Assembly: GCA_030867875.1 (NCBI GenBank)
Contig: JAOWCC010001634.1
Location: forward strand, 133,815,022-133,879,021
Direction: 5' to 3'
DNA: 64,000 nucleotides
DNA from: Actinernus sp. WN-2022
Lineage: Eukaryota; Cnidaria; Anthozoa; Actiniaria; Actinernidae
Positions within the stretch are counted from its first letter, which is position 1; each line of letters starts with the position of its first letter. Of the stretch, positions 1 through 64,000 are shown piece by piece. The notes under the pieces are model-generated. The model was given only the letters and a program-made list of their open reading frames with translations. It was not told the origin of the DNA and did no database searches. The position numbers and the translations under genes were made by a program.

Positions 1-640
1 ATCACCAGAATAACTTAATTTATTTTACATTGAATAATGTTGATGTATACATTTTGTATACACCACAATTTAAATGCCTCTATCATTCCTGATCCTCACT
101 TTGATGTATACTTATTGTATACACTATAATTTTGGTTAGCCCTCAGTAGTATTGATGTATACTAAATGTATACATCATCAGTCTGTTTGATTTCTCAGCT
201 TTATGGTGATGTATACTTAATGTATACACCAAGATCATGTTTCAGCATCCATATTTTCTATCATTCCTGATCCTCACTTTGATGTATACTTATTGTATAC
301 ACTATAATTTTGGTTAGCCCTCAGTAGTATTGATGTATACTAAATGTATACATCATCAGTCTGTTTGATTTCTCAGCTTTATGGTGATGTATACTTAATG
401 TATACATCTTAATGATGTTTCAGCATCCATATTTTCCCTCACCTTTTATGTATACATAATGTATACATTTTAACTCTGATGTATACTTTATGTATACTTT
501 AATGTTCAGTTAGTATGTTATGAAAATTGCCATTTTTGCTATATGTACATTTGATGTATACATCAGATATACATTTAACCCTAAATGTATGATTGATGTA
601 TACCTTTTGTATACTAAATGTATACAAAACAGAGGCTCAT
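1..640. repeat. Palindromic TGTATACA minisatellite with a 179-bp duplication
   Basis: This stretch is full of short palindromes of the form GTATAC, a 4-8 nt spacer, then GTATAC, usually written GATGTATAC...GTATACATC. At least ten occur up to position 630. A block of about 150 bp starting near 79 is repeated almost exactly from about 258, a period of 179 bp, so the array has a longer tandem unit that contains several palindromes. No coding potential is seen. It is an intergenic AT-rich satellite; the array probably continues to the left of the window. Confidence 0.85.
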
Positions 641-659
641 TTTGGTAAGGGTAATGTTT

Positions 660-1844
660 CGTGCTTATATATCACAGTAGTTCATAAATCAGATTTCATA
701 GAAATGGGACAAACTACATTGTAACTACGGCACTGACTATATATGGCATGGTTACTGTATTGGTACATGTATGCTGTGACTTCCCTATTGTATCCAACCA
801 TTACATGCATAGAGTTATAGCCTGCTTTCAGGCGGTAGATGCAATGGTGTTTTTTTTGGGCAGCTAACAGATCATTGAAGTGGGTGCCATAGTGGCCGAG
901 CGTGATTGAGACCATATGTCTTTAATCATGGCGAACAATTTCGTACAGTCAGCGGTTGTCATTGCGGGCGCGTACGTGAAAATCTATTTTTTTAAAGAAA
1001 GCCGTTGATGAGTATTTATAGAATGAGGAGTGGTTACATGGACATCGACAGTCAAAATGGCGGACGAGCTGCTGTTTTCAACGTCCTGCGCGAAGGGAAA
1101 TGTAACAGCTGAACGAGTCGGGTCTGTCCCTTTAAACTTTGTACGTTTGGGAAGGAGAGTTTTGGCGTTAAAATGCAGTTATTTACAGGAAGTTTGGAAC
1201 CACCACAGCAAGTATTTCAACTCGTTTTTCTGGCGTTAGAATCTACTTTGGTATCTGCAGAATAGATTCAAACTTGTGGACCTCAAACATGAACTACTCG
1301 GAAGTCTTTGTAATTGAGCTTTCTGACTGGCCTTTACAGTATTTAACAGAAGATGTATGGCGGCTCTAGCTAATTTGGGTCGTTTTTTAGCAGAGCATCG
1401 GGAACCGGTCTAATCATCCACAACTTGTTAGCAATCATAGTCGAGGGCAGGAGCAGGCATGTTAACTGAAATTAAAACTTGTGGACCTCAAGAAATATAA
1501 ATATTAAAGCAGCAAATTGGAAAATTGCGAAAAGGTAAGCCTTGTCTTCACTGTTTTCACTAATTTTGGAACGACGTGTAATGCATTCTACGCATGCGCG
1601 GCGGCCATGATGTACGATATTGTTCGCCATGTAGATAATTGTCCCACTCATGTGAAATCTGCTCTATATTTCCCGTACAGCCCCGTGAGCCCAATTCCAC
1701 TCAAAGTCACATGATGGGCTGGGGGCCATATGTATTTGATGTTAGTGGGTCAGAAAAGCTGGCTGGAAAAACCTGGCCTTAAAAAGCCGACTGGAAAAGA
1801 ATGTCTGCTCCCATCAATATTGTTTTTTGCTTCTTGTTTTAGAA
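660..1844. other. Intergenic stretch; dispersed-repeat piece and CpG-rich block
   Basis: Positions 690-800 (gggacaaactac, then catggttactgta and tgctgtgac) match the small element at 61.35-61.52 kb, so this is a dispersed repeat. Positions 940-1,240 are richer in CpG and contain an ATG in good context at 1,056 (aaaATGGCGG), opening a 61-codon frame. It could be a 5' exon or promoter region of a gene, but nothing supports a product. No other gene is recognised here. Confidence 0.35.
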
Positions 1845-2149
1845 TAGCCTGCGAATACAGCTGTATCGCATCGGGAACCACAATCAAAGCGTGGCCCCCG
1901 AGAGAGACATCTGCTTGTTGAGACAGAAAATTCCATACTGATGATGTTATGCAGCCAGGATCTGGTCACATCATTTGATTGGCTATTATAATATGATAAT
2001 TAGGCATACTAGCCAATCAAATGACGCGACCAGATCCTGTCCACGAAACGTCATCAGTATGGAATTTTCCGTCTCAAGAGCAGACGTCTCTCTTGGTGGC
2101 CATGTTTTGATTGTGGTTCCCAAAGCGAGACGGCTGCATTCGCAGGCTA
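1845..2149. mobile_element. Foldback MITE, about 305 bp
   Basis: The sequence folds back on itself: the left end tagcctgcgaatacagc pairs with the right end gctgcattcgcaggcta, and pairing continues through the phrases ccatactgatgatgtt/aacgtcatcagtatgg and atttgattggcta/tagccaatcaaat around a loop near 2,000. The arms are roughly 130-140 bp with scattered mismatches. It has no coding capacity, which is typical of a non-autonomous foldback element. Confidence 0.8.
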
Positions 2150-2694
2150 GTTTTACAATTGAAAGTGCATGGTCACATGATAAAAAGCTTTTTGACTGAG
2201 TTAGGTGGACCGGATGGGGAAATACCAGAAACACATAAGGGAGTTGAAATGTGTAATGCCCATACTTTGCTTTAGTGCCATGCTATGGATTATTAAGCAC
2301 ATAAAAGTACCATAATTATGGGATAAAATGGCAACCAGCTTCTGTGTCTAGACTAGCTGTCACACTAGACTAGACTGTATTTTCCAAATATGGCACTTTT
2401 TATTCACTGAATAATGCAGAGCATGGAGCTGCTGTTACATGTTACAACTCCCTGATATGTTTCTGGAAATACTTGGCTCTCTGTCAATTTGTACAGACCT
2501 CGCTGCACTTTGTTATGGCCCAAAGTCAAATATTTTCCTGTCCTACCCTTCCATTTAGTCAATAAGTACCTTAATACGTGTACATGTAGTTAATTAGTAT
2601 CATTGTTATACTGATAGGTCAAAATGAAAGATTCTTCCTGATATCTCTGTATTAATTAGTACCTTTAATAAGGCCCTTTATTAATTTTATTTTT

Positions 2695-5600
2695 ATGAAT
2701 GACACAATATTCATGACATGCAATTATGGTTCTGAATTGAAGGCCAAATCCATGATGGAAAATACCAACAGTAAAGATTCAAGGGACAATGAAGACCTGA
2801 CACCTTTGGTCAAAGGAAACAGCTCAAGCCTCAGCTCAAGTGTTAAACTGAATAGCAGGAGCCATCTTCCTGGTGGTGCCACCAGACTTCACGTCACATT
2901 ATGCATCCTGATTACAGAGTTATGTGAGAGGCTTACATTCTATGGCCTTACTGCTAACATGGTTCCCTTTTTTGAAGACAAGCTGCAGTTCAGTAGACCA
3001 GCCCCATCTACTTTCAACCTCGTTTTTATAGGTATATATACATACAGTACATGGTATATGCATCAGTATGTTAATCAGGGTTTTTGCCAGGATTTGGAGG
3101 TAAATTCAGGCAAAATCAGAAATGAAAAAAACGTGGAAAATGTGTAGGGTTAAGGTCAGGGAAGTCAGACAACAAATTGATTTTTTTAGGCTCCAAGGGT
3201 GAGCACATTAATTTATAAATTATTGTAATGCAATGAGTGACATCCAGTGGCTAAACTTAATTGGGACTTGATATGAGAGAGGGGTCAGTCTGATAGGGGA
3301 GGGGTGGGAGTAATTCCTTGGGGAAGTGGGCCATTGCCACCCCTCCCTATTTGACCCTCTGGCAACAACCCTGTTCATCTCTTTAAAGCATTATGACCTT
3401 TTTAAAATTTTAAAAGTTGCTGCAACAATTTACATTTCAAAACTAAGGGCCAAAGGGAGGGTGGCATTGATGACAGATAGGACAAAAAATATACAAACTG
3501 TCTGTATAAAACTAAGTACAGAGCTGCAAACTAGGAAATAAAGAGCAACATGTTCTGAGCAAGAAAAAAGATTGGCCCTACATTACCCCCATGGAAGGGA
3601 CTGGAAATTCCAGATGGGTTGGGGTTTCAATCTGTCCAAATTTCCAGTAGGGAGGGGGTTACACCAAGGCTTATATTTTCCAGAGGGTAACGCATGTAAT
3701 CGTAACTGCGTGACTGATGTCTTTCGATGATCATTGCTTTTTTTCTGTAGATTTCAAATAAGTTGTCTCAAAATCTTTTATCTGTTTGAGAGTGCTTTCA
3801 AGACAATCCATTTTCAGTGCCTTTCCTTAAAGCCAAAGTGATTCCTGAGGAGCAAGACATCCCTGGATGGACGACAAAACAAGAAAGCAGCCATTTTGTT
3901 TTTCTCTCACTCAATCTGACGAGCGTTTTGCATGCAAAAACTCATTTATTCACCGAATTAAGTGGAGTAAAAGCTATTGGCAGTCTCTTTGGTAATTATT
4001 ATCCAAGTGTAATACAATATTTGGCCATACAAGTCAGTCTTTCCACATCAAACTTTTGAAAATATAATTCATCGCGATCAATTTCACAATCGTTTTTGCC
4101 TAGTAACTCCAGGCCTTGTGTGCTAAGAACAGGTATTCCGCAATTAAAACTGCTTTATGTAATATATAAAAAACGAGAGCTAGTGTTTTATCAGGGGATC
4201 CAAACCGAGAAAGACGAAAGCATGAGGCCGCTTCGGCCTTCTCAAGCGAAAACAATATACCTGCATTCATAAATCATTAAAAAGTATTGTTTGCCTACCC
4301 ATTGTATAATAAAAGAAAATGTTATCAGCAGATCAAAGGCCAAAAACAAATCCATGCTAAAGCTCAGTCTGCAGGGGGAGGGCAAAAAATAGACTCCTTT
4401 GGGAATCATCTGAGTCCACATTGTCTGTGTCAATTCTTACTAATATTTTTTTAGTGCAGTAAGTGAACAACCTTTCTACATTAAAGTCTTACATAATAAG
4501 TTCTTTTTCCAAGCCATTTTATGACTCTTAAATGATTAAACAATATTTCTTTATCATTTCCAGGAACTTGCTACTTCATTCCTTTAATTGGGGGATGGCT
4601 TGCAGACACCTATACTGGCCGCTACAATGCTATATATGGAAGTTCTCTTGTGTACTTTGTAGGCACTGTTATGTTTGCTACTGGTTCCTGTGATGATAAG
4701 TATTTTCAGGACTTATTTGGTGAAACAATTCAAAAAGGAAGTAAACGGGCATTGTGTATCACAGCATTGGTGCTGATTGCCATTGGTACAGGAGGAATTA
4801 AAGCTAACGTCTCACCCTTTGGAGCTGACCAAGTCCAACGCAATGGTCCTCGGGCAGTGCAAAGGTTTTTTAACTGGTTTTACTGGTTTATCAACATAGG
4901 CTCCTTCGTTTCCTTCACGTTAATTGTTTGGGTTCAGCAGCAGTATTCATTTTTCTTCGGATATGCCATAACTGCCTGCTCAATGCTTTTGGGTGTCATC
5001 ACATTCTTGGTCGGGCGTAACAAATACATTGCACGGCCACCTGGTGGTAGCATTCTCACAGACACCTTTCAAGTTTTTAAAGAAGCAATTAAGAGATGCA
5101 AATGTAGGAATAGACACAAAGAGGAAGAACGTGGTGTAAAGAACTGTTTAGACAGAGCCAAGCAGTCCAATGGGGGAAAATTCTCAGATTCCCAAGTTGA
5201 GGATGTTAAATCACTCATTAGGCTTTTTCCAGTGTTCGCAATGTTTATTGTGTACTGGTGTCTCTACTCTCAGGTAAGAATAATCTGATGTTTTATTAGA
5301 CACAACTTTTTATAGCCACCTAAGGGACTGGTTGTTAATTGGTGCAGGGGGGGGGGGGGGGGGGGGGGAGGCTGGTGCAAATGAAAAATGCCATGGTGAA
5401 TTGTTGATGACTCACGCTCTAGCTTATTATGCATGCCCCCCCCTAATTTGCGGCACGGTGACCCTACCAAATTTTGCACCAGCCTCACCCTTCAATGATA
5501 GGTATCCAACATGGGGCTAATCCAATAAAACTTCTACAATTCTATTTTACAAGTCTAGTCATAATAAATGTTTTGAGGTCTAGAAACAATGGGCAGCCTT

Positions 5601-8600
5601 GTAATAAAAATAATACTATATTATTGGTGTTGTAGTTTAACACTTATTATTGAATTGCCTCTTGGTTATTATGCACTTGTCTAGTCAATATTAGAAACCC
5701 CCACACCCCCATTCCCAGGACATGCTGGGGGATTTGATACATATCCTGAGCAAATGACACAAAAAACCCCAACTCCTGGGGAAAATGTTTAGATCAAATT
5801 CCCCGAAGTGCAGACCTAATTATTATTATAATGAGGGAAAAGTTGATCCACCAGAAGGCTCTGGTTTCAAATACAAATTACCAAGGGCTTAAACTTTTTT
5901 AGTAAATAATTTGATAACTTAGTAAACTCACAGTCAATTACAAATCAAGAAAACTTCAATCTGTTAAAGTCTTAAAGTGCAACTAACCCCTTTTGCAATT
6001 TATATATATATGAATCTTTGAAAGGTATTGAGTACTTCTGCGAAGAAATTTTTGGCTTACAGAGAATACTCTATGTTCTAGGCTTGTTTGAAATGGTGAA
6101 AACTTGACCTTTCCTGACCCATGACCGCGTAAGAAAAAGCCTGGGTCGATTCTTGATCTTACGTCATCCAACTCATTCGACTTTGCAGTAATTTGAATAA
6201 ATATTTAGCATTTTGTCTAAAATAACTGTTTTCTTTACTAACAACTCACGGACTGTGTGTATTCTCTATATCGATCTTGTTGTGATAGAAAGGCGCCATG
6301 GGGAATAATGCATTAATGAGGTGACGTAAGATCAAGAATCGACCCAGGCTTTTTCTTGCGCGGTCATGGGTCAGGAAAGGTCAAATTTTCACCATTTCAA
6401 ACAAGCCTAGAGCATAGAGTATTCTCTGTAAGCCAAAAATGTATTCGCAGAAGTACTCAAAACCTTTCAAAGATTCATATGTATAAAAATTGCAAAAGGG
6501 GTTAGTTGCACTTTAAGCTTATCTTTTAAGTAGTTTTTGTTTTTGCGAAACATTTCACGTAAATACGCGTACATACTAAGAACTAGAAACAGGGGTGACT
6601 GCCTCTGTTTTCTTTTAATTTCGGCGGGAAACTAGGGAGAGATACGTGCGCGATCGGCTCATCAAAAGCGCATGCGCATGACGTTTTGCCGCTGTGTGGT
6701 CCTCGATATTTGTTGAATACGCGCATGCGCACTATGGCGGCAGGTCGGACGAGGGGTCCAAGATCTCACAACTTATTCACCCAACATTGTTGAAGCGATG
6801 TTGACATGCATGTTTTCAACATCCTTCAACATGATGCAGCAAATGTTGAACTGCGCAGTAAGAAATTAGTGGGGTCTGGGTACGAGATTGGTTTGACCCA
6901 GGTTTTACATCGTGTTGGCCAATGTTGAACAACAATGTTCAAATGTTAATTTAGTCCCGCGGCTTAATGGTACAGCTCTGCAACAGTTAAAGTGCACCTA
7001 AACCATCGCAATTGTTTTACCTACATGTATGAACCCCCGAAAAGTATTGAGTAATTATCTGAAGAAAGTTTTGGCTTACAGAATATGCTCTGTTCTACGC
7101 TTGTTTGAAATAGTGGAAAAATTACCTTTCCTGACCAATGACCGCAAAAGTAAAAGGTAAAGTCGATTCGTGGATAGACGTCATCTCATTAATTCGACTT
7201 TGCAATAATTTGAAGAAATACATAACATTTTGACTAAAAGGACCTTTTTCTTTACTAACAACTCACAGACTGTGTATATTCTCTATAAATCGATGTTGTT
7301 GTGATAGAAATGCGCTGGAAAATAATGCATTAATGAGATGACATCTACTCAGGAATCGATCCAGGCTTTCACTTACATGGTCATGGGTCAGGAAAGGTAA
7401 ATTTTTCCCTATTTCAAACAAGCGTAGAACATAGAGTATTCTCTGTATTAACCAAATGTTTTTCAGAGAAGTACTCAGAATGATTTGGACATCTGTAAGT
7501 ATAAAAGTTGTAAGAGGGTTTAGGTGCACTCGAAGCTCTCCTCAGTTTTCTTTACAGTGTTCACTAATCACTGCATCATATTTCTCTGTTTGGCAGATGC
7601 AGACATCATACCTCATTCAAGCTCAGTACATGAATCTGGACTATGGTTTTCAATTCCCTGCTGCCTCCCTTTCTATTTTTGATATTATCAGTGTGCTTCT
7701 GCTTATTCCCATCATGGACAAGACGGTCTATCCATTCCTACGTTACTGCGGATTCCGGTTTACTCCACTGCGACGTATCGGTACTGGCATGTTGTTTGCT
7801 GCAGCATCTGTTGCCGTTGCAGGACTTGTGGAGATAGAGAGGAAGAATACGTTGGAAAATGGAGGATGGCATGACCAAGACCTGTTTAACAAAAGTGTCA
7901 ATGCTTCAAACACCAGCGTATTTTATCAAGTGCCTCAGTTCTTACTGATTGGAACAAGCGAGGTGTTCACAAGTATTACAGGTAGAGTAAAAGTACTAAC
8001 TTCTTACTAACTACAGTGTCATATACTGTAAAGAAACCCATATCAAACAACGAGTGTCGATTTAGTGGCCTGGGACCTAGAAACCGCCATTTTGAATTTC
8101 CTGTCAGCTCTTCCAAATATGGAATATGGAATTTTCCTAATATGGAAGAGACCGCGGGAAGTTCAAAACAACACTTTTGCCTGCTATTTTATTGATATGG
8201 TTAAAAAAGAATACACCTCTAAAAGAAAAAACACACAGCAGCTTTGTCATCCTTGGTAGTCTGTGGAAACAACCGTCTCCATTCGAGGGCCAAAAGCGTA
8301 ACCAGTGTGTAGCCATTTAACAGCCACCAATCGAACATTGACTCCATACATGCGCATCACCATGTCGTAGCACCTTCAATTCAGAAATATTAAGACTATT
8401 TATAATAGGCCTTTTACAGGAAACAGTAACGTGCTGATATATCACTTGACTTCAATAACCAGTGAATAGCCCACTTCCGCGATATGCTTTACTTGTCACG
8501 ACAAAGGTTTCAATACGAGGCCCCGTGCTAAATTAAATTTATTCTTTTCACAGAGAAAATAATAAATTTAATTTAGCACGGAGGCTCGTATTGAAACCTT

Positions 8601-9302
8601 TGTGCGTGACAAGTAAAGCATATCGCGGAAGTGGGCTATTGCGCTCGCGATCCCAAGGGAAAGGCTTTACTGGAGGGCAAACAAACTTCTAAACGTTGTT
8701 TTAGAAAGATCGACAATCGATTGGAGTTGGAAAATAGCATCTACAAACAGGTTTTGCTAACACTAGCTAGACACTCCCGATCTCGTACAAGTGCCTTTAA
8801 ATAGATGAAGTCAGATTTTTTTGCTGTCCAGTTCAACCACGTGATTGCATTCCTGCAAAAGACCCATTGTATTCACAACAACCAGAGTCCTTTACGGTCT
8901 TGGCGTGGTGCTTATTTCTTATGACTGGACAACATTTTTTGTAACATCTGTCTTGCAGGTTTAGAGTTTGCCTACTCACAAGCACCCAAATGTCTTCAAG
9001 GTTTGGTAATGGGAATATTTTTGGTGACATCTGGTCTTGGAAACTACCTGTCAGGTGCTCTGGCCAACATAGTATTTAAGGTGGACAGATCATGGTACCC
9101 TGTTAACCCAAATAATGGGCACCTCGAGCGATATTTCTTTTTTCTTGCTGTTTTAATGTTGGGAAACTTTTTGATATTTTTAATAGTGGCTATCCGCTAC
9201 GAGTATGTTGTGCCTCGGAGAGACCGGGGAGACAGGGCTAAAGTGGTTAAACAGTCGGATGAGCCTAGTTCTATATCATCAGTTGAAGTCCTCACCAATT
9301 AG
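2695..9302 (+). CDS. SLC15A4: SLC15A4-like proton-coupled oligopeptide/histidine transporter (POT family), 4 exons
   Basis: Coding exons are 2695-3031, 4564-5273, 7597-7981 and 8959-9302. All introns are GT-AG, phases fit (1,776 nt, 591 residues plus stop), and every junction falls inside a conserved block. The product is a 12-helix major-facilitator transporter coupling protons to uptake of histidine or di/tripeptides; the SLC15A4 group works in endolysosomal membranes. The POT signature ExxERxxFYG (TELCERLTFYG) is in helix 1, GGWLAD opens exon 2, and the PTR2 signature (ADQV...FFNWFYW) follows. The junctions read YSQ-MQTSY and TG-LEFAYSQAP, as in vertebrate SLC15A4. The N-terminus has a DLTPLV patch that could be an acidic dileucine-like sorting signal. 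The start is uncertain: ATGs at 2695, 2713, 2752 and 2755 are in frame. Introns carry MITEs. SLC15A3 is the other possible name. Confidence 0.93.
3076..3373. mobile_element. Dispersed MITE copy A in transporter intron 1
   Basis: It begins cagggtttttgccagga and ends ctggcaacaaccctg, an imperfect inverted pair. The body (gtgacatccagtgg, ggtcagtctgata, ccctatttgaccctctgg) matches a second copy at 9,557-9,849 downstream of the same gene. It is non-coding and diverged. Confidence 0.65.
5348..5368. repeat. Poly-G tract
   Basis: An almost pure run of about 20 G lies just inside intron 2 of the transporter gene. It is a simple repeat and its true length may be uncertain in the assembly. Confidence 0.8.
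5976..6512. mobile_element. piggyBac-type foldback MITE with TTAA target duplication (copy 1)
   Basis: The ends are AGTGCAACTAACCCC and its inverse, directly flanked by TTAA at 5972-5975 and 6513-6516. TTAA duplication is the hallmark of piggyBac transposition. The arms are about 220 bp each and include a long well-paired stretch (cctttcctgacccatgac, cctgggtcgattcttgatc) around a short loop near 6,240. There is no transposase; it would be mobilised in trans. It lies in intron 2 of the transporter gene. Confidence 0.85.
6991..7530. mobile_element. piggyBac-type foldback MITE (copy 2)
   Basis: A second, more diverged member of the family at 5,976 lies 480 bp further on. Its left end is TTAA then AGTGCACCTAAACC; the right end is ggtttaggtgcact followed by cgaa instead of TTAA, so the right duplication has decayed. 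Internal order is the same (tttggcttacag, cttgtttgaaat, cctttcctgacc, then the inverse). It ends 66 bp before exon 3 of the transporter. Confidence 0.8.
8404..8869. mobile_element. MITE with nested foldback insertion
   Basis: Left end aataggccttttacagg and right end cctgcaaaagacccatt form inverted termini, each followed inward by a CACGTG-like E-box region. The same family is complete at 38,918-39,206 and partly present at 45.63-45.74 kb. Here the element is split by a smaller foldback element at 8,469-8,636. It lies in intron 3 of the transporter gene. Confidence 0.7.
8469..8636. mobile_element. Nested 168-bp foldback MITE with TA duplication
   Basis: The ends GCCCACTTCCGCGATATGC and inverse are flanked by TA on both sides (8467-8468 and 8637-8638), as expected for Tc1/mariner-type insertion. 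The arms of about 75 bp pair almost perfectly, with a loop around 8,555. It sits inside an older MITE, so it inserted later. Confidence 0.85.
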
Positions 9303-9556
9303 AGCGAATTTCACATGAGTGTCGAAAGACCAAACGCAAATTACCCACAGCCAGCCAAACATAGGAGCGAGTAATCACAAGTAACTCATAAATGGCTTCC
9401 CTGTGAGCCAATGACAAGCCAAACCAAAACCAATTTGTGTTTGGTTTTACTTTGGATTCTGATTGGTTGGTCTATTTTCTCAGCCAATAGGAGGGCTTAG
9501 TGAACGCAAAACCAAAACACTTCCGACAGTCATGTGAAAACTGCTCTAATATTCAG

Positions 9557-9849
9557 CAGGGTTTTCGCCAGGATTTGGGGGAAGGTCAGACAAAGTCAGA
9601 AATGGGAACAAATGTAAAATATGGGAACGATATTTGGGGGTAAGATTTGGCAAAGTCAGAAAACAAATGAGACAAAATTGTTCGAAACTCGAGGATGAGG
9701 CATAAATTATATTGTAACCCAGTGAGTGACGTGCAGAGTGAAGGGAATTTGAGAGGCAGTCTGACGAGAGGGGGGGGGGGGGGGAGTCTGATGGGGAGGG
9801 GGCAGTTCATTGAGGAAGGCCCCCTATTTGACACTGGCGACAACTCTGG
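9557..9849. mobile_element. Dispersed MITE copy B downstream of the transporter gene
   Basis: It shares its start (cagggttttcgccaggattt) and its internal order with copy A at 3,076-3,373. The right terminus is ctggcgacaactctg. A poly-G run lies inside it. It is non-coding. Confidence 0.6.
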
Positions 9850-11289
9850 TCAGTATTGACCAAAATCTGAATTCCCTACTAAAGTAACTTTTATATATGT
9901 TTTTATTCATTTATTTGTGTTTCGATCGAAGAGCTCTTTGATTTACATGGCACATCTGAAAATCAGTTGATCGATCATCTGTGTATAAATGATGTTAAAC
10001 AAAATCGTTTGATGTCACTGTTGGGGTCAATAGATCAGTTTACGGTTCATGCGCGGTTGTACAAATCCTTTGTTTATTTTTGCGGGTAGGCAGATGTTAG
10101 ACCAAAGTCGTTCCCAGTTCTTCTCTGTCACCAAAACTAGAGATTTTAATCACGTGATGTGTGCATCCAAGATGGCGGCGAAGCTAAATATTGAAAAACA
10201 CGTGTACGCCTACAAACCATAGGTATCCCAATCCGGAGTGAGCGAGATGCGTTTAACGGTATTTCCACGCAGCGCACGATGTAGTGAAAACAGGTCTACT
10301 AAACGGCTCGAAATGGAGTTTACTTGGATAAAGAAAAAGTGGAAGGGTGTCACAATGCTACCAGGATGTATCTAAGCTAGAAGAGAATCCTAAAAAGCCG
10401 TTCATTTTCCGTTAGCGCCGAAGCGAAGCGATCGATAGCACATGTTCAGATTTAATGGCTTCTCCTGGCTTTCGACGGATGAAACTTACCAGAAAACTAC
10501 ACAGTAATTAATGCACTTCATCTATTACCCTTACCTATTTAAAATCGTCTTACTGATAAAATTTGACCAATTGAATCTATACAAGTTCTCTGTGGACTCA
10601 GCCCGTTACGTAGAGCCAATAAAAAGCATTGTTGAACAACCTTTGCGTTACAACTGACGAGCCAATCAGAATACGTGATAGTTCAGCCTTTACCAGGATC
10701 TTCTCCCGCAGTAGCCGCCATCTTGAATCTGACCGAGAAGACCATGGGTACGAGGTTGATATTAGACAATGTGGCCCGGCAGTTGAAACAAAAGTGGATC
10801 TTCAGAAAGTACAGGACAGATGCCTAGATATAAATGGACTACCTAGGGACTTTGTTAAGTCACTAGCAATAAGGCGTGAGAATTCAACGAGGAAAGAGTT
10901 CAGACGCATTTTGGAGTCTGAAACATCCGTGCAAGCGATTTTTAAATAAGGCAGCGGAACATACGTATAACTTAAGGTCATTTTCTAAGCGTTTGCCAAA
11001 ATCAAAGTACCAATGTCATACACGTCATTTATTGCTAGAGGTGCCAGGCTCAATTTCTAGAGATGATATATAGTAGTAGTGTTTTAGCTGTATCCCCCAA
11101 CATTGTAAATATTATAGTAGTCTTTTTAGTTTTTCCAAATCATTTCGAGTTTCATAGTCTTTTAAATTGTAATATCGTAATAATTTTTAGCCAAAGATGG
11201 TAAATAACGTATATTATTATAATGTTTATTAAAAGACTTGAACAACTGCGCACGAACCGTAAACTGGTCTATTCAAGTTAAGACCGTGC

Positions 11290-11870
11290 ATTAAAGTGGT
11301 TGACATTAAACCGTGCTCAGTTCGTGTAGTGTTGTATCGTCATGACGTGTATCATATCGTGTGTCGCGTAGTATCGTGTCGTCTCGTGCCACGTCACGTC
11401 ATGTATTGTATCGTGTGTTGTGTTGTGTCGTGTTTCTTATCGCGTTTATCGCGTCATGTATCATGTCATGTATCATGTCATGTATCGTATCGTATTTCGT
11501 AAAGCGTTTGTCGCGCCATGTATTTTGTCATCTATAATGTACTCAACAAAATATATGGATTCTGATTGGTCAATGAAAAATCAAAAAAATCAAACAAAAA
11601 ATCGCATGAACTGCTTGTGCTATACTTGATTTATAGGCACTGAGTGATATTTTGAAAGTTCTCAAATTGCGGAACTTTCAAAATATAAATCTCGTATAAA
11701 CACTCGCGTTTATGCGATTTCCTGTACGTATCGTATCGTGTCGTGTTTCGTATCGTGTTTGTCGCGTCATGTGTCATGTCATGTATCGTATCGTATTTCG
11801 TAAAGCGTTTGTTGCGTCATGTCGTATGGCATATCGTTTCGTGTCGTGTCGTGTGCTGTCATCTAGTGTA
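11290..11870. repeat. Low-complexity GTATCGTGTCGTG-rich repeat
   Basis: Short degenerate words (tatcgtgtcgtg, catgtcatgtat, gtttgtcgcg) are repeated irregularly in two blocks, 11,290-11,530 and 11,725-11,870. Several open frames here arise only from this skewed composition. Confidence 0.7.
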
Positions 11871-12147
11871 TTTGTTAAAAGTGTTTAGTTGTTATTTTGT
11901 AACCTACTATTGTCCATTTTCAATTGGTATCTCGGCTACAAAATCATGGGTAACGTGAACCTTACGATTGCACTCATTTTACAGTGCGACTACTGAAACC
12001 GGGAGCACTCAAACAACGAGCACTAAACACATTGCAAAACAAAAAGAAATAATTCCAAAGTATAAATCCTAGTATATCCATGCGATTTTCTTCTTTCGAA
12101 ATACTTTGACTTGTCGACCAAATTAGCCTTTTATCGGATCGAAGCTC

Positions 12148-13175
12148 GTAAGTTGGAATGCTGTTGTCTTGTACTCGACACTGATTGGCTCGAGTAACCG
12201 TAAGTTGGAATGCTATTGTCTTGTACTCGACACTGATTGGCTCGAGTAACCGTAAGTTGGAATGCTATTGTCTTGTACTCGACACTGATTGGCTCGAGTA
12301 ACCGTAAGTTGGAATGCTATTGTCTTGTACTCGACACTGATTGGCTCGAGTAACCGTAAGTTGAAATGCTATTGTCTTGTACTCGACACTGATTGACTCA
12401 AGTAACCGTAAGTTGAAATGCTATTGTCTTGTACTCGACACTGATTGGCTCGAGTAACCGTAAGTTGGAATGCTATTGTCTTGTACTCGACACTGATTGG
12501 CTCGAGTAACCGTAAGTTGGAATGCTATTGTCTTGTACTCGACACTGATTGGCTCAAGTAACGGTAAGTTGGAATGCTATTGTCTTGTACTCGACACTGA
12601 TTGGCTCGAGTAACCGTAAGTTGGAATGCTATTGTCTTGTACTCGACACTGATTGGCTCGAGTAACCGTAAGTTGAAATGCTATTGTCTTGTACTCGACA
12701 CTGATTGACTCAAGTAACCGTAAGTTGAAATGCTATTGTCTTGTACTCGACACTGATTGGCTCGAGTAACCGTAAGTTGGAATGCTATTGTCTTGTACTC
12801 GACACTGATTGGCTCGAGTAACCGTAAGTTGGAATGCTATTGTCTTGTACTCGACACTGATTGGCTCAAGTAACGGTAAGTTGGAATGCTATTGTCTTGT
12901 ACTCGACACTGATTGGCTCGAGTAACCGTAAGTTGGAATGCTATTGTCTTGTACTCGACACTGATTGGCTCGAGTAACCGTAAGTTGGAATGCTATTGTC
13001 TTGTACTCGACACTGATTGGCTCAAGTAACCGTAAGTTGGACTGCTATTGTCTTGTACTCGACACTGATTGGTTCGAGTAACCGTAAGTTGGAATGCTAT
13101 TGTCTTGTACTCGACACTGATTGGCTCAAGTAACCGTAAGTTGGAATGCTATTGTCTTGTACTCGACACTGATTG
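12148..13175. repeat. 52-bp satellite array with 6-unit (312-bp) higher-order repeat
   Basis: About 20 head-to-tail copies of a 52-bp unit (gtaagttggaatgctattg, tcttgtactcgacactg, attggctcgagtaacc). Variant units recur exactly 312 bp apart: gttgaaatg at 12,356 and 12,668, and ggctcaagtaacgg at 12,551 and 12,863. The array therefore grew by amplifying a 6-unit block. Each unit carries an inverted CCAAT box (ATTGG) and a CTCGAG or CTCAAG site. The array ends abruptly at 13,175. Confidence 0.95.
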
Positions 13176-13700
13176 GAATGCTTTGTTTTCGTTCTGCTGT
13201 CTGATTGGTTGCCGATTACAGTAGTCGCACAGTAACAGCCATGGAAAATGCAAGATCCACCGATCTTGCATTTTAAACTTAGTACTGAGTGACCAAACAA
13301 ACTATCATAAGTATTTGTGTGGTACGTACAAACTATCACAAACTATTGCTTTAAGATGTATGTTTAAGATTTTCAATGTATAGTAATGTGTGACAGAATC
13401 TAGCTTGCAATATTTTTGTAGCCGTAATTATTAAGTTTAACTCAGTTTTTTACAGTTATATATGCGGATCTTCATGTACATACGAAGTTTCATAAAATAA
13501 TACAGATAATTGTAGGTCAGTAAACGCTCAAAGCGTTTAGTCGACTCGAATAGTTTAGGTACATTTGATTTTGTTACAAATTGTATGTAATGATTCTTTC
13601 AGACCAACGGTAACGAGTCCGAAAACCAAAAACAATGAGTCTGTGAACAAGAATCAAATCAAACTTTGTCAGAATTTTAGCACTATACGAGCAGAGACTT

Positions 13701-13960
13701 CTTCAACTCCCCACGAAAAGCGAGAAGAAAAGAGGGCTCAGCTCTGCTGCATTCGTGTTGTTTTTGTCCAAGCTTCTGGACTTGTCAAGCCTGTTAAAAC
13801 TGGTTTATCAGCGTGCGGCTAATTTTTTTGTTTTAAGCTGATGACCAAACCTGAACCCACTGATATTTCAGAGTGACCGAGTGAGTGTGGGAACGAGAAA
13901 AAAAACACGAATGCTGCAGAGCCTTTCCCCTACTCGCTTATCGTGGGGAGTTGAAGAAAG
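13701..13960. mobile_element. Foldback MITE, about 260 bp
   Basis: The left end cttcaactccccacgaaaag pairs with the right end tatcgtggggagttgaagaa, and pairing continues inward through ctgctgcattcgtg / cacgaatgctgcag. It is non-coding. Confidence 0.7.
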
Positions 13961-14451
13961 TTCTCGCAAGGTACGTTATATTTGGCTGTTTGCGCCCTTG
14001 GGATAGGCTCGATTTCCAGTCGTGTCGGGGAAAGATGCGCCCGCGATCTCCCGCCGAAAGTACGACTGGACTCGTGGAGTTGCGATTGTTTGTTTTGACC
14101 AATCAGTGATCTGCCTTTAGGAATCGAACGGTCGTTATTCCCGTACTGATATTTTCGAACACTGAAATTAATTGTTTATTACTTTTCTTTTTAAATTGAA
14201 ATTATTATAGTACTTTGTAAATATATGATATTTATAGTGGTAAAAATAGACTAATGGGTATTAGTATAAACCAACTAGTGGACTATTAAATTCTGCATTC
14301 TGATTGGCTACCCTACTATAGGTCTATTTGTGATAGCCCATGGCAGAGAAAATCCGCACGCATTTTCATGAAATAATAAAAAAAATTCAACTTCAATTTG
14401 TTTCTTTCTATTATTTTCTACTGTCCGACTAGTTAGTTTATACATAGTTAA

Positions 14452-14715
14452 TAGAGTGGAATGGTTATGAAACCCAGCGACCTTCTTTGTTATATGTCTT
14501 TGTTAGCTTTTTTCAACCACTACCCTGCACAAAACACAATAGAAATTCCAATGTGTTAATCAATCAGCCAATAGAAACGTGTGAGTTCAGTCGTTCAGGG
14601 GACGCCAATGAACTATGACCCTGCACAATCTTTTGTCTTGCCCCTTCCAACATAAATCGCAGCGCCTTTGTTAGTCCCTTTGAAGTTTGCCGGGTTTCAT
14701 AACCATTCCACTCTA
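14452..14715. mobile_element. TTAA-flanked MITE (piggyBac-like), 264 bp
   Basis: Inverted termini TAGAGTGGAATGGTTATGAA / TTCATAACCATTCCACTCTA are bounded by TTAA at 14,448-14,451 and 14,716-14,719. The TIRs are about 30 bp (through the GAAACCC phrase). It is a different family from the foldbacks at 5,976 and 6,991, but the TTAA duplication again points to piggyBac-type mobilisation. Confidence 0.8.
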
Positions 14716-17106
14716 TTAACTATGGTTTATACTAAAACAATTAGACCTATCGCCCTCATGGGCTACGAGTTAAATAGCCCATGAGGCGCTGCGGGCTGCG
14801 GATCTAATTGTTAAATATATAATTAAATACGAAGGGTTGCACGCGCAAATATGTAATAAAAATTAATTCACGAAAATAAATAGTGCATGTGCAGTTGAGA
14901 TGCACGCGATTCAGGACTCGAAAAATTCACGCGTTCCGCACGCATGGTGCTCCGCCCGCGATGAGCTCTGCTATTAATTGTTTCATGACTTGTTTCATGC
15001 GTTATGGTGTAATGAGTATACATGGAAGTACATTGTTTATGAACACGTTAAATACCCATGTGTCGTTTACCATCGTCTGCCGACCGACCCAATTTTATGA
15101 GAGTAAATAAAAAATAACCATCTCTTTTCCGAGCGAGTCTTCAAGCTGACTTAGTAAACAGGCTTTACTTGGTTCCACAGCTCCTACTTTTTAACCCGAC
15201 CGAGTAAACGAAACATTTTATTGGGATGACCTAAGTACATTCCTGGGTCGGACCCAGGGGGTCCGAATTCTATTGTATTTTTATAGCAATTCATGTGTTG
15301 CCTACATGAAGGGACCACCTTGGACAGGTATGGGGTTTATAAAAGGAGTAACTTTGGCATTCTTCCATTCCTGAGGAACACAACGTGTTGCCAACGATAG
15401 ATTGACGATGAATATACGACATGACATCTGAAAAGTGCGTAGTGCCGGAATGCCGTCAAGGCCAGTACTCTGAGGGTTTTAGTGACAGCTGCTCATAAAT
15501 GAAGCTAGAGTTTACTGGATTTAAGTGAAATACTATATCGAGGCTGAACCGGCTGATGCGTTACTGTTGTAGAAATCCGTTGAACAAACAGTGATAAAGG
15601 AGGTGCAAATGGCGTTGGTAATATCAAATTTGTTTGAAAGGACATGACTGCCCGACTTAATTGGGCCCGAAGAATCCTCAGATGTTCGCGACTTGGAGCA
15701 CTGTCTTGATGGTTTTCCAAAAGTTATTTGGCTTGTCCGAATTTTCTTCAATCGATGTGCGGTTATAATAAGCTTTGGTACCCATTCTCGTTCCAGTGCC
15801 TCCCGCCATTACTGAGAATGCTGCGAGCATGTGCAGTTTCAATGTCCTAGAATCTAGGACATGCGTTTTCGTGTCTTACCAGAGCCTCCGATTTTTCAGT
15901 TAGCAGAAGAGGCACTGGGAACGAGAAACCTTATCACCGCGGCAAAACGTCATTTTTGATGAGCCGGTCGCGCGCGCCTCTAGTTTCCCGCCGAAACTAA
16001 AGAAAACGGAGGCAATCGCCCCTGTTTCTAATTTTAAGTAGTATGTATATTTACGTGAAATGTTTCACGAAAACAGAAAAACTACATAAAAGCTAAGGTT
16101 CAGACTTTCATAGGTCGAAGGCGTTCTTTCAGCCAGCGGAGTACAACGTTTTGCCGCAAATGTGTCTTACGTGTGACTTGGGTCGCGGCTGCCGTACACT
16201 GCAATCTGCAAGGAAATCTAGTAATGATTTAGCTCGGGCTATAGTGGGAGAAGAATGCGGTGCTTTACCAGAAACAGTTTTGAGCGGAGAAATTTTCAGA
16301 GCTCTGGACTGGGCTATAGGTCTCGCTTTCTCGGAGAATCGTAGCGATTCGCCTTATGATTTTAAATGGAGACCGGTACCACTCTCCAGCGATCGTAGCG
16401 ATCAAAATAGGGCTGAGAGAAAGAGTCGGCTGTTTTCTCAGGTTACCATCAAAACATTTCAAGATAAAAGAAATACCAAATCTCAGCTATTAACAATAGT
16501 TTATATGTGTTTTTTTTTGTCTTTAACAACCTCTTTATTTTCTTTAATAAATTTTACAAAGTTACACATCTACTAACACTGAATTATACACAAAATAACT
16601 AAAACTAAAAGCATACTCAAATTTACGCTTCGTTTTTCTAATTACTTATTTATTGCCATTAGAATTGTGTTCCATTTCTTATAATGTGAAAGGAGTTTAT
16701 TTCTTTTTTTGGCGATTTTTAATTCAATTTTTTCTGAGTTTCTTAATAAGTTCTTCAGTAAAAAGAGTAAAAGACGGATTTTTTTCCCTCTAGCTTTGCA
16801 AAGACACATTTTATATTCTAAAATTATATAATTTATAACTTGAACATCTACACCTAAAATTATATTTACTATATTGGACTCTGGCAACTTAATATTGACA
16901 GTTTCAAGCCAAGTTCTAATTTCAAAAGTTTTTTGACTCAATAGTTTCGTAATACGTTTGGCAGAACGAACAGTTTGGATTACTACTAATTTTAAAACGA
17001 AACAAATCATAATTAAGAAATAAACAATTATTTAGAATACGGTATTGAAAATACCTAGAATATGCAGCAATTGAAGGCGTGTAAATTTTGTTATACACAG
17101 ACTTCC

Positions 17107-17583
17107 AATTAAGTAATGGTCCAGATAAGAACTGTAGTATAATCCATTGTTCTGCGGCAATGAGCCTCTCCCTCATACGATTTTGCTTGAATATGCCTTA
17201 AGTGCTTTAGGAGGTATCTACAGTACAAACCACGTCTCGAAAATAAATATTTTTTGTTTGCTATTGGCTCTTTTTCTGTGAAAACGCAAAGAAACCACCA
17301 TCCAGCCAATCGGATATAGAGGAAAACAGAGGATTTTTCAATCGCAAATTTGAGAACTTTCCCCACACACGATATTCTTCGAAATTAAACCATAGTTAGT
17401 TTGATCAAAAATAAATTCAAACCACAAAATAATATCGAATGAAAATGCATTATTTCGATGGGTTTCTATTGAATTTATAAGTATCAACCAATGAAATTAC
17501 GAGAAAGAATAATAGAAAATTAACACCTTTTAACATTCCTTGCCGTAGACACTACAGTTCTTATCTGGACCATTTACTTAATT
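17107..17583. mobile_element. Insertion in the LINE flanked by a 31-bp inverted duplication
   Basis: LINE sequence reading aattaagtaatggtccag...aactgtag at 17,107-17,137 reappears inverted at 17,552-17,583. The roughly 410 bp between them are foreign and resemble 44,902-45,294: shared starts attgttctgcggcaatga / attgttccgcggcaatga and shared ends aatagaaaattaacacc...cattccttgccgt / aatagaaaaattaacat...cattcctggccgt. It looks like a short non-autonomous element inserted with a local inverted duplication of its target. Confidence 0.6.
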
Positions 17584-19576
17584 ACAAATCCTGGTTCAAT
17601 AATCCGTTTAGATATATTATCTTGTCAATTAGGTGACTTAAACTTTTTTATCAATTAAACATATATAAGATATATAAGCTTCGTGTTTCTTATGTTATCT
17701 ATGGCAATACCTTTTCACCACCCCTTAGAACTTTCTCCGGCACAATTATATCTTGATGTGGTATGATCGATGCTTTTAAAAGAACTTTCCAATCATATGG
17801 CAAAGAGTGCACAATGCTCGCCCAGCTCATAAAATCCTTAGTATCTTGTAACCCTTTCTGTTTAACAGTCTCCCATTTAAATTCCCCATTTTCATTAACC
17901 ATATCAACTATCCTATTTATACGGCATCGTGCCATTCTCTCGTAATATACTGATCTCTTATTAATTGTTATGTAAACGTTGTTCCACAAAGTTTCTTGAA
18001 GAACCTCGTGCAAATCCATAGTTTTGAAATCTTTCTTACAAAATTCGGCCCAGCACTTTATAATAGATTTATAAAAATCTGGAATATCAAATGGGATTGT
18101 CTCCTTATCGAAGTTAACACTTATAGCCCTCGTACCACCTATTCTTTCTAAATAGGAGCACGGAATATCTTTCCATGCGGCTTTCTCACTACCCAACAAA
18201 GAGCAGGACCATTTTACTCTGTTTGCTTGAACTAACAATGAGAAATCTGGAACTTTCAAATCCCCTACTTCGTAACTTCCAATTAATGTTTGATTAAAGT
18301 TGCACAACACTCGATGTTGATTATTACTATAGATTAACTTCTTATTATATGAATAAAAAAATCCTAAAATCTTTAGACCGCTTTCCTCAAAATCAACTAA
18401 TTTAAAGTCTTTATAACTATCATTGCCTGACCCCAGCCACCCTATCTCTGATTTTTAAAATTAATATTTAAAGAAGAATATAATCTAAATTTATCTAATA
18501 CTTCTAATGTTTTTTCAAGTGAACGAATATTTTTAAGAAAAAAACGTAGTATCATCTGCAAATAAAACAAGTTTTCGGCTCAATCCATTTGGAAGCTCAA
18601 TGCCCTCTATCTCCTCACAATTTCTTATCTTTAAGGCCATAATCTCGATTACCAAAATAAAAATGTACGGTGAAATGGGATCGCCTTGCTTTGTTCCCCT
18701 CAACATGGGGAACAAATTCGTAGCTGTACCATTGTTGTTAACACAGCCCTGATTACCTTCTAACAACACTTTAACCCACTTAATAAAACTCTCACCAAAT
18801 CCAAATTTCTTAAGCACTGCAGTTATAAATGAATGTTCAATTGAATCGAATGCTTTTTCGAAATCCGCCGCAAATAAAATTGTAGGTATATTTTTAGATT
18901 TCGCGTAAAACAAGGGATCATCAATAATTCTAATTGGTTCCTCTATACTTCTACCCTTCACAAACGCGGCCTGATCTAAATGTACAAGAAATGGGAGAAC
19001 AGGTGTCATCCTATTGCTCAAAGCTTTACTACACATTTTAACATCTACGTTGATTAAACTAATTAGGCGCCAAGAATCAATATATACCTATGTCTTTTTC
19101 AAGCAAAATAAAAATAATCTGTCTTTGGGCAGTAAAGAGCAAACCATATCTATACCCGTCGTTCAGACAGTTGACCAAATCATGGTTTATTTCAAACCAT
19201 AAAGAAACATACAATTCTTTCGTTAATCCGTCCATTCCTGGAGTTTTTGAAGGTCCCACTGATTTGGTTAACACTATCGTAACACTCTTTAATAGTAATT
19301 TCGCCTTCACATGCTTCCCTATCTTCCTCTATTAATCGAGGAGTATTCAACTCAGCTAGAAATTCCATGCACTGCGCCTCAGATTTTCCTGATTTTTGTT
19401 GGAAATATATGAACCAAAATGCTTTTTTATCTCTCTCTTTTATCACTTCTAATTTATTTCTTAACGTGCGTTTTTGACTTATTCCTCTTCTCTAACGTTA
19501 AAAAATACTTTGTATTTTTCTCACCATCTTTCGATCTGATAATAATACCTTCCGTTATATAATTACTCAATCCTTC

Positions 19577-19748
19577 CAGGCGCGGATCCAGAAAAAAATC
19601 TGACCGGTTTCCGACTTCCCAACTCAAAACTCCAAAATTGGAAATTTTACTGAACCCCCCTCCCCCCCCCCCCCCCCTCCCCCCTCGAAATTTGGAAATT
19701 TTGACCGGTTTCCGTAAACCGTTGTAAATCGGTCTGGATCCGCGCCTG
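19577..19748. mobile_element. Small MITE with CAGGCGCGGATCC termini
   Basis: A 172-bp element within the LINE begins CAGGCGCGGATCCAGA and ends TCTGGATCCGCGCCTG. Its internal parts also pair (tctgaccggtttccg / ttgaccggtttccg lie in direct order and gaaatttgg blocks flank the centre). A poly-C tract occupies about 19,657-19,682. It interrupts the LINE coding frame. Confidence 0.85.
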
Positions 19749-20865
19749 CATGAGCCTTCTGATTCTTTAACCAAATTATCATGCTCTGCTACTTTATTCT
19801 CTTCCGACTCCCATCCTTTTACATTCTATATATCAGTCGGAAATCTGTTTCTCAATATCTTGGTATAAGCTTTTACGATTTTTTGCCAACAATTTTGAAA
19901 ACTTATAGAAAATTTCCGTATTTCATATTTAATCAGCTCCCATCATAACTGTGGGTTAAATATCCCTTCTTGATTTAGAGTAGTTTTAAATATATGCAAT
20001 TCTTCTTTCAATCCTGCTACAAATTCCTTATTTTCAATGAACGACGAGTTATTAAACTTCCAAAAAGAACGGCCTTTCGCTTCTTCCTCGAGACTTTTAA
20101 TTTTCAAAATAATCGCAGAGTGGTCAGTTGCCGGGGCTATAATAATATCACTATCCTCAATCGTAGATTGGAGTTCATTTGAAACGAGAAAGAAGTCCAG
20201 TCTACGATGAAGCACCTGTTTAGTACTGCGCAAACCCTGTGCTTTACCACGCCATGTTTTACCGATGGATTTCTAATCCTCCATATATCGCATTAATCAA
20301 ATTCAAGCATAATTGTATCTATCGTTTCCACCGAGCTTGTTTTAAGTGTTGGATTACCACCATGAGAATCAAGATCTATATCAAAAATAAAGTTGAAGTC
20401 ACCTCCCCAAATAAAAGACGTATCAACTGGATAGTCCAAAAAAGTAATTCTATTGGAAATTTCCTTGAAAAATTCCACCTGACTATTCTCGATGTTCGGG
20501 GAATAAGAATTTATTAATAGCAAGTTTTGACCCTGTATTTCGCAAAAACTATAACAAACCTACCCTCCGCATCTCTTTCTTGAGAGCCGATTATTTTATA
20601 ATTTATTTTATAATTTAAGTTATCACCACAAATGATACTCTGTTCCTTTACTTTGCGAGTTTCCGTGAGACATCATTATTTCTCCCTTTATTCTGTTGGA
20701 CCACTCAATTTCCACCTCACGAGAGGAATGCGTCTCTTGCAAAAATGTAACGCCATAGTTCCCTTTATGTTTACTTATCCAGTTGTATAATTTTCTAAAT
20801 TTTGTATAATCACGCAAACCCCGAACATTTAGAGAAATTAAACTAAAATTCATGGAACTCGCCAT

Positions 20866-21487
20866 AACATAATTTTTTTATAATAATAACAAATTCAATA
20901 TTGTATTAGCGAAAATATGAGTAATATATAGCAATAAATAAAACAAGTACATACGAAAAAAGGCAAAAAAAATATTACATTGAAATTATAAATAACAGTA
21001 TATATGTATATATGGTTATCCAAGGTCCCGGAGCAGCGATTTTTTTTAACAGGGGTCTAGTGTTTTTAAGCAGGGAAAAGACTGTTATTTAACAAGGGAA
21101 ATGTTAAATGCCCCGCTAAATGTCGCGGGGGTACGTCGGGAGTGGTTTCAATTGACTGGTGCACACGCGTTGTTAAGGAGTAGTGAAACTCACCTTTTCA
21201 ACTTTCTGTAAAACAAAACTACAAAAATCACACCCTGAGATCGAAGAGAAATACCATGTGAATGTATCTTTGCCGGCATCCTTCATCAAAATTGTCTCAA
21301 AGTGTCTCCGGTATATTTGTCAAGCATACTCTGAGTAGTTATTTTTGTATTTCGTCATGGGAAAGTTTATCATTTGGGGATTGACAGTGCCCATTTACAT
21401 CGTATACTGCGTAGTTTTTTTTAAGCATCTCTGGTTTCCTTTCATCGAAGCGCAAGTTTTTCATCCACGGTCCAAGTCACGCGAGAG
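20866..21487. other. AT-rich LINE upstream region and left flank of the polintovirus
   Basis: Positions 20,866-21,010 are very AT-rich and probably continue the decayed LINE upstream. Positions 21,020-21,487 are ordinary intergenic sequence with no recognised gene. The last five bases, GAGAG (21,483-21,487 region), are the left copy of the presumed target duplication. Confidence 0.45.
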
Positions 21488-21785
21488 AGTAGTATAGCCG
21501 GAGTCAGATAAATACCACTTTTTCTTGTACAAGAAAACTCAAAAAGTTGAATGTTATGGACGCCTTGTTTTCTTGCACAAGGGGCGTCATAAAGCGAATT
21601 CAGAAATCCACTTCATGACGCCCCTTGTGCAAGAAAAAAGGCGTCCATACCATTACAACTTTTTAAGTTTTTCTTGCACAACAAAAAGTTGTATTTATCT
21701 GACTCCGGCTATACTACTAGGGGTAACTAAGGGTCATTCAAAGTGTCACTAGACATTCTTGTACATAAAATCCAACTTGATAATC
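21488..21785. repeat. Left terminal inverted repeat, outer 231 bp palindromic
   Basis: The sequence matches the inverse of 37,034-37,331 nearly base for base. Its outer part, 21,488-21,718, is itself a near-perfect palindrome: AGTAGTATAGCCGGAGTCAG at one end and CTGACTCCGGCTATACTACT at the other, with the centre near 21,603. The non-palindromic remainder (ctaggggtaactaagggtc to about 21,785) is shared with the right repeat. The 75-codon frame inside is a by-product of the repeat and not a gene. Confidence 0.92.
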
Positions 21786-21905
21786 CTATTAGAGATATGA
21801 TTACATATAGTTATATCGACATCGATCGCTCTGCAACAGCCTTACACCTAGAAATCTAAATTTGGAGTATCTGTTAAAGCTATCCTAATATATAGTTGTA
21901 TCGAA
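21776..21905 (+). promoter_or_regulatory. Two copies of an inward-facing promoter-like module upstream of the polymerase
   Basis: A module of about 50 bp (TTGAGTATCTGTTARAG, then ATGATTATTATA-like, then TATATCGA) occurs at about 21,776-21,828 (diverged) and at 21,862-21,905 (gagtatctgttaaagc, taatatatagttg, tatcga). The second copy ends 7 bp before the polymerase ATG at 21,912. The same module precedes the two minus-strand genes at the other end of the element. It is a plausible early promoter; no TATA spacing has been tested. Confidence 0.5.
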
Positions 21906-21911
21906 GGAAGA

Positions 21912-24900
21912 ATGGTGAGACCACGTAGTGAACCACTTCCACGTAGTCTAGCTCGAGAGGCAGGTGCCATTCTAGAGGAGAGAGATGGAATGCTCGAGGG
22001 AGTGGAGATAGGTCGCCGTACTATCCGATGGCGCTTCTTCCAAGGTGTGGCAGGAGACTTGACTCCTAGGATCATGGAAAAGTTAGTTGCAAAGGTAACC
22101 ACCAGCTTCTACCTGCGCTACAGCTACACCTATCGCATTCGCAATGTCAATGACGGACGTGTGATGCTATTCTCCAAGACTGTCCCAGGCTCTCCATGGG
22201 TGAACATCCTAGAAGATGGAGAAGAGTGGATCAATAGTATGGAGACAGCTCGTTTGAATCCCGACAACATCAATCGACCAAATACCCAATGGGCCTTTGT
22301 GCGTTGGATCTACGTGGATGTCAAAGTTGTGATCGATCGTCAGCTTTTGTTGGGAACAGGTCCACTACCCCAATGGCTTCGCTATAAGAGAGGAATACTT
22401 GCCCTTGATCGATATGGCGACAATCTATGTCTTTGGCGCTGCCTTGCCATGCATGAAGGAGCAAGAGTAGATAGGTGTTGCGTCAAAGCTCGAAAACTTG
22501 CCCAGGACTTCTATCGCCTGACAGCGCTCACACAAGACGTTCCCAGAACTTCCTTAGACCAGCTGGAGGAAGTCGAGTTGCACTTTGGAATCGGTATTCG
22601 GGTGTACGAACCTACGGAGGATGGCGCTTGGCATCTGATGCGACATGCAGCTCACTACAAGCGTACGATGACGATTGGGATATACGAAGGACATGCCTTC
22701 TACATCAAGAACATCGACAAGATAGGGAGTGTCTACGTATGCAACGATTGTAAGCAACGGTTCACGAAAGCCTCGAACCTTCAACGTCATGCAGATCGTT
22801 GCAGTCGTGGAGAAACAAAGATTGTTTGCCCTGGAAAAGTAATCACAGTACCTCAGTCGGCATACGAAAAAGCCTTCTGGCCAGAGAGCACAGCCAGCAA
22901 AGTCGCTTTATGCTGGTTGGAACGCGAAACCAAAAGGATTGGACAACACATTCATCATGCAGCTTGTGGGCATGGTGGAGAGCATTGGATAGAAGGAGCG
23001 CCGGTCGACGGCTACGAACCTATTTCGAAAACCCTCTTTCAATTTCATGGATGCTATTTCCATGGCTGCCCGAAATGCTTCCCTAGGGAAAGGAGGCTCT
23101 ATCTCAAGACCTACGAAAGAACGGCAAAGCTACAAGGAGCTGGTTATACAGTAGTGGAAGCTTGGGGCTGCTCCACAAAGAAGAAAAACAAACCGGTCCC
23201 CACACCAACACAAACTGTCTACCCACACTTCATAGTTTACGATTTCGAAGCCTATCTCGACACGACAAAAGGAAGACAACCAACAGACCACCTGACCATC
23301 GAAAACGTCCATGTCCCAATATCAGTATCAATTGCCGACACGTACAATCGAAAGCCAACCCACATCTGTCGACGCAATCCAAAAGAACTCATCGAAGCCT
23401 TCGTCGAAGAACTCCAGCAAAGAGCAGAGACAATCCAAGAAGTCGTTGTGGAACAGTTCTGCCCCAAGACACCTGAATTCTCTTTTGACACCCTACCAAA
23501 GAAACAACAAGCTAAGATCGACGAATGGATCAGCCAAGTTCCAGTAGTGGGATTCAACTCTGGCAGGTACGATCTTAATCTGATCAGGGAGCACTTCGTA
23601 GGAATCATTGCCGACACCTGTTCAAAGATTCTGGTAGCAAAGAAAGCCAATTCCACTATGTTCCTATTGACCCCAGATTTCCGTTTCCTTGATGTGATCA
23701 ACTACCTTGGACCGGGAACTTCTTATGAACGTTGGGTCGCTGCCTATGGATGTGAATCGCAAAAGAGTTTCTTCCCATATGAGTGGTTCGATTCTCCAGA
23801 CAAGTTGGATCACGTTGGATTACCAGATTATCAAGAGTGGGGTTCGAAGTTGAAAAGAGAACATCTACTATCTATGTCAGAGTTCGAAGACTGCAAGCGC
23901 ACCTTTCTCGACAAAGGAATGGAAACCTTTGCAGACTGGCTACGATACTACAACAACCTAGATGTAGTTCCATTCTTAGAGGCACTCGAAAAGATGCGAG
24001 ATTTCTATCACGAGAAAGGAGTAGACATGCTGAAAGATGCAGTGTCCATTCCAGGAGTCTCACTACAGTTCCTGCTTCGAGGTAGTGTAGAAAGGGGAGC
24101 TGAGATGTACGCTCCAAGTAAGGAAGCCTACCGCATGCTGAAAGACGCTGTCGTGGGAGGTCCAAGCATAGTGTTCACCAGACTCCACGAATCAGGAGTG
24201 ACTAAGATTCGTAGTCATCAGGGAGGAACTAAGATTTGTCGTAAGATTCTTGGATACGATGCCAACGCCCTATATCTTTCTACCATGGAATTCGAAATGC
24301 CTTGTGGAAAAGAAAAGGTTGTGCACTATGACGATCCAGGTCCAGCCACTGAAGGATTCGTTGAATGTCTACTTGGTGGAACGTGGTTTGGATATGCAGA
24401 AGTAGACATCGAGATACCAAAGACATTGTGGAAGGAATTTGAGGAGATGCCCCCCTTCTTCTACAACAAGAAAATCCCCAAAGAAGCAATCCCTCCAGAA
24501 ATGTTGGCCTACCTTGAGAAGACAGGTAGAAAGCTCAGCGAGGAAACAAAGCTAGTTGGGAGTCTCTCTGGAAAGAAGTTGCTACTCTATGCTCCTCTTC
24601 TACTTTGGTATGTAGATCATGGCGCAGTGATCACTGCTGTCTACCGCACGATAGACTACGAACCCAAAGAAATCTTCGGATGGTTCGTGGACCAAGTCAC
24701 TGAGGCACGTCGTATGGGAGATGAAGATAAAGGTGAGGCTTTGCTGGCAGATGTGTTCAAGCTACTAGGAAACAGCGCCTATGGAAAGTTGCTCGAAGAC
24801 TTGGGACGCCAAACAAAGGTCACCTATACAAAAGATGAGAAGGTTGTGGACAAGGCATTGCGAAGTGTTTGGTTCGAAGACCTGGAAGAGATTGGTGATG

Positions 24901-25502
24901 CATATGAACTCGAGAGCCGAAAGGACCAGATCCGAATCAAACGCCCTTTCCAAGTAGGTATCGCTGTGTACCAGCTTGCAAAGCTGCGTATGCTCGAGTT
25001 CTACTACGACTTCCTCGATAAGTACATCGATCGCAAAGATTTCGAATATATACAGATGGACACGGACAGTGCGTACATTGCCATCTCTGGAAACAGCATA
25101 GATGAAGTTGTACGACCGGAACTACGTGAGGATTTCGAAGCCAATAGGAAGGAATGGCTAGCTTGGGACAAGTGGAGCAGTCGTACCCCAGGACTCTTCA
25201 AACTCGAATTCGAAGGACAGCGCGCCATTGCCCTATGCTCGAAAGCCTACTACGTCGATACGGGTGGCAGCAAGAAGTATTCCGCTAAAGGTATGTCTAG
25301 GCGTCACAACGACATTTCGTGGGATCGATTCAAAGCAGCCCTCCAGGGTGATATCGACATGGCGGAAAACCGAGGCTTCCGACTATCGCCAGAAGGTATA
25401 GCAACCTACAAACAACGGAAGCTTGGGCTATCGGCTTACTACGACAAAAGACGTGTTCTTCCCGATGGAATCCACACCGAGCCAATAGAGTACGCTGTCT
25501 AG
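21912..25502 (+). CDS. Protein-primed family B DNA polymerase (polintovirus pPolB)
   Basis: A 1,196-residue polymerase that would copy the linear element genome, using a terminal protein rather than RNA as primer. The 3'-5' exonuclease motifs are present: YDFEAYLD (about 441), GFNSGRYDLNLI (about 547) and YYNNLDVVPFLE (about 679). The polymerase motifs are A (GYDANALYL, about 780), B (LLGNSAYGKLL, about 950) and C (MDTDSAYI, about 1,049), all with their acidic residues. The long N-terminus has a GDNLCLWRCLAMH block (about 170), a C2H2 zinc finger (CNDC...HADRC, about 275-298) and FHGCYFHGCPKCF (about 380), all familiar from Maverick polymerases. The terminal-protein role of this N-terminal part is inferred. 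The start is the first ATG after the promoter-like module. Its stop overlaps the convergent integrase stop through a shared CTAG. Confidence 0.97.
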   Translation: MVRPRSEPLPRSLAREAGAILEERDGMLEGVEIGRRTIRWRFFQGVAGDLTPRIMEKLVAKVTTSFYLRYSYTYRIRNVNDGRVMLFSKTVPGSPWVNILEDGEEWINSMETARLNPDNINRPNTQWAFVRWIYVDVKVVIDRQLLLGTGPLPQWLRYKRGILALDRYGDNLCLWRCLAMHEGARVDRCCVKARKLAQDFYRLTALTQDVPRTSLDQLEEVELHFGIGIRVYEPTEDGAWHLMRHAAHYKRTMTIGIYEGHAFYIKNIDKIGSVYVCNDCKQRFTKASNLQRHADRCSRGETKIVCPGKVITVPQSAYEKAFWPESTASKVALCWLERETKRIGQHIHHAACGHGGEHWIEGAPVDGYEPISKTLFQFHGCYFHGCPKCFPRERRLYLKTYERTAKLQGAGYTVVEAWGCSTKKKNKPVPTPTQTVYPHFIVYDFEAYLDTTKGRQPTDHLTIENVHVPISVSIADTYNRKPTHICRRNPKELIEAFVEELQQRAETIQEVVVEQFCPKTPEFSFDTLPKKQQAKIDEWISQVPVVGFNSGRYDLNLIREHFVGIIADTCSKILVAKKANSTMFLLTPDFRFLDVINYLGPGTSYERWVAAYGCESQKSFFPYEWFDSPDKLDHVGLPDYQEWGSKLKREHLLSMSEFEDCKRTFLDKGMETFADWLRYYNNLDVVPFLEALEKMRDFYHEKGVDMLKDAVSIPGVSLQFLLRGSVERGAEMYAPSKEAYRMLKDAVVGGPSIVFTRLHESGVTKIRSHQGGTKICRKILGYDANALYLSTMEFEMPCGKEKVVHYDDPGPATEGFVECLLGGTWFGYAEVDIEIPKTLWKEFEEMPPFFYNKKIPKEAIPPEMLAYLEKTGRKLSEETKLVGSLSGKKLLLYAPLLLWYVDHGAVITAVYRTIDYEPKEIFGWFVDQVTEARRMGDEDKGEALLADVFKLLGNSAYGKLLEDLGRQTKVTYTKDEKVVDKALRSVWFEDLEEIGDAYELESRKDQIRIKRPFQVGIAVYQLAKLRMLEFYYDFLDKYIDRKDFEYIQMDTDSAYIAISGNSIDEVVRPELREDFEANRKEWLAWDKWSSRTPGLFKLEFEGQRAIALCSKAYYVDTGGSKKYSAKGMSRRHNDISWDRFKAALQGDIDMAENRGFRLSPEGIATYKQRKLGLSAYYDKRRVLPDGIHTEPIEYAV

Positions 25503-26530
25503 CGCTTGGGTACAAACAGAATTCCTTTTGGTGGTAGTTCTGTATCCCTAGGAACAACTTGTAGCTCTTCACGAACGAATCCACGTTTGGGTGCAGCCTT
25601 CTCCTTCGCAAGGTAGTAAAGCACAGGCTGTCCCGAAGATACTACGCTTCGCGAAATGGTGTATATCTGTAAACTCCACACGGGATCAGTAGCTCTACGT
25701 TTTTCACCTCCTTCCAATTCTCCTGGTGCGTAAAGATATCGAACTAGAACGTCGAATGGTAGACGCTCTTCTCTCAATCCAACGGTGCGCGAATACGTAG
25801 GAGTCTTCAGATCTACTTGTTGCGCCACCACAGAATTCGAAGGCTCTTTACCAGTCAACCGAGTCACCTCACTGTTCATGGCTTTGATAACCATTGGTAA
25901 ACGAAGTACCCATTCTCTACTACGCTCATCTGATCCTTCCGAAGTAAGTACCATCTCTTGTGCATACTGATACCCAAACAATCTCTCGGCTAGAGTTCTA
26001 TTTGCTCGTTCGACGAAGCCTTGCGCTCTATGATTACCAGCCTCACCTCGTTGAACTTTCGTACCATGTAGTTCTAGCGTTTCAGACATACGTCCCATGA
26101 ATTCTCTACCAGGATCTACTTGCAACGTCTTTGGCCATTCTAGTGGACTACGTTTATAGATTCGTTCGAATGCCGCAGAAACTTCACCACTATCTTTAGA
26201 TGCCAAAGGTTCGGCTTCTTTGTATCGAGAAGCTACGTCGATTACTACCAATGCGTACTTGTATAGTTTCCTTCCACGTCCAGGACGATCGTGTGGTAGA
26301 AATATCAAATCAGCTTGGTGGACTTCATTTGGTTTCGATACAGTCCAATGTGGTCGTGGAATGTGTTTTGGTGGTGGTAGATATATTTGCCATATAGATT
26401 GCTTTTCCAACCAACTCCTAGCTACGTCTTCTGATGCTTTCGCTGCTACCGATAGCTTACCAATTGCAGAGTGACCTTTCCAATAGCCCATAGGACCATA
26501 GAAGATATTCGCAAGTTTAGAATCCATCAT
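25499..26530 (-). CDS. Retroviral-type DDE integrase (polintovirus IN)
   Basis: A 343-residue rve-family integrase that would join element ends to host DNA. The catalytic triad is visible as D74 (HQADLIFL), D139 (QVDPGREF) and E174 (QGFVERANR), so the last two are 35 apart, the classical D,D-35-E spacing. The C-terminal part (DPVWSLQIYTI, QPVLYYLA, GFVREELQVV) is the chromodomain-like or SH3-like tail seen in Polinton integrases. Two in-frame ATGs open it (26,530 and 26,527). The longer frame up to 26,611 would translate a poly-T hairpin into a run of Phe and Leu, so that start is unlikely. A TTGAAGG...TATA sequence lies just upstream. It is convergent with the polymerase gene, stops overlapping by 3 nt. 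Confidence 0.95.
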   Translation of the reverse strand: MMDSKLANIFYGPMGYWKGHSAIGKLSVAAKASEDVARSWLEKQSIWQIYLPPPKHIPRPHWTVSKPNEVHQADLIFLPHDRPGRGRKLYKYALVVIDVASRYKEAEPLASKDSGEVSAAFERIYKRSPLEWPKTLQVDPGREFMGRMSETLELHGTKVQRGEAGNHRAQGFVERANRTLAERLFGYQYAQEMVLTSEGSDERSREWVLRLPMVIKAMNSEVTRLTGKEPSNSVVAQQVDLKTPTYSRTVGLREERLPFDVLVRYLYAPGELEGGEKRRATDPVWSLQIYTISRSVVSSGQPVLYYLAKEKAAPKRGFVREELQVVPRDTELPPKGILFVPKR

Positions 26531-26552
26531 ACATCTATACGTCCCAACCTTC

Positions 26553-26636
26553 AACAGATAAAAAAAAAAAAAAAGGAAGAATAAAGAAAGTCGTTGCGTG
26601 ACCCTCTTCATTCTTCCTTTCTTTTTTTTTTTTTTT
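26553..26636. promoter_or_regulatory. A-tract/T-tract hairpin with conserved core (copy 1)
   Basis: A14 followed by GGAAGAATAAAGAAA is mirrored by TTCATTCTTCCTTTC and a T-tract, forming a hairpin. Between the arms lies GTCGTTGCGTGACCCTCTTC on the plus strand. The same core lies in opposite orientation in the second hairpin at 35,594-35,672. Both sit just upstream of minus-strand genes (integrase and TFIIB-like). A terminator, promoter-linked element or replication/packaging signal are all possible. Confidence 0.7.
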
Positions 26637-27070
26637 AGTAGTAACCTAGTAGTAACCTAGTAGTAACCTAGTAGTAACCTAGTAGTAGCTTAGTAGTAGC
26701 TTAGTAGTAGCTAGTAGTAGCTTAGGGGTAGCTTAGTAGTAGCTAGTAGTAGCTTAGGGGTATCTTAGTAGTAGCTTAGTAGTAGCTTAGGGGTAGCTAG
26801 TAGTAGCTTAGGGGTAGTTTAGGGGTAGCTTAGTAGTAGCTTAGGGGTAGCTTAGGGGTAGCTTAGTAGTAGCTTAGGGGTAGCTTAGGGGTAGCTTAGT
26901 AGTAGCTTAGGGGTAGCTTAGGGGTAGCTTAGGGGTAGCTTAGTAGTAGCTTAGGGGTAGCTTAGGGGTAGCTTAGTAGTAGCTTAGGGGTAGCTTAGGG
27001 GTAGCTTAGTAGTAGCTTAGGGGTAGCTTAGGGGTAGCTTAGTAGTAGCTTAGTAGTAGCTTAGTAGTAG
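26637..27070. repeat. 11-bp G-rich minisatellite inside the polintovirus
   Basis: About 39 tandem 11-bp units: five TAGTAGTAACC units first, then mixtures of TTAGTAGTAGC and TTAGGGGTAGC. The G4 runs come every 11 or 22 bp on the plus strand, so quadruplex formation is possible. It fills the gap between the integrase leader and the stop of the next minus-strand gene. No protein is encoded. Confidence 0.93.
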
Positions 27071-27073
27071 TAT

Positions 27074-27499
27074 CTATATCCATTTACTAATAGCGTATCC
27101 AACGCCTAGCATTCCACCACCAACGTAGAGCAACTCACCAATCTTCTGATTGTTTGAGGGTTGGTAGTAGTCAGATAAGCGGGGTTTTTTCATCTCTTTG
27201 AGCCGTTTTAGCTCTTTACGTAACTTATCGGATCGCACTAAGGCTTCGTTGGTATCTCTTTGAGCGTTGTATGCGTCACGTTCAAGACCTTCCTGCTCTT
27301 GTGCATGGTCGTATCGTCTTTGACGTTCGATTCTATAGGCTTTCGTTTCGCGTGCTAGTTTTTCGATGGCCCTATTGTGTCTCTCTCGTTCTGCATCCAT
27401 AGCACCCTTTCCAATCATTCTAGCTAGTATGCCACCACCAGTAAATGCCGTTGCATTCAATATAGCCCCGAGAATGGCCATTCCAATTGCTGCCGCCAT
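27074..27499 (-). CDS. Small membrane protein with central coiled coil (polintovirus)
   Basis: A 141-residue protein of unrecognised family. Residues 1-30 are a hydrophobic Ala/Gly-rich segment (AIGMAILGAILNATAFTGGG). Residues 33-105 are highly charged and helical, with coiled-coil character (ERERHNRAIEKLARETKAYR). The C-terminus has another hydrophobic segment ending VGYAISKWI. The two hydrophobic ends around a charged rod suggest a virion membrane or scaffold component, which is inference. Its ATG overlaps the preceding TAA (TAATG), so the two are probably translated from one transcript. Confidence 0.75.
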   Translation of the reverse strand: MAAAIGMAILGAILNATAFTGGGILARMIGKGAMDAERERHNRAIEKLARETKAYRIERQRRYDHAQEQEGLERDAYNAQRDTNEALVRSDKLRKELKRLKEMKKPRLSDYYQPSNNQKIGELLYVGGGMLGVGYAISKWI

Positions 27500-27720
27500 T
27501 ACGGTTTGGTCTTTTCTTTCTCAAGTTGTTTCTCAAGATATTCCTTTGCGTATAAGCTACCAACTATCACGGCAGTCCACTTTGCGTAATTCACTAGGGA
27601 AGAAGAAGGATCGCTAAGCATAGATTCCTTGGTAGTCTTTTTTACGATCCACCCAATACCAGAAGCGAGTCCAACGATTTTGACTGCATCGGTTGCCGTC
27701 TTCGTCAATTCCTTCTCCAT
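27499..27720 (-). CDS. Short hydrophobic protein (polintovirus)
   Basis: A 73-residue protein with no recognised family. It has two moderately hydrophobic stretches (AVKIVGLASGIGWIV and YAKWTAVIVGSLYA) and a Lys/Glu-rich C-terminus. A TATATATACT-like sequence (ctagatatatactact read on plus) lies directly upstream and could be its promoter. The stop overlaps the next start by one base. It is probably a membrane-associated virion or morphogenesis factor, by position only. Confidence 0.65.
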   Translation of the reverse strand: MEKELTKTATDAVKIVGLASGIGWIVKKTTKESMLSDPSSSLVNYAKWTAVIVGSLYAKEYLEKQLEKEKTKP

Positions 27721-27757
27721 CTAGATATATACTACTATGGTCTCGAGTCTTTAAGTG

Positions 27758-28114
27758 TTACTCCATGTCTAGTGCCGTTGGCTTTGTCGGAGCTGCAGGT
27801 TGTATCGTGCTAACGGTGGCAGCTCGCGTGTTGCCATCTACATACTTCTTGTACGCAAAGTACGTGCCAAACAATGTAGCGCCAGTACCAATGACTGCGA
27901 GAATAGTCAGGTTTTCGAACCGACCTTTCTCTACGTTAGTTTCTTTGGATGGTTCATTTTCACGTTCTATCTCCATCTTTTGAGCTTCTTTTGCACGGGC
28001 AGTGACCTTCTCCCAAGCTAATTTTCCTGCTGCAACACGCTTTGGATTTTTTCCTTTTTTAGTTGGTACAGTCGTTGGAGGATTCGCAGTTATCTGATCC
28101 GTCTGTCCTTCCAT
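27758..28114 (-). CDS. Single-pass membrane protein (polintovirus)
   Basis: A 118-residue protein if begun at the ATG at 28,114 (MEGQTDQ), which is preferred over 28,150 because a TATA-like stretch lies between them. The N-terminal half is basic and Thr/Pro/Lys-rich (PTKKGKNPKRVAAGK), then there is a charged helix. One transmembrane segment near residues 70-88 (LTILAVIGTGATLFGTYFAY) follows, then a short Ala/Pro tail. The family is not recognised. Its first 56 nt overlap the end of the upstream gene in another frame. Confidence 0.7.
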   Translation of the reverse strand: MEGQTDQITANPPTTVPTKKGKNPKRVAAGKLAWEKVTARAKEAQKMEIERENEPSKETNVEKGRFENLTILAVIGTGATLFGTYFAYKKYVDGNTRAATVSTIQPAAPTKPTALDME

Positions 28115-28607
28115 CTTGATTCGATATAGTAGGTATATGTGGAGGTTCAACAGTTGTTCCAGGAATGACTACGTGACCAGATATGTGGAATAGGACGCTA
28201 GCTAGAGCTACAAGGCGACCTGCTTTGAGTGATAGTAGGCCAGTCGCAGCACTGATTTCATTGCGGACTAGAGGGTCTTCTTGTAGGTCCTTGATCAGTG
28301 CTTCTTGAGAATCTATTGGTACTAGGTAGGCAACTAGGCGGGTAGCTAGACGTGTCACGCCGTCGACTAAGCCTTTCGTTACTTGCTGAGCTAGGACGGC
28401 CTGATACCTCCTATACAACTTGTCTATTTCTTTCTCAGGAAGTCTAGAGATGTCTCCTAGGGAAAAGTTCTTACCTAAGTATTCTTTCGTTACGCCTGTT
28501 GCGGCTAATATCGAAAGTGATTCGCGATTGTCTGATGTGACGTCTAGGGCGGTTGGTGGTGGGCCTGTTACGTCCTCGCCGAATATCTCGAGTATATCTT
28601 TATCCAT
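28059..28607 (-). CDS. Unrecognised 182-residue polintovirus protein
   Basis: It opens MDKDILEIFGEDV, has a Leu/charged helical middle (LPEKEIDKLYRRYQAV, ATRLVAYLVPIDSQ), a hydrophobic stretch near 125-150 (LKAGRLVALASVLFHISGHV) and a polar Asn/Ser/Asp-rich tail. It lies directly after the ATPase gene, overlapping it by 8 nt, so it is likely co-expressed with the packaging and capsid genes. There is no Cys protease triad and no jelly-roll signature that I can see. A structural role is a guess from position. Confidence 0.7.
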   Translation of the reverse strand: MDKDILEIFGEDVTGPPPTALDVTSDNRESLSILAATGVTKEYLGKNFSLGDISRLPEKEIDKLYRRYQAVLAQQVTKGLVDGVTRLATRLVAYLVPIDSQEALIKDLQEDPLVRNEISAATGLLSLKAGRLVALASVLFHISGHVVIPGTTVEPPHIPTISNQDGRTDGSDNCESSNDCTN

Positions 28608-29223
28608 GATAATATGTTGTAGGTGCTGGGAGCTCTAACACCACCTCGAAAGGATGGCGGAGACAGAAGCACATGCGAGCGAACTTATGGGATCCAAGTA
28701 TCGTTCGTAACTCTTTACATTCTTGTGAGCCTCCATAATCCTCAAATATCTTTTTACCATCTACGACCGATGCTGTATGAAATGCTACTACGATAGCTAC
28801 GTTCTCGCGGAAGGGTTTACATATGCTCGTTAGTTGTTGGGACAGCACCCAAATGGAAAGCCCTATGTGTCGTGCAGAAAAGGCTAAGTCCACTAGCTTT
28901 TCAGTTCGTTTCTTGACGTCCTTCGATGCGGCGCAATCATCGAGAATCAATAGAGTATTGGTACCTGACCAAAATGTTGCACAAATACTCAAAGTAGCAT
29001 CGATGGCATCTTGTGGTGGCGATATGACGAAGAAATGAGGATCTCGATTTGCGAATCCACGATAAGTTTTGTTGTGGGCATACGTAGGACAAATCAGTAC
29101 TATGTAATCGAACTTACCACGAAATGCTCCACGAAGTTGTTCTATGAGAAACGCAGTCTTCCCACAATTCGTCGGACCGACTATGAGTGCGTTGAACGGC
29201 ACGTGCTCTACGAGAGAATCCAT
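28600..29223 (-). CDS. Genome-packaging ATPase, A32/FtsK-HerA type
   Basis: A 207-residue P-loop ATPase that would pump DNA into the capsid. Walker A is GPTNCGKT (residues 16-23) and Walker B is TLLILDDCA (about 90-98). A WVLSQQLTSI strand follows, with a Gln pair where the sensor motif of A32-like ATPases lies. Length and motif spacing fit the short packaging ATPases of polintons, virophages and large DNA viruses. It begins with an ATG that overlaps the capsid gene stop (TGATG), so it is coupled to capsid expression. Confidence 0.92.
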   Translation of the reverse strand: MDSLVEHVPFNALIVGPTNCGKTAFLIEQLRGAFRGKFDYIVLICPTYAHNKTYRGFANRDPHFFVISPPQDAIDATLSICATFWSGTNTLLILDDCAASKDVKKRTEKLVDLAFSARHIGLSIWVLSQQLTSICKPFRENVAIVVAFHTASVVDGKKIFEDYGGSQECKELRTILGSHKFARMCFCLRHPFEVVLELPAPTTYYHG

Positions 29224-30458
29224 CAGTATAATATACTCTGCAGAGATCTGTTCAATATCGTGACCTGAGCATCCGCAAGGACATAGATGTGCATTTTCAC
29301 ATTTCCACTTCCCTTAGCAGTTCTATGTATGCGAATGTCGATGTCCTTTCCACTGCCGGTTTGTGCCAAGCCATCACCATGAACGGTGGAATCTTTTGCT
29401 GTGCGACAATCGATTAGGATAGCGAATCTATTTTCAAAGAACTTCTTTGGAGTCATGGAAGTATTGGGTGTACCAAACCAACCTCTTGCAGCCTCCCAGA
29501 AATCTAGGGGAAGCATCCCGCTTGGAAAGAGTCTGTTGGGAATCCCGTTGACATCTACTTCTACCTTCAAGATATCTGGATTCGAGAATGCTTCACTATC
29601 TCGCGTACCAATGGTAGGTGGATCTATGAATAGTAGAAGTAGTCCAGCAAAGGATCGTCGTGGAACATTAACGTTTTGAGATATCAAAGTATCGGACGTT
29701 TTAGCGATATCTACTGTCTTGAAGTGAACAGCGTAGTTGTATAGGAATGCAGTACCTATTTCGTATTTGTGAAATGCATTACTAGCCAGCGTTTCGTTCC
29801 TGATTGCTTCGTATTCTAGTTGGATGTTGGTAAGTTGGTACGTACCTATCTTCGTCGTATCCGATCCAATTACTACCTCGTTGGCAGGCGCTAGAGTCAA
29901 CTCGAATGTAATGATACTTTCTAAGGCATGTGGATATAGAACTCCATGTTGTGTCAGAATGTCAACATCTAATGGAATCCTATACTTTGAACCACATGCA
30001 GTTAGGAGCGCGTTGTCTGCAGCAGATGAAGTACTTGCGTCACCAGCTTTCGATCGTAGCTTATTCAAGTTCTCTGATTGAATGCCTTGTTGTATTCTAG
30101 ACTCTCTCTCCTGCGTAGATAGGTATACATCGGAGTATGTTTGTAGGAGGTCTGGCCTGACAAGGTCTTCTACTGTTTCAGCTCCCATCCTACAGATTCT
30201 ACGCATGACCAAACAGCGTCCAACGTTCGAAACGACTCTGTTATTCGCATGTCCACCAGATAGTATGATATCGCCCAATAGCGCTAAGCTACCAGGTACT
30301 AGTACTACATCTTCTGCTAGCTTTGGGACTTCTACGTATAGAGTCTCACCTGGATTGGCAGACGATCGAGTGAAAGTCTTCCTATACAAGTCTCGCGGAG
30401 CCTTGAGTGCATGAGGCTCTCTTCGTACTTGTGTGGGATCCAACCTTGATGAGATCAT
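29223..30458 (-). CDS. Probable double-jelly-roll major capsid protein
   Basis: A 411-residue protein beginning MISSRLDPT; the frame is open for 12 more codons to 30,494 but these run through a TATA-rich promoter. Supported features: a beta-rich opening (ETLYVEVPKLAEDVVLVPG), then the block YRIPLDVDILTQHGVLYPHA followed by a beta strand (IITFELTLAP). That resembles the IPLPFWF...LPL-V-I motif of double-jelly-roll capsid proteins in large DNA viruses, followed by TNIQLEYEAI, which I recall from cnidarian relatives. It lies next to the packaging ATPase, the usual capsid position. The fold assignment is inference from motif and context; the 544-residue protein at 31,587-33,221 is the main alternative. 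Confidence 0.7.
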   Translation of the reverse strand: MISSRLDPTQVRREPHALKAPRDLYRKTFTRSSANPGETLYVEVPKLAEDVVLVPGSLALLGDIILSGGHANNRVVSNVGRCLVMRRICRMGAETVEDLVRPDLLQTYSDVYLSTQERESRIQQGIQSENLNKLRSKAGDASTSSAADNALLTACGSKYRIPLDVDILTQHGVLYPHALESIITFELTLAPANEVVIGSDTTKIGTYQLTNIQLEYEAIRNETLASNAFHKYEIGTAFLYNYAVHFKTVDIAKTSDTLISQNVNVPRRSFAGLLLLFIDPPTIGTRDSEAFSNPDILKVEVDVNGIPNRLFPSGMLPLDFWEAARGWFGTPNTSMTPKKFFENRFAILIDCRTAKDSTVHGDGLAQTGSGKDIDIRIHRTAKGSGNVKMHIYVLADAQVTILNRSLQSILY

Positions 30459-30492
30459 GTTGAATATAACTATATATATAATTATGTTTAAC
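30459..30492. promoter_or_regulatory. Palindromic bidirectional promoter between capsid and membrane-protein genes
   Basis: Only 34 bp separate the divergent ATGs at 30,458 (minus) and 30,493 (plus). The sequence is close to a palindrome: GTTGAATATAAC, TATATATATA, then ATTATGTTTAAC. It has the same plan as the spacer at 33,222-33,269, so one bound factor could drive both genes. A very short 5' leader is implied. Confidence 0.7.
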
Positions 30493-31590
30493 ATGGCCTC
30501 TGAGGGTAGGTACGATGAAGGAACTGATGAAGCTGAAGGAGGTGGAGACTACGATAAAGATGATACTATCAATGTGGATGAGGAGTGGGATGCAATATTT
30601 CCAGAAGAGTCAGGAGAAATGGTCCCAATGAAAACCAGACGCAACTACGGCAAAGAAGGTGCTAGACCAAAGAATCAGGAAACCTCGTTTTCTAGAGAAG
30701 ATGACGAGTACTTCGACGAACTCATCGACTCGGAAGGCTCGAACGTTTCTAGAAATGAAAAAATCCTGGAGAGGCTGGAGAAAGAGAAAATCCCAAAGTA
30801 TACCGATCGAAGTGTAATCTTCAAACAGGGTTTATCGGAAAATGCAAGACAGGATATGTTCGAGACTGTCTGGGAAAAATACCACGATGTGGGAATTCGA
30901 GGCACGCTTGAGATTGCAACCATGTCTGATGGTAGAGTCTTTATCAAAGAGTATGGAAGTAAAGAAAAAGCTATTCCTTTGACCACCACGAAAGGTGAGT
31001 TATATAAGAAGATGGGAAAAGGTCTCAAAAGAGTCTTAGGACCTTCGAGGGAAGAAATGTTAAAAGAAGTCATAGTAGCTCAAAACCAATTGAGTGAGAG
31101 GGTCGAACAAAATGAAGGAATACTCAAAGACCCTACATCTACCGAAACTCAGAAAGAAAACGCTACTAATGAAATAAAGACCGATCAGGAGGAGCAAACA
31201 GTCCTAGAACAAATAGAAGGAGCTATAGTAGCACGGATGTCACTTAGGGATCGTATAAGAATCATCTTTAAGAAGTATGGAGTCAGTATAATTAGCGTGG
31301 TAGCTGTGGTAAGTACTGTGATCGGTGTAATAGTTTCCAATCTGACGAAGACAGTTTCCGCGATAGTACCAGGATTTGGAGATGCTGCCAAAGCAGCTGC
31401 TAAAACAACTGTCAAAGGTTTAAGAGCAATAGGCAAAAAGTTAGAGGAGATTCTACCTAAGATGATTGGACCAATTGTGAGTTTCATATTCAGTATGGCT
31501 GCTGACGTTGTTGGAGTCTTAGCAAACAACCTTTGGTTGTTAATCGTAGCAGCAGTGGTCTTCGTAGTGGAGCAATACAAACGCCGTTAA
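30493..31590 (+). CDS. C-terminally membrane-anchored protein of polintovirus type
   Basis: A 365-residue protein if started at MASEGRYDEG; the frame is open upstream to 30,433 but that overlaps the divergent capsid gene. The first half is acidic and charged (EGGGDYDKDDTINVDEE). The C-terminal 110 residues hold hydrophobic segments (VSIISVVAVVSTVIGVIVS; IVSFIFSMAADVVGVLA; WLLIVAAVVFVVEQYKRR) around an amphipathic helix (GLRAIGKKLEEILPKMIG). I recall this tail from other cnidarian elements; function unknown. An amphipathic, membrane-active virion role is possible. Its stop overlaps the convergent stop of the 544-residue gene (TTAA). Confidence 0.8.
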   Translation: MASEGRYDEGTDEAEGGGDYDKDDTINVDEEWDAIFPEESGEMVPMKTRRNYGKEGARPKNQETSFSREDDEYFDELIDSEGSNVSRNEKILERLEKEKIPKYTDRSVIFKQGLSENARQDMFETVWEKYHDVGIRGTLEIATMSDGRVFIKEYGSKEKAIPLTTTKGELYKKMGKGLKRVLGPSREEMLKEVIVAQNQLSERVEQNEGILKDPTSTETQKENATNEIKTDQEEQTVLEQIEGAIVARMSLRDRIRIIFKKYGVSIISVVAVVSTVIGVIVSNLTKTVSAIVPGFGDAAKAAAKTTVKGLRAIGKKLEEILPKMIGPIVSFIFSMAADVVGVLANNLWLLIVAAVVFVVEQYKRR

Positions 31591-33221
31591 CGAAACAACG
31601 TCCATGCGATTCCAGCTGCAGCAATGGATGTCACTGCGAGATTAATCTCATGTTGTGAGACGACAGCCTTTACCTTTGCCTTTGCCTTTGCCTTTGCCTT
31701 TGGTACAGGAACTTGTTTCTCGAGAGGCTGTACCGATTTCTTATCTGACGGTCCTTCCATAAGAAGAGGTGGGTGTCCTTTGACTTCTATATTGATGGCG
31801 TTAGTGCCTAGCACCATATCTTTCGTAGCTTTCGGGATTGGATTCTTATAGTCATCTTTCTTACCAAGATAGTACTCTAGATTGCTTGGCAAAAGTCGCA
31901 CATCTACAGCTATTGCTAAATCGAGCCTCTTATGCGTCCTCGTTATAGCATTAAGATAGTTATTGTAGCTCACCACTAAATCGTTTTCGAGAATAGCATC
32001 TTCGACTAAGCTCTTAAACTTTTCTTTGACGTTATGGCTATGTATGATGGAGTCGTTCAGATCTGCTTGTGCACCAAGTATGCAATGTCCAAAAGCCTCG
32101 ACAGATCTATTCAACCTACCCAATCCAACATCTGTCAAACCCTTTCCGATTGGTGGCATGAACCAATTGTATTGTTTACCGTTGTTATTGCCAATGTACG
32201 TTAAAGAAAACTGGTACGGAGTACGACTCTCCTCAGGAAACTTAAAGTCACCACCAGGCCACTTTGCAGAGAACGAAGTATTATGTGCATACTTCTCCGT
32301 ATAGTTCACCATTTTTCCATGAGAGTTTACGTAGACGTCTCCTAAGCCATTCCACCGAAAGTCTGGTGTTCGAGATATACCGAATTCGATGCACAATTTC
32401 TCAAGAGCTGATTTGTTATAGAGGTTATCCCTTTGCTTGAAATGAGATTCACCAGGTAAAGGAACTCCATGAGTACCACCAAGTTCACGTAGAATTCTTC
32501 GTATCGTGAAATATACGTGGAATCGTAGGAACCCTTGAACGACTGGTGGATACGTTTTGAAAGTGGGGTCAAACAACGACACTCCACATCCGGAAGTTGC
32601 ACACCACGTTGCGAAATTCAATTGTTGAGGCCAGTAGTGGAAATCCGGACCAGCCAACCAATGCTGGGACTCTTTTTTTGTCGTATGCTTTACAACGATC
32701 TCCTTGAATATATTTGGAACGCCAGCTTTGAAATTCTGCTTTGGTGTGACATATATCAATAGATTAGTGAGATCAATATCTTGTGCCGGTTCAGTAGAAG
32801 GAACTGCTGTAATGGGATATTTCACACTCATGTCTAGTATCAACGTAGATGGGAAACCACCAACCATTCCCTGCAATGCATTGTCGATGCGGCTTTGAGT
32901 GACTGCAGATAACTTTGAGACATCATCGCCGTAAACGATATAGCTAGAATCTCCATCTCGAAACCAAATACTCGTCGAATATTTGCCTGGATCGTTCACT
33001 TCCGTAGAGGCATAGAACTTGTGAAGATCTGCCTGTGGATATTTCTTCTTGAACTTCGCTAATAGATTTGCATTCAACGTTGTGACCTTTTCATTTTCAT
33101 CGGCAAGGAGTGCTGTCTGCTCAGATTTCGAAAGCCTTGGTCCACCCTTGGCAATCTCTACCTTGTCCTTGGCAGATAGACCATCGTACCAATCGTCTTT
33201 GTCTGGTACAACGAGAGGCAT
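31587..33221 (-). CDS. Large conserved structural protein of unknown function (polintovirus)
   Basis: A 544-residue protein starting MPLVVPDKDDW. A conserved-looking centre (WPQQLNFATWCATSGCGVS, FLRFHVYFTIRRILRELGG, YNWFMPPIGKGLTDVGLGR, SVEAFGHCILGAQ) resembles proteins I remember from Hydra and coral elements. Near the C-terminus is an Ala-Lys repeat (KAKAKAKAKVKA), then a hydrophobic tail (LAVTSIAAAGIAWTLFR) fit for a membrane anchor. No enzyme motif is evident. Its size and one-gene distance from the capsid gene suggest a virion protein, possibly vertex or spike related. It is divergent from the 222-residue gene across a palindromic promoter. Confidence 0.8.
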   Translation of the reverse strand: MPLVVPDKDDWYDGLSAKDKVEIAKGGPRLSKSEQTALLADENEKVTTLNANLLAKFKKKYPQADLHKFYASTEVNDPGKYSTSIWFRDGDSSYIVYGDDVSKLSAVTQSRIDNALQGMVGGFPSTLILDMSVKYPITAVPSTEPAQDIDLTNLLIYVTPKQNFKAGVPNIFKEIVVKHTTKKESQHWLAGPDFHYWPQQLNFATWCATSGCGVSLFDPTFKTYPPVVQGFLRFHVYFTIRRILRELGGTHGVPLPGESHFKQRDNLYNKSALEKLCIEFGISRTPDFRWNGLGDVYVNSHGKMVNYTEKYAHNTSFSAKWPGGDFKFPEESRTPYQFSLTYIGNNNGKQYNWFMPPIGKGLTDVGLGRLNRSVEAFGHCILGAQADLNDSIIHSHNVKEKFKSLVEDAILENDLVVSYNNYLNAITRTHKRLDLAIAVDVRLLPSNLEYYLGKKDDYKNPIPKATKDMVLGTNAINIEVKGHPPLLMEGPSDKKSVQPLEKQVPVPKAKAKAKAKVKAVVSQHEINLAVTSIAAAGIAWTLFR

Positions 33222-33269
33222 CTTATATGTTGAAGCTATACGTATATATAGTTATACCTTCAACATATA
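33222..33269. promoter_or_regulatory. Palindromic bidirectional promoter (second copy of the plan)
   Basis: A 48-bp spacer between divergent starts at 33,221 (minus) and 33,270 (plus) reads TATATGTTGAAGCTATAC, GTATATATAGTTAT, ACCTTCAACATATA. The halves TATGTTGAAG and CTTCAACATA (with one base between in the right half) are inverted. The half-site GTTGAA plus TATA recurs upstream of other genes of the element. Confidence 0.72.
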
Positions 33270-33938
33270 ATGACGATCCTTAATGTCATCACCACATCAT
33301 CCGACCATACGGTCTACTTCGACGACCCTATTCTTATACGGAACATTTCACTAGTCGAGGTCACTTTCGAGAACACTTGGTGGAACCTAACAGAGGTGGG
33401 CTCTTTCTGGTGGAATGGCGGTAGTATTGTGTTCCCACACGACGTTGCTGCAGGGTCTTACAACTTTAGGAAAGCCAAGAAGGCCTTAAAGCCTGCAAGT
33501 AGTGCTGGTATCGTGGAATTTAAGAGCGATACCTTCCTTAGAGAGGACAAAGCTATAATAGTTAAAAAACCAATCAATTTCAATAAAAGTCTCTACACAC
33601 TATTAGGTGTCGAAGGTGGAGAAGAAGAGAATAACGAGTTCCTGCTAAAAGTTGGTACTTACCGCATTAAGATCAAAGATATCCACACAGTGTATGTCCG
33701 TTGCGACGTGGTGGATTCCGGTTTCTCACTTCTAGAGGGAAAACGATCGAAAGTCTTGGCTAGCATAGAGGTCCGAGGTCTTTGGTTTTCAAGGATAACC
33801 TATACTATAACGAATCCCCAAGTCCTACAAGCTATAGGGACAATGCGAAATAGTCTTAGCCTTACGATTCGTGATGAGAAAGGTAACGTGGTAGACTTCC
33901 GTGGTCAACCGATACGATACGTGTTGAAGCTTGAGTAA
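33270..33938 (+). CDS. Beta-rich structural protein, candidate minor capsid/penton
   Basis: A 222-residue, predicted mostly beta protein without hydrophobic anchors. The C-terminal half has a pattern I recall from cnidarian and arthropod polinton-like elements: HTVYVRCDVVDSG, then KVLASIEV, then LTIRDEKGNVVDFRGQPI near the end. Size and beta content fit a single jelly-roll penton, but this is inference and no diagnostic residue exists. It heads a short plus-strand pair with the 203-residue gene, 19 nt downstream. Confidence 0.65.
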   Translation: MTILNVITTSSDHTVYFDDPILIRNISLVEVTFENTWWNLTEVGSFWWNGGSIVFPHDVAAGSYNFRKAKKALKPASSAGIVEFKSDTFLREDKAIIVKKPINFNKSLYTLLGVEGGEEENNEFLLKVGTYRIKIKDIHTVYVRCDVVDSGFSLLEGKRSKVLASIEVRGLWFSRITYTITNPQVLQAIGTMRNSLSLTIRDEKGNVVDFRGQPIRYVLKLE

Positions 33939-33957
33939 GTTATATGTATAACGTACA

Positions 33958-34569
33958 ATGGAAGGCGATTCAATTCAACCGTTTCCCTCAGCACCAAGTA
34001 TCTATCCGCAGATTGTTAGTGACACTGGAAAGAACTTTAGACTGCAAACGATCCGAGACACGCTTTCGGACATAGAAGTTCAAGAAAGGCACTACGAAGG
34101 TGTGCGCAAGAAATATGCACGTTCTCAAGGAATAGTTCATGGAATCGCAGTGGCAACTGGAGGTCTATCTGTGATCTTATCTGGATCTGGATTGGGCGCA
34201 GCGTTGACTGGGGTTGGAATAGTGATTGGTCTACCACTTGGAGTTATTGGTGGACTATGTGGATTAATTTCAGCATCTACGACCCTTGGAGCTAAGAAGT
34301 TAGGAATGAAGGTTTCTAAGCATGAAAGGACAACTATGTTGGCAAAGGCGAAAATCAATACGATTCGTGATCTAGTATCGAAGGCACTACGTGATGAAAA
34401 CGTATCCGACTCTGAATACAGTCTCATCCTGAACGAAGCGAATAAGTATGAGATCATGAGATCTGAAATTCGTCGCAAGGCTTCCATAGGTGAAAAAAGT
34501 CCAGATCGGGTTCGAGCCGAACTCAAGCAAGAAGTGCAAAAGGAAATGCGAGAAAAACTTGGAATGTAA
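33958..34569 (+). CDS. Helical protein with central membrane hairpin (polintovirus)
   Basis: A 203-residue protein. A polar N-terminus (PFPSAPSIYPQI) precedes a charged helix and the phrase KKYARSQGIVHGIAVATGG. Two hydrophobic segments follow (LSVILSGSGLGAALTGVGIV and GLPLGVIGGLCGLISAS), then a second charged helix with SKHERTTMLAKAKINTIRDL and NVSDSEYSLILNEANKY. I recall this layout from genes in Hydra and corals; no function is known. It follows the candidate penton gene, with a TATATGTATAAC sequence in the gap. Confidence 0.75.
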   Translation: MEGDSIQPFPSAPSIYPQIVSDTGKNFRLQTIRDTLSDIEVQERHYEGVRKKYARSQGIVHGIAVATGGLSVILSGSGLGAALTGVGIVIGLPLGVIGGLCGLISASTTLGAKKLGMKVSKHERTTMLAKAKINTIRDLVSKALRDENVSDSEYSLILNEANKYEIMRSEIRRKASIGEKSPDRVRAELKQEVQKEMREKLGM

Positions 34570-34620
34570 GAATCAACGTTTCCTATGAAAGAAATGAACA
34601 TGGCTCTCACTTCCACTTCG

Positions 34621-35559
34621 CTAAGTCCTACTGCTAGTTAGCCCATGCCTAGTGTAGATTGGTTCGAAGTGGGAATGGTAAGAAGACAACTTCTTGACAA
34701 AACGCTTGACTGAATTTCCAAATACGTCACATCGCCCAATGACTTCGTTAAGAGACATAGACGAGCCTAAACGACGTAGCACCTCGTAACTTGCTCCAAC
34801 AACTTTCGTCTTAATTACCGATCTGCCTACATTGTTTTCTATTGCCATAGTAACAACCTCGTGGACTATTTGTTGAGCGTCTATAAGTACTCCTTGAGGA
34901 TCGAGCTGTAGGAAAGTCGTTGCAATGTGAGGAACTATGCACTCGGCATCCAAGTCTACATCGATCTCATTGTCGTCACACAGAGAACGTATAAAGACCT
35001 CTCCTCTATGGATGCCTTTGTTGCTTAGTTGCATGAAGCGAGCAACCTCACCTTTAGATCGGATGAATCCACATTGTATGCATGCATGGTAGAGTAGAGC
35101 AGCTAGAATATGTCTCTTAGCATCGCTACGCTTGGGATGAACTTTCATTACTTGGATAAATGCGTCGGCTACGATTCCTAAAGTGTTTGTAGGGAACGAC
35201 AGGTCACAACTTTGTTTGTAAATAGCGTTGTATGCTCGTAGTTCTTGTAGGAGCATTCGTCGTTGCAGTTCCGTGTCATCACTTTGCTTTGGTTTTGCGT
35301 GGTCTAGATCACTTTGATACTGAGATCCGTCCGGACCTACTATACGCAGTCGAGTAGTAATAATATCGATCTTAGTTTCTTCACATGGTTCAACCTCGGA
35401 AACAAGACCACAGGTGGGACATACGAATTCCGTTCCTTGTATTTCAAAAGGGCAGAGACAATCAGGACATGTTTCACTGGTGTTAATATGTTCCACTTGT
35501 GGTTTGATATTCAGGCTTCTACAAATTCCAGGACCAAACAATCTGACTAGCTCGTCCAT
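34621..35559 (-). CDS. TFIIB-like transcription factor encoded by the polintovirus
   Basis: A 312-residue protein begun at MDELVRLFG; the longer frame to 35,637 would translate an A/T-tract. A zinc ribbon has Cys at 31, 34, 47 and 50 (CPDC...CPTCGLV). The following region reads like TFIIB cyclin repeats: LSFPTNTLGIVADAFIQVMK, then AKRHILAALLYHACIQCGF and KGEVARFMQLSNKGIHRGE; a second repeat follows (about 205-300). TFIIB bridges RNA polymerase II and TATA-bound TBP, so this gene could direct transcription to the element's own promoters. A poxvirus VLTF3-like factor was considered, but the cyclin pattern fits TFIIB better. It converges with the 203-residue gene, 51 nt apart. Confidence 0.8.
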   Translation of the reverse strand: MDELVRLFGPGICRSLNIKPQVEHINTSETCPDCLCPFEIQGTEFVCPTCGLVSEVEPCEETKIDIITTRLRIVGPDGSQYQSDLDHAKPKQSDDTELQRRMLLQELRAYNAIYKQSCDLSFPTNTLGIVADAFIQVMKVHPKRSDAKRHILAALLYHACIQCGFIRSKGEVARFMQLSNKGIHRGEVFIRSLCDDNEIDVDLDAECIVPHIATTFLQLDPQGVLIDAQQIVHEVVTMAIENNVGRSVIKTKVVGASYEVLRRLGSSMSLNEVIGRCDVFGNSVKRFVKKLSSYHSHFEPIYTRHGLTSSRT

Positions 35560-35593
35560 GATACAACTATAGATGTTTATATGTTTAAATAGA

Positions 35594-35672
35594 AAAAAAA
35601 AAAAAAGAAAAAAAAGGGAATGAAGAGGGTCACGCAACGACCTTCTTCATTCCTTTTTTTTTTTTTTTTTTT
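35594..35672. promoter_or_regulatory. A-tract/T-tract hairpin with conserved core (copy 2)
   Basis: An A-tract and GGGAATGAAG pair with CTTCATTCC and a T-tract of about 18. Between them is AGGGTCACGCAACGAC, the reverse of the core at 26,591. In the element's frame the two hairpins are inverted relative to each other, 9 kb apart. This one lies between the zinc-protein stop and the TFIIB-like start. Confidence 0.7.
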
Positions 35673-35683
35673 CGTGGCTATTC

Positions 35684-36130
35684 CTAATCGTCCTTCTCGC
35701 TCCTCAAGGCAGCCAACACCTTGTTGAGCGCATGGGTGAGAGACTCTCCGAGACCTTCCTCTGGTTCCGTGGACAATGCTACCTCAGCAGGCTCCTCCGG
35801 TTCCACCACGTTTGGTTCCTCCTTTCTTGGATCCTCTAGCGTCTTGCTGGACTTCTTAGCGCGTTTTATATAGACACCGGGACACTTCATCTTGATGGCG
35901 AGACGGTCGCATCCTGAGCAAAGCTCGTAATCAGTACGACATCCTTTACCGCACTTCGAGCATGGTATGAGTGGGGCACAGCCTTTTGAGATTTGGTAGT
36001 TGTGCTGGGAACAGAACTTCGTTGTCTTCGAAATCCTCTTTTGGCATTTCGTGTCCTTCCCTCTCATCAACCAATCACAAGTTACTACCTCAATCATTGT
36101 GGCGTCTACATTTGAGTTCTTCTTCGACAT
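35684..36130 (-). CDS. Cysteine-rich zinc-binding protein with acidic tail (polintovirus)
   Basis: A 148-residue protein. The first 85 residues hold about ten Cys and a His in pairs (CDWLMRGKDTKC, FCSQH, CSKCGKGC, CSGC), enough for two or three zinc sites. Then a basic stretch (KRAKKSSK) and a Glu/Pro-rich acidic tail ending in a short helix (LTHALNKVLAALRSEK). I do not recognise the family. The layout suggests a nucleic-acid or protein-binding regulator. A promoter-like module lies 92-142 nt upstream. Confidence 0.72.
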   Translation of the reverse strand: MSKKNSNVDATMIEVVTCDWLMRGKDTKCQKRISKTTKFCSQHNYQISKGCAPLIPCSKCGKGCRTDYELCSGCDRLAIKMKCPGVYIKRAKKSSKTLEDPRKEEPNVVEPEEPAEVALSTEPEEGLGESLTHALNKVLAALRSEKDD

Positions 36131-36221
36131 GTTCGATCTGTATGGTGTTAATGCGTACTAAGATAACAACGTAAGCTAGTATTGTGGAATAAAGAATATA
36201 TACTAATACCATTTAGTGGTA

Positions 36222-36272
36222 ATATACAGTATAATAATCATTCCTTTAACATATACTTCAAGTTTTAGATTC
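36222..36272 (-). promoter_or_regulatory. Promoter-like module, copy upstream of the zinc-protein gene
   Basis: The phrase atatacagtataataatca (36,222-36,240) is identical to 37,002-37,020, and the next 30 bp are similar (taacatatacttcaagtttt / taacagatactcaagtttgg). Both copies point to minus-strand genes, so they are candidate early promoters or replication-linked elements. Confidence 0.6.
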
Positions 36273-36300
36273 TTAGGTGCAGTTGGATTCAATCGGATTC

Positions 36301-36987
36301 CTATCTGGCATTATAGGCATTCACATAGTAATCTAGTAGGGCATTTTCTTCCTCTATGGTGAGAGGGGAGTTCTTAATGATCCACTTAACGAGCCATTTA
36401 GCGGTATGAAACTGATCGTTGCTACAGGCGCATAGTAGAGCACGATGAATGTATTCACACTCTATGGTTATCTGAAAACGTTGAATGAGCCACTTGATGC
36501 TATTAAGATGCCCATACGCGCCGGCCTCTATCATAGCAAACATGACGGCATAGCCCTCTTTGGTGAACTGGAAGTGCTTAATGAGCCACTTAGCAATACC
36601 AAGGTGACCGTACCTTAAGGCAGCGCATAGAGTATGATTGGTGTATCTATCCATTTTATTGAAACGTAAGTGCTTGACGAGCCACTTAACAATATTAAGG
36701 TTGCCATGATCGCTGGCGTAGATGAGAGGAAGGCTGTCGTCGACGTGGCTTGCGGAAATGCCGAAAGTCCTAGCCAATTTGTCTCTATCGGCATCATTAT
36801 GAGTAGAACCCAAACCGAAACATAGTACTTGTATACGGAACTCTCGGTCTACGTCTTTGTAGCGCGCGAGAGATGCAGCACCGTTTAGGCGTTTTGATGT
36901 CCTTGCAATGCTTGAGAATGACGTAGGACCTGCATGCTCTACGATCTTAGTCAAGATTTCTAGAGGGAGGTACGATATATTATCCAT
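36301..36987 (-). CDS. F-box plus ankyrin-repeat protein (polintovirus)
   Basis: A 228-residue protein. The N-terminus is F-box-like: LPLEILTKIVEHAG (7-20), then SSIARTSKRLNGAA. Four ankyrin-like repeats of about 33-35 residues follow, each with a shared helix: GNLNIVKWLVKH, GHLGIAKWLIKH, GHLNSIKWLIQR and QFHTAKWLVKW. F-box plus ankyrin architectures in poxviruses and giant viruses recruit cellular SCF ubiquitin ligases to host proteins, but the targets here are unknown. It is the outermost right-hand gene, in the typical place for host-interaction genes. It has a promoter-like module just upstream. Confidence 0.85.
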   Translation of the reverse strand: MDNISYLPLEILTKIVEHAGPTSFSSIARTSKRLNGAASLARYKDVDREFRIQVLCFGLGSTHNDADRDKLARTFGISASHVDDSLPLIYASDHGNLNIVKWLVKHLRFNKMDRYTNHTLCAALRYGHLGIAKWLIKHFQFTKEGYAVMFAMIEAGAYGHLNSIKWLIQRFQITIECEYIHRALLCACSNDQFHTAKWLVKWIIKNSPLTIEEENALLDYYVNAYNAR

Positions 36988-37001
36988 AGTGAAAGATATC
37001 G

Positions 37002-37052
37002 ATATACAGTATAATAATCATGTCTCTAACAGATACTCAAGTTTGGATTTTT
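37002..37052 (-). promoter_or_regulatory. Promoter-like module upstream of the F-box/ankyrin gene
   Basis: It starts 15 bp upstream of the ATG at 36,987 and runs into the inner end of the right terminal repeat. Reading toward the gene it shows cttgagtatctgttagagac then atgattattatactg and tatatcga, matching the copies near the polymerase gene and at 36,222. Confidence 0.6.
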
Positions 37053-37331
37053 ATGTACAAGAATGTCTAGTGACACTTTGAATGACCCTTAGTTACCCCT
37101 AGTAGTATAGCCGGAGTCAGATAAATACAACTTTTTGTTGTGCAAGAAAAACTTAAAAAGTTGTAATGGTATGGACGCCTTTTTTCTTGCACAAGGGGCG
37201 TCATGAAGTGGATTTCTGAATTCGCTTTATGACGCCCCTTGTGCAAGAAAACAAGGCGTCCATAACATTCAACTTTTTGAGTTTTCTTGTACAAGAAAAA
37301 GTGGTATTTATCTGACTCCGGCTATACTACT
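37034..37331. repeat. Right terminal inverted repeat, outer 231 bp palindromic
   Basis: It is the inverse of 21,488-21,785, almost without differences. Positions 37,101-37,331 form the palindrome. The flanking GAGAG(T) at 37,332 is the right copy of the target duplication. Confidence 0.92.
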
Positions 37332-37561
37332 GAGAGTGCTCCGCCGAAAGCGTTTTCGATTTAAAAATATTTTCGATGACAACGAACACTCCTTTTCATC
37401 GTCAGTAACTGTGGACGGCCAGGAAAAACTATTTTGATAAGAAAACGCACATAATGGATTCACGTGATTACTCCCCGAGTCTCATCATATGAGACGTGAT
37501 TTTTTTCACCATACTCCAACTGCGCATGTTAGTGACGTAACGTTAGCGCCGAATAGTCCTA

Positions 37562-37750
37562 GTCAGCTTGCCTGTTTGTTGTCACATTTCAGACCACCCG
37601 ACTTTTCCCTTGAGTAATGCTTTTTTTTGTTTTTCTGTATCCCGAGAGGAAATGTACCAATTTCTATAATTGGAAAACAAAGCACTGATCATGAATTCTA
37701 TGTAGAACTATCACGTGGTCTGAAATGGGACAACAAACAGGCAAGCCGAC
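37562..37750. mobile_element. MITE, about 190 bp
   Basis: Inverted ends gtcagcttgcctgtttgttg / caacaaacaggcaagccgac, continuing inward through cacatttcagaccac / gtggtctgaaatggg. It is non-coding. Confidence 0.7.
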
Positions 37751-38618
37751 TGTATATTCTAGAACATTCTTTTCATGAATATGTTCGTTGTCACAAAATG
37801 TTTGAATGATTCATTGTCTCCGAAGAGTTACACAGCCTTTTCTGATCTTTTATGATTGAGTGCTTTGTCTAATTTACAACCTGCCAAGGGCATGGTTTAC
37901 TTTTTCTAAAGATCAATAATTGCTTTCTCATAGGAATAGCTTTGATGAGAAAACCTCGCCAATCTTGTAATAAGTCAGTTAAATACCTCGAACCTCGGCA
38001 TTCAGCTATATCGTACATGTACATGGCTGAATGCCTCGGTATTTTTCTCTTAGGGGGCGGCTGTGACTGACTAGGTTTTTAGTGCGTGGCAAGTCTAAAT
38101 AAAAAGGTACACGCTCGAGGATAAGTATCTTCAATCATGAATCCTTATTGACCCCTCACTCTTACTAAAGTCCGTATAGAGACCCTCCCAGTCAATCCTT
38201 TTAAAACCAAGGGCTTCGCAATGAAGCTTTATGAAGACCCTCACTCATGCGATCGGTATGAAAATCCATGTGGTGAAAGACTCGACTCGGGGTTGCAGAC
38301 AAGCTCAAACAGTTATTCCTACATGACCGGCCTACCATTATGGGACCTAATGTTTTGCTCCGTATTCTAACTGCGCATGCCAGTGACGTACGACAGCTAG
38401 AAACAAGTAATTATTCGCATCCCATCAAACATTCTAAAAATGATCATCTTTTAGATCAGTAATGTTTAGGAAGCCGTTTAATAAACTCGCAGCATGTATT
38501 GTATCAGGTCTAAAACCACGAGGGCTGTGCCTACAAGTCTGCGCCCTCATCGTTTTGAACCCTGCGAGTTTATTAAACAATACGTAATAGGGGCAAGAAG
38601 AAACAGCCAGCCAATACG

Positions 38619-38817
38619 AGATATTGTAGTCGAGTCTACGAATAGCAGTTTCAGCGGTATTGACCCGAACGCCTCACTTCAATGTAATGAAGCGCTATTC
38701 ATCTGTGTATCTAAATTAGTCGTGCTTGTTTAGGAGAGTGTTGATGTCGTGTAAGAATGATGGCGTTCGGGTCAATACCGCTGAAACTGCTATTCGTAGA
38801 CTCAACTACAATATCTC
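38619..38817. mobile_element. MITE with 55-bp inverted repeats
   Basis: Left arm agatattgtagtcgagtcta through gtattgacccgaacgcc and right arm ggcgttcgggtcaatac through gactcaactacaatatct are almost perfect inverses of 54-55 bp. The middle is about 90 bp and non-coding. Confidence 0.85.
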
Positions 38818-38917
38818 CTATTATGCCTTGTATTTAAATCTTCCATGTCTTCTATGGTAGTCACCGTCCTGTTTGCTCGGGAAACGCATTCCGTACAGTA
38901 ACTGTGCCGTACTTATT

Positions 38918-39206
38918 AATAGGCCCTTTGCAGCTAACAGTCACGTGCCGATATAATACTTCATTAACGAATGAATTGAGCTCATGATCCCCATGGGAAA
39001 GGAGTTTCTATGAATACTGGAGAGCAAGCTATCTTTAAAAACGCAGTTTTAGAAAGATCGTCAATTGATTGGGTGGAAAATAGCATTTGCAAACAGGTTT
39101 TTCTAATAGCAATACCGATCTCGTACAAGGCCTTTAAATAAATGAAGTCAGATATTTTTTGCTCTCCAGTACAACCACGTGATTTGTTAGCTGCAAAGGG
39201 CCTATT
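38918..39206. mobile_element. MITE family (AATAGGCCCTTTGCAG), intact copy
   Basis: Inverted ends AATAGGCCCTTTGCAGCTAA and TTAGCTGCAAAGGGCCTATT, each followed inward by CACGTG or similar. Internal phrases (ttttagaaagatcgtcaat, caaacaggttttt, ccgatctcgtacaag) match 8,640-8,869 and partly 45.63-45.74 kb. Confidence 0.85.
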
Positions 39207-39610
39207 ACCGTAGTTTGTCCCACTCATACGAAATCTCCTCTGAAGGTCTTTAAAAAGCTGGTTGTACTCAACCTGTTGCACAGTTAATTACTTCTTTGAC
39301 ATTTTTATTTCATTTCTATTTTTTCCTTTGTTCTCTTGTGCTTAATAGTTATTTTTGTGTTATGGGTAGAGTAATTCCACTTAAGCTGTGCTGTGAAATA
39401 CAAAATATTAGAAACTAAGTAGTTCCATTGTTCTTTTTGTGCGAAGCCCCGAGTCCCTGGATGCCATGCACAGGTTCTACTCCTTCGCGCCTAAACACTG
39501 GCTAAGAGAGGGCTCTGGAGGGCAGTAGAACCTCTGGCATCCAGGATACGAGTTAACTATCAAAGTCGATAGAAACTAAGAGCGAGTCGTCTAACTGTTT
39601 TAGCATAACT

Positions 39611-39689
39611 TAGCCTGCTTGCATGCAGGCTCTGGTTGATTTGGGGTTCCACAGGAGCCCCGAATCAACCCGAACCTGCAAGCAGGCTA
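39611..39689. mobile_element. Tiny foldback element, 79 bp
   Basis: Ends tagcctgcttgcatgcaggc and aacctgcaagcaggcta pair; inner arms ttgatttggggttcc / ggagccccgaatcaa pair as well. It is a perfect candidate for a short foldback or hairpin RNA. Confidence 0.75.
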
Positions 39690-40242
39690 AGTATAACTAA
39701 ATTTCTTTCCAACTTAGGTGTCGATTCATACATAGAAAAGCATGATAATTTTTTTTTGCAATTTTCTATTGATTTTTGTGCGCGCGCTCGTTCGAAATTG
39801 CTGTGATAGACCATGCATGCATAGTCAGATTGCGTGTTTGTCGATAGGTGGTAGCTTGGTTATGCTAAATATTGAACAATTATTCACCGAAGTAGAGATG
39901 AATAGTGCGGCGAGGTAAATATCCACGACTTTTCACCGACACTGAGGTGTATAATTTATTTCAAGATTCGCCCAAAGGGCAGGTGTTGTATAATAGCACA
40001 CGAGGTTCGCAAAATTCTTTTAGTATATACCACACAAGTGAATAGCCAGCACCAAATAGTCATTTTATTTTCTGTCAAATGGGCAAAAACTCGCGCGAGG
40101 TGATCGCTGTTTCTCTCGGAGGTGAACAGCAATTAAATGATGATTTACCTCCGGAGTAGCCAATCTGAGCGCGTGAAAAGCACTATTGACATGTGTGGTA
40201 TATACTAAAAGTTTCTATTATACCATTAGAGTGTCTGTCGAG

Positions 40243-41440
40243 GAAATATTATACAAATAGACTGTGACCGTCGAGGAACTATCGGCTGATAGTTTCCGGC
40301 GGAAATTTGATGTTCTTAAAACAAATATACGAAGTTCGAGGGCTTATATGCTAGTTTTAAGAACATCAAATTTCCAAGGGAAACTATCAGCCGATAGGTC
40401 CGAGACAGACAGTCTATTTGCGTTATTGTTCATCACAAAATTGTCTTCCGCTCTCAGCGGGCACTATTATACAAATAGACTGTGTCCGTCGAGGAACTAT
40501 CGGCTGATAGTTGCCCACGGAAATTTGATGTTCTTGTTATTAAGAACATCAAATTTCCAAAGGAAACTATCAGCCGACAGGTCCGAGACAAACACAGTCT
40601 ATTTGTCGTTATTGTTCATCACAAAATTGTCTTCCGCTCTCAGCGGGCACTATTATACAAATAGACTGTGTCCGTCGAGGAACTATCGGCTGATAGTTGC
40701 CCACGGAAATTTGATGTTCTTGTTTTAAGAACATCAAATTTCCAAAGGAAACTATCAGCCGATAGGTCCGAGACAGACAGTCTATTTGCGTTATTGTTCA
40801 ACACAAAATTGCCTTTCGTGCTCAGCGGGCACTATTATACAAATAGACTGTGTCCGTCGAGGAACTGTCGGCTGATAGTTGCCCGCGGAAATTTGATGTT
40901 CTTAAAACAAATATAAGCCCGAGAACGAAGTTCGAGGGCTTATATGCTAGTTTTAAGAACATCAAATTTCCAAGGGAAACTATCAGCCGATAGTTCCGAG
41001 ACAAACACAGTCTATTTGTCGTTATTGTTCATCACAAAATTGTCTTCAGCTCTCAGCGGGCACTATCGCCTGATAGTTTGCCTCCGCGGACGACAACTAT
41101 CACGTCACGTGATCGGTTTTAGCCAATGAGCGCGCGCGAAAATTTTGTGGTGAACTATAACGCCTGATAGTTTGCATCCACGGATGACAACTATCACGTC
41201 ACGTGACCGCTAATTTTGTGGTGAACTATAACGCCTGATAATTGCCTGCGGAAATTATCAGCCGATAGTTCCGAGACAGACACACACTATATTTGTCGTT
41301 ATTGTTCATCACAAAATTGTCTTCCGCTCTCAGTAGGTACTATTATACAAATAGTGTGAGTCTGTCGAGGAACTATCGGCTGATAGTTGCCCACGGAAAT
41401 GGGATGTTCGTAAAACAAACATAAGCCCGAGAATTAAGTT
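40243..41440. repeat. Tandem array of palindromic units (cruciform-prone)
   Basis: Units start near 40,251, 40,469, 40,656, 40,838 and 41,343 with atacaaatag(actgtg), spaced about 183-218 bp and then degraded. Each unit is a palindrome: ACAAATAGACTGTG, GGAACTATCGGCTGATAGTT, AAATTTGATGTTCTT, then the inverse in reverse order ending CACAGTCTATTTGT. Inside the arm the AACTATCGGCTGATAGTT stretch is itself palindromic. Short linkers (tgttcatcacaaaattgtc, ctctcagcgggcac) separate the units. Confidence 0.9.
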
Positions 41441-41768
41441 CGCCTTTTTCGTTACTCACTATCTATCACAGAATATATAGTGAGTAGCTTAGCCAATGAG
41501 ATTGCAGGATTCGTGTTAGATCTCTAGTGTTCTACTAATATATTTTATTTCATGGGTAAATAAAAACGTTTCTTAAGTGCAACCAGTCTATATTTATTGG
41601 AAGCAATTTGTGCAAATATGGTTAATTTATTGTGCGATTTCTAAATGAGAAGTTCAGCAAGGCTGCTAATCCTCATCTGTTTTACCATGATTGTCATATA
41701 CACATGACATGATTATTTTAAATTATACCTAAGATAAATGTTACATTTCTGTTTCACATCCATGTAAA

Positions 41769-42393
41769 GGGTGGCGAATGGTAATTGAAGAAAAAAATCG
41801 GAAAAATCTCGGAATCTCACATTTCTTGTCTCGTTTTCCAATGCAAACCTTTTCCTTGGGTCTTGGTGTCGGCTCGTGTTTTACAGCCGATTTCAGTGCT
41901 CAATCGACACTATGAATCCGCGCAAATCCTCGCCAACGCATGTTTTGGAAGTCTGTTGAGCACTAAATTATTTGATTCAGTACCTCAAACTCATGATAAA
42001 CCAGTGCGCTTGGTCATAAGGCATGTCAAATGATTGCGCTATGCCCGTAACAGTGAAGTCGGTTGTAAAGCGCACGCCTTGGTGTCTCGGAAAGTCTCTT
42101 ATTTTTCATATGGCTCGGTTATCTTTGTTCATCTTCAGGGGAATATATCTCAAAACCCCAAAGGTAGAGGGAATCTCGCAACATATTCCCGCGGCGCTCG
42201 ATATATTCCCCTCACACTTTCCTAGTAGTAAGTTCTACTTACTCTATACGTATGGCGAAGTAAAGTTTTAACAGCATGTGTCCTGACAGGAACTCGATGC
42301 CTCGATCTCTTGGCTGCGCCCTCGGGCGGAACCCTCGGTGAATAAATCCCATACCCCCTCGCTCCAGACACTCACATTTACCATTCGCCACCC
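41769..42393. mobile_element. MITE with GGGTGGCGAATGGTAA termini, 625 bp
   Basis: Ends GGGTGGCGAATGGTAA and TTACCATTCGCCACCC are perfect inverses of 16 bp. An internal inverted pair, ggggaatatat / atatattcccc, lies at 42,137-42,213. There is no transposase. Confidence 0.75.
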
Positions 42394-42779
42394 CACCAGA
42401 AACACAATCACCCCGTGAGGGGAGGGCACTGTTGTTTATGACGTATTCTATATGTGGGGCGGTACAGGGTCTAACCTAATTTAGATTTCAGAGTTCGCTT
42501 TTTGTAAAAATATGTGGAATTCCGTGTGATAGACGAACTCAGAATAATCAATCCGTGTGAAAATCCGGTTTCATTTTCACAATAACTTGGAAATCCGGAT
42601 ATTGGAGCTACTTATTTCTCATAAACTGACAGCTTCTGGATTGGTCGCATATACCTATCCCCCGCACAAATGGCGCCTAACCCCCTCCCCCCAATCCCAG
42701 GAATGTGTTCTCCTCTCCTAGCATACACCTTCACTATAGGATGGTGCACTTGTCCTGTGAAAAGAAAGGAACAAATTAA

Positions 42780-42955
42780 ATGGCAATAACAACAACAATA
42801 ACATCATCTACAACAACAACTATAACAACAACTATAACATCAACTATAACATCAACTATAATATCATCTACAACAACAGCAACATCATCATCATCATCTA
42901 AAGCATCTACAACAACAATAACAACAATATCATCATCATCATCTACAACAACAAC
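42780..42955. repeat. ACA/ATC triplet microsatellite
   Basis: Mixed repeats of AAC, ACT, ATC and ACA over about 175 bp. The Thr/Ser-rich open frame across it is only a product of the repeat. Confidence 0.9.
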
Positions 42956-44901
42956 AAGAGCCCATCTGGGCTTTCACTCGGGCCACATGAGATTGAAGAT
43001 GAAATACACTTTCATTTGAAATCCTCTTAGTAACAAGTTGTGCTTTAATTCGCCAGTGAGAACGTCATAAAAACAGACTGGTCTATTAATCGCTTTTATG
43101 ACATGACTATGATAACGCAGGATTCGAACAACAGAATACTGGCAATTCAAGTGTATAAATGCAATACAATGACATATTCAGACTTTGAATTTGATTGAAA
43201 ATAGATAAAAAACTCGGGGAAATGTCCGGCTAAAACTGTATGAATAAATGTGAAATGAAACATAAATTTCATAGCAAGAAAAAAAATTGTAATTCCTAAT
43301 GAGAAAGCTCTTCTATTAAGCCGCTTCTCAAATTCACAAACTGTTTCACAAAAAAACATTTGCGCTTATCGACACAAGAGTTCAGTTGACCTTTCAAATA
43401 ATTTATTCTGAGGTACGCAAACTCTAAATCACAGATGTTAAATAAAGCGATAATTAGAAGAAAAAGTACATTAACAGACAAACTGAGAGGAAATTTATTC
43501 AAATCAAAAAGAGTTTACTTACAGTATTTACGTAAGTGAACTTTCGTTTCGTTTTGGATCTTTTGGTAGTGTTGTTGACAGCATCCCACCTTCGTGCACA
43601 TATGCACTGAATCGGAATGAAAGTCGAAGCCTACCTCGAACTTAACTTTCAGCTAACCTGTTTCCTTTCATTCCACAATGAATAATAATCTCATAAAGTA
43701 AGCCCGTAGCTTTCAATAAATTTGCCAGTGTCTAAATGAAACAGCTAGATCTTTTCCAATTTCTCTCACGAGTCACGGCAGAAGACAGTCTCAAGCTACA
43801 AAACTTGAATTTTGATCCTCTTCACAGTAACGTAATTTAACGTCTCAGATATTATATATATGCCCTATTTCAGCTAGCGCTGTGCATTTCAAATACTTTT
43901 TCCTCTCTCGTTGCTGGCAGTTCATGCTTCTTGTTCGTGTAGTTGCCGCATTTCAGTTGGCATACACTGAAAACATCTGCTTAACTAAGATTTGTAACAA
44001 TCTTAGCGGATCATGTAAATATTCCGCTTGGCTCAATTGAGGGTTTCTGCCGTCAAAGTTCATTTTTTGTTTCAGTTTTCCCCATATTAGCCGACATGTA
44101 TAATGTCTCGAGCTCTCAATCCAGTAGAAAGACTCTGGTTATTCTGTCGTAAAACATGCCTTAGCTGTACAAGTTAGGTTGTATTGCATAATTGCCCACG
44201 ATGGAATAGATTTCTGACAATGACTCATTGAAAGTGATATCTCCTTGTCTCGCCGAGTCTGAGAGCTTTGAACTTTCTTATCTGAGCGCGCCTGACGAGA
44301 TCTAACCTTTGATTATAATTCGATACCCGTTGATATCCAAACGTGTTTGGATATTGTATTTCGCTTACGTTTCTAAATGTACATTGGATCTGTCCAAACA
44401 GCGCTGATCGAATGTATTACGGCTCCTGGTTGTTCATGTATTTTTATGGTCAACAAGAGCGCCAGTTGAAATATTCTGAGCCTGTTGGAAGGCTTTCGCC
44501 CTTGCGGGTCGACCATTTTGATTTACTGTATTAAATTATGTAAATAAATTAACCTGGTGAGTGTTACGTGACCAGCACAGTGCGATCTGATTGGTGGTGA
44601 ACTTGACCTTTAACGCATGCGCAGAAATTTTGCGACACCCAACTTAAAATAAATTAAAAAATAAATTAAAAAAATAGGGGCTTGCATTTAAGACTCGGTA
44701 CTGCCACAGGCAGCCCGAGTAACAAGTTCCAACTACTTTCTGCTAATAATCTAAACAGGAAACTAGCGATGAACAAACATGTCATTATGTTATAATTTCA
44801 GCATAACTGGTTTTCTGAGCATCTAATTTTTCAACTTCTGGTAAAATCACACAATTTTAAGGAAAGCAACATCAGTCAAGCGTATAACTGGAGCAAGATC
44901 T

Positions 44902-45294
44902 ATTGTTCCGCGGCAATGAATGTGATTTCACTAATCCCACATAGAAAATGGTTCAATTCTTTCTAAAGATATCCCTTGACTAGCGGTATTAATGTTCTCA
45001 AATAAAAATGCATGAAATCGCTCGTTGTGTATATGTTTTTGATTCCAAAACAAATTCAGCCAATAGAAAGACAATAAAACAAATGCGGATATATTATGAA
45101 ATATTTCAGTGTTCCCTACATATAATTTCTTTCTCCCTTTTTACATAGTTACATATTGTCTGCTTCAATCATTTTCTTAAAGAAATATGAAATCAGAGTT
45201 TTCCCCTATTTTTAGGAGGTTTATTTCTGTTTAACCAATGAGATATCAAGTTTCAAGAATAGAAAAATTAACATCTTTGTGCATTCCTGGCCGT
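44902..45294. mobile_element. Non-autonomous element, second copy of the type in the LINE
   Basis: It shares its start (attgttccgcggcaatga) and end (aatagaaaaattaacat...cattcctggccgt) with the insertion at 17.14-17.55 kb. The interior is diverged AT-rich sequence. It is downstream of the MINDY gene. Confidence 0.55.
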
Positions 45295-45768
45295 TGAGTG
45301 CTCCTGTTCTTACGCGAACCATTACTTAAAGTACACATGTACTTGCCTCTCACTTTTGGGTTTAATTCCCAGAAGTGGCCTGGGTTTAATTCCCAGACGC
45401 ACAATTTTTTTTCAGTTTGCTCCCTCCACCAAAAAAATAATTCAAATTCAAATTCGATCTCGGAATAATTGTAATAGCCTGGTGCTCCTCTAAATATGGA
45501 TTAAGGCACAATTGCGTGCAATATTTCCCTTATTCATGATCACAAGAATGTAATTCAGACAAAATCCAAAACACGTGTCTTCTATATAGTAGAGCTTGAA
45601 ATTAGAGAAATTAGAGTCAGGATTTCAATTGATAAGTGCATTCCTATACCGATCTTTAAATACATGACTTTGTGTACATGAATCCAGTTTTTTGCCATCC
45701 AGTACAACCACGTAATTGCATTCCTGCAAATGGTCCATTTGAAGCACTGTATTGATGTGTGTACTCAC

Positions 45769-48700
45769 ATTTGAATTTTGGCTCTGTTGGGCTGTTTGTG
45801 GTTGAACATGTTGACGAGTAGGTCGTCCTGCAACAGAGTGGTGAGGAGCTCTCCTCACTGGACCCGCAAGAGGTCTCGACTGCTGCAGTGATTGCTGCTG
45901 TTGTTGTTGCTGCTGTCTTCTTTCTTCCTCTTGTAACTGCATTGCCAGCTGTAGACTAGGGGTCAAAAATTATATTATTATGATGTAGAAATAATAATTA
46001 TAGTCATATAATTTTGATATCATATACATGAATATTTAACAATATATCTTGCATAAAAAGAAATGTTAGAAATACTTTAGAAGAACATATAAAGCAAATA
46101 ATATATACATATCATTATATATAAACAATTCACCTCTAGGAATAAGAAATGTTTTATTCAAGCAGTAGACAACACATTTCAAAGTGTTTACTGGCGAAAT
46201 AAAGCACACTGGATGTTGGGAGAAGTCGAGAACACAAGAAATGCTTGAAAATCACAAGCCAAAGGCGCATGATTTTCAACCATTTCAAGTGTTCTCGCAA
46301 CATCCCAAGTGCTATATTTCGCCAGACAGTAAACACATTGAAATGTGTGGTCTATTGCTTTTATGATATAACTACATCACAACGCAAGCAGGCATGCCGA
46401 TTTCTATGTGTTTACCGGAACAATAGACCTTTATTTTTTCGAGTCTATAAGCCAATCGGAGTGCTCGTACTATCTGGGTTATATTATAAAGTCCTACAGT
46501 ATAAGTACACGTAGTATATAATTGAAGGGCTGTGTGCAACAAGGGTGTAAGTGACTCCTGATCACATTCTAAATTCTCCTTCAAATTCTTTGTTTTCCAA
46601 GGGAGAATTTAGAATGTGATCAAGAGTTACTTACGCCCTTGTTGCACACAGCCCTTCAATTTATATAATATGTTTTTTCCCCTAAATCTGTAGGGTTACA
46701 AGGGAGGGTATGGTGTTTCACTGTACTAAATTGTGTACCCTTTTTAAATTAAGTGCTAATTTATTATTATTATCATTATTATTATTATCATCGACTCAAT
46801 GTTTTCATATATACAAACATATTTAACTTTTGAGTATGTACAACAACAACAACTTTATTGTACCCTTGAATTACAGTCAGTATAAGTAACATTGAGACAA
46901 TGTTACAGCACTTTTCAATATCACTTGGACTGAGAACTCACAAGTCGACCAACATTTTGTGTTTTCTGCTGCCGACTCAATCATAACTATGACGGATACT
47001 GAATATGTACGAGCAATGGCCATGGAAATCTTACAGGATCGGCAAGCTTCACACGGACATTGCTCGTAAATATTTGGTGGTTGTTGTAGTTATGATTGAT
47101 GGCAGCATAAAATGCAAATTTGTAGAGGAAAACTGGACAACCTGGAGAAAAATCCTCGAAGCAAGCCTGGTGAGACTCAACTCACATATATGGCACTGAA
47201 CACTGGTGCTTAAATACCACTGCACCAAACCATGATTTTGCCTTGTACGAACTGATTTTAAATTGAAGGGCTAGCTGTGTGCAAAAAGGGCATAAGTGAC
47301 TCTTGATCACATTCTAAATTCTCCTACAATTTCTGTTTTCTAAAGGAGAATTTAGAATGTGATCAAGAATCACTTAAGCTCTTTTTGCACACAGTCCTTC
47401 AATTGTAACATGGAATGGAAAGTTAATTTGACCTTAAGTTGTAAAGATATTTACAAGTAAGATTAAGAAAACTGGCCAGCACATGTTCTCACAAGAGACT
47501 GCCATGCTGATTAAATTAAATACTGAAGGCCTATTCCAAAGACCAAAGGGCTACTCAAAAATTGCCCCAGTTGAAGTTTTAAAACAATCACTTACTCATT
47601 CCACTCCTGGGGTGACATATTAGGGCCTCCTGATGGAGGGGCAAAAGAGAGTTGGGGCTGATTGGATGGGGGCCCTTGGGGTACCTGCCCCTCCCTTTCT
47701 CTAGCTTCAGCCTTTGCTTGCTCTTCTTGAAGGGTGAGTGCAACCAGGTAGCTATGGTAACCAGAACAAAAAGCATGCAATGTATGAACTAAAAATAAAT
47801 AATGTAAATTGTAGGTGTGAATAACGTAATACTGCATATGTTTATAAAGCATCATGGTCGATGAACCCACAAACTGTTAGCTTTAAACATTATCATGTTA
47901 AAATAAAGGTTATTATAATTATTAATATTACCATGTTTTTTAAAGACCAATCTTGATTTGTTTGTTTGTTCATTCTGTTAATTACATGTACATGTACGTA
48001 TTACAGGGGAACCCAACACCTACACAAAGATGTATTCAAAAGAAATAAGTTCTGCTTAATGTCTTTTATTTCTCTGTGTTGCTACAAAGAGAAAATTAGC
48101 TTTCAAGCCCCTCTCCAACTATCAGCTGATAGAAACCTTGAGTTTGCAGTGTAATTATTGTTAAATAGTAAATATAGTTTCTCTCAATGACAAGTATGTT
48201 AGTTCCACAGTCATTCAAGTTTGTGTTGTCATCTCCTGATGTCAGGCTGAGTTCTTTATGGGAACATTTCTGCATTCTGATTGGTCTGAATTGTTTTAAT
48301 TGACACTGTAAGGTACATTTACGGAACTACAAATTAAGTTAATGAACCAGAGGATCAAAAACCTCTCTCGTCATGACGTACAATGTACATTGTACATGTA
48401 AAGTAATAATCACTATCTTAGATAGTTTGTTGAAAATACATACTCTTGATCTTCTTGGGAGATTCCTTGTGTGGGTGGTACTGGGGGAGGTTTGGCTACT
48501 TCAACAGGGGGTTGTTGCATTTGTGAAACTGTCCTGAAGTTAGCATCTACAAAACACCCATCCCCCTCCACGTTGGAGAGGGTCTCCCAGACTACCTTCT
48601 CCTCTGTCAGGTATCCTTGGTCAGTGGCAAGAAGAAACAGCTCTTTCTGGTCAACAGAGAAGAACGGGAAATTGTGATGGTTAATTTCCATGGTACATAT

Positions 48701-51700
48701 ATTATTTACAACATTTTGTGTCATTGCTTGGTCAACATTGTTGTGGACTCGCAAGGTGTTTTCAGAACAACAAGCAGGAAATAGTTTAACAGCAGAGCCT
48801 TGAGAAAGAGGGAAATTGTGGGGGGAGGGGATGATTCTAGTGCATGTTATCACACAACTGCATACAATGTCCTCTTATTTCCAATGACAATAGCAGTGAG
48901 CAGTTATTTTTTTTGCATACGTAAGGTGCTTAAGGTTACCGATCACCTTCACAGGTACCATTCAGGAGAAAATTAATCTAGCGCCCACTTTAAATTTAAA
49001 CTCTATAAAACCAGTATCAATTTAAAGCATACATGTAGATATTGAAGACTTTTATTTTCTCGATTTTGTCAAACCTTGAGAGTAGGGAAGCAAAAAACGT
49101 GAAATTCGGCCATGTCTTTGGTGGTCAGAGTTAAACTCCCTCGCGTTACTCTCAATAAGCCGGTGAGCTGCATTGTGTCAATCAGCACCTATTGGAGAAC
49201 AAAACCATGTGACATAATTTGGATACATTATTTCTTTCAAAAGTTATAAAATTTCAAAGTTTTGTTATGCAAATTACCACTGTGTTTTTGCTACATCGGC
49301 CAAAACTCAGAAACTATTTAGAAATTGAACATTCTGAGACACAGTTTTCATCATCAGTTATTGTCCTAGGTTTCAGCCAATTTCGATAAAGTTCGAACAA
49401 AACTAAGGGTACCTTTACTCAAAAGTACGACTGCATTTATTAATTGTAATAAAGCAAATTGCTGAATATTTTGGCAAATGTTTTTTTTTAGAATGTTTAT
49501 TTCAGAAAAAAAAGTTCTCAATGAAATGTATCGATCCATATAAGAAAAAAGTTAACAAGATGTTTGAAAATTAAGCCCGTGAAGGTTATCGGTAACCTTA
49601 ATATGTTGTACACTACATATTCATATGGCTGAGACCAAATTAGCCACAAAAAATCATGTATGTATAATTCTAATAAATCCTGTTTATTAAATTTAACAAA
49701 CTCTTGAGGTCTTCTGACTGGCTGTTACATGTACATGTACTTGGAGCAGATTTTACAGCATGGACTGTTGGTCTGTGACACTAAATATTAATTAAAACTA
49801 CTGACTTATGGTGCTCATATTATTGGGTTCTAATCAAGACTACCATAAATACCCATATACAGAACACACCTTTTTTGGACAAAAAAACAAGGGTTAAAGT
49901 TGGGGGTGCTGCATACATGTATGCACGAGTACATGCAAGCACAAATTATATACTGTAACTCGCCCAGGCACCAGGTCCTTCAAAATCCAAGATGGCAGAC
50001 CTTGCACTCATTTCACCAGAAATCCTCACTTTCTCTTCACTTGCTCTTAAAGGAATGAGGTTCCTTCAAAATCTTATGAGTAAATACATTTATTAATGGG
50101 GGAATAAGAGAAGAATAATTCTGGAGTGACTTAAAGACAGAAATGTTAAAATATACTGAAGAAATGACAAAGAAAGTTGTAACCATATTCGAAGTTGCGA
50201 TAGCAGTTGACGTGACTTAATAGAATGACAACGATTTCAATTTGCTTCAGGTACATGTATGAGCGTAAGTTTGGGGGTGCACCCTATACGTGGGTATTTA
50301 CATTGTATGGTAATTGTAATTTATACATGGTTAAATATCCAGCGAGTACATTGGGGGCCCTGTGATGTGCTCATGCGGTACTGGGTCAGTTCTCATAATA
50401 TATGGGATTTGTTGTTGTTGTTATTGCCATACTGCAGGTCACTTGTCAAGGTTTGCTTGGATCAAAAAGAGATTTCACAAATCAAAAGGCAAGAGTCTGA
50501 GTGTGCATGTAAATTGACATGTTGAGACCTTTCCAACATCTTTTTGAAATCTCACACATATTACATTGAATTATGACCATAAAGTAAGCGCAATATTTAC
50601 AAAGTAACAAGCACAGTACTGATAGACAGCGATGAGTTTGACAATGAGTAACTGGGAAATCAAGGCTTATTGTAACTGTGAAATATCTACCCTTTGGTCC
50701 TACTCTCATCATTCTGGACCAATACACTGTACATGTACAGTCATGTACATTTGGGCTAAAGTGAACAAGTTGCACCGTAAATACGTTGTTGGATTAAGTG
50801 GTTGGCCGACCACTTACCGACCATGCACTTTAACCGACCACAGTCATTTTACGGTGCAACTTGTTTACTTTAGCCATACGTTTGTATTCCCCAGTTCAGC
50901 CCAGTTCAGGAAGTTACATGTAGTACTGTATAATCTATAATGTACCTTGTGTTTGTAGAGGGTGTTAAAATGGTTGTTCCTGAAGAAGACACACAGTTCT
51001 TCTTCATCCATCCTGGTGTTCAGTTCATACAGGCCATGATAAGTTAGTTGGGTTGCACTTTGTTCCAAAAATGCCTCAGCAATCAAACCTGGTGATTACA
51101 CAAATAATTTATTTTGCAAATCTGTAAAGTTTATAAACAAACCTTAATTATAATTAGCTTGGATGACATAACTGTCTACATGTACAATGTACTCTTACTA
51201 GAACTAATAATTGAATTCCGTTTTTTTTCAATAGAAACCTAAACATAACGTATGTTACATGTATAATCATGCTCAGCATAAATTTAATATCATACAATGC
51301 TCAAGTCATGCAAAGCGTAAAGGTCAAGTGAGGGTCTTTAAGAGATACCCCCCTTTTCAAAGCTAGTGCATGCTTCTAACCTTGTGCAATAAAAACCTAG
51401 CTAATGGGAAACATTTATTAAATATTAAGCTCTTCACACCTTCTGTCAACAGCTTGCAGTCAGCACCTTCCTGCTTACTGGCAATAATCTTCTCTACCAG
51501 TTGATTATAGCTGGAGCTGCTGATGGCTGTTATGCCCTCTTGGTTCTGTGGATCTATCAGCCATCCATGTAGAAGTCTGATGTCTAGAAGGTCAAACACT
51601 ACACACTCTGGTGTGAACTCAAAGTCAGCCACCCTAGCAATTTATAAAGAAAGACATACCTTGTTATCAAGTTAAGAGAATGTTATCAATAATGATTTAC

Positions 51701-54700
51701 ACCTAGTAAGAGTGGATTTTGTTTTAGTGAAACTACACATGCACAATTCCGAGGTTAGGACCTGCCATCTTGGATTTTGACGGAGGGGCCTGGGACGATC
51801 AGTGTTTGTGATAAAATACAATATGTATGCTTGTACATGTACCTGCACATACAATGTAATTAAGCAGCACCACCAACTTTGACCCTTGTTTCTGTCAAAA
51901 AAAGTGTGTCCTACAATGTACATCCGGGTATTTATGGTATACATTCTACATTAAGGACCGTCAGTAAAAGCAGGCAAACGGCAGATTTCCACTGGCTCTC
52001 AGGTTAAAATGGTAAAGTATACTTGAAAACCAAAGGAAGTAAACAATTTAAAACTACATGTACATGTATCTCAACTTACAATACATGTATTTGTAAGTAC
52101 TGTATAGACAGAAGATTGAATAAGAAAAGAGGAAGTTGATCATTAAAAATTATAGTAAAATGCTGAATTTTGATGATGATCAAATAGAAGTTTGAAAATA
52201 AATATATACGACTTTGTACATGAACATTGCATTCAAATTTTACTGTTTAGAGGAAAACATACCGGTATCTCACTTTCAGACCGAGGTTATAAATGCTACA
52301 GTTGTATGTGATGGTACAAGATACATTGTATAATTTTTTCAGCCAACATGAATATAAAGTATTTAAAGGCCTCTGCATAAGATCTATATCTAAATCTAGT
52401 GTACCAAGTGACCTTATTCACAAAGGCATCAAAGTAAGGCCAGCTGTCCCAGCTTGTCACAGGAAGAGAACAATCTACAGTTGATGGCGCAAAATAACAT
52501 TTGTTTCCTTATGATAGAAAAGAACACAACAGCGCGGTACGGCATGCCAAACTACGGTACATTATGTACTGTATGTCATTTCTGACTGACTCCAATAGGC
52601 AATATTCGTATTCTCACGGACGAGCTGGAACGAACACTCAATGGAGGTTCGTGCAGGGGAATTCGCTAAAAACTATTTAGCATTAGAAAAGATTCCCCCG
52701 CATGAGCCTCCAATTAGTGCTCGTTCCAGCTCGTCCGTGAGAATACGAATATTGCCTATTTTGCAACCTTTGGGACATTGCTGGCTTGGCTCTGATACCA
52801 TGATTGCAACCAGACTTGGGCATGCATATGTTCTCTACAAACCAACAAATTCATAATTATAACACAAGACATGCCACTAACTATAGAACACACCAAAATG
52901 TTGTAGAACCAATATTAAGCAGTTTACAATAATTTATTCTTTATCAAGGACTCAAAGTATGGAATTCCCTTCCCTATGAATTGATTATCTCGCCCAGCCT
53001 ATTTTCTTTTAAAAGATTGCTCAAAACATTCTTTATTGATCATCAAGCTGAAAATTAAACTCGCCCATTTATTAATCTTTGTCTATTAATCTTCACAAAT
53101 CACCTTGTATAAGGAAGAAGCCTAAAAAACCATAAGCACTTTCATAATAGATAAGTTTCTTTTAGGCTTCCTCGCCCAGAGTAATTGTAAAGTAATGAAC
53201 TTGTAACTGGTATATCTTTTCATTTGTCCTATTTACTTAGAATAAATTGTAAATTATTTGTACATTTGTGGCAAACAAGAAACTATAAGAGTATATAGAA
53301 TAAGGTGCATATTAACACAGCCACTCATTTTGTAAATACATTGTTAGTAGTATGTAGTAAATCACTCACTCCTACCCTGTAAACTTGACATTAACGTCGA
53401 GGCCTGTTTGTAGTTTGCACATAATCCCAATAGCATCATGCATGTTCTGCTCATAGTTCAGCTGAGCTCCTTCTGGTAGTTTCTGTGTAACAAATAATAC
53501 CCAAAGCACATCTTTATTTATTTTGATCATACAAGTTTCAATACAATATAAATTATAACTGATATAATATTTTAATGACCCAGTTTCAAGCATGCGCAGT
53601 TGTACATTTGCAGGGCAGGCACATGTAGATGTTAAACAATGGGTGGCCCGCCAGTTGAAACAAAAGACATGAACATTGTGCATGAACTTAAAGTGGGTTA
53701 ATTAATAGAAATAAATACATTGTATTACACGTACAAGGCATGTTCTTAAAATTTAAAGTAATCAAACCTATAAGACCAAACTGGCAGCTTCTTGCAATAG
53801 TAATAAACTTGTAAACAAACAAACAAAATAAATAAACAAACAAAATAAATGTATTTTATTACTAGACAGTTCAGTCTGGATGTGTTTACAAATCAATGGG
53901 GTATTTTGGCTGACACCAGCATGGCTTTACAAATCAATGTATGTACAAAACCTGAACAATACTTTGAAGTACAATGACCATTTGATGTACATGTAGAACA
54001 CTGACTGACTCCTAGTACAAATGTACAATGTTCATGTACGTCATCATGCGTAAGTTAATATTAACTTTGTTTAGGGCATGACGAAAATCAAAAAAGTAGC
54101 TTGCCCTGCCTGGGTTTAGTAGCCTCAGAAGTGCAACCTGTGAACAGGAAACACAGCTAGCACAACAAGCAAAGCACCGGGCTATCGGACAGCACTTACG
54201 TCGCACCGTTTGTTGTTATATAAACTAAAGATAGAATACATGTATGAGATACACACATTTTACCAGCTGAGTATTAATTTACACCGGAGCCTTTGTGCAT
54301 TGCAAGTGAAGTGTATGTCAACAGTGGGCTACTGGATCAAACACTGAGCTAATTTGTATTGTGCCTTTGAATCCTGCAAAAAAATATCGACCCAGTTTTT
54401 ATTGTATTTTATTAAAGTTTAGTCTTCCCTTAGGCATTTTGTGTAATTAAAAATCAACTCATGTCATGCATGTGATTTGCATATCTTTAACAGCATAAAC
54501 ATTGTCACATGATTTGGCAATAATTATTATACATGTACACCTGTCACTTCGACATGAACAATTTTTGTTTGCACTTTCCAAATTTATTTTTTATTACACA
54601 AAATAACTACCAGTAAGGGAAGACAAAGATTTAATAAAAAATATAAAAACTGAGTTGATTTTTCAATTCATAGAGAAGATGAGCCATCTGTCTTGGGAAA

Positions 54701-57700
54701 CATGTTGACCAATTGACTAGACATAATAACATGTCTTCTATGGATTATTTAATAAACATGTACTGGTACTACTTTCATCAACCAAGCTCAACCAAAAACT
54801 CAGTGACTGTATAGCTATAGATCGTTCTCACTGACGTTACAAAAAAAATTGCCTCAATCTATGACTGATATTTGTAAAATATGTTTAATGTTGTGTATAG
54901 AGCAGGTAAAAATATACAATTCGCTGAAATTCAGCCAGTGATTGGCTAATTATGTAATCAAGCCACACAGCGAGTTTTATATTATTCACATGGAACGCAA
55001 CCGAATAAGAATTATTTATGCCATCGGTCATGGGATGTGACCAATATTTAAAGGCCCCATCTGGAAAGAGTTAAACTGCAGCATTCAAATTCATATTGCT
55101 TGCTTACTAATCGAGCTGCCATAATATTATAATAAAGTACATTATAAAGGCCATTAAATACTAATGATAAAAATATTCTATCATGCACGTAACCTTTTTA
55201 GGCACATCTGATCATGTACAGTTTGCTTGCTTACTAATCGAGCTGCCATAATATTATAATAAAGGCCATTAAATACTAATGATAAAAATATTCTATCATG
55301 CACGTAACCTTTTTAGGCACATCTGATCATGTACAGTTTGTATGTTGCAGTTGAAATTGACCATTCAGTTCAATTTGACCATGAGTCAAAACAAACTACA
55401 TGTACATGTAGTTCAATTTGACCATTGGTCATATTCAACTAGTTCAATTTGACCCGGTCAAACCAACCTAGGTCAAATTGACCCAGGTCAATTCAACCTA
55501 GGTCAAATTGACCCAGGTTTCGCTATCAATGATTCTAAAAACATTTCACCCTCCCCTCCCTTCCTTCTTTCCATCCCTCCTCTCTCTCCTCTCTCGCCCC
55601 TCCCATATACTTACACTTAACTTTCATTCTGATGTAATATCATGTACTGAACTCAGAGGGATTTGAACTCAGCAGCTCTGCCAGCACTTGTTGATTTGGA
55701 AGCAACATTTATTAATACAAGTAACTTAAACCAGAACCCAGATCCTCTCGGGTCAACAAGTCAACACTTACATGAAGTAGTAACCCACATGGAATCTGTC
55801 ATGAAACTCCAAATTTTTTTTTGCTTTAGTTTGCTTCAAACAATCAATAATTATGTGAACTAATCCAAATCCTACCCCTACATAAAAAAAAACCCTAACC
55901 GTCAACAATGATTGTGTGCTCACTAATTTGTTTGAGTCAAATTAAACTACATGTAGTTTGTTTTGACCGGGTCAAATTGACCTACAGTACCGCCAAGAAA
56001 CATATGTACATTTATCGCGATTTGCTCGCGAGCAGATCGCGATCACTTAGTGTGATCTGCTCGCGATCTGCTCGCACCCTGCTCGCGATCTGCTCGCACC
56101 CTGCTCGCGATCTGCTCGCACCCTGCTCGCGATCTGCTCGCACCCTGCTCGCGATCTGCTCGCACCTTGCTCGCGATCTGCTCGCATCGTGCTCGCAATA
56201 TGCTCGCGATCACATCGCAAAATGATCGCGATCAACTGGTGATCGCGGTCACAGAATCGATTCTCAACAGAAAAAAACTTAATGTATCTGACTGCAATTT
56301 CTGACCGTTTAGCAAAATGTTTAATTCGAAGCAGTTGGCTTCGTTTGTTGACGGTGGTGTTGAGTAAGAAAGACAACGCATCGAGTGTGAACGAGAACAG
56401 CATATTTTGGTCAAAGATTGTTCTTAAAGAATGTTTACTTCGAAGCAGTTGGCTTCGTTTGTTAATAAGAACGCGAACGGCGGTATTGAGTAAGAAAGAC
56501 GACTCATCGAGTGTGAACAGGAATACGAGTTTAGTCGAAGATTGTTAGCGTGCCGCCTGTCTTAAAGAATGCTTACTTCGAAGCAGTTTGCTTTGTTTGT
56601 TAATAATAATGCGAACGGCGGTATTGAGTAAGAAAGACAACTCATCTAGTGTGAACAAGAATACATGTTTAGTCGAAGATTGTTAGCGGGCCGCCTCTCT
56701 TGAAGAATGTTTACTTCGAAGCAGTTTGCGTCGTTTGTTAATAAGAACGCGACAGTAAACGGCGGTGTTGAGTAAGAAAGACAACTCATCAATTGTGAAC
56801 AGTAATACGAGTTTAGTCGAAGATTGTTAGCGTGCCGCCTTTACTTCGAAATGCCTGCAATAAATATCTCATTTACTATAAACTTTGAATTGTGAATAAA
56901 ATAATTGTGTGGATGAATTCTGGTGGTCTTGTCCTTATTATGAATGTTGAACGCAATATGCTAATTTCGCACCAGTTGTTGTCAATGTAGTAACGGAAGC
57001 TAAAATAATTCAAGTATAGACGTTTTTGCGCGTCTTTCATTAGAAACGTGGCTTTAGAAACGTGGCTTTAGAAACGTGGCTTCAAACCTGGCTTCAAAAC
57101 ACACTTCAAACTTCACGTTCCCATATAGTTTCAGCGATTTTGACAGACCTGTCAAAAATCGAGACTAATTGCACGTGGGAATTCAGACTCCGAGAAGTTG
57201 AGATTTTAATTTCGAACACATGCCTTTAATAGCACTGCAAACATTTGCAATGATTTTAACCGAAACCTCTAACAACACAAGGATTGAAACTACAGAAGCA
57301 AAAGTTTATTTGCTGTTTAGCTTTGCGCTTTAAGCGGGTCCCGCACCGCTGTTCGGGGAACTAATTAATATAAGCGAGCGGCCGTTGTTTTGTGATTATT
57401 TTGTTTCGCTAGTTCAGGATTACATATTTTATGCTAGTTCTAGAATATTTGGTATAGATTTTCAGTAAGGTTATCAGAAGAAATGCAAGGACGCATTACA
57501 AGCAAGCTGTGAAGCAGGATGGATAGAAGTGCCTTCCCCAACAAACAAACTGCAGTGTTGAATAAAAGAACACAACTCTTCCAAGGGTTTCCTTCCAAGT
57601 GTGAAATGATCGAAAATACACTTTTTCCGAATTCTGAACGGTGTCTCGACAACTGTCTCGAGAAGTTTTAATTTTCGGAAGCGCTTGTGTCTTAGTCAAC

Positions 57701-60700
57701 TGTAATACACGAACAGTGGTGGGAGTGTTTGCTAAAAGAGTGGGCTTGATTTCTAATATACATTTGTAAGACGTGAAATAAGCGATATTCCATTGCTGTA
57801 TAAAGTGAAATTTCACTTTTACAAATGTAGATCTTAACGGAGACGTTAATATTTATTTGGTGAATGACAGGCACTATATGAAGCTGTATTCTCACAAGAT
57901 CATATACAAAGTCCGCAAAGTTATGGTTAAGCAACGTGGAATCAGAATTGCTTCGTTTTCTGCTCAACTTACCATGTTTCATACACTTCTTATTCTTACA
58001 CATGTTAAAAGGTAGAAAGAAAAATATTTTACCGCGACTTTTTTGCTTGCGGACGTTTGCTCGCGATCAGCTTTTGATCGCAAGCAAATCGCGAGCAAGG
58101 TGCGAGCGGATCGCGGGCAAGGTGCGAGCAGATCGCGAGCAAAGTGCGAGCAGATCGCGAGCAAAGTGCGAGCAGATCGCGAGCAAAGTGCGAGCAGATC
58201 GCGAGCAAAGTGCGAGCAGATCGCGAGCAAAGTGCGAGCAGATCGCACTTCATGATCGCGATCTGCTCGCGATGTGCTCGCGATCAAATGTACATATGTT
58301 TCTTGGCGGTACTGTAGTTTGAATTGACTGGATGAAATTGAACTAGTTTGTTTTGACCCATGGTCAAATTGAACTGAATGGTCAATTTCAACTACAACCA
58401 TGAGGAGCTTTGGCCTTACAAAAAATGATGTAAGGGTGGATTCAATCTACCCTTACGTCACGGCGTGAAACCACAAGTTGACAGACTGTTCGGTATCGCT
58501 ATGAATAGAGAGGTGTCTGTCAATTTCACACTACTATTTCCTGTAAAAGCCGAATAGAATATACATGTAGAAGACATGCTATTTTAAAAACGATTCGAGT
58601 TGATGTGGATCCATGATTGCAACCAAGGTATAAAGTTCCAGTCACTCAAAATCTTCAGTCAAGTGAGCGAAAAGTTCGAGGTACATGTAGCTGGAAATAA
58701 ATTACTGCATGCAGTTCACTTGAAACAAATTCAGGCCGGAATTGCCTTTCAGTAGTTCTGTTAGCGAGTCGGCTGTCTTCTTGCTCGCAGCCTTGAGAGT
58801 TAGCTACGTCTAACAGTCTGTTTCTAAAGCAGACTGTTCAATGGAAATATCACTGGTTATTCAGGGATCGGCAAATGGTCCGCAAATGGTCTGCAAATGC
58901 CACAGACACAGTTTCGGCCTAACAGTTTGAAGCCAGTTTGATCTTTGTAAAATGCACATGCAATGAGTTCTCCGGCCAATATCAAATTTATAGTTTCAAA
59001 GCTAAGTACTTGACCATGATATAGCTGCTGACTATTCCTTTTCTATTTTCTTGCTGGAAAATTTAGTTAGTTTTCTGAATAGGCCGAATAAATGTGCATT
59101 GTTCAAAGGATAAAGAGCTTGTGTGATACACCAACATGCTAAAATGGAACCGCCGTGACAAAAACAAGCTCTTCTACATTCCCTTACTTACTCGCTGTGT
59201 AAACTTCAATCTTACTTCATAAATTAATCACAAAGTTTAGAATACGGACTGAACAGAGTGTGGGACCATTGGCTTATTACTTACACTGTTGAAGATGATT
59301 CAAACAACAGGTGGACTCGCCGGACTCGCTGTTGCATACACTTTTGTAAAGCATAAAGCAAACGTCTTCGCCCTTCAATACAGACCTTGTTTTTATTTAT
59401 TACACGCAGGTTAAGCTGTTTCTTTCAACTTCAGACACATTTCTGTAGAGTATGAATGGTTTGCAAGTTATCTTTTGCAGTAAAGATGAGCAAACTGTGA
59501 GCTTTAACTGGTCGAAGTCAGTTGCAAAGCTGGCAAATCCCAAACGATTACATGGCTGGTTAGGTTGCACCCAAGGTTTATCAAGTCCTGAAGGCTCAGA
59601 TATAAATACAGTCTTTCTAGAGCAGACAAGTGCTGCCGCACTTGGTGCTTCAAGTACCATAAATGGCTACTAAGAGCTGTGCGCGAAATTCAAATACACT
59701 GAATACGCGTTTGAGAATACTGCGATACTGTTTTCCAAAAAAACTCCGGAAATCGGCTGTTTGGGAAAAAAGAATTAAAATACTGAAGAAAACTTATTTC
59801 TGTTTCGGGAATAAATGCACTTGTTCTGACAAAGTATACCAGAAAGCAAAACACACTGTGTTGCGATGTCTGCGCTCAAAATTTGAACTCGCCAAGGAGA
59901 GCATATGGTCATACTATTCTCCCAAAACACACTCTGGACATACGAGAGCTAGATTATTTTTTTCATACATAAAATGAAGTTACGAAAATATTTTAGCAGC
60001 CTTTTTTATCATACTCAATGAAATGTCATTGGAATTATTGGTTATATAAACGTGCGAAGTGTTAATGGTTTTGACTGACGTTTTTACATTATTAAAGCAC
60101 CTCTTCAATTCTTGACTGACGTTTATTCACATTCTCAGATGACCTCCTGCATGTAATATTTTTTTAGGCCTAAGCTCCATGCATGATATATATAATATGT
60201 TAATTTCTGCCATAGAACTATTATAAAACATTATTATTATTCATCTGAGAACTAATACATGCCTAATATACATGGCTTGTGCCTCAGTATGTTTAACAAA
60301 TAATAAATGGTTCTCCATATACATTGTGTAATACCATGTTCTATAACAAAATAATTCACAAGCAGGCACTCGAGGTCTTGAAAAACTGTGGATGCACGAG
60401 CAGATTTAGTGCATTTAGCAGCTTTTCAAGACCTCAAAAGTGCATTATTTTGTTATAGGACATAATATACACATGTAGGGATCAAACCATCATCTACATG
60501 TACATTTGTATTTGTTTAAAAATATAAAACTTGATCTACAGCTGTCTAGTCTACTACATGTAGCTAATACTCACAACATAAAGTTTTTTTATTGTTGGCA
60601 TAAAATTGCAAAAGCTGTTTCCCACTAAGCCCCCTTAGGCTATTATAACCTAGCGGCTATACAACATCTCGGTGAGTACAGGTGATGCAGCTGTTACTGC

Positions 60701-62405
60701 CACAGAGAAAGGGCAGATAGAAAGTAATCTTTGGTTGGGAAAAATGCAATGCAGTGATTAATTAAATCAATGATTACAAAATAAACAATGTACTTCAGCA
60801 TCCTAAAAAATCTAGTAATTACCCAAGAAAGAGGGAGGTAACTGAAATTTGTTTTCAAATAATTATATTCTTTAACCTCCTCCTGTGAGCTCTAAACCGC
60901 AGGATAATGAGTGCCACTTTTTTCTGCACAACATTCCTTGTTTAAAAAGGTGTAATTTGAATAACAATAATATAGTGTCTGGAGTGGTTGGGTACATTTT
61001 GTATTTTTGAAGTTGCTCGTAAAAAAAATTGCATTCAGTGCTTTTAATAAACAATTGTATTTTGTCACCCCAGTGGTTTCAATAACTTTTAAAGTAGGAT
61101 CAGGGTTAAAAGAAAACCAAAATCAAGCTTGCCCGATACCTCGATCACTTTACTAAGCAGCCTTAACTTTAGCTTTTTGCCCATCTGGCAATTAGTCACA
61201 CTGATCTACTAGCCCAACATGAAAATTCACAAGCCCCTGAGGCTATTGGACACAACATTTGTTGTGCCGTGAGTAGGACACATGGGGGGGGGGCTCTTAT
61301 TTATGACATATTTAAGATACAGTCATGCAAATGTACTGTAGAGCAGATTTCGTATGAGTGCATGGGACAAACTACAGCACTGAGTCTACAGCATGGTTAC
61401 TGTACGGCATGCTGTGACATTGAAATGGTTCCTATTGTTTTCGTCCTGCTGATTTAATCAAATCACAGAAATACGGTACAGCATGGGTACAGCACGGTTA
61501 CGGACATGTCGTAGTTTGTCCCACTCATGCTCTATACAAATGGCAGTACAATTGGGTGGCAGTAAAGGGTCCAGATTTGAACCTAATTTAAACTGTCGTT
61601 AAACTCCTACCTCTGGTGCTTGTTCCAAAATACAATCCCCCAGATACTCCATAAGTTGAGCAGCACTGACAATCTCTTGCATGGAGGGTATGCTAATCTT
61701 CCTTTGCAATAACAAAACATTGATAATTGCTAACAATGGACATGGGCCATTCTCATTTTGTGTGATAATCGGAGTGTTCATTCCCTTCCACTGAACCCAT
61801 TTGATGTGGTACAAGGATTGACTAGGGTGCACCTGACTTGTGGCTGCACCCTGAGGACTGTCCTCCCCTAGTCCTGTGTCTGATAACTTTGTGTCTTCTG
61901 CATTGGGCCCAATGTTGGCCTCTATTGATTCTCTACCTGCTGCACTTCCATCACCTTCGAATTCATTTCTTTCACCTAAATCCACAGCAAGCTTACTCAA
62001 ATCATTAAAACCACTTTCTTGCAGTTCTTTAGAATTTGAATCTTGGCTAATCAAGGTATTGCTAGAACTAGTGACACATGGGTCAACCAAGGTCCTAGTT
62101 TCTCGTGAATCTGGTAATTCTCCCTTTTCTAGGCCATATATGCTCCCATGGCCAGCCATTTTAATCTCAGAAATTTCATCTGCTTCAAGTGATAAAGTTG
62201 CATACACATCTCTTTCCACTCCCTTCGAGTCCTCTACGTTTTCTTCATCCTTACCATCTTCCTTCCGCTGTTTTTTTGGATTGACAGATTCCACTTGCAT
62301 ACTTTCCGAGTTCGACAATTGCTTTTCAGTTTCCGCAGCCAATTGAGCATATTCGTCGTCAAGTACTGACATGGCATCCTTCGCCGTCTCCGGAGAGAAA
62401 GCCAT
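45769..62405 (-). CDS. MINDY2: MINDY1/2 (FAM63)-like K48-ubiquitin deubiquitinase, 7 coding exons, 3' end incomplete
   Basis: Minus-strand exons: 62405-61611, 53482-53376, 51633-51440, 51088-50946, 48646-48440, about 47750-47596 and 45955-45769. MINDY enzymes trim K48-linked polyubiquitin. The catalytic region starts at the end of exon 1 (HIKWVQWKG, TQNENGPCPLLAI) with the Gln and Cys; NYEQNMHDA, FDLLDIRLLHGWLIDP, ATQLTYHGLYEL follow, then catalytic His in VFFRNNHFNT and TDQGYLTEEKVVWE. Ubiquitin-interacting-type helices are in YLVALTLQEEQ and DLQLAMQLQEEERR. The first 200 residues are acidic and disordered. All introns are GT-AG with matching phases except exon 5 to 6, which does not join in frame. 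After 45,769 a strong GTGAGT donor occurs and the open frame continues only into a MITE, so the true last exon is elsewhere. Confidence 0.92.
46150..46365. mobile_element. MITE in a MINDY intron
   Basis: Imperfect inverted arms: cacatttcaaagtgtttactg then gcgaaat, versus atatttcgcc then cagtaaacacattgaaatgtg. The next inner part, gaaatgcttgaaaatca / tgattttcaaccatttc, also pairs. Confidence 0.7.
46521..46660. mobile_element. Foldback MITE, 140 bp (copy 1 of a pair)
   Basis: Arms ATTGAAGGGCTGTGTGCAAC and GTTGCACACAGCCCTTCAAT pair, and pairing continues through tgatcacattctaaattctcc / gagaatttagaatgtgatca to a loop near 46,590. Flanks are TA-rich (tata / ttata). Confidence 0.9.
47262..47403. 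mobile_element. Foldback MITE, 142 bp (copy 2 of a pair)
   Basis: Same family as 46,521-46,660: attgaagggctagctgtg then tcttgatcacattctaaatt, and the inverse ending cacacagtccttcaat. It is 600 bp away from its partner in the next stretch of MINDY intron, with several substitutions. Confidence 0.9.
48929..49602. mobile_element. MITE in MINDY intron, about 675 bp
   Basis: Inverted ends ttaaggttaccgatcacctt / gaaggttatcggtaaccttaa (about 24 bp). The interior is non-coding. Confidence 0.7.
50754..50875. mobile_element. Short MITE, 122 bp, in MINDY intron
   Basis: Inverted ends ggctaaagtgaacaagttgc and gcaacttgtttactttagcc, continuing inward accgtaaa / ttttacggt. The loop holds a ggttggccgaccacttaccg small hairpin. 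Confidence 0.85.
52594..52760. mobile_element. Foldback MITE, 167 bp, in MINDY intron 2
   Basis: Inverted ends aataggcaatattcgtattc / gaatacgaatattgcctatt, continuing tcacggacgagctggaacga / gctcgttccagctcgtccgtg. The centre is about 60 bp. Confidence 0.88.
54397..54663. mobile_element. Possible MITE in MINDY intron 1
   Basis: Imperfect inverted pair: cagtttttattgtattttatt with gtcttcccttagg on the left, and agggaagac with aataaaaaatataaaaactg on the right. The pairing is interrupted by about 180 bp. Confidence 0.5.
55098..55340. repeat. Tandem duplication of about 120 bp
   Basis: The block gcttgcttactaatcgagct ... gatcatgtacagttt at 55,098-55,223 is repeated at 55,224-55,340. The copies are nearly identical; the second lacks a 9-bp part (tacattata). 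It abuts the left edge of the 3-kb inverted-repeat element. Confidence 0.9.
56030..56225. repeat. 22-bp minisatellite (TGCTCGCGATC type), left arm
   Basis: About eight units of gatctgctcgcaccctgctcgc. The right arm at 58,075-58,290 has the inverse unit gcgagcaaagtgcgagcagatc. Long open frames on both strands here are artefacts of the repeat period. Confidence 0.92.
56310..56850. repeat. Tandem repeat of about 115-138 bp, four copies
   Basis: The phrase cgaagcagttggcttcgttt recurs near 56,328, 56,443, 56,578 and 56,716, each followed by ggcggtattgagtaagaaag and gtttagtcgaagattgttag. Copies differ in length by small deletions. Confidence 0.85.
58075..58290. repeat. 22-bp minisatellite, right arm (inverse of the left)
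   Basis: About eight units of gcgagcaaagtgcgagcagatc. It is complementary to the left array 1.9 kb away, so a transcript through the intron could form a long stem. Confidence 0.92.
58400..60330. other. MINDY intron 1 sequence without recognised features
   Basis: No gene or clear repeat is seen, although open frames of about 100 codons occur by chance (for example 59,663-59,977). Confidence 0.5.
60335..60472. mobile_element. Short MITE in MINDY intron 1
   Basis: Inverted ends atgttctataacaaaataat / attattttgttataggacat and inner parts gaggtcttgaaaa / ttttcaagacctc pair around a loop at about 60,410. Confidence 0.8.
61340..61535. mobile_element. Small dispersed element (GGGACAAACTAC)
   Basis: Left catgggacaaactacagc and right gtagtttgtcccactcatg are inverted. 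Interior phrases catggttactgtacggcat and tgctgtgaca match 730-790, and an end matches 39,212. It is a low-copy MITE family in this window. Confidence 0.6.
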
Positions 62406-63330
62406 ATTAGCAAAACCGTAATATTCAAGAACTAGACCACGAATGAAAAATTAAGCTTATGTACTGTAAGGCATGAGTACGTATGCAGTACGTGTACGAC
62501 ATTTGCATAGGTCCGAAGAGGCAGACGAACCACCAACTTGTTTTCCAGATGGAAAACAAACAGCTGAAATCCAAAAAGTACTAATTTCAATCCGATAAAA
62601 CCTGCTGCATTATCAAAAGCGTCTTTAGGAGAACTTCCGCTTCGCTTGGCTACTATATGAAGCCAAAAAATATCTGGATTTTTCACAAGACTCTTAACAT
62701 TGTTCGCCGTTGTTCCTTTTGTGTTTTGTGTCAAGTTCAAAGGATTCCTGAATCCTGCATGGTGAAGCACTCGTTCATGTGCAGCTTTCCATGAAGATAA
62801 TTCGGCTGATGACGTATGTCAATTACAAGCTGAAAGATAGCTTCTGTAATAGGAGAGAAAATGAATAATTTAACGATTTCCAAAGGGAAAAGGTCACCTG
62901 AATATCACTTGCAAGGGAGCTCGTCATAACTTGTCGTCCGCCATGTTTATTCCGAGAAGAATCAACCGGCATGCACTGCGGTACGGTACATAGAATAATT
63001 TAAGCGATGTTCCCCTTATTTGGGCATTGGCATGATCGTGTTATTTATTTATTTTTCTTAAATTCAATACGCGTTTTCTATAATTCGGAAGAGAACAACA
63101 ACATTATACATTTTCTTCCACTTTCTGTTGTATTTAAACTGTATATTCACGGTAATAAACGAGCTCAAAAGCCTGCATTCAGTCTGTTATATCTTGTAAT
63201 GTCGTAGCCCGTGCGTTAATTTTTTCCCATACTTCCTTTCCTTTCCATTACGCTTTATTTGTAACATAGAGGGCCGCATGTTAGATAACTATGTAAGGTT
63301 AATGTGTCTTCCCTCTGTAAATAAAGAATA

Positions 63331-63354
63331 TTGTATTGTATTGTATTGTATTGT
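63331..63354. repeat. TATTG pentanucleotide microsatellite
   Basis: Five tandem units of TATTG (ATTGTATTGTATTGTATTGT) in the spacer between the divergent MINDY and secreted-protein genes. Confidence 0.85.
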
Positions 63355-63839
63355 GACAACGTAGCACCACCCCTCCCTATCAAGTACATTTTATCCTTTC
63401 TTTATAAGAGGGGAAGGGTAAGTTACATCGTTCTCAAATATGGCGGAAAAAGAAGGACATGAATATGCATAAACATCTCCAAGGAAGCGAGAGAAATCGA
63501 GCCAATCGACCGGATTTTATTGGCTCGGAAGCAAAAAGTTGTCTTCAACAGACAGTCAGTTTACTCAATTAACTTTCCTATTATTTGAGTGAAGTTGTTT
63601 ATATCTTTTGTCAAACTTCTTCGCCTCACATTACTCATTAGTCATTTGATCACAACTTTCATCCAAACAACTATTGTTGTGTTATTGACGTAAATCGCGG
63701 CCATTCAGATGTAAATAGTGACCGATTTTCTACCTGTGTGACAACCAAGGAATGCTGATACAAAATCAAGTTATAATATCAAGAAGTCGAAACTCGCATT
63801 TGACAGCCAAGAAAAAGTCAACCACAAAATTTGGAGAAA

Positions 63840-64000
63840 ATGGTTTCACGAGATTTTTTCCTTATTACCTTGGCTGTGGTTTGGTTGATACACTCTACGG
63901 TAGCTTTGCCAGATCACGGATATCAGAACTTCCTTGGTAAAGACTACTGGACGGATGCAAATCGATACCCAGGCTTAGGATTTCCATCTGACTGGGATGG
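63840..64000 (+). CDS. 5' end of an unidentified secreted protein (signal peptide), runs off the window
   Basis: An ATG in good context (gaaaATGG) at 63,840 opens a frame that stays open to the window end (53 codons). It begins MVSRDFFLITLAVVWLIHST, then VALPDHGYQ: a charged n-region, hydrophobic core of about 15 residues and a small-residue cleavage zone near VA-LP, a classical signal peptide. The mature start is aromatic and polar (NFLGKDYWTDANRYPGLGF). I do not recognise the family. It could also be an exon with a donor at GGTAAAG (63,935). The gene is divergent from MINDY, with about 1.4 kb between starts. Confidence 0.65.
   Translation, partial: MVSRDFFLITLAVVWLIHSTVALPDHGYQNFLGKDYWTDANRYPGLGFPSDWD

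Follow-up and report, generated by a model that had tools for sequence, protein, structure and literature searches.

The window, by which we mean the whole 64,000-nucleotide stretch of DNA analysed here, contains a 15.8-kb polinton whose outermost ends are two palindromes (Table 1). The element has the polinton gene set, with a DNA polymerase of family B, an integrase of the rve type and an ATPase resembling A32, and it begins and ends with AGTAGT...ACTACT in inverted repeats of 279 identical bp, so that the carrier of the palindromes is an otherwise recognisable member of a polinton clade. Over residues 500-1150 of the polymerase, relatives among the best 120 of 2000 matches stand mostly at 64-67%, and the matches listed include three named polymerases of Oculina patagonica (65-67% over the same residues). 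One match, P0001, is filed under the metagenome-assembled genome of a bacterial symbiont (Thiodiazotropha ex Monitilora) and is probably host contamination.

Table 1. Features of the polinton and its ends, in window coordinates
Feature	Position	Strand	Basis or detail
Left target-site duplication GAGAG	21483..21487		read from sequence
Left terminal palindrome	21488..21718		outer arm 21488-21600, loop 21601-21604, inner arm 21605-21718
Outermost 28 bp, pairing perfectly with the other arm and starting with the (AGT)2 end motif	21488..21515	+	motif as in vertebrate Mavericks (PMC8097293)
Inner part of terminal inverted repeat (AGGGGTAACTAAGGG...), same at both ends	21719..21766	+	comparison of ends
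Diverged inner inverted repeat, ~57 bp with indels	21767..21823	+	comparison of ends
Polinton-type family B DNA polymerase, 1196 aa	21912..25502	+	Pfam DNA_pol_B_2 (PF03175) 2.3e-11
Retrovirus-like integrase	25499..26611	-	Pfam rve (PF00665) 6.1e-10
A32-like ATPase (packaging type)	28600..29223	-	Pfam Pox_A32 (PF04665) 2.2e-11
Inner part of right inverted repeat	37053..37100	-	comparison of ends
Right terminal palindrome	37101..37331		inner arm 37101-37214, loop 37215-37218, outer arm 37219-37331
Right target-site duplication GAGAG	37332..37336		read from sequence

The Pfam search covered 13 of the 18 open reading frames (ORFs) of at least 120 aa in the element; it recognised no nickase or resolvase among them, and several of these ORFs match nothing. 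A 544-aa ORF at 31587-33221, considered with regard to the jelly-roll capsid proteins of polintons, is without a Pfam match. The ORF at 34621-35637 (minus strand) has weak TFIIB-repeat and zinc-binding matches, under the curated cut-offs, and the ORF at 36301-36987 (minus strand), beside the right end, has ankyrin repeats and an F-box-like match that is under its cut-off. Adjoining the integrase gene, at positions 26635-27070, an 11-bp unit, TTAGTAGTAGC, which resembles the AGTAGT tip, is present in about 40 copies. Elsewhere the window carries a tandem array of a 52-bp unit (12147-13176, about 20 copies, 97%) and other strong fold-backs, among them a fold-back repeat at 5971-6517 with 196-nt arms that are 96% complementary.

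Re-reading of the window confirmed the coordinates and end sequences that the earlier note had given for the two 231-bp palindromes, and pairwise comparison shows them to be exact reverse complements (231 of 231 bases). Each can be folded as a single hairpin. The description of them as near-perfect holds for the outermost 28 bp of the arms, which pair perfectly in both palindromes, and is slightly generous for the whole, in which the arms are 88.9% self-complementary with small indels; these make the arm register slip, hence the 49 mismatches among 115 pairs when the arms are compared without gaps. The palindrome has a predicted DNA folding energy of -96.2 kcal/mol; 200 shuffled sequences average -20.1 (standard deviation 3.3), and none of them was as low. 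Inward of the palindrome the inverted repeat continues for 48 identical bp before the diverged stretch begins. A 12-bp tip, searched for with one mismatch allowed, is confined in the window to the four arm ends. Each palindrome abuts, on its outer side, a copy of the target duplication GAGAG, implying that the palindrome is the integrated end itself and not something nearby.

The same end recurs throughout the host genome. The 21-bp junction between palindrome and element body has 207 exact copies in 1.39 Gb, 104 forward and 103 reverse, whereas the same pattern written backwards, as a control, has none. Of the 100 junction places that were listed, 94 fall into 47 pairs of one forward and one reverse copy, most of them about 15-16 kb apart, with one pair spaced 26 kb and another 48 kb. 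We read 106 family ends in full, admitting to this table, of the ends retrieved, only those that match both the 21-bp junction and the 12-bp tip exactly, leaving aside the two ends of the window itself (L016, L067, L072-L078, L080, L082 and L095 are absent from it); they measure 82-235 bp and comprise 63 distinct sequences. All 40 end pairs examined, in three sets of 13, 10 and 17, have a target duplication that abuts the palindromes, the pair L094/L095 having been lost to this test when L095 fell out of the table. The duplication is 5 bp in 39 pairs and 6 bp in one, within the range of 5-6 bp given for polinton-like viruses (PMC12220804). Because L057/L058, L100/L101 and L102/L103 share flanks, and so represent one insertion multiplied by segmental duplication, the 40 pairs amount to 38 independent ones. 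At C398:38.26-38.43 Mb seven junction pairs stand in a row, and the three elements read there have equal flanks, so that one insertion has been carried along by segmental duplication.

The palindromes at the two ends of an element can differ in length, as in L065/L066, L106/L107, L108/L109, L114/L115 and L120/L121, which implies that one end is not in every case a copy of its partner. In the element bounded by L080 and L013 (C685:2375167-2390900) one end has the full palindrome and the other only 32 bp of it. As for the host, the COX1 of the assembly matches the sea-anemone records of Galatheanthemum and Exaiptasia at 97%, Zoanthus at 94%, the anemone-like Relicanthus at only 89% and stony corals at 86-91%, and we therefore take the animal to be a hexacoral resembling sea anemones, for which the label coral is probably wrong; contig C144 (35.7 kb) has two full and one partial COX1 match, and the mitochondrial genome thus looks to have been assembled about twice in tandem. 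Copies of the element had no confirmed match in phage records, viral contigs or prokaryote genomes, collections not meant for animal polintons, so that this negative result carries little weight.

Palindromic ends are also present in related polintons. With a polymerase 50% identical to that of the window as query, 35 loci were scored out of 6499 first-look candidates; at 20 of 20 loci sampled from these, the 5 kb read upstream contained a left end with a palindrome of 126-186 bp, the alignment of which begins at the tip motif or at most 13 bases outside it. The 20 loci represent one clade, in which the starts of the polymerases (59-128 residues) are 85-99% identical to that of the window, and several of them have distinct palindrome cores. 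The claim of the earlier note that the terminus is itself palindromic is borne out, and related elements share the feature, as seen both in the family junctions and in the left ends of other subfamilies. Two further subfamilies (L077/L078 and L076) have palindromes of 286-295 bp. Right ends beyond the window family are represented by the junction pairs of one subfamily group, the 20 loci having been read at their left ends: its inner junction occurs 65 times in the genome, and 60 of these form 30 inverted pairs, most 15-18 kb apart.

Some copies keep the terminal 20 bp and have no palindrome. There are three such loci, L072/L073 (with a 5-bp duplication, AGTTC), L074 and L075, and they imply that the palindrome is not indispensable for integration. 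In the inner parts of L072/L073 and L075 the polymerase matches are broken into several pieces, so that their genes look broken. The first of these loci belongs to a 10.7-kb polinton derivative (C635:142725863-142736549, with L072, L073, L088 and L089) whose two ends repeat each other in inverted orientation across several kb at 97.5-98%; both ends contain pieces of the apparently broken polymerase gene, and the whole resembles the product of a snap-back deletion.

The arms of these palindromes evolve together. For a covariation analysis we aligned 24 palindromes (21 distinct, 126-147 bp) over their outer 31 pairs, 24 being the number kept from 29 prepared rows after omission of L149, L157, L105, L120 and L124. 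Standard pairs fill 95.8% of the cells, against 88.8% after shuffling; 9 of the 31 pairs have changed on both sides (5.6 shuffled), in 46 cells (15.6 shuffled), and the covariation score is 0.196 (0.069 shuffled). The observed pairing and covariation values were reached by 0-1 of 500 shuffles, and structures slid out of register gave only 0-2 pairs changed on both sides and scores of 0.004-0.031, a comparison that favours the unslid structure in that it was picked from the same sequences, which are moreover related. Further pair types did not exceed the shuffles (174 of 500).

A wider comparison of 128 palindromes, drawn up without L143 and L157 on account of their imperfect inner ends, gives 28 distinct types of outer and inner tip. 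Position 8 is T/T, G/G or A/A and position 11 is C/C, G/G or T/T in the two arms, never mixed; mixed pairs do occur at positions 14-28. Variable positions match between the arms in 78.2% of cases, compared with 60.9% (maximum 68.9%) in 2000 shuffles. Six to nine mismatches over 28 bp are seen in 21 of the 128, mostly where the inner arm carries one inserted base, with a few in which other tips have been joined. Among the 106 family ends, 96 have arms that are identical across the outer 28 bp. In 51 distinct full-length forms the mismatch between arms is 0.1% and 1.0% over positions 1-28, 7-19% at 29-84, 0.8% at 85-98 and 24% at 99-112. The idea that only the tip is copied is weakened by the identical block at 85-98, and this second block means that selection on paired binding blocks may explain the likeness of the arms in part or entirely.

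Several individual copies have departed from the usual form. In L026 a block of the inner arm has been altered to match the outer arm, and in a 133-bp form both arms are shortened around the same loop. One orientation is common to 85 of 87 full-length ends; the two that score better when inverted are L132, in which the centre alone is inverted, and L114, which is inverted save near the tip. In a genome-wide count, 45 places carry the usual-orientation form of one tip type. At L016 the host flank is followed by the palindrome, by an exact inverted copy of 85 bp of that flank, and then by the body of the element, which resumes at base 11. This order would result if the DNA broke next to the palindrome, the 3' end folded back, the host flank was copied and the pieces were rejoined, and L016 looks as if it were a product of hairpin-primed synthesis, in a single copy known from the assembly. 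The places C685:111033062 and 111049443, considered as a flipped pair, were rejected as such and represent the L016 host-flank case.

What keeps the two arms alike? Selection without copying would suffice if the integrase, or a protein that binds the terminus, needs two opposed sites, so that the arms coevolve as a dyad and their folding is incidental. There are two near-identical arm blocks rather than one (1-28 and 85-98), and within the palindrome motifs of the type CTTGYRCAA recur at 48-52 bp, as this explanation would have it. What looks like copying, however, are the tip types that differ by the same change in each arm, the replaced block of L026, the central inversion of L132 and L114 and the joint shortening of the arms, and we think it unlikely that selection has acted alone. 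The alternative offered in the earlier note, that a fold-back element was captured, would here mean a palindromic mini-polinton (MITE) with the same ends, taken up at both ends of a polinton to become its new terminus. A solitary palindrome does exist: L067, of 233 bp, lies between two copies of its own 5-bp duplication, TTCAA, and at position 29 has one arm of the outer type and one of the inner type. In one subfamily group (L138, L140, L146, L153 and others), furthermore, the DNA immediately inward of the palindrome begins again near position 15 of the arm, making a third partial copy of the arm, as if an older end had gained a palindrome in front of it. Such solitary copies are nevertheless rare, with L067 alone against about 42 attached palindromes among 100 of 112 sites listed in a survey confined to the exact terminal 20-mer; within this survey a common independent MITE is unsupported. 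Palindromic ends are also direct repeats, and a full copy could therefore be reduced to a solitary one if its ends recombined, so that L067 may be either an integrated mini-element or the remnant of such recombination. Different cores at the same place in several subfamilies weaken the idea of capture further, and we rate it as rather improbable; it may be true as an origin, and would leave the joint evolution of the arms unexplained. Selection on paired blocks and capture of a mini-element may also act together.

The earlier note had read the palindromic end as a possible sign of replication through hairpin ends or of integration from a head-to-head junction, a departure from linear ends capped by a terminal protein. 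A junction of the latter kind would centre on ACTACT|AGTAGT; here the end motifs lie outside and the loop is central, and we reject it on that ground. Rolling-hairpin replication of the parvovirus type, with joined hairpin ends and regular flip/flop, would be in keeping with the foldable ends, the inverted variants L114 and L132 and the hairpin-primed appearance of L016. Inversion at each round predicts mixed orientations, however, whereas the ends are nearly uniform, with two of 87 inverted in whole or part. Regular flip/flop is thus rejected, and the strong form of the hairpin proposal is not supported, a polymerase of the protein-priming type and its end motif being retained and no nickase having been recognised by Pfam in the ORFs searched. 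We regard rolling-hairpin replication as very improbable, while noting that full flips could be selected against, since the arms differ at position 29: the outer arm has C there in 86 of 87 ends, and the inner arm has A in 80 of 87. A departure from protein-capped ends need not follow: the tips retain the (AGT)2 motif, which has been linked to protein priming, so that palindrome and protein cap are not mutually exclusive. Palindromes are error-prone in assembly, and the assembly is the sole source of these sequences; the many insertions that lie in different flanks, between short duplications that match, nevertheless make an artefact of assembly or sequencing scarcely credible.

Several known systems can be compared with these ends. 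Vertebrate Mavericks (Polintons) are alike in their protein-primed polymerase, rve integrase, ATPase, inverted repeats and similar size, and in ends of the form 5'-(AGT)2//(ACT)2-3' (PMC8097293). AGTAGT/ACTACT is their commonest end motif and has been read as allowing jumping-back in protein-primed replication (PMC8097293). Their target duplication is 6 bp, however, as against 5 bp in nearly all pairs here, and that text is without the words palindrom, hairpin or fold-back (PMC8097293). A polinton-like insert near the salmon gh1 gene is likewise described with a palindrome (PMC2584663), but one that occupies 10 kb of a 20-kb insert and is not a short terminal fold-back, which brings it nearer to the inverted-duplication element of L072/L073. 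The telomeres of linear Streptomyces chromosomes are alike in their palindromes and their terminal-protein cap, which for the present element is putative, and there the first 13 nt can fold onto an inner palindrome, after which the 3' end is extended (PMC4513846). These telomeres differ in being bacterial, in having several short palindromes and in an internal start of replication, and we claim no kinship of sequence or genes; they do imply that a terminal protein and a folded-back 3' end can coexist (PMC4513846). Poxvirus hairpin telomeres likewise have an incompletely paired terminal fold-back, but are closed and occur in flip and flop forms (PMC8956199), whereas here one orientation prevails. 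Bidnaviruses share the polinton-type polymerase and inverted terminal repeats, but their repeats are stated not to form hairpins of the parvovirus type (PMC4061559), whereas the ends described here are foldable.

The ends of parvoviruses such as AAV have a palindrome inside the terminal inverted repeat, can be self-priming, and show regular flip/flop with the involvement of a nickase. The present ends share with AAV the palindrome in the terminal inverted repeat; regular flip/flop was not found, nor was a nickase recognised by Pfam among the 13 ORFs searched. We know of no experimental work on how polintons complete or protect their ends. In listings, abstracts and passages of open-access papers, to which the search was confined, no description of short palindromic polinton termini was found.

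We conclude that the palindrome is a real, recurrent and coevolving end structure on recognisable polintons. It is the genuine end of the polinton, being flush with the target duplication, present genome-wide on the family, found with other cores in related subfamilies and changing in both arms together, and we judge it, on balance, probable that the fold-back inner arm serves as a spare terminus, copying through a hairpin keeping the arms alike. Replication would start by protein priming at the outer AGTAGT. The displaced strand would then fold back its 3' end, the outer arm pairing with the inner arm, and an end sequence that is damaged or missing could be recopied from this spare copy; the same pairing would also keep the arms alike. 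Occasionally the folded end might be extended further, partly inverted or shortened, giving rise to odd copies. We infer the protein cap, the hairpin and the copying alike from sequence comparison, and our best reading of the matched arms is that hairpin-templated copying, selection, or both maintain them.

Finally, a bolder form of this reading, which we put forward tentatively and consider possible rather than probable, is that these are hybrid telomeres: every end would carry a fold-back spare terminus that is recopied via a transient hairpin, and a lone palindrome would be a sufficient unit for integration. If true, this would link protein priming of the adenovirus type to self-priming of the parvovirus type. 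The coevolving arms amount to a testable prediction on end replication and hint at an overlooked way in which linear mobile DNA keeps its ends intact, one that would bear on how protein-primed elements could become self-priming, hairpin-ended viruses.
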